Shown here piece by piece: positions 1-64,000 of a DNA stretch of 64,000 bases (positions within the stretch are counted from its first letter, which is position 1; each line of letters begins with the position of its first letter). This stretch comes from Caulobacteraceae bacterium PMMR1 (lineage in GTDB: Bacteria; Pseudomonadota; Alphaproteobacteria; Caulobacterales; Caulobacteraceae): contig JPOM01000001.1 of NCBI GenBank assembly GCA_000733915.1, positions 1,054,001 to 1,118,000 on the forward strand, written 5' to 3'. The notes beneath the pieces are model-generated. The model worked only from the letters and a program-made list of their open reading frames with translations. It ran no database searches and was not told where the DNA came from. Made by a program: the position numbers and the translations under genes.

Positions 1-1470
1 CAGCGCCCGCACGATCCGGCGGCGCGTGCCATGGGGCATGATGACGTCGTCGATGTAGCCGCGTGAGGCGGCTACGAACGGATTGGCGAAGCGCGCCTTG
101 TACTCGGCCTCGCGCTCGGCGAGCTTGGCCGGGTCTTTGGCGTCGGCGCGGAAGATGATCTCCACCGCGCCCTTAGCCCCCATCACCGCGATTTCCGCCG
201 TCGGCCAAGCATAGTTCACGTCGCCCCGCAGGTGCTTGGAACTCATCACGTCATAGGCTCCGCCATAGGCCTTGCGGGTAATGACGGTGACCTTGGGCAC
301 GGTCGCCTCGGTATAGGCGAAGAGCAGCTTGGCGCCGTGCTTGATCAGGCCGCCGTACTCCTGGCGGGTGCCCGGCATGAAGCCCGGCACGTCGACGAAG
401 GTCACGATCGGGATCTGGAACGCGTCGCAGAAGCGCACGAAGCGCGCCGCCTTGCGCGAGGCATCGATGTCTAGGACGCCTGCAAGGACCTGGGGCTGGT
501 TGGCGACCACGCCCACGGTCGCGCCGTCCATGCGCGCAAAGCCCGTGATGATGTTCCGCGCCCAATCCTTTGAAATTTCGAAGAAGTCCGCCTCGTCCAC
601 GACCTTCAGGATCAACTCCTTCATGTCGTAGGGCTTGTTCGGATTGGCCGGGACCAGGGTGTCGAGGCTGGGCTCGTCGCGCTCCGGATCGTCGAAGCTC
701 TCCCGCACCGGCGGCTTTTCCCGGTTGGACGCGGGCAGGAAATCGACAAGGCGGCGGATCTGAGTGAGCGCCTCCAGGTCGTTCTCGAACGCGCCGTCCG
801 CCACCCCCGACTTGCCGGCGTGGACGCGGGCGCCGCCGAGGTCCTCGTGGCTGACCTCTTCGTTGGTGACCGTCCTGACCACGTCTGGACCGGTCACGTA
901 CATGTAGCTCGTGTCCTTCACCATGAAGATGAAGTCCGTCATCGCCGGCGAATAGACGTCGCCGCCGGCGCAGGGACCCATGATAACGCTGATCTGCGGG
1001 ATGACGCCGGAGGAGAGTACATTCTCCACGAAGATGTCGGCATAGCCCGCCAGGCTGTCGACGCCCTCTTGGATGCGCGCGCCGCCCGCGTCGAAGAGGC
1101 CGATCACCGGCGCTCCGACCTTGGCGGCCATGCGTTGCACCTTCACGATCTTCTGAGCGTGCGCCATGGAGAGCGAGCCTCCGAAGACGGTGAAGTCCTT
1201 GGAGAAGACGTAGACGACGCGGCCGTTGATCGCGCCCCAGCCGGTCACGACGCCGTCGCCGGGGATGCGCTGCTCGGCCATGCCGAACTCGGTCGCCCGA
1301 TGCTCGACGAACATGTCGAACTCTTCGAACGAGCCCTCGTCGAGCAGGAGCTCGATGCGCTCCCGGGCGGTCAGCTTGCCCTTAGCGTGCTGGGCGGCGA
1401 TGCGCCGCTCCCCGCCGCCCTGCCGGGCCTGGTCGCGTCGCTTCTGGAGCTCTTCAAGGATGTGCTGCAC
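1..1470 (-). CDS. pccB: Propionyl-CoA carboxylase beta subunit (carboxyltransferase), 3' end beyond window
   Basis: Carboxyltransferase subunit of a biotin-dependent acyl-CoA carboxylase, which moves carboxyl from biotin to propionyl-CoA to give methylmalonyl-CoA in the cytoplasm. The reading frame is open for 490 codons from a GTG at 1470 to the window edge with no stop, so the C-terminus is missing. Visible family blocks are the N-terminal [80 protein letters not shown] and [17 protein letters not shown], ending in [17 protein letters not shown]. The full family is about 510 residues, so roughly 20 are lost. The start matches the usual N-terminus and has a GAGG-like ribosome site just upstream. 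It is divergent from recJ. The alpha subunit is not in the window. Another short-chain acyl-CoA specificity is possible. Confidence 0.93.
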
Positions 1471-1610
1471 GAGGTCGCCTCAACGCCGAACGGGTCGGGG
1501 CGTGGTAGAAGCCGCGACGCCGACTGACAAGTTTGCGGGCGACGACGCAGCGCTGTCCGACTCAGGCGCGCAGGCCTAGACTTCCAGGCTCAGCGGAGGG
1601 CGGTCGGGCC

Positions 1611-3431
1611 TTGGCGGACGGATCGGGTCACATCGACGAGGCGGCGCGGACCTTCTTAGGCGTGCAGCGCTCGCTGAGCGGGCGCGTTTGGCGGGCCCGT
1701 CCGGCCGACCCGCGACTGGTGCGGGCGCATGCCCTGAAGCATGGCCTGGACGAACCGCTGGCGCGCGCCCTGGCCGCCCGGGGCGTTTCGGAGGCGGAGG
1801 CTGACGCCTGGCTCGCGCCGACGTTGAAGGCGCTGTTCCCCGATCCGTCGGCCTTCCGCGACATGGACACGGCGGCGCGCCTGATCCTGGATGCGGTCGA
1901 GGCCTCCCGCCCCGCGGTGGTGTTCGCCGACTACGACGTGGACGGCGCGACGAGCGCCGCGCTGCTCGTGCGCTGGTTTCGGGCCATGGGGCGAGAGCTC
2001 TCCATCTACGTTCCCGACCGGGTGACCGAGGGCTACGGCCCCTCCGCCGCCGCCTTCGAGCGGATCAAGCGCGATGGGGCGGAGCTGGTGATCACCGTCG
2101 ACTGCGGCGCGGCGGCGCATGCGGCGCTCGAGGCGGCGGCGGACCTCGGCCTCTCGGTCGTCGTGATCGACCATCATCTGATGCGCCCCGGCGAGGCGCC
2201 CCGGGCGGCGGCGCTGGTCAACCCCAACAATCCGCTCTGCGGCTCAGGGCAGGGCGTGCTGGCCGCGGCGGGGGTGACCTTCGTGCTGCTGGCGGCGCTG
2301 AACCGCGAGGCGCGCCGGCGGGGGCTGTTCGAGGCGCAGCCCGAGCCGGACCTCAAGCCGTGGCTGGACCTCGCCGCCCTCGGCGCCGTCTGCGACGTGA
2401 CCCAATTGACAGGCTTCAACCGGGCGCTGACCGCCCAGGGTCTCAAGGTCATGTCGGCCTGGCGCAACCCGGGGCTCGCGGCTCTGATGGAGGTCGCCAA
2501 GGCGAAGCCTGGCCCGGCCAGCGTCTTTCATGCCGGCTGGGTGCTGGGACCGCGGATCAATGCGGGAGGGCGCATCGGTCGCTCGGACCTGGGCGCGCGC
2601 CTGCTCTCCACCGACGATGCCGAGGAGGCGGCCGCCCTCGCCCAGGAGCTCGATGCGCTCAACGCCACCCGCAAGCAGGTCGAGAAGGACGTGTTCGACG
2701 AGGCGGTGCGCAGGCTCGAGCGGGAGAGCAACTTCGACCCTGACGCGCCCGTCCTGGTGGTCGCGGGGGAGGATTGGCACCCCGGCGTGGTCGGCATCGT
2801 AGCCGGGCGCCTGCGCGAGCGCTATCGCCGGCCGACGGTGGTGATCGGCGTCGATCCCGTCGCCAAGGTCGGCAAGGGCTCGGGTCGCTCCCAGCCCGGG
2901 GTCAATCTGGGCGCGGCGGTGCAGGCGGCGTTCGAGGCGGGCCTGCTGATGGCCGGCGGCGGGCACGCCATGGCGGCGGGTCTGACGGTGGCGCCCGACG
3001 CCATCCCGGAACTCCGGGCCTTTCTGGAAGAGCGCCTCGCGGCCGAGACCGCCGAGGCCCTGGCGGCCGATGCGCTGGAGATCGACGCTCTGGTCGCCCC
3101 GGGCGCGGCCGGGCGGGCGCTCTATGACGCCTTCCAACGGCTCCAGCCCTTCGGCCCCGGCAATCCGGAGCCCATGTTCGCCGCCGCCGACCTGCGGGTG
3201 GAGCACGCGACCGCGGTGCGGGGCGGGCACGTCCGCTGCACCCTGTCGGACGGCTCGGGCGCCAAGCTGCGGGCGTTGGCCTGGCGGGCGGAGGAGACGG
3301 ACCTCGGGCGGCGGCTCCTGGCGCGGGACGGCGTGCTGCACGTGGCCGGCAAGCTGAAGCCGGACGACTGGCAGGGCCGCAACGGCGTGGAACTCGAGAT
3401 CGAGGACGCCGCCGACCCGCGCATGTGCTGA
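1611..3431 (+). CDS. recJ: Single-stranded-DNA-specific exonuclease RecJ
   Basis: 5'-3' single-strand DNA exonuclease for RecF-pathway recombination and mismatch or base-excision repair. The DHH phosphoesterase domain shows motif I DYDVDG near residue 107, motif II VITVDCG, and motif III with DHH near residue 187. GPRINAGGRIG follows, then the DHHA1 motif GGGHAMAAG near residue 449 and a C-terminal OB-like domain. About 606 residues, normal for alphaproteobacteria. The start is uncertain: the frame opens at a TTG at 1533. I prefer the TTG at 1611 because it has GGAGG about 10 bases upstream and gives a more usual N-terminus; a GTG at 1662 is a third option. It is divergent from pccB and convergent with folK 4 bases away. 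Confidence 0.93.
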   Translation: MADGSGHIDEAARTFLGVQRSLSGRVWRARPADPRLVRAHALKHGLDEPLARALAARGVSEAEADAWLAPTLKALFPDPSAFRDMDTAARLILDAVEASRPAVVFADYDVDGATSAALLVRWFRAMGRELSIYVPDRVTEGYGPSAAAFERIKRDGAELVITVDCGAAAHAALEAAADLGLSVVVIDHHLMRPGEAPRAAALVNPNNPLCGSGQGVLAAAGVTFVLLAALNREARRRGLFEAQPEPDLKPWLDLAALGAVCDVTQLTGFNRALTAQGLKVMSAWRNPGLAALMEVAKAKPGPASVFHAGWVLGPRINAGGRIGRSDLGARLLSTDDAEEAAALAQELDALNATRKQVEKDVFDEAVRRLERESNFDPDAPVLVVAGEDWHPGVVGIVAGRLRERYRRPTVVIGVDPVAKVGKGSGRSQPGVNLGAAVQAAFEAGLLMAGGGHAMAAGLTVAPDAIPELRAFLEERLAAETAEALAADALEIDALVAPGAAGRALYDAFQRLQPFGPGNPEPMFAAADLRVEHATAVRGGHVRCTLSDGSGAKLRALAWRAEETDLGRRLLARDGVLHVAGKLKPDDWQGRNGVELEIEDAADPRMC

Positions 3432-3435
3432 CGCG

Positions 3436-3939
3436 CTAGGCTTCGAGCGGCGCTGCATCTCGCCCGATCGTGGCGCGGGCGGCGAGCTCTGCGGCGCACT
3501 CCCCCGTGACCGGGTGGCGCCACGCAGGCGCGAGTTCGGCCAGCGGGCCCATGACGAAGCGGCGCTCGGCGGCGCGGGGATGCGGCACGCTGAGGCGCGG
3601 CCCCTCGATCACCCGCCGTCCGTGAGCGATCAGGTCGAGGTCGAGCGTCCGCGGCGCATTGGCGCCCGCCCGGGTGCGCCCGGCCCTAGCCTCCAGCGCC
3701 AGCAGAACCGCTATGACCTCTTCCGGCCCCAGCGTCGTCTCGACAAGCGCGACCGCATTGAGATAGGGCGGGTCGTGCGGGTCCGGCCAAGCCTGCGACC
3801 GCCACAGGCGAGAGCGCGCCACCTCGCGCAGACCTGTGGAGGGAAATCGCGCCAGCGCGGCCGTGATCGCCGCCGCCGCGTTACCGAGGTTTGCGCCGAG
3901 CGCCACCACCACGGCCTCGTCCATACTGTCAGAGATCAT
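3436..3939 (-). CDS. folK: 2-amino-4-hydroxy-6-hydroxymethyldihydropteridine pyrophosphokinase
   Basis: HPPK transfers pyrophosphate from ATP to 6-hydroxymethyl-dihydropterin in folate synthesis. The N-terminal VVVALGANLGN motif and the strongly conserved APRTLDLDLIAHG (Mg/ATP-binding aspartates) are present, followed by VPHPRAAERRFVMGPLAELAP. 167 residues is the normal single-domain size. The start is either the ATG at 3939 or the ATG at 3924 five codons later. The gene is convergent with recJ and its 5' end lies close to the divergent NYN gene, so the two share a 26-base promoter interval. folP and folB are not nearby. Confidence 0.93.
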   Translation of the reverse strand: MISDSMDEAVVVALGANLGNAAAAITAALARFPSTGLREVARSRLWRSQAWPDPHDPPYLNAVALVETTLGPEEVIAVLLALEARAGRTRAGANAPRTLDLDLIAHGRRVIEGPRLSVPHPRAAERRFVMGPLAELAPAWRHPVTGECAAELAARATIGRDAAPLEA

Positions 3940-3965
3940 TTCGAATCGGGCTGTTCAGGACCAAC

Positions 3966-4628
3966 ATGAGCTTTTACCCCACCGATCGCCTCGCCCTGTT
4001 CATCGACGGCGCGAATATCTATTCCGCCGCGCGGAACTTGGGCTTCGACATCGACTACAAGCGCCTGCTGGAGGAGTTCCGAAAGCGGGGGGTCCTTCTC
4101 CGCGCCTACTATTACACGGTGATGGTGGAGGATGCGGAATATTCGCCGATCCGTCCCCTGATCGACTGGCTGGACTACAATGGCTTCACCCTAGTGACCA
4201 AGCCGGCGCGGCGCTTCACCGACCCGGTGACGGGGCAGAGCCGCACCAAGGGCAACATGGAGGTCGAGATCGCCGTCGACATGCTGGAACTCACGCCGCA
4301 CGTCGATCACGTGGTGCTGTTTTCCGGGGACGGCGACTTCCGCCGGCTGGTGGAGGCGGTTCAGCGCAAGGGCGTGCGGGTGACCGTGGTCTCCACGGTG
4401 AAGACCCAGCCGCCGATGATCGCCGACGACCTGAGACGCCAGGCCGACGCCTTCATCGACCTGACCGACATGGCGGCGCTCGTCGGCCGGCCCCGGATGC
4501 AACAGGGGCTGGGTGCGGGCCAGAGCGGCGCCTACGCCGGCACGCCGCGCTTCCTGCAGGACCCGCCGGCGCGGCGCGCGGCGCCCGCGAGCGACGACCT
4601 GGACGAGGCGGATGACGACTCCGAGTGA
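3966..4628 (+). CDS. NYN (LabA/DUF88) domain protein, putative ribonuclease
   Basis: A 220-residue NYN-domain protein, a PIN-like metal-dependent RNase fold. The N-terminal LALFIDGANIYSAARNLG carries the first conserved Asp. The central GNMEVEIAVDMLEL and VVLFSGDGDFRRLVEAVQRKGVRV hold the remaining acidic residues of the PIN-like pocket. A low-complexity acidic tail (DDLDEADDDSE) follows from about residue 185. The ATG at 3966 is chosen over upstream in-frame codons because conserved sequence begins directly after it. Its last 17 bases overlap the next gene, a type-5 uracil-DNA glycosylase, implying translational coupling. The family is linked to RNA turnover; the target here is unknown. Confidence 0.87.
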   Translation: MSFYPTDRLALFIDGANIYSAARNLGFDIDYKRLLEEFRKRGVLLRAYYYTVMVEDAEYSPIRPLIDWLDYNGFTLVTKPARRFTDPVTGQSRTKGNMEVEIAVDMLELTPHVDHVVLFSGDGDFRRLVEAVQRKGVRVTVVSTVKTQPPMIADDLRRQADAFIDLTDMAALVGRPRMQQGLGAGQSGAYAGTPRFLQDPPARRAAPASDDLDEADDDSE

Positions 4629-5310
4629 GGCGGAGCCGCCGCGGGACTGCCCCATCTGCCCGCGGCTGGTCGCCTATCGCGCCGAGAACCGAGCCCGCAA
4701 CCCCGGCTGGTGGAACGGGCCCGCGCCGTCCTGGGGCGATCCGGACGCGCGGCTGCTGGTCGTGGGCCTGGCGCCCGGGCGCACAGGCGCAAACCGCACC
4801 GGGCGACCCTTCACCGGCGACCATGCGGGGGTGCTGCTCTATGAGACGCTGCTGAAGTCGGGGTTCGCTCAGGGGGCCTATGACGCGCGGCCCGACGACG
4901 GCCTCGCCCTGATCGACTGCATGATCACCAATGCGGTGCGCTGCGCCCCGCCCGCCAACAAGCCCTTGCCGCAGGAAGAGGCGGCCTGCCGTCCGTTTCT
5001 GGCCGCCCGCATCGCCGCCCTGCCGCGGCTGAGGGCGATCGTGACGCTGGGCGAGGTGTCCCGCCGCAACGTGCTGAGGGCGCTTGGCGCGCGTGCGAGC
5101 GCCGCCCGGTCCGGCCACGGCCAGACCGTCGACGTCGGCGGGATCCGGCTCTTCTCCAGCTATCACTGCTCGCGGCTGAACACGAACACCGGCCGGCTGA
5201 CGCCCGCCATGTTCGAGGCCGTGTTCGCCGCCGTGCGCGCCCACCTCGACGCGGCGGCGTCCGACCGGGACGACGAGGCCGCTTGCGCCGGGACGCGCGC
5301 TCGGGCCTAA
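4612..5310 (+). CDS. Type-5 (UdgB-like) uracil-DNA glycosylase
   Basis: Base-excision repair enzyme removing uracil and other deaminated bases from DNA. The N-terminal CPIC pair, with further cysteines at LIDC, VRC and EAAC, fits the [4Fe-4S] cluster of families 4/5. Motif A is GLAPGRTGANRTGRPFTGD and motif B is SYHCSRLNTNTGRLTP. Motif A carries the GLAPG form of family 5 rather than the GEAPG/E form of family 4, and motif B has HCSR where HPSR is common. 232 residues from the ATG at 4612, where family similarity starts; the longer open frame is shadow of the NYN gene. It is cotranscribed with the NYN gene and followed 12 bases later by the MFS gene. Confidence 0.9.
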   Translation: MTTPSEAEPPRDCPICPRLVAYRAENRARNPGWWNGPAPSWGDPDARLLVVGLAPGRTGANRTGRPFTGDHAGVLLYETLLKSGFAQGAYDARPDDGLALIDCMITNAVRCAPPANKPLPQEEAACRPFLAARIAALPRLRAIVTLGEVSRRNVLRALGARASAARSGHGQTVDVGGIRLFSSYHCSRLNTNTGRLTPAMFEAVFAAVRAHLDAAASDRDDEAACAGTRARA

Positions 5311-5322
5311 CTTGAGCGGTCC

Positions 5323-6732
5323 ATGAGCGAACCCGTCCTGAGTTCTTCGCCCGCGCCGACTCCCGCCCTCGATCCGGCCCGCGCCGCAGAGGGGGGCGCG
5401 AAGGGCGCGAGCCCGCCGCCGACGGTCTCCGCCTCCGCCCAGAGCCGCGAGCGCGCCAACCGCGCCGCCCTGGTCTTCATCTTCATCACCGTGCTGCTGG
5501 ACACCATGGCGCTGAGCATGGTCGCGCCGGTGCTGCCGCGGCTCGTGACCAGCTTCGTCACCGACCCGACCTGGCTGAAGTTCAGCCGGCATGCGCAGGC
5601 GGCGTTCCCGGCGGGGGCCATCTCCACCGGAGCGGTGATCTTCGGCCTCTTCAACACCGTCTTCGCCCTGATGCAGTTCTTCTTCTCGCCCATGATCGGG
5701 GCGTTGTCGGACCGCTTCGGGCGACGGCCCCTGATCCTGGCGTCGAACCTGGGCCTGGGCCTGAACTACTTCATGATGGCCTGGTCGCCGAACATCGCGA
5801 TCCTCTTCGCGGGGCGGGTGCTGTCGGGCATCACAGGCGCGAGCTACGGCACCGCGTCCGCCTATATCGCCGACACGACCAAGCCGGAGGAGCGGGCGCA
5901 CGCCTTCGGCATGCTGGGGGCGGCGTTCGGCGTCGGCTTCGTGCTCGGTCCGGCGATCGGCGGCATGCTGGGCGATTACAGCGCGCGCCTGCCGTTCTGG
6001 GTCGCGGGCGGCTTCAGCCTCGCCAATGCGCTCTACGGCCTGCTGGTGTTGCCCGAGAGCCTGCCCAAGCCGCTCCGCACCGGGTTCAGCTGGCGGCGCG
6101 CCAATCCCGTCGGCGCGCTCGCCTTCCTGACCCGCCACCCGGAGCTCTTCGCCCTCGCCGGCGTGAGCTTCCTCTCCAACCTGGCCCAGGTCTCCATCGG
6201 CAATGTGGTCGTGCTCTATGCGTTGCACCGCTACCACTGGACGCCCAAGTCGGTGGGCATCACCCTGACGGTCACGGGCATCGCGCTCGTGCTGGTGCAG
6301 GTAGCGGTGGTGGGCCGCTTCGTCGGCCGGTTCGGCAACCGCGTCGCCCTGATGAGCGGCCTGTGCTTCGGCGCGATGGGCTTTCTCATTATGGCCTGGG
6401 CGCCCAACGGAGGCTGGGTCTGGTGCGCGATCCCGGTCCTGGCGCTCTGGGGCATGGCGGGGGCGGCCTGCCAGGGCCTGATGACCCAACGCGTCACCGC
6501 CTCCGAACAGGGCCAGCTTCAGGGCGCCAACGCCAGCCTCACGGGCATCTCCGAGCTGATCGGCCCATCCGTCTTCACCCTGACCTTCGCCTATTTCGTG
6601 CGGCCCGGTCAGCCCATGGCTTATTCCGGCGCGCCGTTCGTCTTGGCGGCCACCTTGCTGCTGATCGCGGCGGCCTGGACCCTCATGGCCACCCGCCGCC
6701 CTGCGCCGCCGGTGTTGATGGACGCGCCCTGA
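5323..6732 (+). CDS. MFS transporter, TCR/Tet-like exporter
   Basis: A 469-residue major facilitator protein of the TetA-like drug:proton antiporter type. A proline/alanine-rich cytoplasmic tail of about 45 residues precedes the first membrane helix (AALVFIFITVLLDTMALSMVAPVLP). The loop 2-3 motif A appears as GALSDRFGRRPLIL and motif C-like glycines as GAAFGVGFVLGPAIGG. Twelve hydrophobic segments can be traced, ending in a short soluble tail. The extra loop after helix 1 (SFVTDPTWLKFSRHAQ) is common in this alphaproteobacterial subgroup. It probably forms an operon with the NYN and UDG genes. No tetR regulator is adjacent. The substrate cannot be read from sequence, so a tetracycline-resistance label would be unsafe. 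Confidence 0.88.
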   Translation: MSEPVLSSSPAPTPALDPARAAEGGAKGASPPPTVSASAQSRERANRAALVFIFITVLLDTMALSMVAPVLPRLVTSFVTDPTWLKFSRHAQAAFPAGAISTGAVIFGLFNTVFALMQFFFSPMIGALSDRFGRRPLILASNLGLGLNYFMMAWSPNIAILFAGRVLSGITGASYGTASAYIADTTKPEERAHAFGMLGAAFGVGFVLGPAIGGMLGDYSARLPFWVAGGFSLANALYGLLVLPESLPKPLRTGFSWRRANPVGALAFLTRHPELFALAGVSFLSNLAQVSIGNVVVLYALHRYHWTPKSVGITLTVTGIALVLVQVAVVGRFVGRFGNRVALMSGLCFGAMGFLIMAWAPNGGWVWCAIPVLALWGMAGAACQGLMTQRVTASEQGQLQGANASLTGISELIGPSVFTLTFAYFVRPGQPMAYSGAPFVLAATLLLIAAAWTLMATRRPAPPVLMDAP

Positions 6733-6802
6733 GGACTTTGCCCACCGCCCGAGGGCCAGGACCAGCTCCACGCCCCGCCCGTGTGGGAGAGATCGTCGAA
6801 CA

Positions 6803-7507
6803 TCACGCACGGCTCCAGGGCAAGGCGTCGCCGAGCGTCACGCCCGTGGTCGCCACCTCGCAGGCGTGGACGTGCACCTCCACGCCAGCTTCCGCGGCCT
6901 CCTGCAGCGCCTGGGTGAAGACGGGGTCGATGTCGCCGGCCGGCGCGAACGCCCGGCAATCCATGCGTTGCACGACGAACAGCACCGCGGCGCGGTCGCC
7001 TGCCGCCACCCGGCTGGCGAGATCGCGCAGGTGCCGGGCGGAGCGGGCGGCCTTGCAGTCGGGGAACTCCGCCAGGCCGGGCGTGCGCGACAGGTGGACG
7101 TTCTTCACCTCCAGCCACAGGGGGGGCCGATCCGGGCCGGCCAGGCGGAAGTCCACCCGCGACGCCTCGCCGTAGCGGACCTCGGGCCTGATCTCCGCAT
7201 AGGCCGCAAACGCGGGCAGGCGGCGCTCGGCGAGCGCTTCGGCCACCAGCCTGTTGGGCGTCAGCGTATTCACCCCGACCAGGCCGCCCTCGGCTTCGAT
7301 CAGCTCCAGGGTCATGGGCAGCTTGCGCGTCCTGGAGGGAGAAAGGGAAAGCCAGCAGGACGATCCGGGCGCATCCAGGCCCAGCATAGCCCCGGGGTTC
7401 GGGACATGCGCCGTCGCCGCCGTCCCGTCCGCCAGCCGCACGTCGGCCAGAAAGCGCTTGTAGCGGCGGAGCAGGATCGCAGGCGTGAGCGGTTGCGGGA
7501 AGAGCAT
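6803..7507 (-). CDS. sfsA: DNA/sugar-fermentation stimulation protein SfsA
   Basis: SfsA is a widely conserved nucleic-acid-binding protein with an OB-like N-terminus and a nuclease-like C-terminal fold. Diagnostic blocks are RYKRFLADV near the start, AHVPNPGAMLGLD, GVNTLTPNRLVAEAL, SRVDFRL and WLEVKNVHLSR (the D...E-K nuclease-like core). About 234 residues, typical length. The ATG at 7507 (MLFPQPL) is preferred over an in-frame start five codons upstream. It is divergent from the cinA-like gene and convergent with the MFS gene. Confidence 0.9.
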   Translation of the reverse strand: MLFPQPLTPAILLRRYKRFLADVRLADGTAATAHVPNPGAMLGLDAPGSSCWLSLSPSRTRKLPMTLELIEAEGGLVGVNTLTPNRLVAEALAERRLPAFAAYAEIRPEVRYGEASRVDFRLAGPDRPPLWLEVKNVHLSRTPGLAEFPDCKAARSARHLRDLASRVAAGDRAAVLFVVQRMDCRAFAPAGDIDPVFTQALQEAAEAGVEVHVHACEVATTGVTLGDALPWSRA

Positions 7508-7569
7508 GGGGCGCCTACTCAAGCGTCCGCGGCGGCGACCCCTGGAGCGCCGGGCGCGAGGCGAGGACG

Positions 7570-8328
7570 ATGGACAACACCGGGCGGGTCACGGCGGCCG
7601 TTCTGATCATCGGGGACGAGATCCTGTCGGGCCGCACCCAGGACACCAACTTGAACGCCATCGCGCGATTCGTCGGCGCCCACGGCGTGGACCTGGCCGA
7701 GGGGCGGGTGGTCGGCGACGACGAGACCGAGATCGTGGCGGCGCTGAACGCGCTTCGCACGCGCTACGACTACGCCTTCACCACCGGCGGCATCGGCCCG
7801 ACCCATGACGACATCACCGCGGACTGCGTGGCCAAGGCCTTTGGGGCGCCGCTCTACGAGCATCCGGAGATCATGGCGATGCTCACCGCGCGATGGGGCG
7901 CGGAGGTGACGCCGGCTCGGCGGCGCATGGCCCGCGTGCCCGAGGGAGCCACCCTGATCAAGAACCCCGTCCAGGGCCCGCCGGGCTTCCAGATCGGCAA
8001 CGTCTTCGTACTGGCCGGAGTGCCGGCGATCATGCGTGGCATGCTGGAGGACATTGGCTGGCGACTGAAGGGCGGCGCGGTCGTGGTCGCCCGCACCCTG
8101 CGCGTGGAGGGCTCCGGAGAAGGCGTCATCGCCGCGCCGCTCGAGGCCGTGGCCAAGGCCTATCCCAAGCTGTCCCTGGGCTCCTATCCGTTCTTCGGCC
8201 CCGAGGGCTATGGCTCCAATCTGGTGGTCCGCGGGCGCGATCCCGAGGAGGTCGCCGCCGCCGTACAGGCGCTGAACACCGCCTTGACCGATGCCGGCGT
8301 GGCCAAGCTCTACGAGGTGGACGCCTAG
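7570..8328 (+). CDS. CinA-like / MoaB-Mog-fold competence-damage protein
   Basis: A 252-residue single-domain protein of the COG1058 group, the N-terminal half of CinA with a molybdopterin-binding fold. Signature motifs are [16 protein letters not shown] and [22 protein letters not shown], followed by [21 protein letters not shown]. The C-terminal NMN deamidase domain of full CinA is absent, as is usual for this short form. Proposed roles in the family include ADP-ribose pyrophosphatase activity. The stop codon overlaps the 3' end of ssb by 4 bases in convergent orientation. Confidence 0.87.
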
Positions 8329-8843
8329 AACGGGATTTCGTCGTCGAGGTCGGCGGGGAAGCTCTCGCGCGGGCCCGACGGCTGCTGCCGTCCGCCGCCC
8401 TGGCCGTAGCCGCCCCCGCCGGCGCTCCCGCGGCCGCCGCCCGAGCCGTAGTCCTCGCCGTAGTCGCCGCCCGCGGCGCCTTCGCCCTGGCCGCGACCGT
8501 CCAGCATGGTCAGTTCGCCCCGGAACTTCTGCAGCACGATCTCGGTGCTGTACTTCTCCACGCCTTGTTGGTCGGTCCACTTGCGGGTCTGCAGCGCGCC
8601 CTCGACGAACACCTTGGAGCCCTTCCGCAGGTAGCTCTCGGCCACCTTCACCAGGTTCTCGTTGAAGATCACCACCTGGTGCCACTCCGTGCGCTCCTTG
8701 CGCTCGCCGGAGCTGCGGTCGCGCCAGGTTTCGGAGGTTGCGATGCGCAGGTTGGCGACCTTGTCGCCGGAGTTCAGGGTGCGGATCTCAGGATCGCGGC
8801 CCAGATTGCCGATCAGCATGACCTTGTTGAGAGAACCCGCCAT
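8325..8843 (-). CDS. ssb: Single-stranded DNA-binding protein
   Basis: SSB coats single-strand DNA during replication and repair. The OB fold spans residues 1-110 ([51 protein letters not shown]). A glycine-rich flexible linker follows ([25 protein letters not shown]), and the acidic tip DDEIPF recruits partners. 172 residues. The ATG at 8843 matches the conserved N-terminus. A GTTC-N7-GTTC LexA-type box lies 59 bases upstream, so SOS induction is expected. The gene is convergent with the cinA-like gene, overlapping by 4 bases. Confidence 0.97.
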
Positions 8844-8901
8844 CGTCTGTCTTTCTTTCTGCGTCTTGCGCTGTCAGGGACCGCCGCGGCGACCCCATTA
8901 C

Positions 8902-8916
8902 GTTCTCTTTACGTTC
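8902..8916. promoter_or_regulatory. LexA (SOS) box upstream of ssb
   Basis: Two GTTC half-sites at 8902-8905 and 8913-8916 are separated by exactly seven bases, the alphaproteobacterial LexA consensus GTTC-N7-GTTC. The site lies 59 bases upstream of the ssb start codon in an otherwise non-coding interval between ssb and a lipoprotein gene. ssb is a known SOS gene in Caulobacter, so function is likely. Confidence 0.75.
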
Positions 8917-8953
8917 TGATGCCGCCGACCCGGAGTCAAGCGGTCATTGCAGC

Positions 8954-9364
8954 TCAGGGCTGGCTCTGGCGGACCATGCCCGGCGGCGCAAGGCGCCCGT
9001 CGCCTGTGCGCACCAGGAAGGGGAACTCCGCGGAATGGGCGCTCTGGGCGGTGAAGATGCCCTCGCGCCGCACGAAGATGAAGTTGCCGTTGTAGGCGCC
9101 GGTCAGTTCGCTGTGGGTGCCGCCCAGGCGCAGGAACGCCTGGCGCATGGCCTCCAGGCTGGCGGCGCAGTGCTCCATGTCAGGCACGTTCTTGGCGAGG
9201 ACGCGCCACGCGGGCTTGGCGCCCTTGGGGTCGGTGAGGTGGTAGCAGACGCCCGCGTCGCTGGGCGCCTGCAGCTCGTTGGAGCAGGCTTGCAGGAGCG
9301 GTGCGCTCGCGGCGAGGGCGAGCAGGGCCAGGGCGGCGGGGCGGAGCGCGCGGACGCGGGTCAT
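8954..9364 (-). CDS. Hypothetical lipoprotein
   Basis: A 136-residue secreted lipoprotein of unknown function. The N-terminus is a lipoprotein signal peptide: positive MTRVRALR, a hydrophobic stretch, and lipobox LLQAC with the acylated Cys at residue 27. The mature part contains a second cysteine pair (GVCYHL and MEHCAASLEAM) that could form a disulfide in the periplasm. There is no recognised domain; similar short proteins occur in Caulobacteraceae genomes. It lies upstream of ssb on the same strand but separated from it by 110 bases containing the LexA box, and is divergent from bamD. Confidence 0.72.
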   Translation of the reverse strand: MTRVRALRPAALALLALAASAPLLQACSNELQAPSDAGVCYHLTDPKGAKPAWRVLAKNVPDMEHCAASLEAMRQAFLRLGGTHSELTGAYNGNFIFVRREGIFTAQSAHSAEFPFLVRTGDGRLAPPGMVRQSQP

Positions 9365-9526
9365 GCGCTCCTTGTCGGGCGCCCCGCCACGGGCCGCAAG
9401 AGGCTTGCCGCCGCTGAGCGGGCGCGTTTGCGCCGCGTTGGCGCTCGCCCCTCACTGGTGTAGACACCGCATCCTGGGGCGGGCGAGGATCGCAGCGCGT
9501 CCGCCGATTGAGGATTCCCAGCCTTG

Positions 9527-10369
9527 GTGTCCAAGTTCTCCCGCCGCCCGGCGCTTCTTCTGACCGTCGCCCTGGCCGCCGCCGTTTCGCTAGGCGCCTG
9601 CGCGGGCAAGGTGAAGCCCAAGACCGACTTGGCCTATCAGGAGCGCCCGGTCGAGCTGCTCTACGCCACGGGGGCGGAGCGGCTGGACCAGCGCCAGTGG
9701 AGCGAGGCGCTGCAGTACTTCGACGAGGTGGAGCGCCAGCATCCCTATTCGGAGTGGGCGCGCCGCGCGATTCTGATGGAGGCCTACGCCAACTATCAGG
9801 CCAACCGCTACGACGACGCGATCGCCGCCGCCGACCGGTTCATCTCGCTCTACCCCGGCCAGCCCTCGACCCCCTACGCCTACTATCTGAAGGCGATCTG
9901 CTGGTTCGAGCAGATCGTGGACGTGGGGCGCGACCAGGCCGCGACCGAGCAGGCCCAGGCGGCGCTGAACGAGGTGGTGAAGCGGTTCCCGACCTCGCCC
10001 TACGCCGTAGACGCCAAGCTGAAGCTCGACATGGTCCGCGACCAGCTCGCGGGCAAGGAAATGGCGGTCGGTCGCTACTACCTGCGCGCGGGCCAGCCGA
10101 TCGCGGCGATCAACCGCTTCCGCTCCGTGATCGACCGCTACCAGACCACCAGCCACACCCCGGAGGCGCTTTATCGCCTGGTCGAGGCGAACCTGAGCCT
10201 CGGGCTGAAGGACGAGGCGGTGAAGGACGGGGCGGTGCTGGGCTACAACTACCCGGGCGACCGCTGGTATGCCGACGCCTACGGCTTGCTGACCGCCAAA
10301 GGCCTGAAGCCGGCCGTGGAGCCCAAGGCGCGGGCGCACAGCGTGCTGGACCGCATCGGCAAGAGCTGA
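9527..10369 (+). CDS. bamD: Outer membrane protein assembly factor BamD
   Basis: Lipoprotein component of the BAM complex that inserts beta-barrel proteins into the outer membrane. The signal peptide ends in lipobox SLGAC with Cys 25 when counted from the GTG at 9527; the frame also opens at a TTG one codon earlier. The body consists of tetratricopeptide repeats, for example YFDEVERQHPYSEWARRAILMEAYANYQ and YYLRAGQPIAAINRFRSVIDRYQTT, typical of the YfiO family. About 280 residues is normal. recN follows after 24 bases, an arrangement conserved in Caulobacterales, so they are likely cotranscribed. Confidence 0.94.
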   Translation: MSKFSRRPALLLTVALAAAVSLGACAGKVKPKTDLAYQERPVELLYATGAERLDQRQWSEALQYFDEVERQHPYSEWARRAILMEAYANYQANRYDDAIAAADRFISLYPGQPSTPYAYYLKAICWFEQIVDVGRDQAATEQAQAALNEVVKRFPTSPYAVDAKLKLDMVRDQLAGKEMAVGRYYLRAGQPIAAINRFRSVIDRYQTTSHTPEALYRLVEANLSLGLKDEAVKDGAVLGYNYPGDRWYADAYGLLTAKGLKPAVEPKARAHSVLDRIGKS

Positions 10370-10393
10370 CCGGAGGAGGCTGAGGACGCGGCC

Positions 10394-12100
10394 ATGCTGA
10401 TCGGCCTCGGCATCCGCGACGTGGTGCTGATCGAGCGGCTGGACCTCGCCCTCGGTCCTGGGCTGACAGCGCTGACCGGCGAGACAGGGGCGGGCAAGTC
10501 GATCATCCTGGACGCCCTGGGGCTGGCGACCGGCGCGCGCGCGGAAGCCGGGCTGGTGCGGCGCGGCGCGGCCCAGGCCGTGGCGACGGCCGTCTTCGCC
10601 ATCGCGCCGGATCACCCCGCCTGGGCCTACCTGGAGGACAAAGGGCTCGACGGCGCGCCGGGCGAGGATCTGGTGCTGCGCCGCCAGCTCTCCGCCGACG
10701 GCCGTTCGCGCGCCTTCGTCAACGATCAGGCGGCCAGCGTCGGGGTGCTGCGCGATCTCGGCGCGCTGCTGCTTGAGGTGCACGGCCAGCACGAGACCGT
10801 CGGCCTGCTCGACCCTCGCACCCACCGCCCGCTTCTGGACGGCTACGCCGGCGCAGAGGCCGAGCTGAGGGCCGTGGCCGAAGCCTGGCGCGCCGTGGCC
10901 GAGGCGCGCGAGCGCGCAGACGCCCTGGCGCTGCGCCAGGCCCGCGCGGCCGAAGCGGTGGAGGACCTGACGGCGAGGCTGGCCGAACTGGACCGGCTCG
11001 ATCCCGCGCCCGGCGAGGAGGCGGAGCTGGCGTCCAGGCGCGCCCTGCTCGGCGCCTCGGAGAAGGTGCTGGCCGACATCGCCGCCGCGCGCGAGGCGCT
11101 GGGCGCGGACGGGCTCGGGCCTCGGATCGGCCAAGCCATCCGGGCGATCGGCCGGGCGCGGGACCGGGCGCTGCAGGCCGGCGCCGGCGCGGACGTCCCC
11201 GCCGCTAGGCGCCTCTCCGAGGCCTCCGACGCCTTGGACCGCGCCCTGGTGGAGGCGGAGGAGGGGCTGGCGGCGCTGGACGCGGCGGCCGACGGCTTCG
11301 CCTTCGAGCCCGACGAGCTGGACGCCGCCGAGACCCGCCTCTTTGCGCTGCGCGCCGCGGCGCGCAAGTTCGGCGTGCCCGTCGACGGCCTGGCGGAGCA
11401 TCGCCTGGGCGTGGCGCGCGACCTTGCGGCGCTGGAGGATGTCGGGGCCGAGCACGCCGCTGCGACCCGCGCGGTCGCCGACGCCGAGCGCGCCTATGTC
11501 GAGGCCGCTGCACGCCTGAGCGCGCTTCGTCGCGCCGCAGGCGAGCGCCTGGCCGCGGCGGTCGAGGGCGAACTCGCGCCGCTGAGGCTGGAGAAGGCCC
11601 GCTTCCGCGTCGCTGTGGAGCCCCTGCCGGCGGAGCGAACGGGCGCCCAGGGTGCGGACCGGGTGGAGTTCGAGATCGCCACCAACCCCGGCGCGCCCTT
11701 CGGGACGCTGGGCGCGATCGCCTCGGGCGGCGAGCTTGCGCGCTTCGCCCTCGCGCTCAAGGCCGCCCTCGCTGCGCGCGGCGGCGGGGCGGGGCAGGGC
11801 CCGGTCATGATCTTCGACGAAGTGGATCAGGGCGTGGGCGGGGCCGTCGCCGATGCGGTGGGCGTCAGGCTGAAGCGGCTGGCCGAGCGCGCCCAGGTGC
11901 TGGTCGTGACCCACAGCCCTCAGGTCGCGGCCCGCGCCGACGCCCACTGGCGCGTTTCCAAGCAGGCCCGGGGCGAGGCGGTCGCAACCGCCGTGGCGGT
12001 GCTCTCGCCCGCCGAGCGCGAGGACGAGATCGCCCGCATGCTCTCCGGCGCGACCGTCACCGAGGCCGCTCGCGCCGCCGCCCGCGCCCTGATCGGCTAA
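10394..12100 (+). CDS. recN: DNA repair protein RecN
   Basis: SMC-like ATPase acting in double-strand break repair. The N-terminal domain includes the Walker A motif GETGAGKS near residue 31. The middle (about residues 150-370) is alanine/arginine-rich coiled coil. The C-terminal domain carries the ABC signature region IASGGELARFALALKAAL, the Walker B sequence MIFDEVDQGVGG and the H-loop VVTHSPQVAARAD. 568 residues is standard. It lies downstream of bamD. No LexA box is visible in the short gap, so any SOS control would act through the operon promoter. Confidence 0.96.
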   Translation: MLIGLGIRDVVLIERLDLALGPGLTALTGETGAGKSIILDALGLATGARAEAGLVRRGAAQAVATAVFAIAPDHPAWAYLEDKGLDGAPGEDLVLRRQLSADGRSRAFVNDQAASVGVLRDLGALLLEVHGQHETVGLLDPRTHRPLLDGYAGAEAELRAVAEAWRAVAEARERADALALRQARAAEAVEDLTARLAELDRLDPAPGEEAELASRRALLGASEKVLADIAAAREALGADGLGPRIGQAIRAIGRARDRALQAGAGADVPAARRLSEASDALDRALVEAEEGLAALDAAADGFAFEPDELDAAETRLFALRAAARKFGVPVDGLAEHRLGVARDLAALEDVGAEHAAATRAVADAERAYVEAAARLSALRRAAGERLAAAVEGELAPLRLEKARFRVAVEPLPAERTGAQGADRVEFEIATNPGAPFGTLGAIASGGELARFALALKAALAARGGGAGQGPVMIFDEVDQGVGGAVADAVGVRLKRLAERAQVLVVTHSPQVAARADAHWRVSKQARGEAVATAVAVLSPAEREDEIARMLSGATVTEAARAAARALIG

Positions 12101-12106
12101 GCGCCC

Positions 12107-12547
12107 TCAGCCTGCGCCGGTCGCCTCCTTCGGCGCGACCAGGAAATGGCCGTAGAGCGAGGCGATGGGCGCGGCGCGCTCGTCCTGCCAGGCCTCCACA
12201 TAGATGTTGGCGATCCGTCGCCCCATCCGCTTCACCTGCGCCCGGGCGTAGGTGTCCTTCGGCCGGCCGGAGCGCAGGTACTGCACCGTGACGCCCACTG
12301 GGCGGGGCTGGCGCGCGCCGGGGCCCTGCAGCACCCAGAGCTGGGCGATGGCGGTGATCTCCATAAAGGCGCCCAAGACCCCGCCGTGCAGCGCGGGCAG
12401 GGTCGGATTGCCGATCAGTCGTTCCGCATAGGGCAGGCGCGCGGTCATTTCGTCGCCGGCCAGGTCGATCGCCACGCCTAAGAACCGCGCATAGGGGACG
12501 CGCTCGACCCAGGCGGCCAGGCTCTGCGGCGTGTCGATATCGCTCAC
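12107..12547 (-). CDS. PaaI-family hotdog thioesterase (first of a tandem pair)
   Basis: A 146-residue single hotdog-fold acyl-CoA thioesterase-like protein. The family signature is the block LPALHGGVLGAFMEITAIAQL (HGGxxxxxxE/D), with preceding RLIGNPTLPALHGG and following VTVQYLRSGRPKDTYARAQV. It overlaps the start of its upstream neighbour by 4 bases (ATGA), so it is translationally coupled with another hotdog protein. Such pairs may form a heterodimer, which is inference. The substrate is unknown. It is convergent with recN, 6 bases away. Confidence 0.83.
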   Translation of the reverse strand: MSDIDTPQSLAAWVERVPYARFLGVAIDLAGDEMTARLPYAERLIGNPTLPALHGGVLGAFMEITAIAQLWVLQGPGARQPRPVGVTVQYLRSGRPKDTYARAQVKRMGRRIANIYVEAWQDERAAPIASLYGHFLVAPKEATGAG

Positions 12548-13002
12548 GCCGCCTCTCCTGAGCGCCGCGGGCCGACCGGGGTCAGCACGAAGGCGGCCTG
12601 GGCGGTGGCGACGGGATCCTCGCGCTCGCGGTCATAGGCGGAGGCGCGCACGAACGCGACGCTGCGGGTCACGCGATAGCAGTGGGCGTGAGCCTCGATG
12701 TCGAGCCCGGGCTGGGCCGCGCGAAGATAGTCGATGCGCAGGTCGAGGGTGGCGATCTGGCTGAAGGCGTCCAGCGCCGCCTGCACCGCCTGGCCGCAGG
12801 TGTGGTCGAGCAGGGTGGTCACCACGCCGCCGGCGATGACGCCCGTGTCGGGGTCGCCGACAAGCTCCGGCGCGTAGGGCACGCGCAGGGTCGCGCGGGC
12901 CGCGTCGAGCTCGACCAGTTGCAGCTTCAGGGCGCGCGCCTGGGGCGACCCCATCATCATCTGCGGCACAAGCCGACGGAGCTGGTCGAGGTGGTCGGTC
13001 AT
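12544..13002 (-). CDS. PaaI-family hotdog thioesterase (second of a tandem pair)
   Basis: A 152-residue hotdog thioesterase with PELVGDPDTGVIAGGVVTTLLDHTCGQAV as the catalytic helix region (GGxxxxxxDxxxG) and LDLRIDYLRAAQPGLDIEAHAHCYR as the central strands. The usual HGG is AGG here while the acidic residue is kept, as in several PaaI relatives. It is first in a two-gene unit with the shorter paralogue and lies just downstream of tRNA-Met on the same strand. It is probably a medium-chain or aryl acyl-CoA hydrolase; specificity cannot be read. Confidence 0.83.
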   Translation of the reverse strand: MTDHLDQLRRLVPQMMMGSPQARALKLQLVELDAARATLRVPYAPELVGDPDTGVIAGGVVTTLLDHTCGQAVQAALDAFSQIATLDLRIDYLRAAQPGLDIEAHAHCYRVTRSVAFVRASAYDREREDPVATAQAAFVLTPVGPRRSGEAA

Positions 13003-13034
13003 CTTGCCGGGAAGAAGAGAGGCAGAGGGGCGGG

Positions 13035-13111
13035 TGGTGGCTGGGGGCAGGATCGAACTGCCGACCTGCGGGTTATGAATCCGCCGCTCTAACCATCTGA
13101 GCTACCCAGCC
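13035..13111 (-). tRNA. tRNA-Met (anticodon CAT)
   Basis: A cloverleaf can be folded on the minus strand. The acceptor GGCTGGG pairs with CCCAGCC, the D-arm is GCTC/GAGC, the anticodon loop is TTCATAA, and the T-arm contains GTTCGATCC. The CCA end is encoded. It has the elongator type of acceptor stem, not the unpaired first base of initiator tRNA. tRNA-Ile with lysidine-modified CAT is a less likely alternative. Confidence 0.93.
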
Positions 13112-13190
13112 CCGCCGCGCGGGCGAGAGGCGCGTCTATAGCCTCAGGGGGCGCGGCGCATCAAGCCGCTCACGACCCTGAGCCTGCTGC

Positions 13191-13538
13191 TCAGTGCGCG
13201 GTCGTGGCCCGCTGAGCCGGCGTCTTGGGGCGTCCGCGCGCCTCGCGTTCCGCCTCGCGCTTGGCCGCTTCGACCTGCCGGGCGAGGGTCTCGCAAATGT
13301 CGTTGAACGTGCCGTAGCCGCGCTGGCCGCAGCTCTGGTCGTAGAGCAGCTGGACGCGTTCGGCCTTCTGCGCGGCCGTCTCGGTCGTCTCCGGGGAGCT
13401 TGAGGTCGTGGGCGCGACTGCAGACGCCGTGGTGGCCGAAGCGCCGGTGTTCGGGGCGGCGGTGTCCGGGGCGGCGGTGTCCGGGGCGGCGGTGTCCGGG
13501 GCGAGGATCAGGGCGAGAGCGAAGAGCAGGTCGGCCAT
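13191..13538 (-). CDS. Hypothetical secreted protein with APDTA repeats
   Basis: A 115-residue protein of unknown function from the ATG at 13538. MADLLFALALILA gives a short hydrophobic N-terminus. Three copies of the pentapeptide APDTA then follow, encoded by a 15-base tandem repeat, with a fourth degenerate copy and a Thr/Ser/Ala-rich linker. The C-terminal half is charged and helical, with two cysteines (SCGQRGYGTFNDICETLARQ) that could pair in the periplasm. A longer in-frame extension upstream exists but has low coding character. It lies upstream of the divergent csbD gene. Confidence 0.6.
   Translation of the reverse strand: MADLLFALALILAPDTAAPDTAAPDTAAPNTGASATTASAVAPTTSSSPETTETAAQKAERVQLLYDQSCGQRGYGTFNDICETLARQVEAAKREAEREARGRPKTPAQRATTAH
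13441..13502. repeat. 15-bp tandem repeat inside the hypothetical gene
   Basis: About four head-to-tail copies of a 15-base unit reading ggtgtccggggcggc on the plus strand. The later copies are identical and the first differs at one base. They encode the APDTA/APNTG repeats on the minus strand. In-frame period 15 means copy-number change would alter linker length only. Confidence 0.8.
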
Positions 13539-13648
13539 GGCGGAAGAGGGGGCCTCAGAGACGGACGAGACTAGTGAACGGACGGGGCTTGGGAGGGACG
13601 GGCTTTGGAGGGAGCGACCCTGACGCTCGATCGCGGGGCTGGCAAGGC

Positions 13649-13674
13649 GGAACCGTGTCGGCTCGCGCTTCGTT
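13649..13674 (+). promoter_or_regulatory. EcfG/SigT-type general stress promoter
   Basis: GGAAC at 13649-13653 and CGTT at 13671-13674 with a 17-base spacer match the alphaproteobacterial general-stress sigma factor consensus (EcfG, SigT in Caulobacter). The site ends 33 bases before the csbD start codon. CsbD-family genes are classical stress genes, which supports the call. Confidence 0.75.
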
Positions 13675-13707
13675 GGGGAAGTTTCTGACCTAACAAAGGA
13701 GTCAGCC

Positions 13708-13893
13708 ATGGACCGCAACCGCGTGGAAGGCGCCGCCGACAAACTCGGCGGCAAGTTGAAGGAAGGCGTCGGCAAGCTGACCGGCGACTCCAAACTTCAG
13801 GCTGAAGGCAAGGCCGACCAGATGAAGGGCGGGGTGAAGAACGCCGTCGGCGGTGCGGCGGACGCGCTGAAGGGCAAAGACCCTAAGCACTGA
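13708..13893 (+). CDS. CsbD-family stress protein
   Basis: A 61-residue CsbD-like protein. The family pattern is visible as NRVEGAADKLGGKLKEGVGKLTGDSKLQAEGKADQ, a lysine/glycine-rich amphipathic helix repeat, followed by a second copy GGVKNAVGGAADALKGK. It is cytoplasmic with no signal peptide; the function is unknown but the family is induced by general stress. A strong ribosome site AAGGAG sits 8 bases before the ATG, and a GGAAC-N17-CGTT promoter lies directly upstream. A perfect 11-bp stem follows the gene. Confidence 0.92.
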   Translation: MDRNRVEGAADKLGGKLKEGVGKLTGDSKLQAEGKADQMKGGVKNAVGGAADALKGKDPKH

Positions 13894-13918
13894 GCCGAGC
13901 CCGCTGGTGCAAAGGATA

Positions 13919-13944
13919 GGGCGGCGGGATCGCTCCCGCCGCCC
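13919..13944. terminator. Hairpin between convergent csbD and TonB-receptor genes
   Basis: A perfect 11-bp stem, GGGCGGCGGGA with TCCCGCCGCCC, and a 4-base loop lies 26 bases after the csbD stop and 28 bases after the end of the opposing receptor gene. There is no U-run on either side, so termination efficiency is uncertain; it would act in both directions. Confidence 0.6.
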
Positions 13945-13971
13945 TCGCCATGTCCGGACCGAGGGTTTGGA

Positions 13972-16878
13972 TCAGAAGCGCTTGGTCACCGACACGCCGT
14001 AGGTGCGCGGATCAAGCGTGAACACGTTGGTGAACAGGCCTGAGGAGGCGTCGGTCAGGTAGAAGTCGGTGAAAGGCTGGCTGTCGAAAGCGTTCTTGAT
14101 GTAGAACTGAACGTTCAGCTTCAGGTCGCGATTGTCGAAGTTCAGCGTCGCATTGACGTTGTCCCACGACTTCAGCTTGTCGTTCACCGCGTTGAAGATG
14201 CGGGCATAGCTGTCCGCCTGCCAGTAGTAGTCGGCCCGCGCGGTGGCCCGCCAGTTGTTTCCGAGCTCAAAGACGTACTGCGCGCCCAGGGCCGCGGTGA
14301 ATTCGGGCGAGTTCGGCAGCTCCTTCCCGGACAGATTGACCGGGATGCCCTGGCCGACGTTGACGGTGTAGCTCGCCGCGCCCACGGTCGTCTTCTGCGG
14401 TGCGGTCTGAACGTTGGGGCCGTAGCTGTAGAGGCCTGCGAGGGGATTGCCGGTGTTGCCGTACTGACCACCGCAGACGCCCGACGCGCCCGGCACCGCG
14501 CTGTTGCCGACCAGAGCCAGCTCTTGGATGCCTGCGGGCTGGCCGACGAGGCCGGCGAGCAGTCCGGTGAGAGCCGCCCTGTTCACGACGCAGTTAGAGC
14601 CGTCAGACCCCTTCAACTCGATCAAATTGGGATCGCCCTGGGTCAGGTTGGCCTGATCCAGCACGCTGCCGTTCGTGATCTTGGTGTGCAGATAGCCGAG
14701 GTTGGCGTTCAGGGTCAGGTGATTGATCGGCTGCCAGATCGACTCCAGCTCGGCGCCGTAGATTTCGGCGTCGATATTCACGTTGACCGACGACTTCCGC
14801 ACAATCGTAGAAATCTGGTAGCCGCTGTAGTCATAGTAGAAGCCGGTCAGGTTCAGCACCAGGCTTCCGTTCAGCAGAGTGTTCTTCGTGCCAATCTCGA
14901 AGGCGTCGACATACTCCGGCTGGTAGTACTGAGAATAGCCGCAGCTGCCAGCGCCGGAGCTCAGGTCCGCGTTCTGGCAGGGCGTGTTGAAACCGCCCGC
15001 CTTGTAGCCGCGCGAGTAGGAGCCGTAGACCAGTGTCTGGTTGGTGAAGCCGAGGTGGGGGGTCCAGTCGATGTTCACCCGGCCCGTCGTCACCGTGTCG
15101 TCACGCTTCAGGGTCTGCAGCGCGCCGACGCCCTTTCCGGGCGTGGCCAGAGTGATGGCGTAGTTGTCCTGCGCCTTCTTGTCTTCGGTCTGGCGCAAGC
15201 CGAGCGTGAGCTTCAGGTCATCATTGAACTTGTAGTAAAGTTCGCCGAAGTAACCCGTAGATTCCAGATGATTCTTATAGTAGGCGTCGTAGTAGTTGTG
15301 GCCGCTACGATCCGGAACGCCATTGGGATCGATATAGAAGGGTGTGGTCGTGGTCGGGAAGTCGGCAAACTGAAACAACGCCGTCAACGGATTGAAAAAC
15401 ACGAAGTAGTCGGACGACGTATCTTGCTTAATGTAGATGGCGCCAGCCGAGAAGTTCAGCGGTCCATTGAAGTGCGACTGCAGCCGCAGTTCCTGAGTGC
15501 GCTCTTCACTCGAACCGACACCCCGGTCGAAGACGCGGAAGCGGTTGGTCGCGCCCAGCTGGGGATCGTTCACCACGCCGCCCGGGAAGAGGGTCGGGTA
15601 AAGGAACGCGGTGTAGGTCGGCCCGAGCAGTACGCAGTAGAGACAGCCCGGCGCGGGCGTCGATCCATAGGGCACGCTGGCGACGAGACGGTTATAATCT
15701 TCCGTACTGTAGCCGCGATTGTCGTTCCAGGCGGTCTTCGACGTGATGGTCAGCTGGGGCGTGATGTCCCATTCTAGGTTCAGCAGGGCGAACTTCTGGT
15801 CCGCGACATAGCGGGGGTCGATGGCCGACTCGATGTCGTGGAGATTGGAATTCTGCAGTGGATGCCCGGCGAGCGCGTCTCCAGCGTTTAGGCCAAGCTC
15901 GGTGGCGTAGATGCCGCCCAGCGTGCCGATCGAGTTGACGGTCCCATAGGCGGCGCTCTGGTAGAGCGAGCCCGTCTGGCAGCCCTGGCTGAGCAGACCG
16001 CTTTCGATCGTGGACAGGGGCACGCCGCCGACGTTGGAGGGGCCCGGATCCTTGATACAGAGCTGCTTGCCGACGCGGTTGCGGCTGTCGTCTTCCTTGA
16101 ACTGCTCGAACTGCAGGTAGCCGCGGAAGTTGTCGGTCGGCTTGAAGGCCAGGGTGGCGCGCCAAGCGCCGAGGTCGCGGTCGTCGACCTTATTGCCCGT
16201 GACCGAGTTCTTACCGAAGCCGTCGCGCTTCAGATAGTAGCCGGCTAGGCGGAGGGAAAAGATGTCGCCGAGCGGAGCGTTGATGAAGCCGGTGACGCGC
16301 ACCGTGTTGTAGTTGCCGTATTCGCCCGTGATGCTGGCTTCGGGACGATCGGTCGGTTTGGCCGTGACGACGTTGATAGCGCCGCCGGTCGCGCTGCGGC
16401 CGAAGAGCGTGCCCTGAGGCCCGCGCAGGACCTCGACCCGCTCCACGTCGAAGAAGTCGGCGTCCTGCAGGTGGTTGGACGCCACCGGAACTTCGTTTTC
16501 GTTGAAGCTGACGCCCGATTCCGCGCCCGCGGAGACGACCTTGGTGCCGATGCCGCGGATCTGGAAGTTGTTGCCGCCGAAGTTCGACCGCGAGTAGGTC
16601 ACGTTCGGAACCGAGAGCACCAGGTTCTCGGCCCCGTCGAGGCGCTGGGCCTTCAGATTGTTGGCGGAGAAGGCCGACACGGCGACCGGCACGCTCTGGA
16701 TCGCTTCCTCGCGACGCTGGGCGGTGACGACCAGCTCGGCCACGCGGTTGTCGTTGCCGGCATTGGCCGTGGCGACCGGAGCGCCGGCGCTCTGCGCCAG
16801 GGCCGGGGCCGCGGTCAGGATCGCCGCGGTCGATGCGCTGAGAGCCAGCCACGCACGAAGATGCTTAGACGTCGCCAT
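13972..16878 (-). CDS. TonB-dependent outer membrane receptor
   Basis: A 968-residue outer-membrane transporter energised by TonB-ExbBD. The signal peptide runs to about residue 29 (ending APALAQ). The TonB-box region is AELVVTAQRREEAIQSVPVAV. The plug domain contains VPNVTYSRSNFGGNNFQIRGIG and DVERVEVLRGPQGTLFGRSATGGAINV. A 22-strand barrel follows, with the terminal YGVSVTKRF aromatic signature. The ATG at 16878 is chosen because GGGAGG lies about 8 bases upstream; the longer open frame runs into queE. The substrate is not evident, and the plug resembles the large Caulobacter/sphingomonad receptors for varied organic ligands rather than a defined siderophore receptor. A promoter with an operator-like palindrome lies about 110-140 bases upstream. 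Confidence 0.93.
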   Translation of the reverse strand: MATSKHLRAWLALSASTAAILTAAPALAQSAGAPVATANAGNDNRVAELVVTAQRREEAIQSVPVAVSAFSANNLKAQRLDGAENLVLSVPNVTYSRSNFGGNNFQIRGIGTKVVSAGAESGVSFNENEVPVASNHLQDADFFDVERVEVLRGPQGTLFGRSATGGAINVVTAKPTDRPEASITGEYGNYNTVRVTGFINAPLGDIFSLRLAGYYLKRDGFGKNSVTGNKVDDRDLGAWRATLAFKPTDNFRGYLQFEQFKEDDSRNRVGKQLCIKDPGPSNVGGVPLSTIESGLLSQGCQTGSLYQSAAYGTVNSIGTLGGIYATELGLNAGDALAGHPLQNSNLHDIESAIDPRYVADQKFALLNLEWDITPQLTITSKTAWNDNRGYSTEDYNRLVASVPYGSTPAPGCLYCVLLGPTYTAFLYPTLFPGGVVNDPQLGATNRFRVFDRGVGSSEERTQELRLQSHFNGPLNFSAGAIYIKQDTSSDYFVFFNPLTALFQFADFPTTTTPFYIDPNGVPDRSGHNYYDAYYKNHLESTGYFGELYYKFNDDLKLTLGLRQTEDKKAQDNYAITLATPGKGVGALQTLKRDDTVTTGRVNIDWTPHLGFTNQTLVYGSYSRGYKAGGFNTPCQNADLSSGAGSCGYSQYYQPEYVDAFEIGTKNTLLNGSLVLNLTGFYYDYSGYQISTIVRKSSVNVNIDAEIYGAELESIWQPINHLTLNANLGYLHTKITNGSVLDQANLTQGDPNLIELKGSDGSNCVVNRAALTGLLAGLVGQPAGIQELALVGNSAVPGASGVCGGQYGNTGNPLAGLYSYGPNVQTAPQKTTVGAASYTVNVGQGIPVNLSGKELPNSPEFTAALGAQYVFELGNNWRATARADYYWQADSYARIFNAVNDKLKSWDNVNATLNFDNRDLKLNVQFYIKNAFDSQPFTDFYLTDASSGLFTNVFTLDPRTYGVSVTKRF

Positions 16879-16989
16879 CTGTCTCCCTCCCAAACCTCGC
16901 CGGCGTTGAGCCTGACGGGCGGTTTCCTCTTCCAGCCGCGCGTTTGATGCTTGCACCGGGCGCGCGACGGTCCCGACGCAGATGGCGAG

Positions 16990-17019
16990 ATTGCATACGG
17001 GCGTTGACAGGCTGTCAAC
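16990..17019 (-). promoter_or_regulatory. Promoter with operator palindrome for the TonB receptor gene
   Basis: On the minus strand TTGACA (17018-17013) and TGCAAT (16995-16990) are spaced 17 bases apart, a good housekeeping-type promoter reading toward the receptor gene. A perfect 8+1+8 palindrome GTTGACAG-G-CTGTCAAC at 17003-17019 covers the -35 box and part of the spacer, a typical place for a repressor. Transcription would leave a leader of about 100 bases. The rest of 16879-17196 shows no gene. Confidence 0.55.
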
Positions 17020-17196
17020 ACTGTTACGCCTCACGGGTGTCGCAAACTTATCGCTTTTCACCTGAGGTGTGTCGCTGGGGACAACCACCGGAGCAGAAAG
17101 CGCCCGAAGCTGAGCGGTGGAGCCTGCCAGCCGCCCTGCCAGGCGCGCGCATCGGGCCCCTCGCCCGAAGTCTGCGCTCTGGTGTAGAGACGCGCG

Positions 17197-17886
17197 ATGC
17201 CGCTCGCCCGTCTTGATCGCGCGCCCCTGGCGAAACGCACCGCACCCCGCTTCGCCTATTCGGTCAAGGAGATGTTCCTGACCCTGCAGGGCGAGGGCGG
17301 TCAGGCGGGTCGCGTGGCGGTGTTCTGCCGCTTTGCGGGCTGCAACCTCTGGAGCGGGCGGGAGGCGGACCGCGCGACGGCCGCCTGCACCTTTTGCGAC
17401 ACCGACTTCGTGGGCATGGATGGGCAAGGCGGCGGGCGTTTCGAGGGGGCGGAGGCCCTGGCCGCCGCGGTCGCGGCGCTCTGGCCCGCGCGCACGCCCG
17501 GCCGGCCGCTGGTGGTCTGCACCGGCGGCGAGCCTCTGCTGCAGCTGGACGCGGCGGCGGTGGACGCCTTGCATGCGCGCGGCTTCGAGGTGGCGGTGGA
17601 GACGAACGGCACCCTGCCGGCGCCCGCGGGACTGGACTGGATCTGCGTCAGCCCCAAGGCGGACGCGCCCCTGGCCCTGAAGTCAGGTCAGGAACTGAAG
17701 CTGGTGTTTCCGCAGCCGGGCGTGGATCCGGCGCGCTTCGAGGGGCTCGCGTTCGAGCACTTCTATGTGCAACCGATGGACGGCCCCGAGCGCGAGGCCA
17801 ACACGCGGGCCGCCGTCGCCTACTGCCTCGCCCATCCGCGGTGGCGTCTCAGCGTCCAGACCCATAAGTACCTCGGCTTCGCCTGA
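17197..17886 (+). CDS. queE: 7-carboxy-7-deazaguanine synthase QueE
   Basis: Radical-SAM enzyme contracting 6-carboxytetrahydropterin to 7-carboxy-7-deazaguanine in queuosine precursor synthesis. The divergent cluster motif CX14CX2C of this QueE group is exact: C in AGCNLW, then C in TAACTFC. The N-terminal SVKEMFLTLQGEG loop, the TGGEPLLQLD glycine motif and VETNGT follow, and the end VQTHKYLGFA is typical. 229 residues from the ATG at 17197. queD follows 18 bases downstream, so the pair forms an operon. QueC, QueF and FolE are not in the window. Confidence 0.94.
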   Translation: MPLARLDRAPLAKRTAPRFAYSVKEMFLTLQGEGGQAGRVAVFCRFAGCNLWSGREADRATAACTFCDTDFVGMDGQGGGRFEGAEALAAAVAALWPARTPGRPLVVCTGGEPLLQLDAAAVDALHARGFEVAVETNGTLPAPAGLDWICVSPKADAPLALKSGQELKLVFPQPGVDPARFEGLAFEHFYVQPMDGPEREANTRAAVAYCLAHPRWRLSVQTHKYLGFA

Positions 17887-17904
17887 GAGCCTGCGCCCGA
17901 GCCG

Positions 17905-18273
17905 ATGCCCGCCTCCGTCTTCGAGATCACCAAGTCGGCGCAGTTCGACGCCGCCCACTTCCTGCTGGAGGGGCCCGACCCTGCCTACCGACGCGTGCAC
18001 GGCCACTCGTTCCAGGTCGAGGCGACGGTGCGGGGCGAGGCGGCGGGTCCGGTGGGCTGGGTGGCCGACCTGGGGAAGCTGGATCGGGCGCTGAAGGCCG
18101 CTGCGGCGCGGCTCGACCACGGCACGCTGAACGACGTCGACGGTCTGGAGAGCCCGACCTTGGAGCGCCTCTGCCTCTGGTTCGCCGACCAGCTTCGTGG
18201 TGAGTTCCCCAACCTCAGCCGGGTCACGGTCGCGCGACCGACGGTGGGAGAGCGCTGCGCGCTTGATCTCTGA
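17905..18273 (+). CDS. queD: 6-carboxytetrahydropterin synthase-like QueD (catalytic Cys replaced)
   Basis: PTPS/QueD fold enzyme expected to make 6-carboxytetrahydropterin from dihydroneopterin triphosphate. The zinc ligands are visible as H18 (DAAHF), H32 and H34 (VHGHSF), and the catalytic Asp-His pair as D71-H72 (RLDHGTLND), with a late Glu in GERCALDL. The usual catalytic cysteine four residues before the HGH motif is a tyrosine here (Y28 in PAYRRVHGH). Operon position directly after queE still argues for a queuosine role. 122 residues, normal. It may represent a variant subfamily using another base, or have altered activity. Confidence 0.86.
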   Translation: MPASVFEITKSAQFDAAHFLLEGPDPAYRRVHGHSFQVEATVRGEAAGPVGWVADLGKLDRALKAAAARLDHGTLNDVDGLESPTLERLCLWFADQLRGEFPNLSRVTVARPTVGERCALDL

Positions 18274-18382
18274 GGGGAACCGGGCGCGGCGCTCGAACGC
18301 TCCGGAGGTCGACCCGCGCGACCGCCGCCTCCGAACCCCAAGGGGGCGCGCGGCCCGTAGCCTTAAGAGAGCGAACCTCCCG

Positions 18383-19309
18383 ATGACCCGCCTTGCCCGT
18401 GTGCCGAGCTTCGCCGAGACGGCGGAGCAGGCGCTGAGCGACCCCTTGACCCTCCACCGGCGCCTGGCGCGCTGGAACCGCCGCCGCCTCGCCGTCCAGA
18501 TTCCCTCTGCAGACTGGGAGCGGGACTTGCGCGAGGAGCATGAGATGCGCCGCCTGGAGGGGCGCTACATCGAGGCGTTCCGCGCCGAGGTCGCTGACCG
18601 GGCCGCCGCCGCCCCGGCCGACGAAGATGGGTTCATCGCCTGGTTCGAGGAGCTGAAAGCCAGCGGCCCCGGCCAGGGCGACCCGCTGTTCCCCTGGCTC
18701 GCGCAGGAGGCGACGCTGGAGGATCTCCGCTGGTTCCTGACCCAGGAGGCGGCCGGGGAGGCCGGATTCGACGACCTCGTCGCCATGGCTCAGGTCAAGA
18801 TGCCCACGACCGCCAAGCTCGAGCTCGCCCGCAACTACTGGGACGAGATGGGCCGGGGCGCTGAGGGCGGCATGCACGGGCCGATGCTGGAGCGCACCGC
18901 CCGCGGCCTGCACCTCAGCCCCACCATCGAGGGCACGGCCTGGCAGAGCCTGGCGCTGGCCAACACCATGACGGCCTTCTCAACCACCCGCCGCTACGCC
19001 TATCACGCGGTGGGCGCGCTGGGCGTCGTGGAGCTGACTGCGCCCGGCCGCGTCGCCCAGGTGTCGGCGGGGCTGAAGCGCTGCGGCGTGGAGCCGAAGC
19101 TGCGCAAGTACTTCGAGCTACACGCCGTGCTTGACGTGAAACATTCCGAGGACTGGAATCGGGAGGTGCTGCGGCCCCTCGTGCGCGACCACCCTGAGAG
19201 CGTGCGCCCCCTGGCCGAGGGGGCTCTGATGCGGCTGACCTGCGGGGCGCGCTGCTTTGAGGCCTACCGCGCCCACCTGTGGGCCGGCCCCGCCCGCGCC
19301 CGGGCGTAA
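18383..19309 (+). CDS. Iron-containing redox enzyme, haem-oxygenase-like fold
   Basis: A 308-residue alpha-helical protein of the haem-oxygenase-like diiron oxidase/oxygenase superfamily. Likely iron ligands lie in ELARNYWDEMGRG (E147, D154) and in YFELHAVLDVKHSEDW (E245, H247, D251, H254). Other family blocks are WFLTQEAAGEAGFDDLVAMAQ and a final helix with ARCFEAYR. The ATG at 18383 begins the conserved part; a longer open frame reaches back into queD and is rejected. It follows queD by 109 bases on the same strand. Related proteins include UndA- and SznF-type N- or C-oxygenases. The substrate is unknown. Confidence 0.8.
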   Translation: MTRLARVPSFAETAEQALSDPLTLHRRLARWNRRRLAVQIPSADWERDLREEHEMRRLEGRYIEAFRAEVADRAAAAPADEDGFIAWFEELKASGPGQGDPLFPWLAQEATLEDLRWFLTQEAAGEAGFDDLVAMAQVKMPTTAKLELARNYWDEMGRGAEGGMHGPMLERTARGLHLSPTIEGTAWQSLALANTMTAFSTTRRYAYHAVGALGVVELTAPGRVAQVSAGLKRCGVEPKLRKYFELHAVLDVKHSEDWNREVLRPLVRDHPESVRPLAEGALMRLTCGARCFEAYRAHLWAGPARARA

Positions 19310-19326
19310 GCGGGGCCGGCCCGGGG

Positions 19327-19488
19327 CTATTTGCGGGCGTCGTTGGCGGTGCTGGTCACCGCATGGCCCGCGGCGCTGACGTCGCGACCGATGCCGGCGA
19401 CGGTGTTGCAGGCGGCGAGCGTCAAAGCGGCCAGGGCCAGGGCCCCGGACGCCAGGGCGGCGGAGGGCAGGAGGATGGGCTTGCGCAT
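19327..19488 (-). CDS. Entericidin-like small lipoprotein
   Basis: A 53-residue lipoprotein: positively charged MRK, a hydrophobic stretch, lipobox LTLAAC with Cys 27, then NTVAGIGRDVSAAGHAVTSTA, which closely matches the entericidin A/B (EcnAB) family. GGAGA lies about 7 bases before the ATG. Entericidins are small membrane lipoproteins linked to envelope stress and programmed lysis in enterics; in alphaproteobacteria their role is unclear. It is convergent with the diiron gene, with 17 bases between stops. Confidence 0.87.
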   Translation of the reverse strand: MRKPILLPSAALASGALALAALTLAACNTVAGIGRDVSAAGHAVTSTANDARK

Positions 19489-19549
19489 AGGCAGATCTCC
19501 GGGATGAAGAGCTAAGCTGAGCCGCCGGGGAGATAGACGCAGCCCGCCT

Positions 19550-19594
19550 CGCCTTCAACGCCCCCGCCTTCAACGCCCCAGCTTTCAACGCCTC
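19550..19594. repeat. 15-bp tandem repeat
   Basis: Three copies of a unit close to cgccttcaacgcccc, the last diverged. It lies in the gap between the entericidin gene and the IS256 element where no credible gene is seen. Confidence 0.6.
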
Positions 19595-19656
19595 CGCTGT
19601 TCGATGGCGAGCCTCGGCGTCGCCCTTCGTCCGCGCCTCCCGCGGGCAGAGGCCAT

Positions 19657-20852
19657 GGTCGTGTCCCCAGACGTGGTGTAGCTGGGCGGTAGCGAAGCCG
19701 CTCGCGTAGCGCGCCCCCACAAGGCGCCGTAGCGAGCGAGCGGTGTCGCGCGGTGGTCATCTGCGATCATCGGTTAGGGTCGGATTTGCCTGACTCAACT
19801 CTGACCAAGGACCGAAGATGACCGAGGACATGATCGCCCTTGGCGGGCTGATGGAGAAGAGCGCCGACGCCGATTTGCTGCGCGAGATGATCGGCTTCGC
19901 CGCCCAGCGGCGGATGGAGCTGGAGGCGGGCCAGCTCACCGGCGCGGGGCATGGGGAGAAGAGCGCCGAGCGGCTGGTGCAGCGCAACGGCTATCGTGAG
20001 CGCGACGGGGAGACCCGCGCCGGGACCGTCGAGCTGCGCATCCCGAAGCTTCGGAAGGGCAGCTACTTCCCGTTCTTTCTCGAGCCACGGCGGCTGGCGG
20101 AGAAGGCGCTGACCGCAGTGATCCAGGAGGCCTGCGTCCAAGGCGTCTCCACCCGCTCGGTGGACGACCTGGTCCGGGCGATGGGCGGAGACCTTCTGGA
20201 CGGAGTTCCTGCGCAAGCTGGCCCGCCGCGGCCTGCGCGGCGTGAAGCTGGTCGTCTCCGACGCTCACGCGGGGCTGAAGGCGGTGGCCGCGCGGGTGCT
20301 GAGCGCCACTCACCAGCGCTGCCGCGTGCACTTCGCCCGCAACGCCCTGGCCCACGCTGGCAAGAACGGTCGGCGCGTGGTCTCGGCGCGGATGGCCGCC
20401 GCCTTCGCCCAGGATGACGCCGAGGCCGCAAAGGCCCAGTGGCGCAGGGTCTCCGACCAGCTGCGCCCCAAGCTGCCCAAGCTCGCCGAGCTGATGGACC
20501 GGGCCGAGGACGACGTGCTGGCCTACATGAGCTTCCCGGCCGCCCATCGGGTGAAGATCCACTCGGTGAACCCGATCGAGCCAGTGAACCGGGAGATCAA
20601 GCGGCGAACCGAGGTCGTCGGCATCTTCCCAAACGAGGCCGCGCTCGCCCGCCGCGTCGGCGCCATCCTGCTCGAGCAATCCGACGAATGGGCCGTCCAG
20701 CGCTCCCGCTACATGCCGCTGGAAAGCTTCGCACCGCTCAGCGATGATGCCCTCGTCCGCCTGCCCGCCATGGCCGCCTGACCAGACCCGGCCCAGCCGG
20801 AGATCGCGGGGATCACACCGCCGAAGCTACACCACGGCTCGGGACACGATCC
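19657..20852 (+). mobile_element. IS256-family insertion sequence, internally deleted
   Basis: Imperfect terminal inverted repeats bound the element: 19657-19690 on the left and 20817-20852 on the right. Both share the core TCGTGTCCC, CGTGGTGTAGCT and GCGGT. Between them is one broken Mutator-type transposase. The length is about 1.2 kb, with roughly 240 bases of transposase missing compared with the family. No matching target duplication is seen at the two ends, suggesting a deletion beside the element or recombination between copies. The right end abuts the csb1 pseudogene. Confidence 0.8.
19818..20781 (+). pseudogene. IS256-family (Mutator) transposase, deleted and frameshifted
   Basis: The N-terminal part reads [24 protein letters not shown] through [22 protein letters not shown], then jumps near 20188 to the frame of [18 protein letters not shown] and continues to LPAMAA. 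The missing piece, about 80 residues, is where the family keeps the first catalytic Asp (DATYVKVR region). The second Asp region [12 protein letters not shown] and the Glu motif NPIEPVNREIKRRTEVVGIFP remain. The element is therefore unable to move on its own but could be mobilised in trans through its intact ends. Confidence 0.87.
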
Positions 20853-22050
20853 CAGCTTGTCCTGCGGCGTCAGCCGCACCGGCTCATCCTGGAGGGCGAG
20901 GCCGGCAGCCTTCGCTCGGTCGTAGGCTTCGCGTTACAGGGCGCGCACCGCCTCCCGGCTCAGATCGACCTCCGGCGCGGAACCGTCGGCCTGGACACGC
21001 TGCAGCGGCGCACGGCCCTCGCATACCAGGTCGCAGCGGGAGCGCAGCGCATAGCCGTGCGCATCCTGCTCGGCGATTGCTAGAAGTCCCAGGGCCGCGA
21101 GATAGGCGCGGCCCGCCTTGTCCCTCTCTCCGCCGCCGAACCCTAGCCGCCGCAGCCCCGCGAAACTGATCACCGCAGTATGCTCGGCGTAGTCGCATGT
21201 GATCCCGAGCGGATCGACTTGTGGCGGAACATTGCCGTGATTGATCTTCGCGGGCGATCCTGGGGCGCCAGACCACTTCTTACGCCCGGAATAGAGGATT
21301 GGCTCGCCCCCTTTGCCCTTCGCTGCCTGCTCCGGAAGGCAGTCTAGCCGTTCGCATCGTCCTTGGCTTGATAGATGCGGACCTTCTTCAAAGTCCCGAG
21401 AGGATCGATGCGGCTGCCGGTCCGCCGCCCAGCCGTACGCACCTCGATTTCGCCGGTGCGGTTGTCGATCGCTTCCACGCTGACGCCCACGGCCGCGATT
21501 TCCGACACGAGCGCACGCGGGAACTTGGCGCCGAGGCCGCCGCCTTCGCCTGTTGAGTTCCAGGCTCCGAAGAGGAGCGCGGTGGGCGAGACCTCCAGGA
21601 GCGCGGAGGCGTCGGCCGGCTTGGCCTGAGCCAGCCGCCGACCCAGTTCGCTCTTCGGGAACGGCTGGCCGTCCAAGTCGCTGTCGCGCAGGATTGCGTC
21701 TTAGACGCGGTGGGGCGCGTCCAGAGAGGTGATCTCGGTCAGCCCTGCCAGCTGAGCCCGGCGGAAGTCGACCATGACGTGCGGCACCACCACGGCACCG
21801 TCGCGAATCGCGCCGAGTAGGGCCTCCTCCAGCCGGTTGGCTTGGCTTTGGACACTGTCAACCAGGGCGCACCAAACGTCTTCGCCATTGACCCGACGCC
21901 GCTCGAGTACGTGCCGTGGGCCGTTCCGGCCCTCGCCCGGGTAAGTCGGTGGGAAGATCTTGTCTCTTGACCGCCGACCGGCTGCAGGCGCTGGCGACGG
22001 CGGAGCGCGGCGTCTTGCGCGACCGCGCGGCTGAGTTCGTGGTAGTCCAT
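20852..22050 (-). pseudogene. csb1: CRISPR-associated Csb1 / Cas7 (type I-G, formerly I-U) pseudogene
   Basis: Remnant of the backbone RAMP protein of a type I-G Cascade. Read across frames from the ATG at 22050 it gives RLQPVGGQ, GDKIFPPTYPGEG, LVDSVQSQANRLEEALL, SLDAPHRV, DAILRDSDLDGQPF, PTALLFGAWNSTGEGGGLG, KFPRALVSEI, GSRIDPLG, INHGNVPPQVDPLGITCDYA, AGLRRLGFGGG and RSRCDLV, the conserved order of the GSU0053/Csb1 family. Lesions: a one-base loss after codon 28 (near 21966), an in-frame TAA at 21701-21703 where an aromatic residue is expected, TAG at 21344-21346 where Trp is expected, a frame change just beyond it, and TAA at 20934-20936. After the last stop the frame continues (REAYDRAKAAGLALQDEPVRLTPQDKL) until cut by the IS256 right end. 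No other intact cas gene or array is seen nearby. Confidence 0.85.
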
Positions 22051-22511
22051 CAGCCCCCCTTCGCCTCAGTAAGCCTTTCCAGTCCGGCGCTACCTTGGCG
22101 TGAGATGGGAAGGGCTGGCTTCCTGCGCGCCAGGTGGCGTTCTGTCGCAAGCTCCCGCGGCAGCTTTAGAGCGATGCCCCGCACGCCGACCCCGAAGCGT
22201 CTGGACCTGTTGCGATGACTGCATCGCCGCCCGGCAGCCCGTGGCCTGCGCTCTCGCGGGTGATGGGGCGCGACCACAGGCGGGTGCAAGAGAATGTTGA
22301 CGCGCCTGCTCACGGGTGCAGAACTTCCCGCGCCGGCTCATTCGGGTCGGCGTTGCGGGTCGCTGGCGAAGGTTGAGGAGCGCGGGCTCCTAAGCGGCGG
22401 AGGCCGCCGGAGCGGGCTGGCGCCCGGCCATAGCCGCGAGGTATTCGCATCTCGGGGGTGAGGACCTCCATCATCTGGCGACCCTCGATCCACAGCTCGA
22501 CCACGCCGAAC
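22051..22511. other. Degenerate interval between csb1 and the tetR remnant
   Basis: No convincing gene is seen in these 461 bases. On the minus strand a frame ending LERLTEAKGG stops in a TGATG overlap with the csb1 start. That looks like the tail of a coupled upstream gene, possibly another cas gene, but the upstream reading is broken and not recognisable. The sequence near 22330-22500 carries unrelated fragments. Confidence 0.4.
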
Positions 22512-22788
22512 ATGCCGGGCGAGGGCGAGGCGGTGCTGAACCACGTCACCCTGGCGGAGCGCGCGGGCGTGGCGCGGCGGACGGTCTACCGCTACTTCCC
22601 GGACCGGCCGGCGCTGATGGACGCCGCCCTGCAGCGCGTGCGTGAGCTGGCCGGGCCGCAGGTCGCCTATCCGGAAAGCGCCGAGGAGCTGCTGGCGACG
22701 CTGGAGCCGATCTACACGGGCTTCGACGCCATCGCGCCGATCAACGTCATGCTTCGCGCCACGCCGCAGGGCCGGGCCCTCAGGCTAG

Positions 22789-23630
22789 GCTCAAGACTCA
22801 TTCACAGCCAGAAGGACAGTAGCGCTGCAAGGGCGACGGCGGAGAGGAAGTTGGCCGCGAGCTTGTCGTAGCGGGTGGCGACGCGGCGGAAGTCCTTGAG
22901 CCTGCAGAAGGCGTTCTCGATCCGGTGGCGCTCTCGGTAGCGGTCTTGATCGTAGGCGATGCGGCGTTTGCGGGTGCTTCGGCCTGGGATGACCGGCACG
23001 GCTCCGGACTGCCGCAGCATCCGGCGGAGCGCGTCGGCGTCGTATCCCTTGTCGGCCAGCACGTAGCGGGCGCCTTGGGCGCGGGCGAGCAGGGCCGGCG
23101 CGACAGTAATGTCGGAGACGTTGCCCGGGGTCAGCGTCAGCGCGAAGGGGCGCCCGACGGTGTCGGTGAGGACATGAACTTTGGTGGTCTGACCGCCGCG
23201 CGAGGGGCCGATCGCCTGCGCCCGCGCCCCCCTTTTCCGCCGAAGGCCGAGCGCTGCGCCTTGACGTAAGTGCTGTCCACCGCGGTGCTTTTCGTCACCG
23301 CGCCGGAGGCGGCGAGCGCTTCCAGCAGCTGGATCCAGAACCGTCGGCGAGACCATCGGTTGAACCGGTTGTAGACCGTCGTGTGCGGGCCGTAGTCGCC
23401 GGGGCAGTCCTGCCAGCGGCAACCCACCTTCAGCACGTGGAGGATGCCCGAGATCACCCGCCGGTCGTCCACCCGCCTGGCGCCGGGCTGGTTCTGCGGC
23501 AGGTGCGGCTCGATCGCCGCCCACTGCTCGTCCGACAACCAGAACAGGCCCATGCCCCCCTCCAACGCCGCTCAGGGCGCCGGAATCATGATTTGCCCAC
23601 CGGCCTCAAGCGCGTGATTGGGTTTGGAGC
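22789..23630 (-). mobile_element. IS5-family (IS427-like) insertion sequence
   Basis: An 842-bp element. Its ends read GCTCAAGACTCATTCAC on the left and, reverse complemented, GCTCCAAACCCAATCAC on the right, so imperfect inverted repeats of about 17 bases. It is flanked by CTAG at 22785-22788 and 23631-23634, a clean 4-bp target duplication. It contains a two-frame transposase and sits inside a tetR gene. The exact duplication and coherent transposase suggest a recent insertion. Confidence 0.88.
22802..23553 (-). CDS. IS5-family transposase, two frames joined by probable -1 frameshifting
   Basis: The first frame from the ATG at 23553 reads MGLFWLSDEQWAAIEPHLP, then VISGILHVLKVGCRWQDCPGDYGPHTTVYNRF and the first catalytic Asp region STAVDSTYVKAQRS. 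The second frame carries SRGGQTTKVHVLTDTVGRP, VLADKGYDADALRR (second Asp) and RYRERHRIENAFCRLKDFRRVATRYDK (Glu motif). The switch lies at an A4-G6 run near 23228-23240 (GGAAAAGGGGGG on the coding strand), a classic -1 slippery site used by this IS group. All DDE residues are present, so it is probably active. About 250 residues when joined. Confidence 0.85.
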
Positions 23631-23993
23631 CTAGCTCAAAAACAGAAGCGGGTGGCGAGCTACACCAAGGCGCTGGCCGAGGCGGTGAAGGAACTTCCCA
23701 AGGAGGACCGCAAGCTGGCCACCGCCATGCTGCAGGTGCTGCACACCACCCCTTGGCTCGAAATGCGCGACCAGTGGGACCTGGACGGCCGCCAGATCGC
23801 CCGCGCCGCCGCCTGGGCGGTGCGCACGCTGCTGAAGGACCTCAAGACGCGACGCGGCCTGCCGCTCGACCAAGAGGTCGAGACATAAGGCGATGAGCGC
23901 GGGTTGAGTTCTTGAGTCGCCAAGCCCAAGCCCCAGGGGCCTCCACGCAGGGTCAAGCCCGTTTCACACCGGTCTGAGCTTAGATCGGATGGA

Positions 23994-24083
23994 TGGCGGT
24001 GAGAGAGGGATTCGAACCCTCGATACGGTTTCCCGTATACACGCGTTCCAGGCGTGCGCCTTCAACCACTCGGCCACCTCACC
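23994..24083 (-). tRNA. tRNA-Ser (anticodon GGA)
   Basis: A class II tRNA on the minus strand: acceptor GGTGAGG pairing with TCTCACC, D-arm GGCCGAGTGGTTGAAGGC, anticodon loop CTGGAAC, long variable arm TATACGGGAAACCGTATC, and T-arm GGTTCGAATCC. Encoded CCA end. 90 bases. Confidence 0.94.
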
Positions 24084-24317
24084 CCGACCGCGGCGCGCGC
24101 TGGCGCGGCCTGCCGGAAGGCGCGGGACTATACTCAGGCGCGGCCCCGGGGCAAGCGGCTGTCTGGGATCAGCACATGTGAGACAGGGGCATTGAGAGGG
24201 GCCCGTCCCATTCACGCCATGAGCCGGCTCCAGTTGGCCTTGGCCATCTCTGGCGCCACCTCCGCCGCGCGCGGCGAAAGGGGCGCCTCCTGTGCGCGCC
24301 CGGGCGAATCCAGACTT

Positions 24318-24353
24318 GAGCGAGACGGCCCAAGACGGAGGTCGACTAGCGGG
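24318..24353. repeat. Left copy of an imperfect direct repeat flanking the low-GC segment
   Basis: A 36-base stretch matching 25651-25686 at 28 of 36 positions, with an uninterrupted 13-base core GAGACGGCCCAAG. The two copies bracket a low-GC segment of about 1.3 kb, and the right copy runs into the 3' end of tRNA-Ser(TGA). This is a layout expected of attachment-site-like repeats, but the match is imperfect. Confidence 0.45.
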
Positions 24354-24355
24354 CC

Positions 24356-24619
24356 ATGCCCGAAGATGATGAGCAGGCTGGCCATCCAGAGACCCCAGCG
24401 GCCGCTGTCAGTCTTGATATATTCTCAGCAAAGATTAGTGTCCAGATCGTGGGGTTGGGGGCGAACGAAAAAATTTTCAAGACGACGGCTGAACTGGCGG
24501 GGCGAAAACGCTTCATCCCAGCTTCTTCCGATTCGGCTGAGGGCCACATTCCGCCAAAAGTCGGTCGACTGTCCCGTCCTAGCGACCCCCTGATCCTGTC
24601 AGGTGCGCTCTACACATAA
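24356..24619 (+). CDS. Hypothetical protein in low-GC segment
   Basis: An open frame of 87 residues (MPEDDEQAGHPETPAAAVS to LILSGALYT) with no recognised domain. The base composition is visibly lower in GC than the neighbourhood. It precedes the UDG-like gene by 9 bases on the same strand. No strong ribosome site is seen, so coding status is uncertain. Confidence 0.35.
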   Translation: MPEDDEQAGHPETPAAAVSLDIFSAKISVQIVGLGANEKIFKTTAELAGRKRFIPASSDSAEGHIPPKVGRLSRPSDPLILSGALYT

Positions 24620-24628
24620 GGAGAACTG

Positions 24629-25250
24629 ATGTTTCAGCCGTGGTTTTGTCCGGAACTTTGGGGTGCGCAGGAAAATGCCTTGCGCGGTGTTCGCCTCCTA
24701 GTCCTGGGTGAGTCGCACCACCACGAGGATCCGAGTCTCACCGGGAAGGCTCACCCTGGAATGACCGTGGACGTGATCGAAAAGTACGCAATCCGCGAAT
24801 GCTCGCGGTTCTTCGGCGGTGTAATGCAAGCGGTGGCCGGCCGACGGTGGGCGGACTCTTGCGAACAGGAACGACGGGCTTTCTGGCAGTCGGTCCTCTT
24901 CTATAACTACGTCCCTGTTTTATTCGGCACAACCTCTCGAATTCGTCCGAAACAATGGATGTGGGGAGGGCGCTGCTGTGCCGTTCGCACGAGTGCTCGA
25001 AGAGCACAAGCCCGAGGCCGTCCTGGTCTGTGGTTATGACCTTTGGGGGTGGGTCGTGCACGGGATGTCGGGCATGAAGGACACTCCGTGGGAGGAAAAG
25101 TCCTACTCGGAACTGAGCAAGCCCGTCGTGTTCCAGAAGATGGCTGGAGCGACGGCGATGCGAATGCAGCACCCATCGTCCACCGGGTACTCCGCCGATC
25201 ACTGGCGGAAGCCCGTCGCTGATGTTCTGAACTCTGCCAAAACTGTCTAA
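24629..25250 (+). pseudogene. Uracil-DNA-glycosylase-superfamily-like gene, frameshifted
   Basis: It begins at an ATG with AAGGAG 7 bases upstream. The first frame reads MFQPWFCPELWGAQENALRGVRLLVLGESHHHEDPS through FWQSVLFYNYVPVLFG to RPKQWMWG. The second frame continues as AVPFARVLEEHKPEAVLVCGYDLWGWV to MRMQHPSSTGYSADHW and ADVLNSAKTV. One extra G in the GGGG run at 24963-24966 explains the switch; removing it gives about 206 continuous residues. GESHH near the start and a late HPSS motif resemble motifs A and B of the uracil-DNA glycosylase fold, but this is pattern-level similarity only. It lies in a low-GC acquired segment. A sequencing error in the G run is possible. Confidence 0.6.
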
Positions 25251-25292
25251 ACCGCGCTCCACAACGGGGCGCACTGCCCCCTTGGAGCAATC

Positions 25293-25712
25293 ATGAAAAT
25301 TGTTGCCTATCTTCGAGGGTCGCTTGCCGACCCGCAGCTTTCCTCCAGGAGCCTATCCGCCCAGCGTCGTGCGATAGAGTCTTCGTCCGACCAGGGCGAC
25401 GAAATTATCGCCGAGTTCATCGACTTCGTTGAGCATGCGGAGCGACCGAATCTAGAGAGAGCGGTTGTGCTCTGTCAGGAGGCGGAAGCCGCACTCTACA
25501 TGGCCGAAGCCGCGGGGCTTCTAGGCGTTTTGGCGTGGACGAGCACAAGCTGGACTTCGGCTCAGAAGGCGGATGGTTTCGCATATGTCGAAGCGAGGCA
25601 GTTCCGGCCCGGCGTTTATGGCGCGACGCGCACCGCGGGGGGCGAGGCTCGGGTGAGACGGCCCAAGAGGGAGGCCGGCTGGCGGATGGGGTGGGATTCG
25701 AACCCACGGTAG
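25293..25712 (+). CDS. Serine-recombinase N-terminal-like protein, running into tRNA-Ser
   Basis: The first 80 residues (MKIVAYLRGS, LSAQRRAIES, GDEIIAEFIDFVEHAERPNLERAVVLC) follow the pattern of a resolvase N-terminal domain, including Tyr-x-Arg-x-Ser at residues 6-10. The later catalytic DRLxR segment is replaced by LYMAEAAGLLG. After about residue 90 the frame is unlike any recombinase and ends inside the antisense of tRNA-Ser as MGWDSNPR, a known artefact of reading through tRNA genes. It is most likely a truncated recombinase-like remnant. It starts 43 bases after the UDG-like gene and shares its low GC. Confidence 0.5.
   Translation: MKIVAYLRGSLADPQLSSRSLSAQRRAIESSSDQGDEIIAEFIDFVEHAERPNLERAVVLCQEAEAALYMAEAAGLLGVLAWTSTSWTSAQKADGFAYVEARQFRPGVYGATRTAGGEARVRRPKREAGWRMGWDSNPR
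25651..25686. repeat. Right copy of imperfect direct repeat, touching tRNA-Ser(TGA)
   Basis: Partner of the repeat at 24318-24353. It overlaps the encoded CCA and the last acceptor bases of tRNA-Ser(TGA), the usual position of an integrase attachment site. No integrase gene other than the resolvase-like fragment is present between the copies. Confidence 0.45.
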
Positions 25713-25769
25713 GCTCGCACCTACGGCGGTTTTCAAGACCGCTGCCTTAAACCACTCGGCCACCCATCC
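25680..25769 (-). tRNA. tRNA-Ser (anticodon TGA)
   Basis: A class II tRNA on the minus strand: acceptor GGATGGG pairing with CCCATCC, anticodon loop CTTGAAA, long variable arm GTAGGTGCGAGCCTAC, and T-arm GGTTCGAATCC. Encoded CCA. 90 bases. Together with the tRNA-Ser(GGA) 1.6 kb away it brackets the low-GC segment. Confidence 0.94.
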
Positions 25770-25879
25770 GGACCGGACGCCCCAAAGCGAGGCGCCCCAA
25801 AGCGACGCGCGCCGCGCGAGCGCCGCCGGCGCGTGCGCGCCCGGCGACCGCGTGCCATAGGCGGGCCGGAGCGGCAAGC

Positions 25880-26704
25880 TCAGGCCGGGGCTTGCGCCTT
25901 CGAGCCCGGGTGGCCGCCGGGACGCTGGGGCAGGATCAGGATCAGGCCCACGATCACCACCGCCAGGATCAGCGAGGCCATGGGCCGGCTGACGTCCAGC
26001 CCGCCTTGCGCGTGCGGCTTGTCGAAGAAGTCGCCCACCGTCGCGCCGAGCGGCCGGGTCAGGATGAAGGCCGCCCAGAACAGCACCACCCGGCTTGTCT
26101 TGGTGAAGGCGTAGAGCGCGGCGAGCACCGCCAGCCCGGCCCCGAACACCAGTGCGCCGCCGGAGTAGCCCAGGCCGCCATCCGCCGCCCAATCGCCGAG
26201 CGCGGTGCCGAGCGTCTGGGAGAAGGTGATGGTGATCCAGTAGAAGATCTCCTGGCGGGGGCTGGTGATGTCGTTCACGTCCACGCTGCCCAGGGTGCGG
26301 CGCCAGACGAACAGCGACAGCAGCACGCACGCCAGCAGCAGCAGCGCGCCGCCAGGATAGCCGATGCCGAGCGAGCGGTCGGCGAAGTCGGCCAACGTCG
26401 TCCCCAGGGTGGTGGAGGCCACGATGGTCGCCCAGTAGAGCCAGGGATTGAACCGCCGCGCCCGGATTTGCAGGGCCGCCAGCACGATCAGGGCGACGCC
26501 GAAGATGGCGGTCCCCACCAGATAGCCGTTCACGCCCGACTGCCCCGCCGCGCCGGTAGTCTCGCCCAGCCAGCTCATCGAGACGGTGTCGCCGCCGGTC
26601 TCGCCCAGGGTCGTGGCCAGGATCTTGATGATCCAGAAGCCCAGGGTGACGGCCGGAACCTTGCTCACGAGATCTCGCACCGTGCGGTCCTGGTCGGCGG
26701 TCAT
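25880..26704 (-). CDS. COG4705-like membrane protein with fourfold internal repeat
   Basis: A roughly 274-residue inner-membrane protein of unknown function. A unit close to (F/Y)W-x7-9-TLG-x3-GD appears four times: FWIIKILATTLGETGGD, YWATIVASTTLGTTLAD, YWITITFSQTLGTALGD and FWAAFILTRPLGATVGD. Units two and three continue into GxGYxGGALxxxA hydrophobic segments. Eight or so membrane helices can be drawn, each repeat contributing a conserved acidic residue in the membrane, which suggests ion or metal movement. This matches the COG4705 membrane family as I know it. The ATG at 26704 has GAGG upstream; another start lies 15 bases earlier. Confidence 0.75.
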   Translation of the reverse strand: MTADQDRTVRDLVSKVPAVTLGFWIIKILATTLGETGGDTVSMSWLGETTGAAGQSGVNGYLVGTAIFGVALIVLAALQIRARRFNPWLYWATIVASTTLGTTLADFADRSLGIGYPGGALLLLACVLLSLFVWRRTLGSVDVNDITSPRQEIFYWITITFSQTLGTALGDWAADGGLGYSGGALVFGAGLAVLAALYAFTKTSRVVLFWAAFILTRPLGATVGDFFDKPHAQGGLDVSRPMASLILAVVIVGLILILPQRPGGHPGSKAQAPA

Positions 26705-26862
26705 GCTGGAGGCCCTCATTTGCGACGCAACGCGTGACGACGGGGATCGGCTTCAGACGCGTCCGACCCTAGTTGCGAACTACTCGCAGCTGTAACATTC
26801 GGCAAGCCTGTGCGCTACGGCGGGGGCGTTCCGGGTCGCGCCTTGGGCCGACGCCTGCGCTC

Positions 26863-27816
26863 TCAGGCCGCCTTGGCCAAGGGCGGGGCCATGCGCGCCT
26901 CGTGCAGGGTGCGGCCTTCGTAGTCGACGAAAGCGATGCTGAGGCCCGAGCGGTCCAGCGCATAAGCGGTGAAACCCGAGACGCCCTGATAGAAGCGCGA
27001 GCCCTCCGTCGCGGCCGAGACCCGCACCTTGGAGCCCGCGCCCGTGCAGACGAAGGTCATGCCGTCGCGCTCGATGTGCTGCAGGTCGTGGTCGTGGCCG
27101 TTGACGTAGAGCGGCACGCCATGTCGCTTCAGGAGCGGCAGCACGTGGGCCACAAGTTCGGCCGTGTCGCCGTGCTCGCCCCCGGTGTAGACCGGGTGGT
27201 GGCCGATCACGATCTTCCAGTCGGCCTTGGACGCCGCCAGCGCCGCATCGAGCCACTTCAGCTGCGCGGTCACGTCCTGGTCGGCGACGCGCGTCTTGGC
27301 TTCCCCGCCCTCCCAATAGCGGCGCACCATCGGCGAGGTGTCGGTCACGAAGAGGTCAAGCGTGGTCCCGTCCGGCGCGCGCTCCGACACGACGAAGTAG
27401 CGGTCCGGCATGCGCCAGCGCTTGGAGACGCGGCTGTAGGCGATCTGGGCCTCCGGCCGACCGTGATAGTCGTGGTTGCCGAGCGCCACGCGCCAGGGGA
27501 CCTGCAGCGAGGGCGCAGTATAGACGTCTTCGAAGGAGGTCCGCCACTTGGGATCGTCGACGCTCTGGACGCCGTCGTCGTAGAAGTTGTCGCCGACGGA
27601 GAACACGAAGCGGGCGCCGAGCGCGCTCGCGGTCACGCCCATCTGCCGGGCCACGTCGGACTGATGGTAAGCCCCGTCCCGGCCCCAATCGCCGACACCC
27701 AGGAAGGTCAGGGCGCTGGACGGGGCGGCGAGGGCGCGGGCGGGCCCTGAAAGCGCCAGCCCCGCGGCGGCGGCGGCCTCCAGCCAGCGGCGGCGGGTGA
27801 TCTCCAGGTCGCTCAT
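26863..27816 (-). CDS. Tat-exported metallophosphoesterase, purple-acid-phosphatase-like
   Basis: A 317-residue secreted phosphatase. The N-terminus has a twin-arginine type signal (ITRRRWLEAAAAAGLALSG) ending near residue 31. The dimetal motifs are all present: GDWG (D43), GDNFYDDG (D76), GNHDYHG (N114-H115), GHHPVYTG (205-212) and NGHDHD (239-244). The layout is that of tartrate-resistant acid phosphatase, with an aromatic Y79 in the FYDDG motif as in purple enzymes. It starts 214 bases from a divergent TonB receptor, suggesting phosphate-ester scavenging coupled with uptake; this is inference. No clear Pho box was found. Confidence 0.9.
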   Translation of the reverse strand: MSDLEITRRRWLEAAAAAGLALSGPARALAAPSSALTFLGVGDWGRDGAYHQSDVARQMGVTASALGARFVFSVGDNFYDDGVQSVDDPKWRTSFEDVYTAPSLQVPWRVALGNHDYHGRPEAQIAYSRVSKRWRMPDRYFVVSERAPDGTTLDLFVTDTSPMVRRYWEGGEAKTRVADQDVTAQLKWLDAALAASKADWKIVIGHHPVYTGGEHGDTAELVAHVLPLLKRHGVPLYVNGHDHDLQHIERDGMTFVCTGAGSKVRVSAATEGSRFYQGVSGFTAYALDRSGLSIAFVDYEGRTLHEARMAPPLAKAA

Positions 27817-28029
27817 GCCCCTCTCCCGAAAACGGCTGCGAGAGAGGAGATCGAAGCGGCGGCTCAAGGCAAGCGCTAGTTGCCGCCGATGCCTGGAAAA
27901 ACGCCGGGCCTTTCCGGGCGGCAAGGCTCGTCAAGGTCGCTTTGCGATGCTGGCATGAAACCGTGTTTGAGGGGCGTCACAAGGGCCCTGGTCCGGGCGG
28001 GGAGCGTCCGGTCGCGCCTGAGGGTTCCC

Positions 28030-30633
28030 ATGACGTCCATCCGCCTGCCGTCCGTCCTGCTGTCGGGCGCGAGCCTGCTCGCCCTCGCCACGCCCGCCTT
28101 CGCCCAGAGCGCGCCGGCCGATCAGGGCACGGCCGTCTCCGGCGTCACGGTCACCGCGGCCCCCCGCCAGGAGGTGATCGCCCGCCAGCGGCAGTTCGAG
28201 GCGCCGAACCTCGTGAACGTGCAGTCGGCGGAGACCATCGAGAAGTATCCCGACTTCAACGCTGCGGAGGCGCTGGGCCGCATCCCCGGCATCTCCATCT
28301 CCACCGACACGGGCGAAGGCCGCTTCGTCAACATCCGGGGCATCGACGGCAACCTGGCCGGCGCGACCTTCGGGGGCGTGGTGCTGCTGAACACCAACCC
28401 GGGCGGCACCTACTTCGGCGGCGGCGGCCGCGCGGTGGAGTACGACACCATCCCCACCGGCTCCATCGACGGGATCGTGGTCACCAAGACCACCCTGCCG
28501 GACCACGAGGCGGAGGGCCTGGGCGGCACGGTGGAGCTGACGCCGCGCACGGCGCGCAACATCCGCAAGCCCTTCTTCGACGGCGCCCTGGGCTGGGGCT
28601 ATGAGACGGCCCACGATCACACCGGGCCTTTCAACATTGACGCCGCGGCCGGCGCCCGCTTCGGCTTCGCCGACGGGCGCATGACCGTGGAAGGCGACGG
28701 TCACACGCAGCCCGTTCGCGCGGGCTGGCTCTCCAACCCGACGCCCTTCTCCTTCGTGCTGACCGCGTCCGAGCGCGAAGACCGCCGCGGCTTTGACGAC
28801 ATCGAAGGCGATTACAACGACCCGACCTCGGACCATAGCTTCGACAACATCCAGCTTCGTCGCTACGACTATCACCGCCGCCGGTTCGGCTATGGCGGCG
28901 AGTTCGACTTCAAGCCGAACGACGATCATAGCTACTACCTACGGGCCAACGTGGCCGGCTACCGGGAATCCGTCCAGAAGAACCAGCTCCGGTACAATTT
29001 CTCCGGAACGACGCCCGACGGCAGCGGCGGCTTCATCGCCACGGCTTCGCCCTTGCTGCGCGGCACCGACGAGCAGGAGACGCACCGCAACCAAGTCTAT
29101 GTCATCGGGGGCGAGGACCATTTCGGTCAGACGATCCTCGACTACCGCGCCTCCTACAGCCGCGCGACGTTTGCGGTCGGATATAACTACACGACCACCT
29201 TCAAGGGACCGCAGATCGCCGGGTTCAGGTACAACAACTCGGCCAACGACGGCGATAAACCGAGCTTGATCGGCAACGACGCCGTAATCAACAACCCGGC
29301 CAACTGGAGCCCGCTGACCTCGGTCGGCAACAGCTCGGAGTTCGACACCGACCAGGAATACGCCTACGCGGCGAACCTGCAGTTCCCGGTGCGGTTCATC
29401 AACGACAGCGACCGGGTCAAGGTCGGGGTGCAGGCGCGGCTGCGCGACAAGGACGTGAACCCCTACCGATACACCTCGAGCATTACGCCGCTGAGCCTGG
29501 TGAACGCGTCCACCCCGGCGATTACGGACTTCTACGGCCGCTACACCAACGGTCCCACGATCGGCGAGGGCCAGGTCCGCGCGGCCTATGCCGCGGGCGT
29601 GGTCAAGGGCGGCCTCGACGAGCGCGGGGTGATCCGGGCGGAAGAGAACATCTATGCGGCCTACGCCCAGTACCAGACGACCGTGGGCAAGTGGGGCGTG
29701 CTGGCCGGCGCCCGCCTCGAGACAACGGACGCCAAATACGGCGCCTTCAGCGACGTGACCGGCGGCCTCGTGAACCAGAAGACCGACTACACCAACGTCT
29801 TTCCGACCGTACAGCTCCGCTACCAGGTGAACCCCAACGTCCTGATCCGCGCGACCTACTCGACGGGCCTGGCTCGGCCGGGCTTCAACCAGGTCGCGGC
29901 GGCCACGAGCATCGACACCAGCAACCTGGTCATCAGCCAGGGCAATCCGAACCTGAAGCCGACCTACGGGCAGAACTTCGACCTGTCGTTGGAGTGGTAC
30001 CTGCCCCGCGGGGGCATCCTACAGATCGGCGCCTTCGACAAGGAGTTCGACGACTATGTCGTGGCGCGCCGCAGCATCGTGAACAGCGATCCGCGCATCC
30101 CGGGCGAAACCGGCATCCAGATCGTGTCCTTCGCCAACGTGCAGGACGCCTGGGCGCGGGGCCTGGAGGGGGCCTACCACCAGCAGTTCAGCTGGCTTCC
30201 GGGCCTCTGGAAGGGCTTCGGTGTAGACGCCAACCTGACCCTGGTCGACTCGGAGATTTTGGAATACGACGCGGCGACTTCATCAAGCGGCAAGAACGAG
30301 AAGGGGCTGCTGCCAGGGACCTCCCGCTTGACCTGGAACCTGGCCGGCTTCTATGAGGCGAATGGTTTTCAGCTCCGTATTGCCGGCGAATACGTCAGCA
30401 AGGAGCTGTTCTCCTTGGGCGGAACGAAGGCGCTCGATACGATTCAGGACAACCGGCTGACGGTCGATTTCACGTCGAGCTACCGCCTGACCCCGAACGC
30501 GACGGTCTACTTCAACGCCAAGAACCTGACCAACGAGCCGCTGCGATTCTACTACGGGCAGGGAGCCAGCTTCCCCATCCAGCGCGAATACTATGAGCAG
30601 ACCTATGAGGCGGGGGTGCGTGTGCACTTCTGA
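28030..30633 (+). CDS. TonB-dependent receptor (TIGR01782 type)
   Basis: An 867-residue outer-membrane receptor. The signal peptide ends at about residue 25 (ATPAFAQ). The TonB-box-like VSGVTVTAAP is near residue 37. The plug shows EKYPDFNAAEALGRIPGISISTDTGEGRFVNIRGIDGNL, the hallmark of the large Caulobacter/Xanthomonas receptor family, then the barrel with ATYSTGLARPGFNQ and a terminal aromatic in VRVHF. The ATG at 28030 starts the signal peptide; the upstream open frame is non-coding. It is divergent from the metallophosphoesterase and followed 97 bases later by a secreted beta-propeller. Such neighbours often process the ligand; the substrate is unknown. Confidence 0.93.
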   Translation: MTSIRLPSVLLSGASLLALATPAFAQSAPADQGTAVSGVTVTAAPRQEVIARQRQFEAPNLVNVQSAETIEKYPDFNAAEALGRIPGISISTDTGEGRFVNIRGIDGNLAGATFGGVVLLNTNPGGTYFGGGGRAVEYDTIPTGSIDGIVVTKTTLPDHEAEGLGGTVELTPRTARNIRKPFFDGALGWGYETAHDHTGPFNIDAAAGARFGFADGRMTVEGDGHTQPVRAGWLSNPTPFSFVLTASEREDRRGFDDIEGDYNDPTSDHSFDNIQLRRYDYHRRRFGYGGEFDFKPNDDHSYYLRANVAGYRESVQKNQLRYNFSGTTPDGSGGFIATASPLLRGTDEQETHRNQVYVIGGEDHFGQTILDYRASYSRATFAVGYNYTTTFKGPQIAGFRYNNSANDGDKPSLIGNDAVINNPANWSPLTSVGNSSEFDTDQEYAYAANLQFPVRFINDSDRVKVGVQARLRDKDVNPYRYTSSITPLSLVNASTPAITDFYGRYTNGPTIGEGQVRAAYAAGVVKGGLDERGVIRAEENIYAAYAQYQTTVGKWGVLAGARLETTDAKYGAFSDVTGGLVNQKTDYTNVFPTVQLRYQVNPNVLIRATYSTGLARPGFNQVAAATSIDTSNLVISQGNPNLKPTYGQNFDLSLEWYLPRGGILQIGAFDKEFDDYVVARRSIVNSDPRIPGETGIQIVSFANVQDAWARGLEGAYHQQFSWLPGLWKGFGVDANLTLVDSEILEYDAATSSSGKNEKGLLPGTSRLTWNLAGFYEANGFQLRIAGEYVSKELFSLGGTKALDTIQDNRLTVDFTSSYRLTPNATVYFNAKNLTNEPLRFYYGQGASFPIQREYYEQTYEAGVRVHF

Positions 30634-30730
30634 GCCTGCGGCTCAAGGCGCTTGCCTGATCGTCTGAAGCCGTATTCTGTGCGCCGCCGCCGTGCGGCGC
30701 ACGTCCTCTTCTCATCGGAGTCCTCCAGCC

Positions 30731-31731
30731 ATGCGTCGCCTGATCCTTGCCGCCGCCTCCCTGCTCGCCCTCGCCGGCGCCGCTGACGCCAAGGCGCCCG
30801 CCTATGCCGTGACCGGCAAGCTCGCCCTGCCGGACGGGGGCTGGGACCTCGCGAGCTTCGATCCCGCGATGCGGCGGGTCTATATCGCCCGCAGCGACGC
30901 GATCACGGCCATCGACGTCGACACCGGCCAGGTCACCGGTAAGCTGGCGCGCGCGTACGGCGGTCACGCGGCGGTGGCGATCAACGGCGGCCGCGAGGTC
31001 ATGGTCACCAGCGGCAGGTCCAACACCGCCGACGTGTTCGACGCCAAGACCGGGGCGGCGATCGCCTCCATCAAGGTGGGCGAAAAGCCCGACGCCGCCA
31101 TGCTCGACGCCGCGACTGGCCTTGCCGTGGTCATGAACGCCGAGAGCGGCGATCTCAGCCTCATCGACCCCGCTGCGCACGCGGTGGTGGCGACGATCCC
31201 CGTGGGCGGCTCGCTCGAGCTCGGCGCCTCGGACGGGACAGGCCGCATCTTCGTCAACGTCGAGGACAAGAACGAGGTCGTCGCCGTGGACCTGAAGGCG
31301 CGCAAGGTTCTGCGCCACTACGCGCTGGCGGGCTGCGACGGCCCGACGGGCGTGGCGTGGCTGGCGGTGTCGCGCCGGGTCCTCTCCGCCTGCGCCAACG
31401 GCGTCGCCGCGATCACCGACCCGGAGACGAGCAAGGTGCAGACCCTGCCGATCGGCCAGGGCCCGGACACGGCCCTCTATGACGCCGGGCGCAAGCTCGC
31501 CTTCGTGCCGACGCGCAGCGGCGAGCTCGACATCTTCGCCGACGACGCCGCAGGCGTGACCCATGTGGGCAAGGTCGCCACTCAGCGCGGCGCCCGCACC
31601 GGCGCGCTCGACCCCAAGACCGGGCGCCTCTACTTGCCCGCCGCCGACTACGCCGCCCCCGCCGCCCCGGCGGCCGGCCGCAAGCGGTCCCAGGCTCGGT
31701 GGTCGCGGTGGTGGTCAGTCCGGCCGGCTGA
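30731..31731 (+). CDS. Secreted YncE-like beta-propeller protein with 3' frameshift
   Basis: Signal peptide [20 protein letters not shown], then a seven-bladed propeller of about 40-residue repeats (VYIARSDAITAIDVDTGQVTGKL, VMVTSGRSNTADVFDAKTGAAIASI, AVVMNAESGDLSLIDPAAHAVVATI). The open frame itself runs to 32005, antisense to galU, with arginine-rich nonsense from about residue 318. Shifting one base near 31685 gives AVPGSVVAVVVSPAG and a stop at 31729-31731, a natural ending. The gene therefore appears to have lost one base near its 3' end. Most of the propeller is intact, so some function may remain. It may act with the preceding receptor. Confidence 0.75.
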
Positions 31732-31763
31732 CCTCGACGCCGGAGAAGCGCCACGTCGGGGCG

Positions 31764-31795
31764 GGACAGGGCAGGCCAGGGTCGGACAGGGCAGG
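31764..31795. repeat. Short direct repeat downstream of the propeller gene
   Basis: Two copies of ggacagggcagg with a 20-base period (31764-31775 and 31784-31795) lie in the gap between the propeller gene and galU. Confidence 0.5.
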
Positions 31796-31828
31796 GCGGG
31801 CGGCGCTCGGCGCCGGCTCAGCCCGCCC
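31794..31828. terminator. GC-rich hairpin between convergent propeller gene and galU
   Basis: The 8-base arms GGGCGGGC and GCCCGCCC enclose a smaller GGCGC/GCGCC stem. The structure overlaps the last codons of galU and has no U-run, so it is only a possible terminator. Confidence 0.35.
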
Positions 31829-32696
31829 GCGCCATCTCCTCCGCCACCATGGAGCGCACGGCGGCCTGCAGGTCGGGGCGCTTCAGCGACAGGGCGAGGT
31901 TGGCGCGCAACCAGCCGAGGCGGTCGCCGCAGTCATAGCTGCGCCCCTCGTAGTCGTAGGCGTGGAAGTCCTGCTGCTGCATCAGCCGCGCCATGGCGTC
32001 GGTGAGCTGGATCTCGTTGCCCGCCCCGCGCTCCTGCGCGCTCAGGATGGGGAAGATCTCTGGCTGCAGGATGTATCGGCCGAGCACCGACAGGTTGGAA
32101 GGCGCGCTGCCCTGGGGCGGCTTCTCCACCATGCCCGACATCTGGATCAGGCGGCCGTTCCGGCTCTTCGGCGTCACGATGCCGTACTTGTGGGTCTCGC
32201 TCTCGGGCACCTGCTCGACGACGACGATGTTGCCGCCGACGTGCTCATAGGCCTTCACGGCCTGGGCCAGGCACGAGGGCTCCGCGTCCACGATCACGTC
32301 GGGCAACAGCACGGCGAAGGGCTCCTCGCCCACGACGTCGCGCGCGCACCAGACGGCGTGGCCCAGGCCATGCGGCGCCATCTGGCGGACGTAGGAGACC
32401 TCGCCCTCCTTCGGCAGGGCGCTCACGATCTGTTCGAGAAGCTCCGTCTTTCCCTTCTCCTTCAGGGTCAGCTCGAGCTCGATCTGGTGGTCGAAATAGT
32501 CCTCCATGGCCGTCTTGCCTCGGCCGGTGACGAGGATGAAGTGCTCGATCCCCGCGGCGCGCGCCTCCTCCAGCACCCAGGCGATGAGCGGGCGGTCCAC
32601 GACCGGCAGCATCTCCTTGGCCACCGTCTTGGCGGCGGGCAGCATGCGGGTGCCGAGCCCCGCAACGGGGAACACGGCCTTGCGGATCGGCTTCAT
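31818..32696 (-). CDS. galU: UTP-glucose-1-phosphate uridylyltransferase
   Basis: Makes UDP-glucose from UTP and glucose-1-phosphate for polysaccharide and glycan synthesis. The nucleotidyltransferase signature is KAVFPVAGLGTRMLPAAKTVAKEMLPVVDRPLI, with catalytic Lys in EML-proximal loops, then HFILVTGRGK, PEGEVSYVRQ-like segments, AVLLPDVIVD and EIQLTDAMARL near the C-terminus. 292 residues, typical. It is followed upstream on the same strand by glmS, 122 bases away. The two supply activated sugars for the envelope, together with glmM and glmU in this window. Confidence 0.95.
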   Translation of the reverse strand: MKPIRKAVFPVAGLGTRMLPAAKTVAKEMLPVVDRPLIAWVLEEARAAGIEHFILVTGRGKTAMEDYFDHQIELELTLKEKGKTELLEQIVSALPKEGEVSYVRQMAPHGLGHAVWCARDVVGEEPFAVLLPDVIVDAEPSCLAQAVKAYEHVGGNIVVVEQVPESETHKYGIVTPKSRNGRLIQMSGMVEKPPQGSAPSNLSVLGRYILQPEIFPILSAQERGAGNEIQLTDAMARLMQQQDFHAYDYEGRSYDCGDRLGWLRANLALSLKRPDLQAAVRSMVAEEMARAG

Positions 32697-32818
32697 CGGA
32701 ACTCCGGTAGGATCGCTGGAAACTGGGAACGCGGGTCGGAACGCCTGGCCAGCTCCCGCCCGCCAAGCTTAAGCGCGCGTCCCGGCGGGCTGTTCCGGGC
32801 TCGCTCACGCCTGCGCCG

Positions 32819-34633
32819 TTACTCGACCGTGACGGACTTGGCGAGGTTGCGCGGCTGGTCCACGTCGGTGCCCTTCTGCACCGCCACATGATAGGCGAGG
32901 AGCTGGATCGGGGCGGCGAACACCAGCGGCTGGATCAGCGGATCGCAGGAGGGCGCAAGCACGGTCTGAGGCAGAGGCATGCGCGCTGCGCCTTCCGGGT
33001 CGGTGATGAGCACCACCGGACCGCCCCGCGCGGAGACCTCCTGCACATTGGACGCCGTCTTCTCGAAATGCTCGCCCGAGGGCGCCAGAACGATCACCGG
33101 CGTGTCCTCGTCCACCAAGGCGATGGGGCCGTGCTTCAGCTCGCCTGCTGCGTAGCCTTCGGCGTGGATATAGCTGATTTCCTTTAGCTTCAGCGCGCCT
33201 TCCAGCGCTAGGGGATAGGCCGGCCCGCGGCCCAGATAGAGCACGTCCCTGGCGCGGGCGAGGTCGATGGCGAGGGAGCGGACCGCGTCTTCGCACTTCA
33301 GCGCGTCGGTGATCAGGCGCGGCGTCTCCAGCAGCACGTGCACGAGCCGCTCCTCCTCGGCGCGGTCGATCCGCCCGCGCTGGACGCCGGCGGCGACCGC
33401 GAGCGCGGCAAGGGCGCAGACCTGGGCGGTGAAGGCCTTGGTGGAGGCGACGCCGATCTCGGGGCCGGCGTGGGTCGGCCACATGCGCTCGGCCTCCCGC
33501 GCCATCGAAGACTGGTGCGCATTGACGAGCGCCGCGGTCGCCAGGCCCTGCGCCTTGCACCAGCGAAGCGCGGCCAGGGTGTCGGCGGTCTCGCCGGACT
33601 GGGACACCGCCAGCGCCATCGTGCCGGGCGTGATCGCCGGGCTGCGGTAGCGGAACTCCGACGCGATCTCGACGTCCACGGGCAAGCCGGCCAGCTGCTC
33701 GAACAGATACTTCGACGTCAGCCCCGCGTAGAAGGCGGTTCCGCACGCCACGATCTGCAGCCGCGCGACGTCCCTGAAATCGAAGCCGTCCGGCGTGCGC
33801 ACGGCGTTGGCGACCGGGTCCAGGTAGGCGGACAGGGTGTGCTGGCAGGAGTCCGGCTGCTCGTGGATCTCCTTCTCCATGAAGTGCCGGTAGTTGCCTT
33901 TCTCGACCAGGGCCGCGGAGGCGGAGACGGCGTGCACGGGGCGGATCGCCGGGCGGCCCTGCGCGTCGAAGACCTGCGCGCTCGTGGGGTCGATGGCGAC
34001 GTAGTCGCCTTCGTCGAGGTAAGCGATCTTCTGGGTGAAGGGCCCGACCGCCAGGGCGTCGGAGCCGATGAACATCTCGCCCTCGCCGTAGCCGACCACC
34101 AGCGGGCTGCCGCGACGCGCGCCCAGCACCAGGTCGGGGCGACCCTCGATGACCACGCCTAAGGCGAAGGCCCCCGCCAGCCGGTCGAGCGTCGACTTCA
34201 GTGCGCCGAGCGGCTCCGCCCCGGCCTCGATCTCGCGCTCGATCAGGGCGGCGATGACCTCGGTGTCGGTGTCGCTCTCGAAGGCCTTGCCGGCGTGCTG
34301 AAGCTCGGCCTTCAGCTCGGCGAAGTTCTCGATGATGCCGTTGTGCACGACATAGACCCTGCCGGCCCTCTGGGGGTGAGCGTTGCGCTCGACCGGAGCG
34401 CCGTGGGTCGCCCAGCGGGTGTGGCCGATGCCGACCGCACCCTTCACCGGCTCGCGCGCCAGCACGTCCTCCAGGGCGCGGATCTTGCCGGCCGCCCGGC
34501 GGCGCTCAACCCGGCCGCCGTCCATCACCGCGACGCCGGCCGAATCGTAGCCCCGGTACTCAAGACGCTTCAGGCTCTCGATGAGGCGGGGCGCCGCCTC
34601 GCTGCGACCGACGATTCCGATGATGCCGCACAT
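32819..34633 (-). CDS. glmS: Glutamine-fructose-6-phosphate aminotransferase (isomerizing)
   Basis: First enzyme of the hexosamine pathway, converting fructose-6-phosphate and glutamine to glucosamine-6-phosphate. The N-terminal class II glutaminase starts MCGIIGIVG with nucleophile Cys 2 and contains GHTRWATHGAPVERNAHP and VHNGIIENFAEL. Two SIS domains follow (VACGTAFYAGLTSKY, SQSGETADTLAALR, GRGPAYPLALEGALKLKEI). It ends in the conserved LAKSVTVE. 604 residues, full length. It is divergent from glmM (170-base gap), which performs the next step. No glmS ribozyme is expected or seen. Confidence 0.97.
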   Translation of the reverse strand: MCGIIGIVGRSEAAPRLIESLKRLEYRGYDSAGVAVMDGGRVERRRAAGKIRALEDVLAREPVKGAVGIGHTRWATHGAPVERNAHPQRAGRVYVVHNGIIENFAELKAELQHAGKAFESDTDTEVIAALIEREIEAGAEPLGALKSTLDRLAGAFALGVVIEGRPDLVLGARRGSPLVVGYGEGEMFIGSDALAVGPFTQKIAYLDEGDYVAIDPTSAQVFDAQGRPAIRPVHAVSASAALVEKGNYRHFMEKEIHEQPDSCQHTLSAYLDPVANAVRTPDGFDFRDVARLQIVACGTAFYAGLTSKYLFEQLAGLPVDVEIASEFRYRSPAITPGTMALAVSQSGETADTLAALRWCKAQGLATAALVNAHQSSMAREAERMWPTHAGPEIGVASTKAFTAQVCALAALAVAAGVQRGRIDRAEEERLVHVLLETPRLITDALKCEDAVRSLAIDLARARDVLYLGRGPAYPLALEGALKLKEISYIHAEGYAAGELKHGPIALVDEDTPVIVLAPSGEHFEKTASNVQEVSARGGPVVLITDPEGAARMPLPQTVLAPSCDPLIQPLVFAAPIQLLAYHVAVQKGTDVDQPRNLAKSVTVE

Positions 34634-34803
34634 GGGGAGGGACTGCTCCGGCTGACCGCGTTCGACGCGGCCTTAGCATCGGTCAGGGCGGAAAGGCGTA
34701 AATTCTGGTTTTGCGCAGTTTCGCCGCGCGCTGCGGTTTTTGATCCCGTAACGCGGGCGCGCTAGACCGTCGCGGCAGTCGGCGCTCGCGCCGGGGAGTG
34801 GTC

Positions 34804-36165
34804 ATGTTCAAGCGCAGCTATTTCGGGACCGACGGCATCCGAGGCCAGGCCAACCGGCATCCGATGACGGCGGAGGTCGCCCTGCGCGTCGGCCTCGCCG
34901 CGGGCAAGCTCTTCCTGCGCGACCCCGACCGCCGGCATCTGGTCGTCATCGGCAAGGATACGCGTCTTTCGGGCTACATGATCGAGCCGGCGCTGGTGGC
35001 GGGCTTCGCTAGCGTAGGCATGGACGTACGCCTGTTCGGGCCGCTGCCGACGCCGGCCTTGGCGATGATGACGCGCTCCATGCGGGCGGACCTCGGCGTC
35101 ATGATCACCGCCTCGCACAACTCCTATACGGATAACGGCATCAAGCTGTTCGGGCCCGACGGCTGCAAGCTCTCCGACGCCCGGGAGTCGGATATCGAAG
35201 CCCTCATGACCGAGGGCCTACAGGAGGGCCTGGCCGAGCCCACCGCCCTTGGGCGGGTGCAGCGCATCGACGACGCCCAGGCGCGCTACGTAGAGATCGC
35301 CAAGGCGACCTTCCCCCGCCAGATGACGCTGTCGGGCCTGCGCGTCGTGATCGATTGCGCAAACGGCGCCGCTTACAAGGTCGCTCCCACCGCGCTCTAC
35401 GAGCTCGGGGCGGAGGTGATCCCGGTTGGCGTCGGCCCCAACGGCCTGAACATCAACGCCGAGTGCGGCTCCACCCATCCCCAGGCCATGGCCAAGGCGG
35501 TGCGCGAGTACCGCGCCGACATCGGCATCGCCCTCGACGGCGACGCCGATCGGGTCGTGATCTGCGACGAGCGGGGCGTGGTCGTCGACGGCGACCAGAT
35601 CATGGCCATCGTCGCGGGCGCCTGGGCCGACGCCGGGCGGCTGACCGGCGGGGGCGTGGTGGCGACGGTGATGTCGAACCTCGGCTTCGAGCGCTTCCTG
35701 AAAGCCCGGGGCCTGACGCTTGAGCGCACGGCGGTCGGCGACCGCTATGTGATGGAGCGCATGCGCCAGGGCGGCTTCAACCTCGGCGGCGAGCCGTCGG
35801 GGCACGTGATCCTGTCGGACTTCTCCACCACCGGCGACGGCCTGATCGCAGCCTTGCAGGTCCTCTCGGTGCTGGTCGCCAAGGGCAAGCCGATGAGCGC
35901 GCTCGCTCGCCAGTTCGAGCCCGCGCCGCAGCTCATGGAAAACGTGCGCATTCCGGCTGGGCGCGAGCCGCTCAAGGCCGCCTCCGTCCAGTCCGCCATC
36001 GCGGCCGGCGAAAAGCGCCTGAACGGGGCGGGGCGGGTGCTGGTCCGCCGTTCCGGCACCGAGCCCCTCATCCGCGTCATGGCCGAGGGCGACGACGAGC
36101 GCCTGGTCGCAGACGTGGTGCGCGAGATCGCCGGCGCCGTGCGCGAGGCGGCCGCCGCGGCCTGA
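34804..36165 (+). CDS. glmM: Phosphoglucosamine mutase
   Basis: Interconverts glucosamine-6-phosphate and glucosamine-1-phosphate. [20 protein letters not shown] opens the protein. The phosphoserine loop is [17 protein letters not shown] near residue 103, the metal loop is [16 protein letters not shown], the sugar loop is GGEPSGHVI, and the phosphate-binding loop [12 protein letters not shown] is near the end. 453 residues. The ATG at 34804 is preferred to a GTG two codons before because [11 protein letters not shown] matches the family start. It is divergent from glmS. Confidence 0.96.
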
Positions 36166-36208
36166 CGTCTCGGCCCATCGCGGCGCCAGCGGGCGCGGTC
36201 AGGACGCG

Positions 36209-37303
36209 TCAGGCGCAGGCGGCGTCGTAGATGGCCTGAAGGTTGGCGCGCGCGGCCCTGGCGCAGAAGTGGTCCGCAACTCGCGCCCTCGCCGCATGGG
36301 AGAGGGCCAGGCCGCGGTCGGCGCGCCAGACCTCCGCGATCCGGCGCGCGATGTCGTCCGCGGCATCCCGGTCCTCCACGACCAGGCCCGCGTCGCCGAT
36401 GACCTCGGCGTTGAACCCGCGCCGGGTGACGACGGGCACGCAGCCCCGCGCCATAGCCTCCGTCAGGGCGTTGGAATGGCCCTCGCCCCACCAGTGGGTG
36501 AGGAACATGAAGATGTCGGCGCGGTCGAGCTCGCGCTTCAGCTGCTCGAAGGGCAGGGGCCCTAAGATGTCGAGCTTGTCGCGGACTTCCGTGGGAAGGG
36601 TCTCCAGGAAGCCGCGATCCGCATGGCCCGCGAGCGCCATGCGCGCGCCGGGGCAGGCCGCCTGCAGCGCCTGAAGCACCCGCGCGCTGTGGACGACGCC
36701 CTTGGCCTCTGTCTGTGCGCCGACGTAGATGAGCCGGGGCGGACGGTCCGTCGTCGAGGGGACGCGGGGCGGGGCCACGACATCGTCCGGCACGAAGTTG
36801 GGCAGATAGAACGCCTCACGGCCCGCCGCCGCCCTCACGAACGGCCCGCAGCTTCGCGATTCCATCGACAAGGCGTCGGCCGTGCGCAGCAAGCGTCGGT
36901 AGAGCGCGCGGTAGACCGGTCCGGAGGCGCCCCAGATCGCTTCCTGACCGCCCGCCCGCAGGTCGACGACGACGCGCATGCCGCGCCAGCGCGCGATCTG
37001 GGCGATGACGAGCTCGAAGGGCAGGAAGTGGCGCATCAGGGGCGTGAAGTGGGCGATTCGGGCGGAGCGCCCGAACGCGAAGCTCGCCAGGATGCGGGCG
37101 AAGGCGAGCGCATAGGCGTGCAGCTTCTTCGCGACGCCGCCCTTCACGTCGGGATAACGCAGGTAGCGAACCGACCAGCCGAAGCTCTCGGCCAGCGCGC
37201 CCACCCGCAGGTTGGCGCTCTGGAAGCCGCCCGCGGCCGGCTGGCCCGGGATCGCCACCGGGCCGCAGATGATCAAGGTTCGGTTCAGAGCGGGTCCCCC
37301 CAT
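36209..37303 (-). CDS. Glycosyltransferase family 4-like protein
   Basis: A 364-residue GT-B glycosyltransferase. The N-terminal Rossmann half begins RTLIICGPVAIPGQPAAGGFQSANLRVGALAESFG. The C-terminal GT4 half holds PPRLIYVGAQTEAKGVVHSARVL and the donor-binding EX7E region FLTHWWGEGHSNALTEAMARGCVPVVTRRGFNAEVIGDAG. The ATG at 37303 gives a normal start; the upstream open frame overlaps the SDR gene in a different frame. There is no membrane segment. Probably it adds a sugar to an envelope glycan; donor and acceptor are unknown. Confidence 0.85.
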   Translation of the reverse strand: MGGPALNRTLIICGPVAIPGQPAAGGFQSANLRVGALAESFGWSVRYLRYPDVKGGVAKKLHAYALAFARILASFAFGRSARIAHFTPLMRHFLPFELVIAQIARWRGMRVVVDLRAGGQEAIWGASGPVYRALYRRLLRTADALSMESRSCGPFVRAAAGREAFYLPNFVPDDVVAPPRVPSTTDRPPRLIYVGAQTEAKGVVHSARVLQALQAACPGARMALAGHADRGFLETLPTEVRDKLDILGPLPFEQLKRELDRADIFMFLTHWWGEGHSNALTEAMARGCVPVVTRRGFNAEVIGDAGLVVEDRDAADDIARRIAEVWRADRGLALSHAARARVADHFCARAARANLQAIYDAACA

Positions 37304-37338
37304 GGGCGTCGACAACGAACCGGCGGGGAGCCGGCGAC

Positions 37339-38121
37339 TCAGAAGCGCGTGTAGCCTCCGTCGATGACGAACTCGTCGCCGGTATGGAAGCGCGACGCGT
37401 CTGAGGCGAGATAGACCGCGATGCCGCCGAAGTCTTCCGGCTCGCCCCACCGCCGCATCGGCACGCGGCCGATCGCCTTTTCGTTGAAGGCGTCCCAGGC
37501 CTGCAGGCCCTTGGTCATCTCCGAACGGATCCAGCCCGGCAGGATGGAATTGGCCCGCACGCCATAGCGGGCGTACTCGACCGCGATGCCGCGGATCATG
37601 GACAGGACGGCGCCCTTGGTGGCCGCATAGGCCTGATTGCGAGGCGCGCCGTGCACGGCGGAGACCGACGACGTCACCGCCAGGGAGCCGCCCGGGTCGC
37701 CCGCCTTCGCGCGCTCGACCATGTGCTTGCAGGCCTCACGGAAGGTCCAGAACACGCCGTCGAGATTGATCGCCATGACCCTGTTCCAGGTTTCGGTGTC
37801 CATCTCGGCGAAGGACGGGGCGGAGCCGCCCGTGCCGGCGTTGGCGGCGACGAAGTCGAGCCGGCCCATCCGGGCGGCCGCCTCCGCCATCGCCTCGATC
37901 ACCCGTTGCTCGTCCGACACGTCCACGACTTGGCCGAGCGTGCGCGTGCCGTGGGTCTTCAGCGCGTTGGCGACCTCCGCGGTCTTGTCCGGCTTTGAGC
38001 CCCAGATCACCACGTCCGCGCCCGCCTGGGCCAGGGCTTCGGCCATACCCCGACCGATGCCGCTGTTGCCGCCGGTGATCAGCGCGACCTTGCCGCTGAG
38101 GTCGAAGGGGGCGTAGGCCAT
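37339..38121 (-). CDS. Short-chain dehydrogenase/reductase
   Basis: A 260-residue classical SDR. The NAD(P)-binding TGGNSGIGRGMAEALAQAGADVV (TGxxxGIG), NAG motif VAANAGTGGSAP, catalytic Ser in SLAVTSSVSAVHG, YxxxK in AYAATKGAVL, and PGWIRSEM are all present. It ends in FVIDGGYTRF. The acidic residue after the second strand is absent (VVIWGSKPDK), favouring NADP. The ATG at 38121 sits at the conserved start. The substrate is unknown; the closest type is 3-oxoacyl-ACP reductase/glucose dehydrogenase-like. It lies 36 bases upstream of the glycosyltransferase and the two may be cotranscribed. Confidence 0.9.
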   Translation of the reverse strand: MAYAPFDLSGKVALITGGNSGIGRGMAEALAQAGADVVIWGSKPDKTAEVANALKTHGTRTLGQVVDVSDEQRVIEAMAEAAARMGRLDFVAANAGTGGSAPSFAEMDTETWNRVMAINLDGVFWTFREACKHMVERAKAGDPGGSLAVTSSVSAVHGAPRNQAYAATKGAVLSMIRGIAVEYARYGVRANSILPGWIRSEMTKGLQAWDAFNEKAIGRVPMRRWGEPEDFGGIAVYLASDASRFHTGDEFVIDGGYTRF

Positions 38122-38240
38122 GGCGTCGTCTCTCCCGCGTGGTCTCGTCAAGCGGAAGGCTTGGACGGGAGGCCCGCCGGCGGTCAAGCCTCATCCTGCG
38201 TCAGAGGACGGGGCGCGTTGGAGGTCGCTTGAACGAGGAT

Positions 38241-38314
38241 TGGAGGCCTGGCCCGGAATCGAACCGGGGTGCAAGGATTTGCAGTCCTCTGCGTAACCAC
38301 TCCGCCACCAGGCC
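38241..38314 (-). tRNA. tRNA-Cys (anticodon GCA)
   Basis: Minus-strand cloverleaf with acceptor GGCCTGG pairing with CCAGGCC, anticodon loop CTGCAAA in stem AGGA/TCCT, and T-arm GGTTCGATTCC. T discriminator and encoded CCA. 74 bases. Confidence 0.95.
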
Positions 38315-38461
38315 GCCGGTCGCTCGCACCCGAAGGCGCGTCCGCGGAGAGGCGAGTTGGCTAACAGAGCCCGCCCCATGCCGCAAGGATGCTCGCCTCC
38401 GATTGCGTTCGCGCGACGCCGGCCCCTATAAGCGCGCCGAACCCGCCCCAGGCCGCATCCG

Positions 38462-39103
38462 ATGACCCTCGACTACGCCGAAGCCCGCCTGAACATGGTG
38501 GAGACACAGGTCCGCACCAACGACGTGACCGATACCGACGTGCAGGACGCCATGCGGGTCGTGCCCCGCGAAAGCCTGCTGCCGCCCGCAAAGCGCTACA
38601 TGGCCTATGCCGAGCTGAACCCGGAGTACGCGCCGGGCTATGCCCTGATGCAGCCCCGGGACGTCTCCAAGCTCCTGCAGGCGATCTATCCCCGCCGGGG
38701 CGAGCGGGCGATGTGCCTGGCCGCGCCCTACGCCGCGCTCGTGCTGAGCGAGATGGGACTGGACGTGACCCTGCGCATGCCCGAGGGCGCGGCGGCGGAG
38801 GCTGTGCGCGGCGCCTTCGATGGCAAGCCGGTGGCGTTCGAGGCCGGCGACCTGAAGGCGCCCCTGCGCGAAGGGCCCTATGGCGTGCTGATCAGCGAGG
38901 GCGCCGTGACGCGCGCGCCGGAGAGCTGGATCGCGGGCGTGGGCGTGGGCGGCCGGCTTGGCGTCGTCGAGCGCAACGGCCCGGTCGGCAAGGCGCGGCT
39001 CTATCTGCGCGGCCTGGATGGGATCGTGGCGCGCCGTGAGGTGTTCGATAGCACGCCGCCCGTGCTGCCCGGCTTCGAGCCGGAGCCGGTTTTCGCCTTC
39101 TGA
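38462..39103 (+). CDS. Protein-L-isoaspartate methyltransferase-like protein, degenerate SAM site
   Basis: A 213-residue protein with the PIMT (Pcm) layout: N-terminal ARLNMVETQVRTNDVTDTDVQDAMRVVPRESLLP, then YALMQPRDVSKLLQAI. In true PIMT the next strand is the GxGxG SAM-binding loop; here it reads ERAMCLAAPYAALVLSEMG with no glycine loop. The post-motif VLISEGAVTRAPESW is partly kept. It is likely a catalytically altered or inactive homologue. It sits directly upstream of tolC, separated by 105 bases, a neighbour order I associate with Caulobacterales. Confidence 0.78.
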   Translation: MTLDYAEARLNMVETQVRTNDVTDTDVQDAMRVVPRESLLPPAKRYMAYAELNPEYAPGYALMQPRDVSKLLQAIYPRRGERAMCLAAPYAALVLSEMGLDVTLRMPEGAAAEAVRGAFDGKPVAFEAGDLKAPLREGPYGVLISEGAVTRAPESWIAGVGVGGRLGVVERNGPVGKARLYLRGLDGIVARREVFDSTPPVLPGFEPEPVFAF

Positions 39104-39208
39104 GCGCCACGAGCGCGGTCCAGAGGGGCCCTGAGTGACAAAATCTTAAGTAGCTCTGGCGGGTCGCCTTCCCCATGGTGCCCGCGCTTTTCTGTCGGGG
39201 ATGAACGC

Positions 39209-40891
39209 ATGGCTTGGACGCGCGTAAGCGGCGCATTGGCGGCGGGCCTGGTCGCGGCGACGGCGCTGATCCTGCCGGCCCGGGCCGAGACCCTGGCGGA
39301 CGCTATCGCGCTCGCCTATCAGTCCAATCCGACGCTGCAGTCCCAGCGCGCCCAGCTCCGACAGCTCGACGAGAACTACGTCCAGGCGCGCGCGGGCTAC
39401 CGGCCGACGCTCGGCGCCACGGTACAGAGCCAGTACACGAAAATCCAGAACTCACCGTCCCAGCGCCAGGGCTCGTTTTTTTCGGCCGGGGGCAGCTTTA
39501 ACGAGAGCAACTCCACCTCCGCCACCCTCAGCCTGAGCCAGCCGCTCTACACTGGGGGACGGGTGCGCTCGGCCATCAGCGCGGCCGAGGCCGACATCCT
39601 GGCCGGGCGCGAGGCGCTTCGGGGCTCTGAGAACCAGATCCTGCTGCAGGTCGTGCAGGCCTATGAGGATGTCCGGCGCGACCAGCAGTTTGTGACGATC
39701 CGCGCCGACAGCGTGGGCGTGCTGAGCCGCCAGCTCGAGGAGATCCAGGCCCGCTTCCAGGCCGGCCAGGTCACCCGGACCGATGTCGCCCAGGCCCAAG
39801 CGCGCCTGGCCCAGGCCCGCGCCGACCTGACCTCCGCACAGGGCCAGCTGCAGGTCAGCCGCGCCGCCTACGCCGCCGTGGTGGGCCAGAACCCCGGCGA
39901 GCTGTCGCCGCCCTCTCGCCTCCCGGGCTTGCCCAGGACCATCGACGAGGCCTTCGACCGCGCCGACCGGGACAGCCCCGCCCTTTTGCGGGCGGAGTTC
40001 AACGAGCAGGCCTCCCGTTTCCGGATTTCCGAGGCCAAGGCGGCTCGTCGCCCTGAAGTCACGGCGTCCGCGACCTTCGGCTATGTCGGGCCGCTGGCGC
40101 GGATCGGGCCGACCGCGGGGCTGGACCGCTTCAACCAGGAGTTCCAGGCCACCGCCACCGTCTCCCAGCCGCTCTATCAAGGCGGAGTGATCAGCTCGCG
40201 CATCCGCGCTGCGACCGAGCAGAACAACAGCGACCGCATTCTGATCGAAAGCGCGCGCCGCCAGGCTGTGCAGCAGGTCTCCCAGGCCTGGAACCAGATC
40301 GTCTCGGCCCGCCAGAACGTCACCGCTCAGGAAGAGCAGGTGAGGGCGGCCGCGATCGCCGCAGAAGGCACGCGGGAGGAGTATCGCGTCGGCCTTCGCA
40401 CCACCCTGGACGTGCTCTTCGCCGAAGAGACCCTGCGCTCGGCCCAGCTCTCGCTCGTCCAGGCGCGTCACGACGCCTTCGTGTCGGAGGCCAACCTGCT
40501 GAACGCCATGGGGGCGCTGGAGGCCAGGACGCTCTTGACCAACGCGCCGCTCTACGACCCCGCGAAAAACTTCCGCAAGGTGGAGAACGCCGGCGGCACG
40601 CCCTGGGACGGGGCCGTGGCGGCGCTGGACGGCCTGGGGGCGCCCAAGCTCGCCCCCCGCAAGCCGCTGAGCGCGCCGCGCGCGGACCCCGCGCCCGAGA
40701 CCCCGGCCCCGACGGAGGTGCTGCCGCCGGCGGACGCGCCCCTTGTCACCGCCGTGCCCACGACGCCGATCCGCGGCTCCGTCGCGCCGAACACGCCCGT
40801 GACCCAGGGCGCGAACCCCGGCGCGGCGAACCCCCTGCCGCCTCGCCCGCCTCTGGAGCGCAAGGACCTCTCCCGCTCAGAACCGCACTGA
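39209..40891 (+). CDS. tolC: TolC-family outer membrane efflux/secretion channel
   Basis: Outer-membrane channel for type I secretion and tripartite efflux. The signal peptide ends near ILPARA (about residue 26). Two OEP repeats follow: LADAIALAYQSNPTLQSQRAQLR and TIDEAFDRADRDSPALLRAEFNEQ, each with long coiled coils and barrel strands such as NSTSATLSLSQPLYTGG and ATATVSQPLYQGG. After about residue 450 comes a Pro/Ala-rich tail of about 100 residues (PAPETPAPTEVLPP...), absent from E. coli TolC. In Caulobacter the equivalent gene serves S-layer protein export. 560 residues. Confidence 0.92.
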   Translation: MAWTRVSGALAAGLVAATALILPARAETLADAIALAYQSNPTLQSQRAQLRQLDENYVQARAGYRPTLGATVQSQYTKIQNSPSQRQGSFFSAGGSFNESNSTSATLSLSQPLYTGGRVRSAISAAEADILAGREALRGSENQILLQVVQAYEDVRRDQQFVTIRADSVGVLSRQLEEIQARFQAGQVTRTDVAQAQARLAQARADLTSAQGQLQVSRAAYAAVVGQNPGELSPPSRLPGLPRTIDEAFDRADRDSPALLRAEFNEQASRFRISEAKAARRPEVTASATFGYVGPLARIGPTAGLDRFNQEFQATATVSQPLYQGGVISSRIRAATEQNNSDRILIESARRQAVQQVSQAWNQIVSARQNVTAQEEQVRAAAIAAEGTREEYRVGLRTTLDVLFAEETLRSAQLSLVQARHDAFVSEANLLNAMGALEARTLLTNAPLYDPAKNFRKVENAGGTPWDGAVAALDGLGAPKLAPRKPLSAPRADPAPETPAPTEVLPPADAPLVTAVPTTPIRGSVAPNTPVTQGANPGAANPLPPRPPLERKDLSRSEPH

Positions 40892-40992
40892 CGCGGGGCG
40901 GGGCTGCGGCCGCCCGTTCATTTGCGCGTAACGGGTTCCGGCCTTAGGCTGCGCCCGAGTCTCCCCCTCCGTCCTTGCCGTCAGGGTCGCCG

Positions 40993-41556
40993 ATGTCCGA
41001 AGCCGCTCAGGAACCGACGATGGAGGAGATCCTCGCCTCCATTCGCCGCATCATCTCTGAGGACGACGCGCCGGCCGCCGCCGCGCCGGAGCCCGCGGCC
41101 GCGCCGCCGCCGGCCCCTTTGGCGGAGGCGCCCCGGGCCCATGAGCCGGCCGCACCGCAGCCTCCGCCGTCGCCGGGTCACGACGACGACGACGTGCTGG
41201 AGCTCGACCAACCCATCCCCGCCGCCGCGCCGGCCCGCGCGCTCGGCGACCTCGAGCTCGTGTCGAGCCGCCCGCCGGAACCCCCTCCCGCCCCGGAGCC
41301 CCGTCCGCAGATGTCCGCCCCCCGCGACGACCACTCGCTGATCTCCGACCGCGTGCTGAGCTCGGCCGCGGCCCACTTCGACCAGCTCGAAGCCGGCATC
41401 GGCATGCCCGCCTCCGACCGCACCCTCGAGGACGTGGTCAAGGCGCTGCTGAAGCCGCTGCTCGCCGACTGGCTGAACGAGCACCTCGAGGGCATCGTGC
41501 GCGAGGAGGTGGCCGAGGTCGCCAAGAGCCTGGCCGCCCAGCGCCGGCGGGTCTAG
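40993..41556 (+). CDS. popZ: Polar organizing protein PopZ (DUF2497)
   Basis: Self-assembling scaffold that forms the cell-pole matrix and anchors ParB-parS. The N-terminal QEPTMEEILASIRRIISEDDAPA is the binding helix for partners. A long acidic, proline-rich disordered linker follows (about residues 28-115). The C-terminal oligomerisation helices are RTLEDVVKALLKPLLADWLNEHLEGIVREEVAEVAKSL. 187 residues, close to 177 in C. crescentus, with the same order of tolC, popZ, valS. The ATG at 40993 is chosen over upstream codons. A GAGTC CcrM methylation site lies at 40957-40961, just upstream. Confidence 0.93.
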   Translation: MSEAAQEPTMEEILASIRRIISEDDAPAAAAPEPAAAPPPAPLAEAPRAHEPAAPQPPPSPGHDDDDVLELDQPIPAAAPARALGDLELVSSRPPEPPPAPEPRPQMSAPRDDHSLISDRVLSSAAAHFDQLEAGIGMPASDRTLEDVVKALLKPLLADWLNEHLEGIVREEVAEVAKSLAAQRRRV

Positions 41557-41570
41557 CGCCGCGTCGAAAG

Positions 41571-41584
41571 CTCGCTGCAGCGAG
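41571..41584. promoter_or_regulatory. Perfect palindrome between popZ and valS
   Basis: CTCGCTGCAGCGAG is a perfect 14-base palindrome 15 bases after the popZ stop and about 60 bases before valS, followed by TTTCC. It could be a loopless terminator stem for popZ or a protein-binding site. It is not part of any gene. Confidence 0.35.
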
Positions 41585-41643
41585 TTTCCGCTCTGAAGCT
41601 TTATCGGAGGCGGCGCTTGTCCTAAGCAGCCGCCCGACACGCC

Positions 41644-44322
41644 ATGCTTGAAAAGACCTTCGACCCGAAAGCGGCCGAGCCGCGCATCTACGACCGCTGG
41701 GAGGCCTCCGGCGCCTTCCAGCCCGAGCACGCGCTCAGGCGGAACCCAGACGCGACGCCCTATTGCATCGTGATCCCGCCGCCCAACGTCACGGGCTCGC
41801 TGCACGTGGGCCACGCGCTGAACAACACCTTGCAGGACGCGCTCGCGCGGTTCCACCGCATGCGGGGCGAGGCGGTGCTGTGGCTGCCCGGCATGGACCA
41901 CGCCGGCATCGCGACGCAGATGGTGGTGGAGCGCCAGCTGGCCGCCTCCGGGAATATGGGGCGGCGGGAGATGGGTCGCGAAGCCTTCGTCGCGCGGGTC
42001 TGGCAGTGGAAGGCGGAGTCCGGCGGCGCCATCGTGCGCCAGCTTCGCAGGCTGGGCGCGTCCTGCGACTGGACGCGGGAGCGGTTCACCCTGGACGAAG
42101 GGCTGTCGGCGGCGGTCCGCAAGGTCTTCGTGACCCTCTACAAGCAGGGCTTGCTCTATCGCGACAAGCGGCTGGTGAACTGGCATCCTGAGCTGCAGAC
42201 GGCCCTGTCCGACCTGGAGGTCGAAAACGTCGAGACGCAGGGCAAGATGTGGCGGCTGCGCTATCCGGTGGAGGGCGAGCCCGGCCGCTATGTCGTGGTC
42301 GCGACCACCCGGCCGGAGACCATGCTGGGCGACTCCGCCGTCGCCGTCCATCCGGACGATGAGCGCTACAAGGACCTGGTCGGCAGGGCAGTGCGCCTGC
42401 CGCTCGCCGATCGCCTGATCCCGATCATCGCCGACGACCACGCCGACCCCGAAAAGGGCACCGGCGCGGTGAAGATCACGCCGGCGCATGACTTCAACGA
42501 CTTCCGGGTCGGCCGCCGCCACGACCTGCCGCTGATCAACATCTTCACGCCCGAGGCGAAGCTGAACGAGGTCGCGCCCGAGCCGTACCGCGGGCTCGAC
42601 CGCTTCGAGGCGCGCCGGCGCATTGTGCAGGACCTCGAGGCGCAGGGGCTGCTGGACGGCGTCGACGATCACCGCCTGGCCGTGCCTTACGATGAAAAGT
42701 CCAAGTCGGTCGTCATCGAGCCCTATCTGACCGACCAATGGTATCTGGACGCCAAGACCCTGGCGCAGCCCGCGATCGCAGCGGTCGAGCAGGGTCGCAC
42801 GGTCTTCGAGCCGGCCTCCTGGGCCAACACGTACTTCCAGTGGATGCGCAACATCGAGCCCTGGTGCGTCTCGCGCCAGCTCTGGTGGGGCCACCGCATC
42901 CCCGCCTGGTACGGGCCGGACGGGCAGGTGTTCGTGGAGGAGACCGCCGAGGCCGCCGCCGAAGCCGCCCGCGCGCACTATGGCGAGGCCGTCGAGCTGT
43001 CGCAGGACGAGGACGTGCTCGACACCTGGTTCTCCTCTGCGCTGTGGCCGTTCTCCACGCTCGGATGGCCGGAGCAGACGCCGGACCTGAAGCGGTTCTA
43101 CCCGACCTCCACCCTCGTCACCTCCTTCGACATCGTCTTCTTCTGGGTCGCCCGGATGATGATGATGGGCCTGCACTTCCAGGGCGAGGTCCCGTTCAGG
43201 ACCGTGTTCATCAATGCCCTGGTTCTGGACGAGAAGGGCCAGAAGATGAGCAAGACGCGGGGCAACGTCATCGACCCGCTCGAGCTCGTGGACGCCTACG
43301 GAGCCGATGCGCTGCGGTTCACCCTGGCGTCGATGTCGGGTCAGGCGCGCTCGATCCGCCTCTCGCGACAGCGGGTGGAGGGCTACCGCAACTTCGGGAC
43401 CAAGCTCTGGAATGCGGCGCGCTTTTGCCAGATGAACGAGTGCGGCAGCGACCCCGGCTTCGACCCTGGCGCGGCGCGCGAACCGGTGAACCGCTGGATC
43501 CGCGGAGAGGTCGTCAAAGCCGCCCGCGCCGTGACGCAGGCGCTGGAGGCCCACGCCTTCGACGATGCGGCCGGGGCGCTCTACCGCTTCATCTGGAACA
43601 CCTTCTGCGACTGGTACCTCGAGCTCGCCAAGCCGATCCTGAACGGCGAGGACGAGGGCGCGAAGATCGAGACCCGGGCCATGGCGGCCTGGGCGCTCGA
43701 CCAGGCGCTGATCCTGCTGCACCCCGTTTCGCCCTTCATCACCGAGGCGCTTTGGGAGCAGACGGCACAGTACGGACGCCCGCGCGACGGGCTCCTGATC
43801 GAGACGCCCTGGCCGGACCTGCCCCAGGGCTGGATCGATGCGGAGGCGGAGGCCGATATCGGCTGGCTCATCGAGCTGGTCACCGAGGTGCGCTCGATCC
43901 GTTCGGAGATGAACGTGCCGCAGAGCGCGCGCACGCCGCTGAGCCTGATCGGGGCCGATGGGCCGAGCCGCGCCCGCCTGACCCGCCACCGCGACCGCCT
44001 GCTGAGCCTGGCGCGGCTTGAGAGCGTGCGGGAGGCCGACGACCTGCCTCCAGGCTCCGCGAGCTTCCCCATCGGGGCGGCCACGGCGGCGCTGCAGATC
44101 GGCGCCTTCGTCGATGTCGCCGCCGAGCGGGCGCGCCTGAGCAAGGCGCTCAAGCAGGTTGAGGGCGAGCGGGAAAAGATCGCGCGCAAGCTCGACAACC
44201 CGGACTTCGTCGCCCGCGCCCCCGCCGAGGTGATCGAGGAGAACCGCAAACGCCTGGCCGAGGCGGTCTCGGACGCTGAGAAGTTCACCGCGGCCCTGGC
44301 GCGACTGCAGAGCGTCGGCTGA
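41644..44322 (+). CDS. valS: Valyl-tRNA synthetase
   Basis: Charges tRNA-Val. The class I signatures are PPPNVTGSLHVGHALNNTLQDALARFHRMRG (HVGH form of HIGH) near residue 40 and GQKMSKTRGNVIDP (KMSKS) near residue 530. The editing domain contains TTRPETMLGDSAVAVHPDD. The anticodon-binding domain and a C-terminal coiled coil (RARLSKALKQVEGEREKIARKLDN) complete it. 892 residues, full length. A tRNA-Val gene lies 32 bases beyond its stop on the opposite strand. Confidence 0.97.
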   Translation: MLEKTFDPKAAEPRIYDRWEASGAFQPEHALRRNPDATPYCIVIPPPNVTGSLHVGHALNNTLQDALARFHRMRGEAVLWLPGMDHAGIATQMVVERQLAASGNMGRREMGREAFVARVWQWKAESGGAIVRQLRRLGASCDWTRERFTLDEGLSAAVRKVFVTLYKQGLLYRDKRLVNWHPELQTALSDLEVENVETQGKMWRLRYPVEGEPGRYVVVATTRPETMLGDSAVAVHPDDERYKDLVGRAVRLPLADRLIPIIADDHADPEKGTGAVKITPAHDFNDFRVGRRHDLPLINIFTPEAKLNEVAPEPYRGLDRFEARRRIVQDLEAQGLLDGVDDHRLAVPYDEKSKSVVIEPYLTDQWYLDAKTLAQPAIAAVEQGRTVFEPASWANTYFQWMRNIEPWCVSRQLWWGHRIPAWYGPDGQVFVEETAEAAAEAARAHYGEAVELSQDEDVLDTWFSSALWPFSTLGWPEQTPDLKRFYPTSTLVTSFDIVFFWVARMMMMGLHFQGEVPFRTVFINALVLDEKGQKMSKTRGNVIDPLELVDAYGADALRFTLASMSGQARSIRLSRQRVEGYRNFGTKLWNAARFCQMNECGSDPGFDPGAAREPVNRWIRGEVVKAARAVTQALEAHAFDDAAGALYRFIWNTFCDWYLELAKPILNGEDEGAKIETRAMAAWALDQALILLHPVSPFITEALWEQTAQYGRPRDGLLIETPWPDLPQGWIDAEAEADIGWLIELVTEVRSIRSEMNVPQSARTPLSLIGADGPSRARLTRHRDRLLSLARLESVREADDLPPGSASFPIGAATAALQIGAFVDVAAERARLSKALKQVEGEREKIARKLDNPDFVARAPAEVIEENRKRLAEAVSDAEKFTAALARLQSVG

Positions 44323-44354
44323 GCCGACCAGTCTTGAGGAGAAATCAAGGGAAA

Positions 44355-44429
44355 TGGTGGACGCGGTAGGGATTGAACCTACGACCCCACCCGTGTGAAG
44401 GGTGTGCTCTCCCGCTGAGCTACGCGTCC
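44355..44429 (-). tRNA. tRNA-Val (anticodon CAC)
   Basis: Minus-strand cloverleaf: acceptor GGACGCG pairing with CGCGTCC, D-arm GCTC/GAGC, anticodon loop TTCACAC, T-arm GGTTCAATCCC, and encoded CCA. 75 bases. It is immediately downstream of, and opposite to, valS. Confidence 0.94.
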
Positions 44430-44461
44430 GGCCGTGAAGAGCCGTGGCCTATAGCGGAGGC

Positions 44462-45151
44462 CTAAAGCACGGGCAAGCGGTCCAAAAGCCGGTGGGCGGC
44501 GGCGGGAAGGTCAGCGAAGCGGTCCAGCACCAGCTCTGCGCCGAGGTCTCGCGCGGGGACCTCGGTATAGCCGAAGCTCATCAGCACGCAGGGCGCGGGC
44601 AGGGCGTGAGCGGCTGCGACGTCGTTGGCGCTATCGCCCACCATGAGGCAGCGCGCCGGCTCGCCCCCTGCGGCCCTGACCGCAAAGGCGAGGTGGGCGG
44701 GGTCGGGCTTCTGGGCGCCCGCGGCGTCGGGGCCGACGACGGCGCCGAAGCGGGGGGTGAGCCCGAGGGCGTCGAGGAGCGCCCGGGACAGGTCCGTCCG
44801 CTTGTTCGTGCAGACGCACAGGCGCGCGCCGGCCGACTCTAGCGCGTCGAGGCATTCCACGAGGCCTGGAAAGGGGCGGCTCTCGCTGGCGATCCGACCG
44901 CGGTAGACCTCGATGAAGCGGGTCACCAAGCCGCCCACGCGCGCCTCGTCCAAAGGCTCGCCCGCGACCTCGAAGCCGCGCTCGATCAGCCGCCGCGCGC
45001 CCCGCCCGACCAGCATGCGCGCCGCCGCCACCGGCAGAGCGGGCAGGCCCTGCTCCTGCAGCACGATATTCAGCGCCCCGATCAGGTCGGGCGCCGTGTC
45101 GACCAGGGTGCCGTCCAGGTCGAAGGCGATCGTGGCCCCGTTCAGGCTCAT
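44462..45151 (-). CDS. gph: Phosphoglycolate phosphatase
   Basis: HAD-superfamily hydrolase of 229 residues. Motif I is [15 protein letters not shown] with nucleophile Asp near residue 10, motif II is [12 protein letters not shown], motif III is the Lys in AQKPDPAHL, and motif IV is [13 protein letters not shown]. The helical cap lies between residues 16 and 80. It degrades 2-phosphoglycolate from DNA repair or oxygenase side reactions. The ATG at 45151 sits at the conserved start. It is divergent from glmU with a 73-base gap. Confidence 0.9.
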
Positions 45152-45224
45152 TCGGGTCTCCGGGTGGGAAGGCCCGCGGGTTTGGGCTAGATCGCGCGAG
45201 GACTCAAGTTGGGAGCCGCCCCTC

Positions 45225-46568
45225 ATGGCCGAACGCGCCGCCGTCATCCTGGCCGCCGGGCAGGGCACGCGCATGCGCTCGCCCCTCCCCAAGGTGCTGC
45301 ACCCGGTGGGCGGTCGCGCGATGCTCGACCGGGCCATCGATGCGGCGCAGGCGCTGGGCTGCGAGAAGATCGTCGTGGTGGCCGGCGCGCATTCGCCTGA
45401 GGTCGCCGCCCATGCCCGGGCGCGGCTCGGCCCCGACAGCGTCGCCATCCAGGACCCGCCGCTGGGCACCGGCCACGCGGTGCGGGCCGCGGAGGGGGCG
45501 CTGAGCGGCTTCACCGGAGATGTGCTGGTCTCCTACGCCGATACGCCGCTTCTGGACGCGGCGGCCGTCGCGCCCCTGTTCGAGGCGAGGGCTGAGGCGC
45601 ACCTGGCGGTGCTGGGCTTTGTGGCCGCCGACCCCGGCCCCTACGGCCGCTTGGTCCTGGAGGGCGAGCGCCTACTTCGTATCGTCGAGGCCAAGGACGC
45701 GAGCGCCGCGGAGCTTCAGATCGCACACTGCAACTCCGGCGTTCTGGCCGCGCCCGGGCCGCTTTTGTTCGAGCTCGTGGCCGAGGTCCGCAACGAGAAC
45801 GCCAAGGGCGAGTACTACCTGACCGACGTGGTGAGCCTGGCGAACGGGCGGGGGCTGAGGGTCGTCGCGGCCTTCGCGCCCGAAGCGCGCGTCCTGGGCG
45901 TGAACAGCCAGGCCGAACTCGCCGCCGCCGAGGCGGTCTTCCAGCAGAGCCAGCGCCGCGCCGCGCTGGACCGCGGCGTCTGCATGCCCGCGCCCGAGAC
46001 GGTGATGTTCAGCTGGGACACCGAGCTGCAACCCGGCGCGACCGTGGAGCCCAATGTCGTGTTCGGTCCGGGCGTGCGGGTCGAGACCAGCGCCCGCATC
46101 CGCGCCTTCAGCCACCTGGAGGGCTGTCACGTCGCGCCGGGGGCGATCGTGGGACCCTATGCCCGCCTTCGCCCGGGTGCGGACATCGGACCGGACGCGC
46201 ACATCGGCAACTTCGTCGAAGTGAAGAACGTCGCCGTCGGGGCGGGCGCCAAGGCCAATCACCTGAGCTACCTCGGCGACGGGTCGGTGGGGGCGCGGGC
46301 GAACATCGGCGCGGGCGTGATCTTCTGCAACTACGACGGCTTCGACAAGCACCGCACCGAGGTCGGAGACGACGCCTTCATCGGGTCCAACACGGCTCTG
46401 GTCGCGCCGGTGAAGGTCGGCGCGGGGGCCTACACCGGCTCGGGCTCGGTGATCGCCCGCAATGTCGCCCCCGACGCCCTGGCGCTGGAACGGAGCGCGC
46501 AGGTCGAGAAGCCGGGCTGGGCTGCCCGCTTCCGGGCCATGAAGGCCAAGCTGAGGCGGCCCGTATGA
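45225..46568 (+). CDS. glmU: Bifunctional N-acetylglucosamine-1-phosphate uridyltransferase/glucosamine-1-phosphate acetyltransferase
   Basis: Last two steps to UDP-GlcNAc. The N-terminal pyrophosphorylase contains [22 protein letters not shown], and [12 protein letters not shown] and YADTPLLD follow. The left-handed beta-helix acetyltransferase domain begins about residue 250 (hexapeptides such as [39 protein letters not shown]), with [24 protein letters not shown] and [28 protein letters not shown]. 447 residues. The stop overlaps the start of rpiA by 4 bases. glmS and glmM lie 9-12 kb away in the window. Confidence 0.96.
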
Positions 46569-47263
46569 GCGCCGCCGCCGAACAGAAGCGCGCCGCCGGC
46601 GAGGCTGCCGCGGCCCTTGTCCAGGACGGCATGACCGTGGGGCTGGGCACCGGCTCCACCGCGGCGGAGTTCGTTCGGGCGCTCGGCCGGCGGGTCGCGG
46701 CGGGGGAGCTCAGCGTGCGGGGCGTGGCGACCTCCGACGCGACAGCCAGCCTGGCGCGGGAGCTGGGCATCGCCCTGATCGAGCTGGACGCCGCGGGCGA
46801 AATCGACCTGACGGTGGATGGCGCAGACGAGGTCGGGCCGGGACTGTCCTTGATCAAGGGCGGCGGGGCGGCGCTGCTCCGCGAGAAGCTGGTCTGGGAG
46901 GCGTCCCGGCGCTGCGTCGTGATCGCCGACCGCAGCAAGGTCGTGCAGCGGCTGGGCCGCTTTCCCCTGCCGGTGGAAGTGATCGCCTTTGGCCATGTCT
47001 CGACGTCGCGCCGGCTGTTCGACGCCCTGGCCGAGGTCGACGTCGGAGCCGCGCCAAGGCTTCGGCTGCGCGACGGTGCGCCAGTGCGGACCGAAAGCGG
47101 CCATGTGATCTACGACATTCCCTGCGGGGCCATCCCTGATCCCAGCCCGCTGGCCGACGCCCTGAAGGCGGTCACCGGCGTGGTGGACCACGGCCTGTTC
47201 CTAGACCTCGCCGACGAGGCCTTGATTGCGGGCGAGGGCGGGATGGAGCGCCTGATGCCCTAG
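46565..47263 (+). CDS. rpiA: Ribose-5-phosphate isomerase A
   Basis: Interconverts ribose-5-phosphate and ribulose-5-phosphate in the pentose phosphate pathway. [16 protein letters not shown] near residue 25, then [31 protein letters not shown] with the catalytic Asp and Glu, and TVDHGLF-like [15 protein letters not shown] near the end. 232 residues, full length. It overlaps glmU by ATGA and is therefore translationally coupled; convergent with the CapK-like gene. Confidence 0.95.
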
Positions 47264-47270
47264 GGGCCGC

Positions 47271-48674
47271 TCAGTCCGCCTCTTCCACCGCGCTGGCATG
47301 GGCGTAGGCCGCCAGGTCGAGCTGCTGGTCGATCATTTTGCGCTTGCCCCGGCTGGTGGTGGGCAGGGCGTCGCGGATTTCGAGCCGGATGTCGATCGCG
47401 CCGCCGAGCTTGGCTGTGATTTCGTCTACGAAGCTCCGGGCCTGGGCCTCCGTCGCTCCGGCCGACAGCGCGACCCGCACCTCCGCCACCCCGGGCGTGT
47501 CCTGGAAGAACTGGAATTCGCGCACCGCGCGGTAGTTCTTGGAATGGATGTTGATCGCCGAGATCGAAACCAGGGCGCCCGTCTTGGACACCAGGAACTC
47601 CTGTCGCCAGCGCGATCTCAGGCCTTCCACCTCCAGCACATAGCCGTTCTCCGGCGTGGGCGCCTGGACCAGCGTGGCCTCGTCCCCGGTGTCGTAGCGC
47701 ACGAACGGCATGCCGAGCGACATGAACCCTGAGCCGACCACGCGGCCCCAAACGCCGGGTGTCGTGATCGTCTGACCCTCGGCGTCGAGCAACTCGGGGA
47801 AGCCGTAGATCGGGTTGAAGGCGTAGACGCCCGGCGCGCCGGGGCGCTCGACGGCGAAGGCGACCTTCTCGCTCATGCCGTAGAAGGGGATCACGTCGGC
47901 CTTGGTCCAGACGGCCTGGAACAAGGCGCGCTGGTGCGGCAAAAGAGTCTCAGAGATGGGAAACACGCCCGCCATCGCCCCGCCATCCGCACCCGTTTCG
48001 AGCAGGTAGGCCGCGAAAATGGCCAAGGCCGACGGATAGCCGTGGAGGTAGCGGATGTTCCTGCGCCGTATCTCCGCCGCGAAGGCCGCCATGGCGTCAG
48101 GGGTCAGGTGAAAGGGTGAGCAGCGCAGCTCGCCCAGCGCCGGCTCGAACTCCATCGGCTTGGCGCTGACGTCGTGAATCTGCACGCCCCGGAACACGGC
48201 GCGCAGATCGCCGTCGCGGTAGCCCGACCGTGACCACGCATCGTTGATGAAGGCGAACTCGGGCACGCTGCGGTCCTTGTCGAGCCAGAAGCTGACGGGC
48301 GTGCCCGACGTGCCTCCGGTGGACACAAGGTCCAGGGTCGCCGCGGGCGCCGCCAGCATCCGCGCGCCTTGGGTGCGCACGTCGTCCTTGGTCACCAGGG
48401 GAAGCTTGGTCCAGACCTCGGCGGTCTTGGCGGCGCGGATCGCGTCTGCGAAGGCAGCGTAGCGATCGGCATAGAACGGCGCGTTTAGGGCTTGCTCCGC
48501 CAGGCGCTGGCGGGCGGCGTCGACGTAGGCGCGGCGGGCGTCGGCGTCGGCGCGCAGGCTCGCGATCCGCTCCCGCCAGGCGCGGTAGCGGCGTCCAAAG
48601 CGCATCGAGGTCGGCAGCAGGCTGAGCGGAACCGCCGCCGCGCGCCGGATCGGCGCGGGCGCCCGCACGTACAT
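47271..48674 (-). CDS. CapK/PaaK-like adenylate-forming protein
   Basis: A 467-residue ANL-type protein related to phenylacetate-CoA ligase and capsular-polysaccharide CapK. The P-loop is [18 protein letters not shown], the A5-like region is [18 protein letters not shown], the aspartate is [12 protein letters not shown], and the C-terminal hinge is [28 protein letters not shown] followed by [15 protein letters not shown] with a Lys in the A10 position. It probably activates a carboxylic acid, perhaps for modifying a surface glycan. The start is uncertain: the ATG at 48674 has a ribosome site too close, while a GTG at 48668 is better spaced; the open frame reaches 48794. Confidence 0.78.
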
Positions 48675-48844
48675 ACCTCGTAGCAGATCGATTATGGCCG
48701 CGCCCCCCAAGATCGCGCCCGCGGTCGTCCCGCCGCGCGCGATTGCACGCGCCTCTACCGCGACTCCGGCGCTCGGACCACCGCAACTCGGCAAGATTGG
48801 AGCCGCCGCTTCGACATTCGCCGTCGGATCGCTATGAGGGGGCG

Positions 48845-50350
48845 ATGCCGCTTAAACTGGCCATCGTCGGCCGCCCCAATGTGGGCAAGTCCACTCTGTT
48901 CAACCGCCTGGCTGGGCGCAAGCTCGCCATCGTGGACGACCGTCCGGGGGTGACCCGCGATCGGCGCACGGCGGAGGGCCGCCTGGGCGACCTCGACCTC
49001 GAGCTCATCGACACCGCCGGCTTCGAGGACGTGGATGACGACAGCCTGGAAGCCCGCATGCGCGCCCAGACGGAGCAGGCGCTCGAGGCGTGCGACGTCG
49101 CCCTCTTCGTCATCGACGCCCGCGAGGGCGTAACGCCGCTGGACCGCATCTTCGGCGACCTAGTCCGCCGCCGGGACAAGCCCGTGATCCTTATCGCCAA
49201 CAAGGCGGAGGGCAAGGCGGGGGACATAGGTGCGGCGGAGGCGTTCGCACTGGGCCTCGGCGAGCCGCTGGCGCTCTCCGCCGAGCACGGGGAGGGCATG
49301 AGCGAGCTCTACGAGCTGCTGGCCCCCTACGCCGCCGCGGGCTCGGAGGAGGCGACCGAGGAAGCCGAGGGCGAGGGACCGCCCAAGCCCATCCGCATCG
49401 CCATTGTCGGCCGGCCGAACGCGGGCAAGTCGACGCTGGTCAACGCCCTGATCGGCGAGGACCGCCTGCTCACCGGGCCCGAGGCCGGCATCACCCGCGA
49501 CGCTATCCCGGTGGACTGGACGTGGGAGGGGCGTCCGGTGCGCCTGGTCGATACCGCGGGTCTGCGCCGCAAAGCCAAGGTGCAGGGCGGGCTAGAGAAG
49601 CTCTCCACCGCCGACACCATCCGCGCGATCACCTTCGCCGAGGTGGTGATCCTGGTCATGGACGCGGCGAACGCCTTCGAGACCCAGGACCTGCAGATCG
49701 CCGACCTGGTGGAGCGTGAAGGGCGGGGCCTCGTCTTCTGCATCGCCAAGTGGGACACGGTGGCCGAGCCGCAGTCCCGGGCCGCTGAGCTGCACGAGAC
49801 GGCCGAGCGCATGCTGCCCCAGGTGCGGGGCACGCCGCTGGTCACCCTGTCGGCCCAGACGGGGCGGGGGCTGGACCGGCTCATGCCCGCCGTGTTCGCG
49901 GTGCACCGCAACTGGTCCACCAAGGTGAAGACCCGCGACCTGAACGACTGGCTCGGCATGGCCGTGCAGCGCCATCCGCCCCCGGCGGTCAACGGACGCC
50001 GGATCAAGCCCAAGTACATGGCCCAGACCAAGGCGCGCCCGCCGACGTTTGTGCTGTTCGCCAGCCGTGCCGACGCCCTCCCGGACAGCTACCGGCGCTA
50101 CCTGATCAACAGCCTCAGGCAGAGCTTTGATCTGCCTGGCGTGCCGATCCGCATCACCATCAAGTCGGGCGCGAACCCCTATGTCACGGCGGACGACGAT
50201 CGTGCCCCCGACGTGAAGAAATACGGCCGCGGCGGACCGCCCAAGACCTCCGGTTCGGGGGCCAAGCCGGTCCGCGTTGCGCCTCGCCGGCCCGGCGCTC
50301 CGCGCCCCCCCGGTCGTCCCGTGGGGCGTCCGCCCGGCCGGAGTCGCTGA
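48845..50350 (+). CDS. der: Ribosome biogenesis GTPase Der (EngA)
   Basis: Double-domain Era-like GTPase for 50S assembly. G domain 1: [51 protein letters not shown] domain 2: [46 protein letters not shown], and CIAKWDTV where the canonical NKxD is AKWD. The KH-like C-terminal domain follows ([17 protein letters not shown]). A basic, proline-rich tail of about 45 residues ends the protein. 501 residues. The ATG at 48845 is chosen over the longer frame that overlaps the opposite gene. Confidence 0.96.
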
Positions 50351-50411
50351 GCGCTTGCCAAGCCGCGCTCGGGCCCGCTAACCCCCGCCCCGAACTGGAG
50401 CTCGTCCGCCC

Positions 50412-50699
50412 ATGGCCATCGACGCCGCGACCGTCCGACGGGTCGCCAAGCTCGCCCGCATCGCTGAGCCCGAAGAGCGCCTGGAGCCCCTCGCCCAGGA
50501 GCTGTCGGCGATCCTGGACTGGATCGAGCAGCTGGACGAGGTCGACACCGACGGGGTCGAGCCCATGACCTCGGCGGTAGCCGCCGCCCTGCCCATGCGC
50601 GAGGATGTGGTCACCGACGGCCAGAAGCGCGACGCGGTGCTCTCCAATGCGCCTAGGCAGGCGGACGGCTTCTTCGTGGTCCCCAAGGTGGTGGAGTGA
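50412..50699 (+). CDS. gatC: Asp/Glu-tRNA amidotransferase subunit C
   Basis: A 95-residue GatC that wraps around GatA and stabilises it in the complex converting Glu-tRNA-Gln and Asp-tRNA-Asn to the amide forms. Family blocks: [47 protein letters not shown] and a C-terminal [14 protein letters not shown]. The stop TGA overlaps the gatA start (TGATG), so the two are coupled. gatB is not in the window. Confidence 0.95.
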
Positions 50700-52177
50700 T
50701 GGCCGAGCTGACCGAACTGACGCTGAAGGCCGCCCTGGACGGCCTCGCGGCCAAGGACTTCTCCGCCGAGGAGCTGGCGCGCGCGCACCTTGAGGCCATC
50801 GAGGCCGCCAACCCGCAGCTGAACGCCTTCGTGCTGACGACGCCCGAGGCGGCGCTGGAGGGCGCGCGGCGTTCCGACGCCCGGCGGGCGAGGGGCGAGG
50901 CGGGGCCGCTCGAAGGCGCGGCGCTGGGCGTGAAGGATCTTTTCGCCACCGAGGGCGTGCGCACCACCGCGGCGTCCCGCATCCTCGGCGACTTCAAGCC
51001 GCCCTACGAGTCCACCGTCACCGCCAACCTCTGGCGCGACGGGGCCGTGATGCTGGGCAAGCTGAACCTGGACGAGTTCGCCATGGGCTCGTCCAACGAG
51101 ACCTCCGCCTTCGGGCCGGTGGTCAATCCTTGGAAGGGGCGGGGCTCCAACCAGGCGCTGACGCCGGGCGGCTCCTCGGGCGGGTCCGCAGCCGCGGTCG
51201 CCGCCGACCTCTGCCTCGGCGCCACGGCCACCGACACCGGCGGCTCGATCCGCCAGCCCGCAGCCTTCACCGGCACGGTCGGGATCAAGCCGACCTACGG
51301 CCGGTGCTCGCGCTTCGGGATCGTGGCCTTCGCCAGCTCGCTGGACCAGGCGGGCCCGATCGCCAAGACGGTCGAGGACGCCGCCCTGTTGCTGCGCTCG
51401 ATGGCCGGGCACGACCCCAAGGACTCCACCAGCCTGCCGGTCGAGACCCCCGACTTCGCCGCGGCGGTGCAGCGCTCCGTCAAGGGGCTGCGCATCGGCG
51501 TGCCCGAGGAGTACCGTCTGGACGGCATGGCGCCGGAGATCGCGGCCATGTGGGATCAGGGCATCGCCTGGCTGAAGGACGCGGGCTGCGAGATCAGGTC
51601 CGTGCGGCTGCCGCACACCCGCTATGCGCTGCCGGCCTACTACATCGTGGCGCCGGCGGAGGCCTCGTCCAACCTCGCGCGCTACGACGGCATGCGCTTC
51701 GGCTATCGCGGCGAGGGGCGCTCGCTGAGCGAAGTCTATGAGGCGACCCGGGGGGAGGGCTTCGGGGCGGAGGTGAAGCGCCGGATCCTGATCGGCGCCT
51801 ATGTGCTCTCGGCCGGCTACTACGACGCCTACTACCTGAAGGCGCAGAAGGTCCGCCGCCGCATCGTGCAGGATTTCGAGACGGCCTTTCAGGAAGTCGA
51901 TGCGCTGCTTACGCCCACCGCGCCGTCCGCCGCCTTCGGCCTCGGCGAGCGGGTGGCCGACCCCATCGCCATGTACCTGAACGACGTCTTCACGGTCACG
52001 ACCAACCTTGCGGGCCTGCCGGGGCTGAGCCTGCCCGCCGCCCTGGACGCCCAGGGCCTGCCGCTTGGGCTGCAGGTGATCGGGCGGGCGCTGGACGAGG
52101 AGACGGTGTTCGCTGTCGCCGGCGCGCTGGAGAAGGCCGCCGGCTTCCGCGCCAAGCCCGAGCGCTGGTGGGCCTGA
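50699..52177 (+). CDS. gatA: Asp/Glu-tRNA amidotransferase subunit A
   Basis: Amidase-signature subunit that releases ammonia from glutamine. The catalytic Ser-cisSer-Lys triad is visible as Lys in [11 protein letters not shown], cis-Ser in [17 protein letters not shown] and nucleophile Ser in [25 protein letters not shown] near the start and [23 protein letters not shown] in the middle match GatA. 492 residues. The ATG at 50699 is used; a GTG one codon before opens the frame. Its end overlaps the putative GTG start of hrpB by 10 bases. Confidence 0.96.
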
Positions 52178-54627
52178 GCCTCCCGATCCATGAGGCGCTG
52201 CCTGACCTGACCGCAGCGCTCCGGGAGACGAACACCGCCGTGCTGGTCGCCCCGCCGGGAGCCGGCAAGACGACCGTCACGCCGCTCGCCCTGCTCGACG
52301 AGCCCTGGGTTGCGGGCGGCAAGCTGCTGGTGCTGGAACCGCGCCGGCTGGCAGCAAAGGCGGCGGCGGCGCGTATGGCCGACACCCTGGGCGAGGAGGT
52401 CGGCGCGACGGTCGGCTTCCGCGTGCGCCTGGAGAGCCGGGTCTCGCGCGCCACCCGGATCGAGGTCCTCACCGAGGGCGTGTTCACCCGCATGATCCTG
52501 GACGACCCTGGGCTAGAGGGCGTGGCCGCCGTTCTCTTCGACGAGTTCCACGAGCGGAGCCTGGACGCGGACCTCGGCCTGGCGCTCGCCCGGGACGCCC
52601 AGGGCGTGCTGAGGGACGACCTTCGGATCCTGGTCATGTCCGCGACGCTGGAGGGGGCGCGGATCGCTGCGCGGCTGGGCGAGGCTCGCCTGATCGAGAG
52701 CGAAGGCAAGGCCTACCCCGTCGAGACGCGCTACCTCGGACGCGAGCCAGGCCAGCGGATCGAAGATCAGGTGGCCCGCGCCGTCCGCCTGGCGTTGGCC
52801 GAGACGCGCGGCGACGTCCTGGCCTTCCTGCCGGGCCAGGCGGAAATCCGCCGCACGGTGGAGCAGTTGGAGGGTCGCCTGCCCCGTGACGTCGACCTCG
52901 CGCCCCTTTACGGCGCCCTGGACCGGCGCGCACAGGACGCAGCGATCCGCCCTTCGCAGGAGGGACGGCGCAAGGTCGTACTGGCCACGGCGATCGCTGA
53001 GACCAGCCTCACCATCGAAGGCGTGCGGGTGGTGGTCGACTCGGGCCTTTCCCGCGTGCCGCGGTTCGATCCGGCCAGCGGCCTGACGCGGCTTCGCACC
53101 GAGCGCGTGACCCGCGCCGCCGCGGACCAACGCCGAGGCCGGGCCGGGCGCACCGCGCCAGGCGTCTGCTATCGCCTCTGGGACGAGGCGGAGACGCGCG
53201 CGCTTGCCCCCTTCGGCCGGCCGGAAATCCTGGAGGCGGACCTCTCGGGCCTGGTTCTGGACCTCGCCGCCTGGGGCGTGCGGGACGTCCGGGACCTGGC
53301 CTTCCTCGATCCCCCGCCTGAGCCCGCCCTTTCCGAGGCGCGCCGTCTGCTGGGGGGCCTGCAGGCGCTGGACGCCCAGGGCGCGCTCACCGCACACGGG
53401 CGGGAGATGGCGCGCCTGCCCCTGCCGCCGCGGCTGGCGCACATGCTGCTGGCGGCCGCGAAGGCGGGCGCGGGGGCGGCGGCGGCGCGTGTGGCTGTGC
53501 TCCTGACCGAGCAGGGCCTGGGCGGGACGAGCGTCGATCTCGGCGAGCGCCTGAGCGCCTGGGGGCGGGACCGCTCGCCCCGGGCGCGGGACGCCGAAGC
53601 GCTCGCACGCCGCTGGGCGAGCCTGGCGCGCGGCCAGCCCGGGCCCGGGCATAAGGGGAGCGCGATCTCGCTCGGGCGGCTCCTGGCCGAGGCCTATCCG
53701 GAACGGATCGCCCGCGCCCGGGGCGCCCCCGGCGAGTTCCGCCTCACCAGCGGCCGGGGCGCCTTCATCGATCCTGGCGAGCGTCTCGCCCGGGCGACCT
53801 GGCTGGCGGTGGCCGAACTCGGCGGCGGCGGGACCCGGGACCGGATCACCCTGGCGGCGGAGATCGACGAAGCGGAGCTGCTCGCCGCCTTCGCCGACCG
53901 GGTCGAGACCACCGACGCCCTGGAGACCGACGCCGCCGGCCGCGTGAAGGCCTGGCGGACGCGGCGACTGGGCGCGCTCGTGCTGGAGCGCCGCGAGCAG
54001 CCGGTCTCCCCGGAGCTGATCGTTGCGGCGCTGATGGACCGGGTCCGGGCCGAAGGTCTGTCCGCCCTGCCGCCGTCGGAGGCCGGCGAGCAGCTGCGCG
54101 CGCGGGTGGCCTTCCTGCGCAGCCTCGATCCGGACGCCTGGCCCGACCTGTCCGACGCCGCCCTCGTGGCGCGCCTGGACGAGTGGCTCCCGCCCTTGCT
54201 CGCCGGTCGCACCGCCCTGGCGCACATTCCGCCCGACGCCGTCGCCGACGCGATCCGCTGCCTCTTGCCCTGGGAGCGCCAGCGCGACCTCGACCGCCTG
54301 GCGCCGCCGCGCTTCGCCACCCCGGCCGGTACGAGCGCGTCGATCGACTACCGGGCGGAGGGCGGCCCGCGCGCGGAGGTCCGGGTGCAGGAGCTGTTCG
54401 GACTGGCGGAGCATCCCATGCTGGCCGAGGGGCGCGCCCCGCTCACGCTCAGCCTGCTCTCCCCGGCGCGGCGGCCCGTGCAGGTGACGCGCGACTTGCC
54501 GGGGTTCTGGCGCGGGTCTTGGCGGGAGGTCCGCACCGAGATGCGCGGCCGCTATCCGCGTCACGTCTGGCCCGAGGACCCGCTTGCGGCGCTCCCCACG
54601 ACGCGGGCCAAGCCGCGGGGGTCCTAA
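52168..54627 (+). CDS. hrpB: ATP-dependent helicase HrpB
   Basis: An 819-residue DEAH/RHA-type helicase. Motif [18 protein letters not shown] near residue 28, Ia [18 protein letters not shown], motif [18 protein letters not shown] (DEFH), motif III MSATLEG, motif [22 protein letters not shown], motif [20 protein letters not shown]. The HA2 region and the HrpB-specific C-terminal domain ([45 protein letters not shown]) complete it. The end AKPRGS is standard. The start is the GTG at 52168 inside the gatA tail. Its exact role is unknown in most bacteria. Confidence 0.94.
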
Positions 54628-55418
54628 GGCAGCAGCGCGTAGAGCATGATCCCCGTCGCGACGGCGAGGTTCAGGCTGTCCGCCCGGCCGCGCATCGGGA
54701 TCTTCACATTGACGTCGCAGGCGCGAGCGAGCTCGGGCGGCAGGCCCTGCTGCTCATTGCCCATCAGGAGCAGGGTCGGCGCCCGATAGTTGGCGGCGCG
54801 GTAGTCGGTGGTGGCGGACAGGAGCGAGCCGACTACGCTGCCCGGCCATGCGGTGCGCCAGGCCAGGAACTCCTGCAGCGCCGCCCGCGCGATCCTGACC
54901 GCGAAGATCGAGCCCATGGTCGCACGCACCGCTTCCACCGAATAGGGATCGGCGCACTCGCCGACGAGAATCACGCCGCCCGCCCCGGCCGCGTCCGCCG
55001 TCCGCACGATGGTCCCGAGGTTGCCGGGGTCGCGCACCCGGTCCAGCGCCACCCAGCAGGCCGCGGCGTCGGGCTGGATGTCCTGCAGCGGCGTGAACGC
55101 CTGGGGAAAGATGCCCAGGACCGTCTGCGGGTTCTCACGGCGGGAGACCTTCTCCAGCACGTCGTGACTGACCTCCAGCAGCTCGCCGCCGGCCTGGGCG
55201 GTGGCGCGGGCGACCCGCTGCAGCACCGGGTGATCGGCCGCCTCCCGCCCGAAAAAGAGGGTGCGGGGCGTGCGTCCGAGCTCCACCGCCTCGGCCACGA
55301 TCTTCAGCCCCTCCGCCAAGAACAGGCCCGAGGCCTCGCGCTCCTTGCGCATGTGCAGCGCGCGGGCGGCCTTCACCGTCGCGTTCTGCAGCGAGGTGAC
55401 CGGGCGCGCCGGGATCAT
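54624..55418 (-). CDS. TrmH/SpoU-family RNA 2'-O-methyltransferase
   Basis: A 264-residue SPOUT methyltransferase. The N-terminal substrate-binding domain (SLQNATVKAARALHMRKEREASGLFLAEGLKIVAEAVE) resembles RlmB/TsnR types. The knotted domain has motif 1 ALDRVRDPGNLGTIVRTADAAGAGGVIL, motif 2 LLLMGNEQQGLPPELARACDVNVKIPM and motif 3 DSLNLAVATGIMLYALL. The target is probably a 23S rRNA or tRNA ribose. It overlaps the next methyltransferase gene upstream by 4 bases and is convergent with hrpB. Confidence 0.9.
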   Translation of the reverse strand: MIPARPVTSLQNATVKAARALHMRKEREASGLFLAEGLKIVAEAVELGRTPRTLFFGREAADHPVLQRVARATAQAGGELLEVSHDVLEKVSRRENPQTVLGIFPQAFTPLQDIQPDAAACWVALDRVRDPGNLGTIVRTADAAGAGGVILVGECADPYSVEAVRATMGSIFAVRIARAALQEFLAWRTAWPGSVVGSLLSATTDYRAANYRAPTLLLMGNEQQGLPPELARACDVNVKIPMRGRADSLNLAVATGIMLYALLP

Positions 55419-56302
55419 GATTCCGCGCTCCAGCGGGCGAAGAAGCTGAGGCCGATCTCGCGCCCTTCCGCCTCCACCAGCGCCAGCTCGCCCCAGTCGA
55501 TCACCCCCTCCCGCGATCGGAGCACGTCGTTCACCAGGTGGGCGAGGCTGAGGCTTGAAATCCTGGCCGCATAGCCGTTCAGCAGCAGGAAGTCAGCGTC
55601 GGCCGCCAGCAGGGCGGCGCAGTCGGAAAGCAGCGCTGGCAGGTCCTCGAACAGCCGCCAGACCTCCCCGCCCGGGCCGCGGCCATATTTGGGGGGGTCG
55701 AGAATGATCCCGTCGTAAAGAGCGCCGCGCCGGCCTTCCCGCTGCACCCACTTGCGCGCGTCCTCGGTCAGCCAGCGGATCGGGCGATCGGCCAGGCCCG
55801 ACACCGCAGCGTTCTCCCGGGCATAGGCCACGGACTTCTTCGAGGCGTCGACGTGGGTGACCTGGGCGCCGGCTGCGGCGCAGACCAGCGAGGCCACGCC
55901 CGTATAGCCGAAGAGGTTCAGCACCCTGAGCGGGCGGGCCTCGCAGCGCGCCTTCAGCCAGGCCCAGTTCGCCGCCTGCTCAGGGAAGAAGGCCAGGTGA
56001 CGGAAGGGCGTGAAGCGGGCGTGGAAGCGGACGCTGTCCCACGCCAGCTCGAAGCGCTCGGGCGCGCCGCCGTCCATCCGCCAGCGCCCCTCGTCCTCCT
56101 CGCCCGAGGGATCGAACACCGCGTGCGCCCGGGCCCAAACCTCGGGCGTGAGGCGGGGCGACCAGAAGCACTGCGGCTCCGGCCGCACGACGGTGAACGG
56201 GCCGTAGCGCTCGAGCTTGCGGCCGTCTCCGGAATCCAGCAGCGCATAGTCCGCCCAGGGCTGGGTGCGCAGGACCTCGGGGGCGGCGGCGAGGCGGGGC
56301 AG
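55415..56302 (-). CDS. RlmI-like class I SAM-dependent methyltransferase, unusual start
   Basis: An SAM-dependent methyltransferase of the RlmI/23S rRNA m5C type. SAM motif VLNLFGYTGVASLVCAAAGAQVTHVDASKKSVAYARENA and catalytic-loop DGIILDPPKYGRGPGGEVWRLFED are clear. The first canonical start is a GTG at 56188 (RPEPQCFWSPRL), but coding-like sequence continues upstream in the same frame: LPRLAAAPEVLRTQPWADYALLDSGDGRKLERYGPFTVV. No ATG, GTG or TTG occurs there; a CTG at 56302 has GGGG about 10 bases upstream, and another CTG at 56320 overlaps the DUF3126 stop. I extend to 56302 tentatively. It is in one unit with the DUF3126 and TrmH genes. Confidence 0.75.
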   Translation of the reverse strand: MPRLAAAPEVLRTQPWADYALLDSGDGRKLERYGPFTVVRPEPQCFWSPRLTPEVWARAHAVFDPSGEEDEGRWRMDGGAPERFELAWDSVRFHARFTPFRHLAFFPEQAANWAWLKARCEARPLRVLNLFGYTGVASLVCAAAGAQVTHVDASKKSVAYARENAAVSGLADRPIRWLTEDARKWVQREGRRGALYDGIILDPPKYGRGPGGEVWRLFEDLPALLSDCAALLAADADFLLLNGYAARISSLSLAHLVNDVLRSREGVIDWGELALVEAEGREIGLSFFARWSAES

Positions 56303-56316
56303 GGTGGTCGGGCCCC

Positions 56317-56526
56317 TCAGCCCTTCAGGTCTTCCGCGAGGATCGCCATTTCGAACAGGAAGGAGCCGTCGTCGTCCTCGTCCTGGTAAAGAACGCCCAC
56401 GAACTCGTCTGCGACATAGACCTCGCAGCTGTCCTTCTGCTTCGGACGGGCCTTCAGCGTGATCTTGTCATTGCCGAAGGTGCGTCGCAGGTGGGCCTGG
56501 ATTCGCTGGGTGTCGTGCTCGGTCAC
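56317..56526 (-). CDS. DUF3126 family protein
   Basis: A 69-residue cytoplasmic protein of the alphaproteobacterial DUF3126 family: TEHDTQRIQAHLRRTFGNDKITLKARPKQKDSCEVYVADEFVGVLYQDEDDDGSFLFEMAILAEDL covers the whole domain. Function unknown. It is first of a three-gene minus-strand run with two RNA-methyltransferase-type genes, and its stop codon lies within 15 bases of the probable start of the next gene. Confidence 0.9.
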   Translation of the reverse strand: MTEHDTQRIQAHLRRTFGNDKITLKARPKQKDSCEVYVADEFVGVLYQDEDDDGSFLFEMAILAEDLKG

Positions 56527-56731
56527 GCGGGCTCGCCTTGGCTGATCTCAAAGGTGGGTCTAGAGCGCCTTGCGCCGACGGAAAAGGGAGAACGGCGTCG
56601 ACCCCGGCCGGCTCCACAGGCAAGCGCGACAGTTTTGCTGCAGATGCGAATAAGCTGGACGGGGAACGTGGTCGGGCCGAGGATCGTTGAACCCGGGTCG
56701 GGAAGGACGTGTGCGGAGGCTTGCGGCTCAC

Positions 56732-56986
56732 ATGGCGGACGTGGTTCTGAAGCTGCCTGTGGACGCCGAGGAGTCGATCCTGTTCGGGCGCTATCTGAAC
56801 CGCTTCATGGAGAGTCGGGCCGAAGAGGCCGCGCGCTTCGCCGCCGAGAGCGACGCTCCCTATCTGATGCTGAGCTCCGACCCGGCGGCGGGCGCGGAGG
56901 CGAAGATCCTGGTGTTCCAGGAACAGGCGGTGGCGCGCGCCTTCCACAGCGGCTGGACGCAGGCTCGGAGCCGTCGCTCGGCCTGA
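56732..56986 (+). CDS. Small conserved hypothetical protein
   Basis: An 84-residue soluble protein from the ATG at 56732 (MADVVLKLPVDAEESILFGRYLNRFMESRAEEAARFAAE, then YLMLSSDPAAGAEAKILVFQEQAVARAFHSGW). It is predicted alpha/beta with no signal peptide and no recognised domain. An upstream in-frame start exists but the sequence before 56732 is not convincing. It is followed 28 bases later by thiO on the same strand, so possibly cotranscribed. Confidence 0.65.
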   Translation: MADVVLKLPVDAEESILFGRYLNRFMESRAEEAARFAAESDAPYLMLSSDPAAGAEAKILVFQEQAVARAFHSGWTQARSRRSA

Positions 56987-57014
56987 ATCCTTTGGCCGGT
57001 TTCGCGGGCGTCCG

Positions 57015-58049
57015 GTGAGGCGTCCGACTGTCCAGGTCGTCGGTGCGGGCGTGTTGGGCTTGGCCTGCGCCCTGGCCCTGGTTCGGCGCGGCGTGCGCGT
57101 CACCGTCTTCGACGACGGCCTGCCAGGGCAGGCGTCGCGCGTCGCCGCCGGCATGATCGCCCCCGCCTTCGAGGCCGCGTTGGAGGACGCGGACGCGGGC
57201 CGAGCGGCCCTCTACCGAAGCGCTCGAGACGCTTGGGAGAGCGTCCTGCCGGGCGTAGTCCAGGCTTCCGGCGCGGTATGGCTGAGCGCCGAGGAGGCCA
57301 GCGCCTGGGACATGGCCGGGCGGCTCGCGCGGCTGGGTTTCTGCGCCGATCTGCTGCGCCGCAGCGATCTCGAGGCGCTTCAGCCTGGACTGGCGCCGGA
57401 CCTTAGCCACGGCGTGCGCGCGCTCGACGATGGCTTGCTGTCTGCGCCCGAGGCCGTGGCGGGCCTGACCTCGAGCGTGGTCGCGGCCGGAGGCCGGGTC
57501 GAGCCGAGGGCCTGGCGGAGCGAAGACCGCGACGGCCCCGTCGTGCTCGCCCCCGGGCCGGGCGCTGATGATCTGGTCGAGGTCGCGCCGGAACTCGGGC
57601 TGCTGACCCCTATCAAGGGGCAGCGAATAAGCTACCCTCGCGTGCGCGACCCCGGTCCGGTGCTGCGGGCGCAAGGCGTCTATCTGGCGCCGGGTCCAGG
57701 CGGTCTCATCGCGGGGGCGACCATGGAGCCGGGCCGGCGGGACCTGGACCTCGACCCCGCGCAGCTCGCAGCCCTGCACGCCCGCGCCGCCGCGCTGCTC
57801 CCGGCGCTTGGGTCCCAACCCTACGAGGGGCGCGCTGGCGTGCGCATGGCGACCCCCGACGGCCTGCCGCTCGCGGGTTCGTCCTCCCGGGACGGAGTGA
57901 TCCTGGCCGCAGGCGCGCGCCGCAACGGCTGGCTGCTGGCGCCCGTGGTGGCCGAGGTCGTGGCCGCCGCCGTGCTGAGCGAGCCGCCGCCGCCCGAGGC
58001 CGCGCTGCTCGACCCCGGCCGGTTTGCGCGCTTGGCGGTCAGCGGCTAA
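57015..58049 (+). CDS. thiO: FAD-dependent glycine/D-amino-acid oxidase (ThiO-like)
   Basis: A 344-residue DAO-family flavoprotein. The N-terminal FAD site is VQVVGAGVLGLACALALVRRGVRVTVFD (GxGxxG). GQASRVAAGMIAPAFE is the conserved loop following the FAD site. ELGLLTPIKGQRISY is the mid-domain motif and the C-terminal RAGVRMATPDGLPLAG, with ILAAGARRNGWLLAPVVAEVV, closes the flavin pocket. The size and pattern fit glycine oxidase ThiO of thiamine synthesis, but no other thi gene is nearby, so specificity is inferred. The start is a GTG at 57015. Confidence 0.8.
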   Translation: MRRPTVQVVGAGVLGLACALALVRRGVRVTVFDDGLPGQASRVAAGMIAPAFEAALEDADAGRAALYRSARDAWESVLPGVVQASGAVWLSAEEASAWDMAGRLARLGFCADLLRRSDLEALQPGLAPDLSHGVRALDDGLLSAPEAVAGLTSSVVAAGGRVEPRAWRSEDRDGPVVLAPGPGADDLVEVAPELGLLTPIKGQRISYPRVRDPGPVLRAQGVYLAPGPGGLIAGATMEPGRRDLDLDPAQLAALHARAAALLPALGSQPYEGRAGVRMATPDGLPLAGSSSRDGVILAAGARRNGWLLAPVVAEVVAAAVLSEPPPPEAALLDPGRFARLAVSG

Positions 58050-58077
58050 GCCGAGGCGCTGCAAGGAGGTCTGCCGC

Positions 58078-59244
58078 ATGTCGTTCTGGCTCACCGAGGA
58101 ACAGGAAGCGATCCGCGAGGGTGTGCAGCGCGTCTGCGACGGCTTCACCGACGAGTTCTGGCGCGAGACCGACGCGACCGGAACCTTCCCCGAGCCCTTC
58201 GTGGCGCAGATGGCGGCCGGCGGCTGGCTCGGCGCGGCCATGCCGGAGTGCTACGGCGGCGCGGGCCTCGGCCTCACCGAGGCGTCCATCGTCATGCAGA
58301 CGGTGGCGCAGTCCGGCGCAGGCTTTTCCGGCGCCTCGGCCATCCACCTGAACATCTTCGGCCCGATGCCGATCGTGAAGTTCGGCACCGACTGGCAGAA
58401 GCAGACCTACCTGCCGCCGATCATCTCCGGCCAGGACAAGATGTGCTTCGCGGTCACCGAGCCGAACTCAGGCCTGGACACCTCGAGCCTGGAGACCCGG
58501 GCGGAGCGCACGAACGACGGCTATCGCATCAACGGCCGCAAGATCTGGACCACCAGCGCCCAGCGCGCCAACAAGATCATCCTGATCGCGCGGACCACGC
58601 CCAAGGACCAGGTCCGCAAGCCCACCGAGGGCCTGAGCCTCTTCTACACCGACTTCGACCGCGGGCGGATCGAGGCCAAGCCGATCCCGAAAATGGGCCG
58701 GCGGGCGGTGGAGTGCAACACGCTCTTCATCGACGACCTGCACGTGCCCAAAGAAGCCCTGATCGGGGAGGAGGGGCAGGGCTTCAAGTACCTGCTGCAG
58801 GGGCTGAACCCCGAGCGCGTGCTGTTCGCGGTGGAGGCGATCGGGCTCGGGCGCGCCGCCATCGCCAAGGCCGCGCAGTATGCCAAGGAGCGCATCGTCT
58901 TCGGTCGCCCCATCGGCCAGAACCAGGGCGTGCAGCATCCGCTCGCCAAGTCCTGGGCGGAGCTGGAAGCGGCCAACCTCCTCGCGTTCAAGGCGGCCGC
59001 CCTCTACGACGCCGGCAAGGAGTGCGGGGCGGAGGCGAACGCCGCCAAGTACCTGGGCGCTGAGGCGGGGTTCCATGCCTGCGAGGCGGCGGTGCTGGCG
59101 CACGGGGGCATGGGCTATGCCCGCGAGTACGACGTGGAGCGCTATTTCCGCGAGGCCATGATCGCCCGCATCGCGCCGGTCAGTCGCGAGATGATCCTGA
59201 ACTTCATCGCCGAGCGGGTGCTGGGCCTGCCCAAAAGCTACTGA
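58078..59244 (+). CDS. Acyl-CoA dehydrogenase
   Basis: A 388-residue flavoprotein for the alpha,beta-dehydrogenation of acyl-CoA. N-terminal helices LTEEQEAIREGVQRVCDGF, the beta domain CFAVTEPNSGLDTSSLETRAER and GRKIWTTSAQRANKIILIA, PKMGRRAVECNTLFIDDLHVP, and the C-terminal helical domain KERIVFGRPIGQNQGVQHPLA, ending in GGMGYAREYDVERYFREAMIARIAPVS with the family C-terminal region. AAGGAGGT lies 7 bases upstream of the ATG at 58078. The substrate range is unknown. It is convergent with hldD, 6 bases away. Confidence 0.92.
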   Translation: MSFWLTEEQEAIREGVQRVCDGFTDEFWRETDATGTFPEPFVAQMAAGGWLGAAMPECYGGAGLGLTEASIVMQTVAQSGAGFSGASAIHLNIFGPMPIVKFGTDWQKQTYLPPIISGQDKMCFAVTEPNSGLDTSSLETRAERTNDGYRINGRKIWTTSAQRANKIILIARTTPKDQVRKPTEGLSLFYTDFDRGRIEAKPIPKMGRRAVECNTLFIDDLHVPKEALIGEEGQGFKYLLQGLNPERVLFAVEAIGLGRAAIAKAAQYAKERIVFGRPIGQNQGVQHPLAKSWAELEAANLLAFKAAALYDAGKECGAEANAAKYLGAEAGFHACEAAVLAHGGMGYAREYDVERYFREAMIARIAPVSREMILNFIAERVLGLPKSY

Positions 59245-59250
59245 GCCGGT

Positions 59251-60243
59251 TCAGCCCTCGCGCGCGGCCAGCCAGGCGCCGTAGGCGGCGACGCCGTCTT
59301 CCAGCGACATGAAGGGCGCGTTCCAGCCGGACGCCCGCAGGCGCGTCATGTCGGCCTGCGTGAAATATTGGTACTTGTCGCGGAGCGTCTCGGGCATGTC
59401 GATGTACTCGATCACGGGCTCGCGTCCTGCGGCCGCGAAGGCTGCGCGGGCAAGGTCGGCGAAGCTGCGCGCCTGACCCGTGCCGAGATTGTAGACGCCG
59501 CTGCGCCCGCCGCCCTGCACCATCCAGGCGATCACCGCGGCGCAGTCCTTCACATAGACGAAATCTCGCCGCTGGCCGCCGTGCGGGTAATCGCGGCGGT
59601 AGGACTTGAAGAGCTTCACCGTCTCCCCGCGGGAGGCCTGAGGCCAGATCTGGTGCGCGACCGAGCGCTGGGGGCCCTTGTGCTGCTCGTGGGGGCCGTA
59701 CACGTTGAAGAACTTCAGCCCGAACCAGCGGGGCGGCGCGGCTCCCGCCTCGGCCTGGCGCACCGCCCAGACATCGAAGGCGGCCTTGGACCAGCCATAG
59801 GCGTTCAGCGGCTTCAGGCGCAGCAGGTGAGCCACGTCGTTGCTGTCGGAAAACCCCTCAGACCCGTTCCCATAGGTCGCGGCCGAGGAGGCGTAGATCA
59901 GGGGCGTCCCGTTCTGCGCGCACCAGCGCCAGAGGTCCCGCGACAGGCCGAAGTTGGACTGGACGATCAGGTCGGCGTCCGTCTCGGTGGTGGAGGACAC
60001 CGCGCCCATGTGCACGACCGCGTGCAGGGCGCCCGCATTGCCGTCGAGCCACGCCGCAAGCGCTTCCGGCGCGATGAAGTCGGCCAGCGGATAGGGCGCG
60101 AGGTTGCGCCACTTCTCCAGGTCGGTGGTGAGCAGGCGGTCGCAGACGGCGACGTCGTAGCGGTCCTCATCCGTCAGGGCGGCGACCACGTTGGAGCCGA
60201 TGAACCCGGCTCCGCCGGTCACCATGACCAGGGGCCGGCTCAC
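59251..60243 (-). CDS. hldD: ADP-glyceromanno-heptose 6-epimerase
   Basis: Converts ADP-D-glycero- to ADP-L-glycero-manno-heptose for the LPS core. NAD(P) motif VTGGAGFIGSNVVAAL, RLLTTDLEKWRNL, SSAATYGNGSEGF, catalytic YxxxK in LNAYGWSKAAFDVW, FFNVYGPHEQHKGPQRSVAHQIW and KLFKSYRRDYPHGGQRRDFVYVKD match HldD/RfaD. 330 residues. The start ATG overlaps the hldE stop by 4 bases, so the two are coupled and form the heptose operon. Confidence 0.95.
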   Translation of the reverse strand: MSRPLVMVTGGAGFIGSNVVAALTDEDRYDVAVCDRLLTTDLEKWRNLAPYPLADFIAPEALAAWLDGNAGALHAVVHMGAVSSTTETDADLIVQSNFGLSRDLWRWCAQNGTPLIYASSAATYGNGSEGFSDSNDVAHLLRLKPLNAYGWSKAAFDVWAVRQAEAGAAPPRWFGLKFFNVYGPHEQHKGPQRSVAHQIWPQASRGETVKLFKSYRRDYPHGGQRRDFVYVKDCAAVIAWMVQGGGRSGVYNLGTGQARSFADLARAAFAAAGREPVIEYIDMPETLRDKYQYFTQADMTRLRASGWNAPFMSLEDGVAAYGAWLAAREG

Positions 60244-61712
60244 GCCGCCGCGCCCCGGCCGCGCAGCCTCGCCAAGGCCGCGGTCGTGGAGTAGCCCTCC
60301 ACCAGGGGGGCGAGCTTCACCTCTCCGCCGTAGGACCGGACCACGTCGGCCCCCACCACCGCCTCCACCGTGTAGTCCGCCCCCTTGACCAGAACGTCAG
60401 GGCGGATCGCCTCGATCAGGGCGAGCGGCGTCGGCTCGTCAAAGGCCAGCACCAGGTCGACCGAGGCCAGGCCGGCCAGCACCAGCGCACGGCTCTCCAG
60501 GTCGTTGACCGGACGCTCCGGTCCCTTCAGGCGGCGGACGGAGGCGTCGGTGTTCACCGCCACCACGAGGCGATCGCACCAGGCGCGCGCCTGCGCCAGA
60601 TAGGCCACGTGGCCCCGATGCAGGATGTCGAAGCAGCCGTTGGTGAAGCCGACCTTCAGGCCCGCCCGGCGCCAGGACTGGAGCGTCTGCAATGCATCCT
60701 CGAGGGCGGTGATCTTGGCCTCGGCCGGGGCGAGGTGCTGGGCCAACTCCGCCTCGATCAACTCGTGCGGCGAGACGGTCGCGGTGCCGGCCTTGCCGAC
60801 CACGACGCCCGACGCCAGCAGCGCGAACTCCATCGCGGTCTGAAGGTCCGCCTCCGCAGCGAGGCTAGCGCCAAGGGCCGCGAGGCTGGTGTCGCCCGCG
60901 CCTGAGACGTCGAACACCTTGCGCGGCGGGGCCTTGGCGTGGCGGACCAGGCCGCCGCGGGGCAGCAGGCTCATGCCGTCGCCGGCGCGGGTGACCAGGA
61001 TCGCGCGGGCCTCGCACGCCGCCAGCGCCGCCTCCAGCGCCGTCGCGGCTTCCGCGTCTGAGCCGACGGGCAGGTCGGCGGTGGTCGAGAGCTCCCAGGC
61101 GTTGGGCTTGATCAGGTCCGCCGGGCCGTACTTGGCGAAGCTGCGGCCCTTGGGATCGACCACGACCGGGCAGCCCGTCCGCGCGGCCGCCTCGTGACAG
61201 GCGGCGATCACGGCGGGCGTGACGGCGCCCTTGGCGTAGTCGGAGAGCAGGATGGCGCCGACGTCTTGGGCGTGCTCGGCGATCGCGCGGGCGAGGGCGG
61301 CGTCGGTTTCGGCCGGGATCGGGGCGGCGACCTCGTCGTCCAAGCGCAGGAGCTGTTGGCCGCCGGCGACGAAGCGGGTCTTGGCCGTGGTCGGTCGGTC
61401 GGGAGCGGTCACGAACACCGGCCGCACGCCCTCCGCCGACAGCTGATCCGCCAGGGCCGCCGCGTCGGCGTCCGCGCCCACCGCCCCGATGCAGACGGCC
61501 TGAAGCCCCAGCGCCGCGACGTTGCGCGCGACATTGGCCGCCGCGCCCGGCATGGCGGTCTCATGCGTCCGGCTCAGCACCGGGATCGGCGCCTCGGGCG
61601 ACACCCGGCCCACCTCGCCATAGACGTAGCGGTCCAGCATGACGTCGCCGACGCAGACGACCTTGCGGCCGCGCGCCCGCTCGAGCAGGCCCTGCAGGGC
61701 GGAGAAGTCCAT
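60240..61712 (-). CDS. hldE: Bifunctional heptose-7-phosphate kinase / heptose-1-phosphate adenylyltransferase
   Basis: Two-domain enzyme of ADP-heptose synthesis. The N-terminal PfkB-type kinase (about residues 1-320) shows VVCVGDVMLDRYVYGEVGRVSPEAPIPVL, GGAANVA-like GAAANVARNVAALG, DYAKGAVTP and GAGDTSLAALGASLA. The C-terminal nucleotidyltransferase has VGFTNGCFDILHRGHVAYL (HxGH) and VAVNTDASVRRLKGPERPVNDLESR. 490 residues, normal for the fused form. It precedes hldD with an ATGA overlap. Beyond its start lies an IS481-like element. Confidence 0.95.
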   Translation of the reverse strand: MDFSALQGLLERARGRKVVCVGDVMLDRYVYGEVGRVSPEAPIPVLSRTHETAMPGAAANVARNVAALGLQAVCIGAVGADADAAALADQLSAEGVRPVFVTAPDRPTTAKTRFVAGGQQLLRLDDEVAAPIPAETDAALARAIAEHAQDVGAILLSDYAKGAVTPAVIAACHEAAARTGCPVVVDPKGRSFAKYGPADLIKPNAWELSTTADLPVGSDAEAATALEAALAACEARAILVTRAGDGMSLLPRGGLVRHAKAPPRKVFDVSGAGDTSLAALGASLAAEADLQTAMEFALLASGVVVGKAGTATVSPHELIEAELAQHLAPAEAKITALEDALQTLQSWRRAGLKVGFTNGCFDILHRGHVAYLAQARAWCDRLVVAVNTDASVRRLKGPERPVNDLESRALVLAGLASVDLVLAFDEPTPLALIEAIRPDVLVKGADYTVEAVVGADVVRSYGGEVKLAPLVEGYSTTAALARLRGRGAAA

Positions 61713-61772
61713 GGCGGCCTTGATAAGCCGTTCGCGCCATTCAGCAAGAGGAGGGCGTCTGCGTCGCCGATG

Positions 61773-62884
61773 ATCGGGCTCAGACAGATTTGAGACGGGC
61801 TTGACCCTGGGTGGGGGTCCCTGAGGCTTGGGTTTGCCGACTCAAGACCGAAGGAGACCCCCGTGCAGGTTTTTGGCCTACAGAGCGCAGCATATCGCGG
61901 CGCGAGGCTGTCGTCTCGCCTGGCTGCGCAGACCACAGACATCGGAGCGGCCAGGCGAGACGGGCTCCGCCGGTTCCGATTGGCCCGGCAAGGCGGGCTC
62001 ACCGCCGAGCAGGCGGCCAAGGCGGTGGGCGTCAGCCGCGCCACGCTGCACCGTTGGTCCAAGCGGCTGGAGCCCAGGAGCCGCCGGCCGCTGCGGGTGA
62101 GGCTGAAGAGCTGGACCCCCAAGCTGGTGCGGGCGGTCCAGGATCTGCGGGACGACTACCCCATGTGGGGCCGCGCCAAGCTCGGCCCTTTGTTGCGGGA
62201 GCAGGGCTTCTCCGTGTCGAACGCCACTTTAGGGCGGATCATCAGGAGCCTGGTGGACCGCGGCGTGGTGCAGCCTGTTGCGACGCTGCGTCGCCGGCCG
62301 CGTTCGCACCGCTGGACGGCCCGGCGCCGCCATGCCGTGCGCCTGCCCAAGGGGCTGAGGCCCGACCGGCCAGGCGGGGTGGTGCAGATCGACACGGTGT
62401 TCGTCACCCTGGCTCCGGGCAAGGCCATCAAACACTTCACCGCCTACGATCCCGTCGCCAAGTGGACCGTCGCCAAGGCGGTCAACCGCGCCACGGCCCA
62501 CGCCGCCAGCCTGTTCCTCGACAAGGTCATCGCCGAGATGCCCTTCCCGGTGCAGGCCATCCAGGTCGACGGCGGTTCGGAGTTCAAGGCTTAAGTTCGA
62601 GCAGGCCTGCCATGACAAAGGCCTGATCCTCTACGAGCTCCCGCCAAAGCGGCCCCAGCTCAACGGCGCGGTGGAGCGCTGCAACGGCGCCTGGCGCTAT
62701 GAGGTCTACGGCGTCTACGACCTGCCGAGGTCAGTCGAGAAGCTGAACCCGCTGCTGGACGCCTTCCAGCACCGCTACAACCACCACCGGCCCCACGGCG
62801 CCCTGGACGGCCTCACCCCAGCCCGCGACCTCGCCCAGCTCCAGGCCAAAGAGACCCCGCCGTCTCACATGGGCTGACCCCGGA
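61773..62884 (+). mobile_element. IS481-like insertion sequence
   Basis: An element of about 1.1 kb between hldE and hemB. Imperfect inverted repeats of about 25 bases are visible: 61773-61798 on the left and 62860-62884 on the right. They share the blocks CGGG, TCAG and TGAGACGG when the right end is reverse complemented. It contains one transposase broken by a frameshift. No target duplication was recognised. Confidence 0.65.
61863..62877 (+). pseudogene. IS481-like DDE transposase, frameshifted
   Basis: The N-terminal helix-turn-helix LARQGGLTAEQAAKAVGVSRATLHRWSKRL is followed by an integrase core: first Asp in GGVVQIDTVFVTLAPGK, second in AIQVDGGSEF, then a stop at 62592-62594. One base further the frame continues FEQACHDKGLILYELPPKRPQLNGAVERCNGAW with the Glu about 35 residues after the second Asp, and ends RYNHHRPHGALDGLTPARDL to SHMG. 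All three catalytic residues exist but in two frames, so the copy is probably inactive. About 338 residues if joined. The start is a GTG at 61863. Confidence 0.82.
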
Positions 62885-63069
62885 CAGTTGCTTCACCCGC
62901 GCTCCTGCGCGACAACACCGGCCGGTCTCTGGTCGCCGCTGGATGAAGGGCGGGGGTCAGGTCACGCCCGAAGTGGCTTCTCTACGGTTCGCTACTGAAG
63001 ACATCTGCGTTCCCATTGTCGTAAACGGGCGAGACGCCGAAAGCGTTCTCCGCAACCGTGGCCGCCAGG

Positions 63070-64000
63070 TCAGGCGCCCAGCAAGCGCGCGGTGCGCGGG
63101 GCGAAGTAGGTCAAGACGCCGGCCGCGCCTGCCCGCTTGAAGGCCGTCAGGCTCTCCAGGATCGCCCGCTCCTCGTCCAGCCAGCCGTTCTGTGCGGCGG
63201 CCGTGATCATGGCGTATTCGCCGGAGACCTGGAAGGCGAAGGTCGGCAAGGCGAAGGCTTCGCTGACGCGCCGTACGATGTCGAGATAGGGCATCCCGGG
63301 CTTCACCATGACCATGTCGGCGCCCTCGGCGATGTCGAGGGCCACTTCGCGCAGGGCCTCGTCGCCGTTGCCAGGGTCCATCTGGTAAGTCTTCTTGTCC
63401 ACCGGGTTGGGCAAGCCGCCCGAGCCCAGCTTGCCCGAGCCGATCGCGTCCCGGTACGGACCGTAGAAGGCGGACGCGTACTTGGCGGCATAGGCCATGA
63501 TGGCGGTGTCCTGCAGGCCCTCGGCCTCGAGCGCCGAGCGCAGCTTGCCCACGCGGCCGTCCATCATATCGGAGGGGGCCAGCACGTCGGCGCCCGCCCG
63601 GGCCTGGACGAGGCCCTGTTCGACCAGCCGCTCGATGGTCGGGTCGTTGGCGATGCGACCGTTCTCGATCAGGCCGTCATGGCCGTGATCGGTGAAGGGG
63701 TCGAGCGCGACGTCGCAAAGCACGCCCACGCCCGGCGCGGCGTCCTTCATCGCCTTCACCGCGCGACAGACCAGCCCGTCGGGATTGGCGGCGTCCGACC
63801 CCTGGGCGTCCTTCCGCTCCCCGTCGATGTAGGGGAAGACGGCGATGCAGGGGATGCCGAGGCGCTCGGCCTGCCGCGCCGCCTCCGCCGCCCGCCTCAC
63901 CGACAGCCGCGGCGCGCCGGGCATGGACCCTACGGGTATCTCGTCCTCCGCCCCATCGTGCACCACCAGCGGCCAGATCAGGTCGGAGGGCGTGAGCACG
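63070..64000 (-). CDS. hemB: Delta-aminolevulinic acid dehydratase (porphobilinogen synthase), 5' end beyond window
   Basis: Condenses two 5-aminolevulinate molecules to porphobilinogen in haem synthesis. The frame enters from the right edge at LTPSDLIWPLVVHDGAE, so the first roughly 20 residues are missing. Active-site lysines are in MAYAAKYASAFYGPYRDA and MVMVKPGMPYLDIV. Allosteric and substrate motifs GVLCDVALDPFTDHGHDG and DVLAPSDMMDGRVGKLR are present. The cysteine metal site typical of zinc enzymes is absent (CDVALDPFTDHGHDG), matching the magnesium-type alphaproteobacterial enzyme. It ends TARLLGA. The IS481-like element lies 186 bases beyond its stop. Confidence 0.95.
   Translation of the reverse strand, partial: VLTPSDLIWPLVVHDGAEDEIPVGSMPGAPRLSVRRAAEAARQAERLGIPCIAVFPYIDGERKDAQGSDAANPDGLVCRAVKAMKDAAPGVGVLCDVALDPFTDHGHDGLIENGRIANDPTIERLVEQGLVQARAGADVLAPSDMMDGRVGKLRSALEAEGLQDTAIMAYAAKYASAFYGPYRDAIGSGKLGSGGLPNPVDKKTYQMDPGNGDEALREVALDIAEGADMVMVKPGMPYLDIVRRVSEAFALPTFAFQVSGEYAMITAAAQNGWLDEERAILESLTAFKRAGAAGVLTYFAPRTARLLGA

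What the first reader, a model, noticed from the sequence alone, without database searches (positions are those of the whole stretch)
24629..25250. Frameshifted uracil-glycosylase-fold-like gene in a low-GC segment
One extra G in GGGG (24963-24966) separates two frames that join into about 206 residues with GESHH near the N-terminus and a late HPSS motif, placed like motifs A and B of the UDG superfamily. It does not look like a housekeeping UDG; the type-5 enzyme is elsewhere in the window. Its composition and location point to acquisition, so it may belong to a defence or mobile cassette.
Basis: partly seen in the sequence, partly recalled or inferred. Interest (0 to 1): 0.5.

Follow-up and report, generated by a model that had tools for sequence, protein, structure and literature searches.

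The report
Broken DNA-glycosylase-like gene in decayed island
This is the frame-broken remnant of a gene for a probable DNA-base-removing enzyme, from an unnamed family of the uracil-DNA-glycosylase group whose intact relatives are scattered across bacteria, often on mobile DNA, and might act against viruses.

Summary
Two overlapping + strand frames (about 24629-24967 and 24972-25250) match adjacent halves of one protein family (profile positions 4-109 and 111-184, E 1.2e-29 and 1.7e-11). Of 95 loci outside this genome, duplicates included, 91 carry it in one frame. The uracil-glycosylase reading is supported: the AlphaFold2 model of an intact Microvirga relative (pLDDT 94.4) has UDG-superfamily entries in 49 of 50 rows shown (best 4zby, Z 11.6), and the three motif starts are conserved (G-E-S-H, N, H-P). 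It lacks family 4's motif-1 proline and shows no conserved cysteine set. No library model reached its cut-off. The copy lies in a low-GC segment bracketed by a 41-nt direct repeat that ends in a tRNA-Ser gene, near transposase remnants and a cas7g pseudogene: an acquired, decaying stretch. Best reading: a probably dead copy of a mobile DNA glycosylase, about as likely aimed at foreign, modified DNA as at anything else. Defence is inferred: plasmid, prophage and restriction neighbours favour it; five alphaproteobacterial relatives examined had almost no defence neighbours. The interest lies in the family.

The parts
24629..24967 (+). First piece of the broken gene: motif 1 (GESHH) and the FYN asparagine
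   Evidence: Profile positions 4-109, E 1.2e-29; tblastn 40.8% identity over residues 1-116 to Microvirga WP_203446902.1, E 3e-16
24972..25250 (+). Second piece, in the next frame: P-x-x-V-L-V-C-G strand and motif 2 (HPSS)
   Evidence: Profile positions 111-184, E 1.7e-11; tblastn 32.9% identity to the same Microvirga protein, E 0.04, and 27.0% to an Aureimonas plasmid protein, E 0.003
24312..24352 (.). Left copy of a 41-nt direct repeat, at the left edge of the low-GC segment
   Evidence: 33 of 41 identical to 25645-25685; the best of 200 block shuffles reached 27; the 20-nt core occurs without mismatch only at these two places in the genome
25645..25685 (.). Right copy of the direct repeat; its last 6 nt are the 3' end of tRNA-Ser(TGA)
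25680..25769 (-). tRNA-Ser (anticodon TGA), possible integration target
   Evidence: ARAGORN
23994..24083 (-). tRNA-Ser (anticodon GGA), on the other side of the segment
   Evidence: ARAGORN
24356..24619 (+). ORF of 87 aa directly upstream; no relatives found, may not be a gene
   Evidence: No Pfam match at E<=10, no plasmid match at E<=1, no match in the other loci held
25293..25712 (+). ORF whose first 68 residues resemble, weakly, a serine-recombinase N-terminal domain; its end runs into the tRNA gene
   Evidence: PF00239 E 0.046, below cut-off, for 25293-25640; no Pfam match for the longer stretch; one weak relative in 198 genomes, own included in the two that match
21479..21988 (-). cas7g/Csb1 (type I-G, formerly I-U) pseudogene with one in-frame stop
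   Evidence: PF09617 E 3.3e-47 with one TAA inside; PADLOC Cas7g on both halves
19818..20781 (+). Mutator-type transposase in two frames, profile positions 130-226 missing
   Evidence: PF00872 matches 16-129 and 227-377 of 379
22805..23565 (-). DDE transposase, two frames; the second frame was seen by coding score only
   Evidence: PF01609 E 7.7e-20 for 22805-23524; coding-score segments. Two frames can be normal in such elements (recalled)

Best explanation
Shown by computation: 24629-25250 is a frame-broken gene of an unnamed, sporadic family with the uracil-DNA-glycosylase (UDG) fold, in a short acquired segment within a decaying stretch. Inferred from fold and motifs: the intact enzymes bind DNA, flip a base into the UDG pocket, hold a pyrimidine with the invariant motif-3 Asn, and cut the N-glycosidic bond with the motif-2 His and the G-E motif-1 loop, leaving an abasic site. 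Inferred with less certainty: the target is a non-standard base of invading DNA, so that the enzyme works as a Brig-like barrier for hosts or mobile elements. The window copy is probably dead, because motif 1 and the Asn lie in one frame and motif 2 in the other. Estimates: UDG fold 0.95; intact relatives are active glycosylases 0.8; defence against foreign DNA rather than repair 0.5; window copy non-functional 0.75.
For: Fold: model pLDDT 94.4, pTM 0.92; 49 of the 50 VIA-align rows shown are UDG-superfamily entries, best 4zby Z 11.6 over 155 residues at 3.5 A, the same structure that was the best match of Brig1 in its paper (PMC11078745, passages); 47 of 50 Foldseek rows likewise. Sequence: best PDB sequence for the A4 profile is the S. 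tokodaii UDG, E 0.0055; Pfam UDG E 0.0085 for the E. coli copy. Motifs: of 64 rows with a letter, G 64, E 62 (D 2), S 64, H 63; Asn 64; H 63, P 62. Gene structure. Acquisition and decay. Mobility: 65 of 67 E. coli places on plasmids, 5 viral contigs, 3 Resolvase and 3 phage-integrase matches among 121 neighbour ORFs. Defence neighbours: type III methylase and restriction subunit, DpdE/ZorD-type, OloA and GajB-type proteins in 3 of 10 large neighbours scanned. Repair is already served: three other PF03167 genes in the genome.
Against: No activity is shown. No Foldseek PDB row reached E 0.001, and the Pfam UDG match is below its cut-off. Motif 1 lacks the Pro of GEGP/GEQP. Five alphaproteobacterial relatives gave 2 PADLOC matches among 34 neighbour ORFs, 7 of 10 large neighbours gave none, and no matched control was run. 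The E. coli plasmid copies are nearly identical, so they count as one event. A sequencing error at the G run is not excluded: a gene outside the segment also slips frame near 31650.
Confidence: 0.5

Rival explanations
1. The family is an accessory repair glycosylase (uracil or other deaminated or damaged bases) carried by mobile elements for their own DNA, not an anti-phage enzyme.
For: The motif set G-E, N, HP is that of uracil-specific family 4 and UDGX (PMC5387724 and PMC10776899, passages); UDGX too is a sporadic, non-defence UDG by its abstract. Five alphaproteobacterial relatives have almost no defence neighbours.
Against: The host already has three PF03167 genes; the family is rare (3 of 398 genomes of the phylum, own included); several relatives lie by restriction or defence genes.
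Confidence: 0.33
2. The fold is UDG-like but the protein no longer removes bases from DNA: it binds DNA or acts on another substrate.
For: Motif 1 is G-E-S-H-Y/H where family 4 and UDGX have G-E-G-P or G-E-Q-P; identity to the model protein is about 20-43% in most rows.
Against: The positions used for base binding and leaving-group stabilisation in family 4 (PMC5387724, passages) are almost invariant here.
Confidence: 0.12
3. The frame break in the window is a sequencing or assembly error at a G run and the gene is intact.
For: The change falls in a stretch with G runs; each piece keeps the conserved residues, as a recent or false break would; a YncE-like gene (name recalled) near 31650, outside the segment, also slips frame.
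Against: The stretch to the left shows decay of other kinds: a cas7g gene with an in-frame stop and a transposase with an internal loss.
Confidence: 0.25
4. Both frames are used, by programmed frameshifting or as two separate proteins.
For: The G run could let ribosomes slip (inference); no other evidence.
Against: 91 of 95 other loci hold one frame over at least 80% of the model, duplicates included; of the other four one is cut by IS26 and three are partly covered.
Confidence: 0.03

Closest known systems
Family 4 uracil-DNA glycosylase (UDGa; 4zby, 1ui0) and UdgX
   Same: Fold (Z 11.6, 11.3 and 10.7); G-E at motif 1, Asn at motif 3, H-P at motif 2 (with PMC10776899, passages).
   Different: Motif 1 reads GESH(Y/H) instead of GEGP or GEQP; no conserved cysteine set in A4, whereas 4zby holds an Fe-S cluster (PMC11078745 legend); no Pfam match above cut-off.
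Brig1 (alpha-glucosyl-5hmC DNA glycosylase; PMC11078745, passages)
   Same: UDG superfamily, best structural match the same 4ZBY, sporadic, found in defence islands.
   Different: Named pocket residues Y121, N145 and E147, with N145A harmless in vivo, against the invariant Asn here; 261 aa; mostly in Actinobacteria. Brig1 itself could not be aligned here.
Brig3 with BapA (5hmC DNA glycosylase; PMC13160076, abstract, passages and two sections)
   Same: UDG superfamily by that paper; proposed base flipping and abasic sites.
   Different: Motif 1 named as N50-P51-S52 with E55, plus W100, H125, D127, N225 and a Mg ion, against G-E-S-H here; operon with a glucosyl hydrolase, for which the neighbours here were not searched. 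No direct alignment.
Human TDG / E. coli MUG
   Same: Fold (TDG Z 10.8; MUG among the Foldseek rows).
   Different: About 8-9% identity to TDG; motif 1 of TDG and MUG is G-I-N-P (recalled).
Base-excision restriction enzymes (R.PabI type; PMC10273834, abstract start in a listing)
   Same: The idea of restricting DNA by base excision.
   Different: A different fold (recalled), and excision at a recognition sequence unless it is methylated.

Membership tests
UDG superfamily | UDG alpha/beta fold | tested here: met
   Intact Microvirga relative, not the window copy: pLDDT 94.4; 49 of 50 VIA-align rows and 47 of 50 Foldseek rows are UDG-superfamily entries
UDG superfamily | Motif 1 G-[EQ..]-x-P | tested here: inconclusive
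   G 64 and E 62 of 64 rows, but Ser-His follows where Pro is usual
UDG superfamily | Base-binding Asn at the start of motif 3 | tested here: met
   FYN Asn in 64 of 64 rows; that it is the equivalent of N80/N82 rests on position, not on superposed residues
UDG superfamily | Motif 2 His-Pro | tested here: met
   H 63 and P 62 of 64 rows; aligned with the HP of 4zbx
UDG superfamily | Base excision activity | not testable with these tools
   Needs an enzyme assay
Family 4 UDGa | Four Fe-S cysteines | tested here: not met
   Only two columns have Cys in over 20% of rows, 17 and 13 rows
Family 4 UDGa | GEGP/GEAP motif 1 | tested here: not met
   GES(H) in the 64 rows with a letter, apart from 2 D and 1 E
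UdgX | KRRIH loop with the cross-linking His | tested here: inconclusive
   No loop search was made; no conserved His was seen 18 residues after the Asn (one column)
Brig1 | Sequence relation to Brig1 and its pocket residues | not tested
   The Brig1 sequence could not be fetched; only named residues were compared
Brig3 | N-P-S..E motif 1, H125/D127 | tested here: inconclusive
   The family has G-E-S-H and F-Y-N at what appear to be these places; no direct alignment
Known anti-phage families (PADLOC 2023) | A model that recognises the protein | tested here: not met
   0 families at E<=1 for six sequences, the two window pieces among them

The most novel reading that the evidence does not exclude
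The GESH family is a third lineage of anti-invader DNA glycosylases beside Brig1 and Brig3, spread over many phyla by plasmids, prophages and integrative elements, and present on common enterobacterial plasmids, where an intact copy could be tested at once in laboratory strains.
Probability: 0.4. Interest if true: 0.7.

Novelty: new variant of a known kind. Interest (0 to 1): 0.42.

Why it matters
DNA glycosylases as anti-phage enzymes are a young class (Brig1 2024, Brig3 2026 preprint). A well-defined, widely scattered and unnamed UDG-fold family with its own motif 1 would widen it, and intact copies are at hand for assay. The window copy itself matters little: it is a remnant that leads to the family.

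Tried and rejected
Searches with the first piece or with one relative alone found nothing in genome contigs, phages or viral contigs; an alignment query was needed. PHROGs, NCBIfam and PADLOC gave 0 families at E<=1 for six sequences. PDB sequence searches with single relatives gave no UDG. Pfam gave the first piece only a chance-level DUF6511 match, E 0.2. The VIA-align list names no Brig protein; that excludes nothing.

Empty site: tRNA-Ser(TGA) was found in relatives, but in the nine loci scanned no second tRNA gene lay in the 3 kb held, so synteny differs and no empty site was shown. The repeat overlaps the tRNA by only 6 nt, less than is usual for integration into tRNA genes (recalled). 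The att-site reading is probable, not shown. The shuffles swapped blocks of two bases within the two intervals and do not strictly keep dinucleotide counts.

Partners: the 87-aa upstream ORF has no relatives. The resolvase-like ORF has one weak relative among 198 genomes and none beside the other loci held.

CRISPR array beside the cas7g pseudogene: no regular array in 19300-24100.

Defence neighbours are only described, as no matched control was run. The 121 neighbour ORFs of A5 were picked by me from 276 listed out of 37 loci; 236 redundant PADLOC models matched them, and the tool does not say how many of the 121. The 34 ORFs come from five loci that I had left out of A5. ORFs were called greedily by length, which is noisy at high GC. 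The ten large proteins were picked from 16 kb loci as likely candidates: 3 matched at E<=1e-10, 7 did not.

Literature: four accessions of relatives occur in no paper of the library; searches found no paper on the family. That library lacks most subscription papers.

Full report
1. What is there. The + strand holds two overlapping frames, 24629-25039 and 24978-25250. A five-row profile of relatives finds the two pieces end to end (profile 4-109 and 111-184; E 1.2e-29 and 1.7e-11). Both pieces align with the same single-frame protein of Microvirga pMVF16-3: 40.8% identity, E 3e-16, for the first and 32.9%, E 0.04, for the second. Of 95 loci outside the window's genome, 91 hold one ORF that covers at least 80% of the model; the other four are a copy cut by IS26 (L003) and three partly covered ones (L058, L064, L078). 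Duplicates were not removed from the 95 (for example L007/L017, L002/L088, L004/L005, L059/L097). The window gene is thus one gene with a frame break at about 24961-24972. No other copy was found in the genome.

2. What the protein is. With alignment A4 (65 rows) AlphaFold2 gives the intact Microvirga relative pLDDT 94.4 and pTM 0.92. Foldseek's best PDB rows are UdgX and TDG, with E-values from 2.2e-3 and none at 0.001 or below; 47 of the 50 rows shown are UDG-superfamily entries. VIA-align 2 gives Z 11.6 to the family-4 UDG 4zby (155 residues, 3.5 A, 10% identity), 11.3 to 1ui0, 10.8 to TDG and 10.7 to UdgX; 49 of 50 rows shown are UDG-superfamily entries, the other a phage DNA polymerase, 9qhs. 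The best viral model is a UDG as well (E 4.5e-4). Sequence agrees weakly: the A4 profile's best PDB sequence is the S. tokodaii UDG (E 0.0055), and Pfam UDG matches the E. coli plasmid copy at E 0.0085, below the curated cut-off, and the Microvirga copy not at all.

3. Active site. In the motif columns 64 of the 65 rows have a letter: motif 1 is G 64, E 62 (D 2), S 64, H 63, then Y 53 or H 11; the FYN Asn is 64 of 64; motif 2 is H 63, P 62, S 53. Family 4 and UDGX start their motifs with GEGP or GEQP, N and HP (PMC10776899, passages); in family 4 the Asn binds the base and the motif-2 His stabilises the leaving group (PMC5387724, passages). The family keeps E, N and HP but not the motif-1 Pro, and has no conserved cysteine set. 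The window carries GESHH and FYN in one frame and HPSS in the other, so neither piece alone should be an enzyme (inference).

4. Where the family occurs. A genome-contig scan confirmed 123 of 159 pattern matches as relatives, of which the best 80 were kept; viral contigs gave 5 of 40; the plasmid collection had 105 records with a match to the first piece at E<=1. Whole-genome searches show it is rare: 2 of 198 relatives and 3 of 398 of the phylum, the own genome counted in both, and 1 of 385 of the class, the own genome. In E. coli it is in 65 of 5426 genomes, 65 of 67 places on plasmids, all at 99% identity or more, so one recent cargo. A quick tree puts the window pieces among alphaproteobacterial rows (SH-aLRT 88, nothing starred below it for the window) and needs 9 label changes for Pseudomonadota and 5 for Bacteroidota (shuffled means 19.3 and 13.5): clustered by phylum, but not one clade each. 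That fits some transfer and does not prove it; 28 of 61 inner branches are open.

5. Neighbourhoods. For a defence or mobile context: a type III methylase and restriction subunit directly downstream on IncN plasmids, with an Mrr-type nuclease beyond an IS26 (L004); DpdE/ZorD-type (L095), OloA (L057) and GajB/RT-associated helicase type (L029) among ten large neighbours, the other seven blank; 3 Resolvase and 3 phage-integrase matches among 121 neighbour ORFs. Against: L013-L016 and L021, alphaproteobacterial relatives of the window copy, gave 2 PADLOC matches among 34 ORFs. No matched control was run, so no enrichment is claimed.

6. The window's surroundings. GC is 0.55-0.62 in the 200-base windows starting at 24300-25400, against 0.64-0.77 on either side. 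A 41-nt direct repeat (33 of 41 identical; 200 block shuffles reached at most 27) brackets the segment, its right copy ending in the 3' end of tRNA-Ser(TGA); its 20-nt core occurs without mismatch only at these two places in the genome. To the left lie a Mutator-type transposase lacking profile positions 130-226, a DDE transposase and a cas7g gene with one in-frame stop. A stop and an internal loss are not the usual errors of a sequencer, so this stretch is truly decaying. Outside it, a YncE-like gene (name recalled) slips frame near 31650, so an error at the G run is not excluded.

7. Mechanism and function. [quoted passage not shown] the target base is unknown. The genome has three other genes that match Pfam UDG, which argues against a basic repair need. 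Mobility and some neighbours suggest a Brig-like barrier to modified foreign DNA. The residues named for Brig1 and Brig3 differ, so this would be another lineage; but neither sequence was at hand for alignment.

8. Verdict. Observation confirmed; UDG reading supported; defence role plausible and unproven. The window copy is most likely dead, and the interest lies in the unnamed family.

Noticed in passing
window 21479-21988 (-): cas7g/Csb1 (type I-G CRISPR) pseudogene with one in-frame TAA; a second match without stops lies at G000:C1:2645620-2646204.
   Followed up: partly
window 19818-20781 (+): Mutator-type transposase remnants in two frames with profile positions 130-226 missing; inverted repeats of 25 nt at 19659-19683 and 20825-20849 (92%) may be its ends.
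   Followed up: partly
window about 31650: A YncE-like gene (30692-32005; name recalled) seems to slip frame near its C-terminus; the expected ending reads in another frame.
   Followed up: partly
L122 1255-1647 (-) and 2076-2795 (+): The only other match in 198 genomes to the window's resolvase-like ORF lies about 430 bases from a different UDG-like gene (PF03167 E 0.011, motif LNPAGHE, which fits the N-P-x-x-x-E spacing named for Brig3). One weak case; the UDG-like gene has relatives in 4 of 249 genomes of the family, itself included, none beside such an ORF in the loci held.
   Followed up: partly
L002 12512-13099 (-): A DUF1643 protein lies about 4 kb from the Microvirga copy, in a stretch with DNA methyltransferase genes.
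   Followed up: no
L009 5542-6879 (+): In Methylobacterium bullatum the family domain stands behind an N-terminal extension of about 150 residues (445 aa ORF in all), with a resolvase gene 0.8 kb away.
   Followed up: no
L003 5971-6468 (+): On an E. coli IncF plasmid the gene is cut by an IS26; described only.
   Followed up: no
9qhs chain A residues 35-205: A phage family-A DNA polymerase aligns to the model at Z 9.9 with its N-terminal part, which suggests a UDG-like domain there.
   Followed up: no
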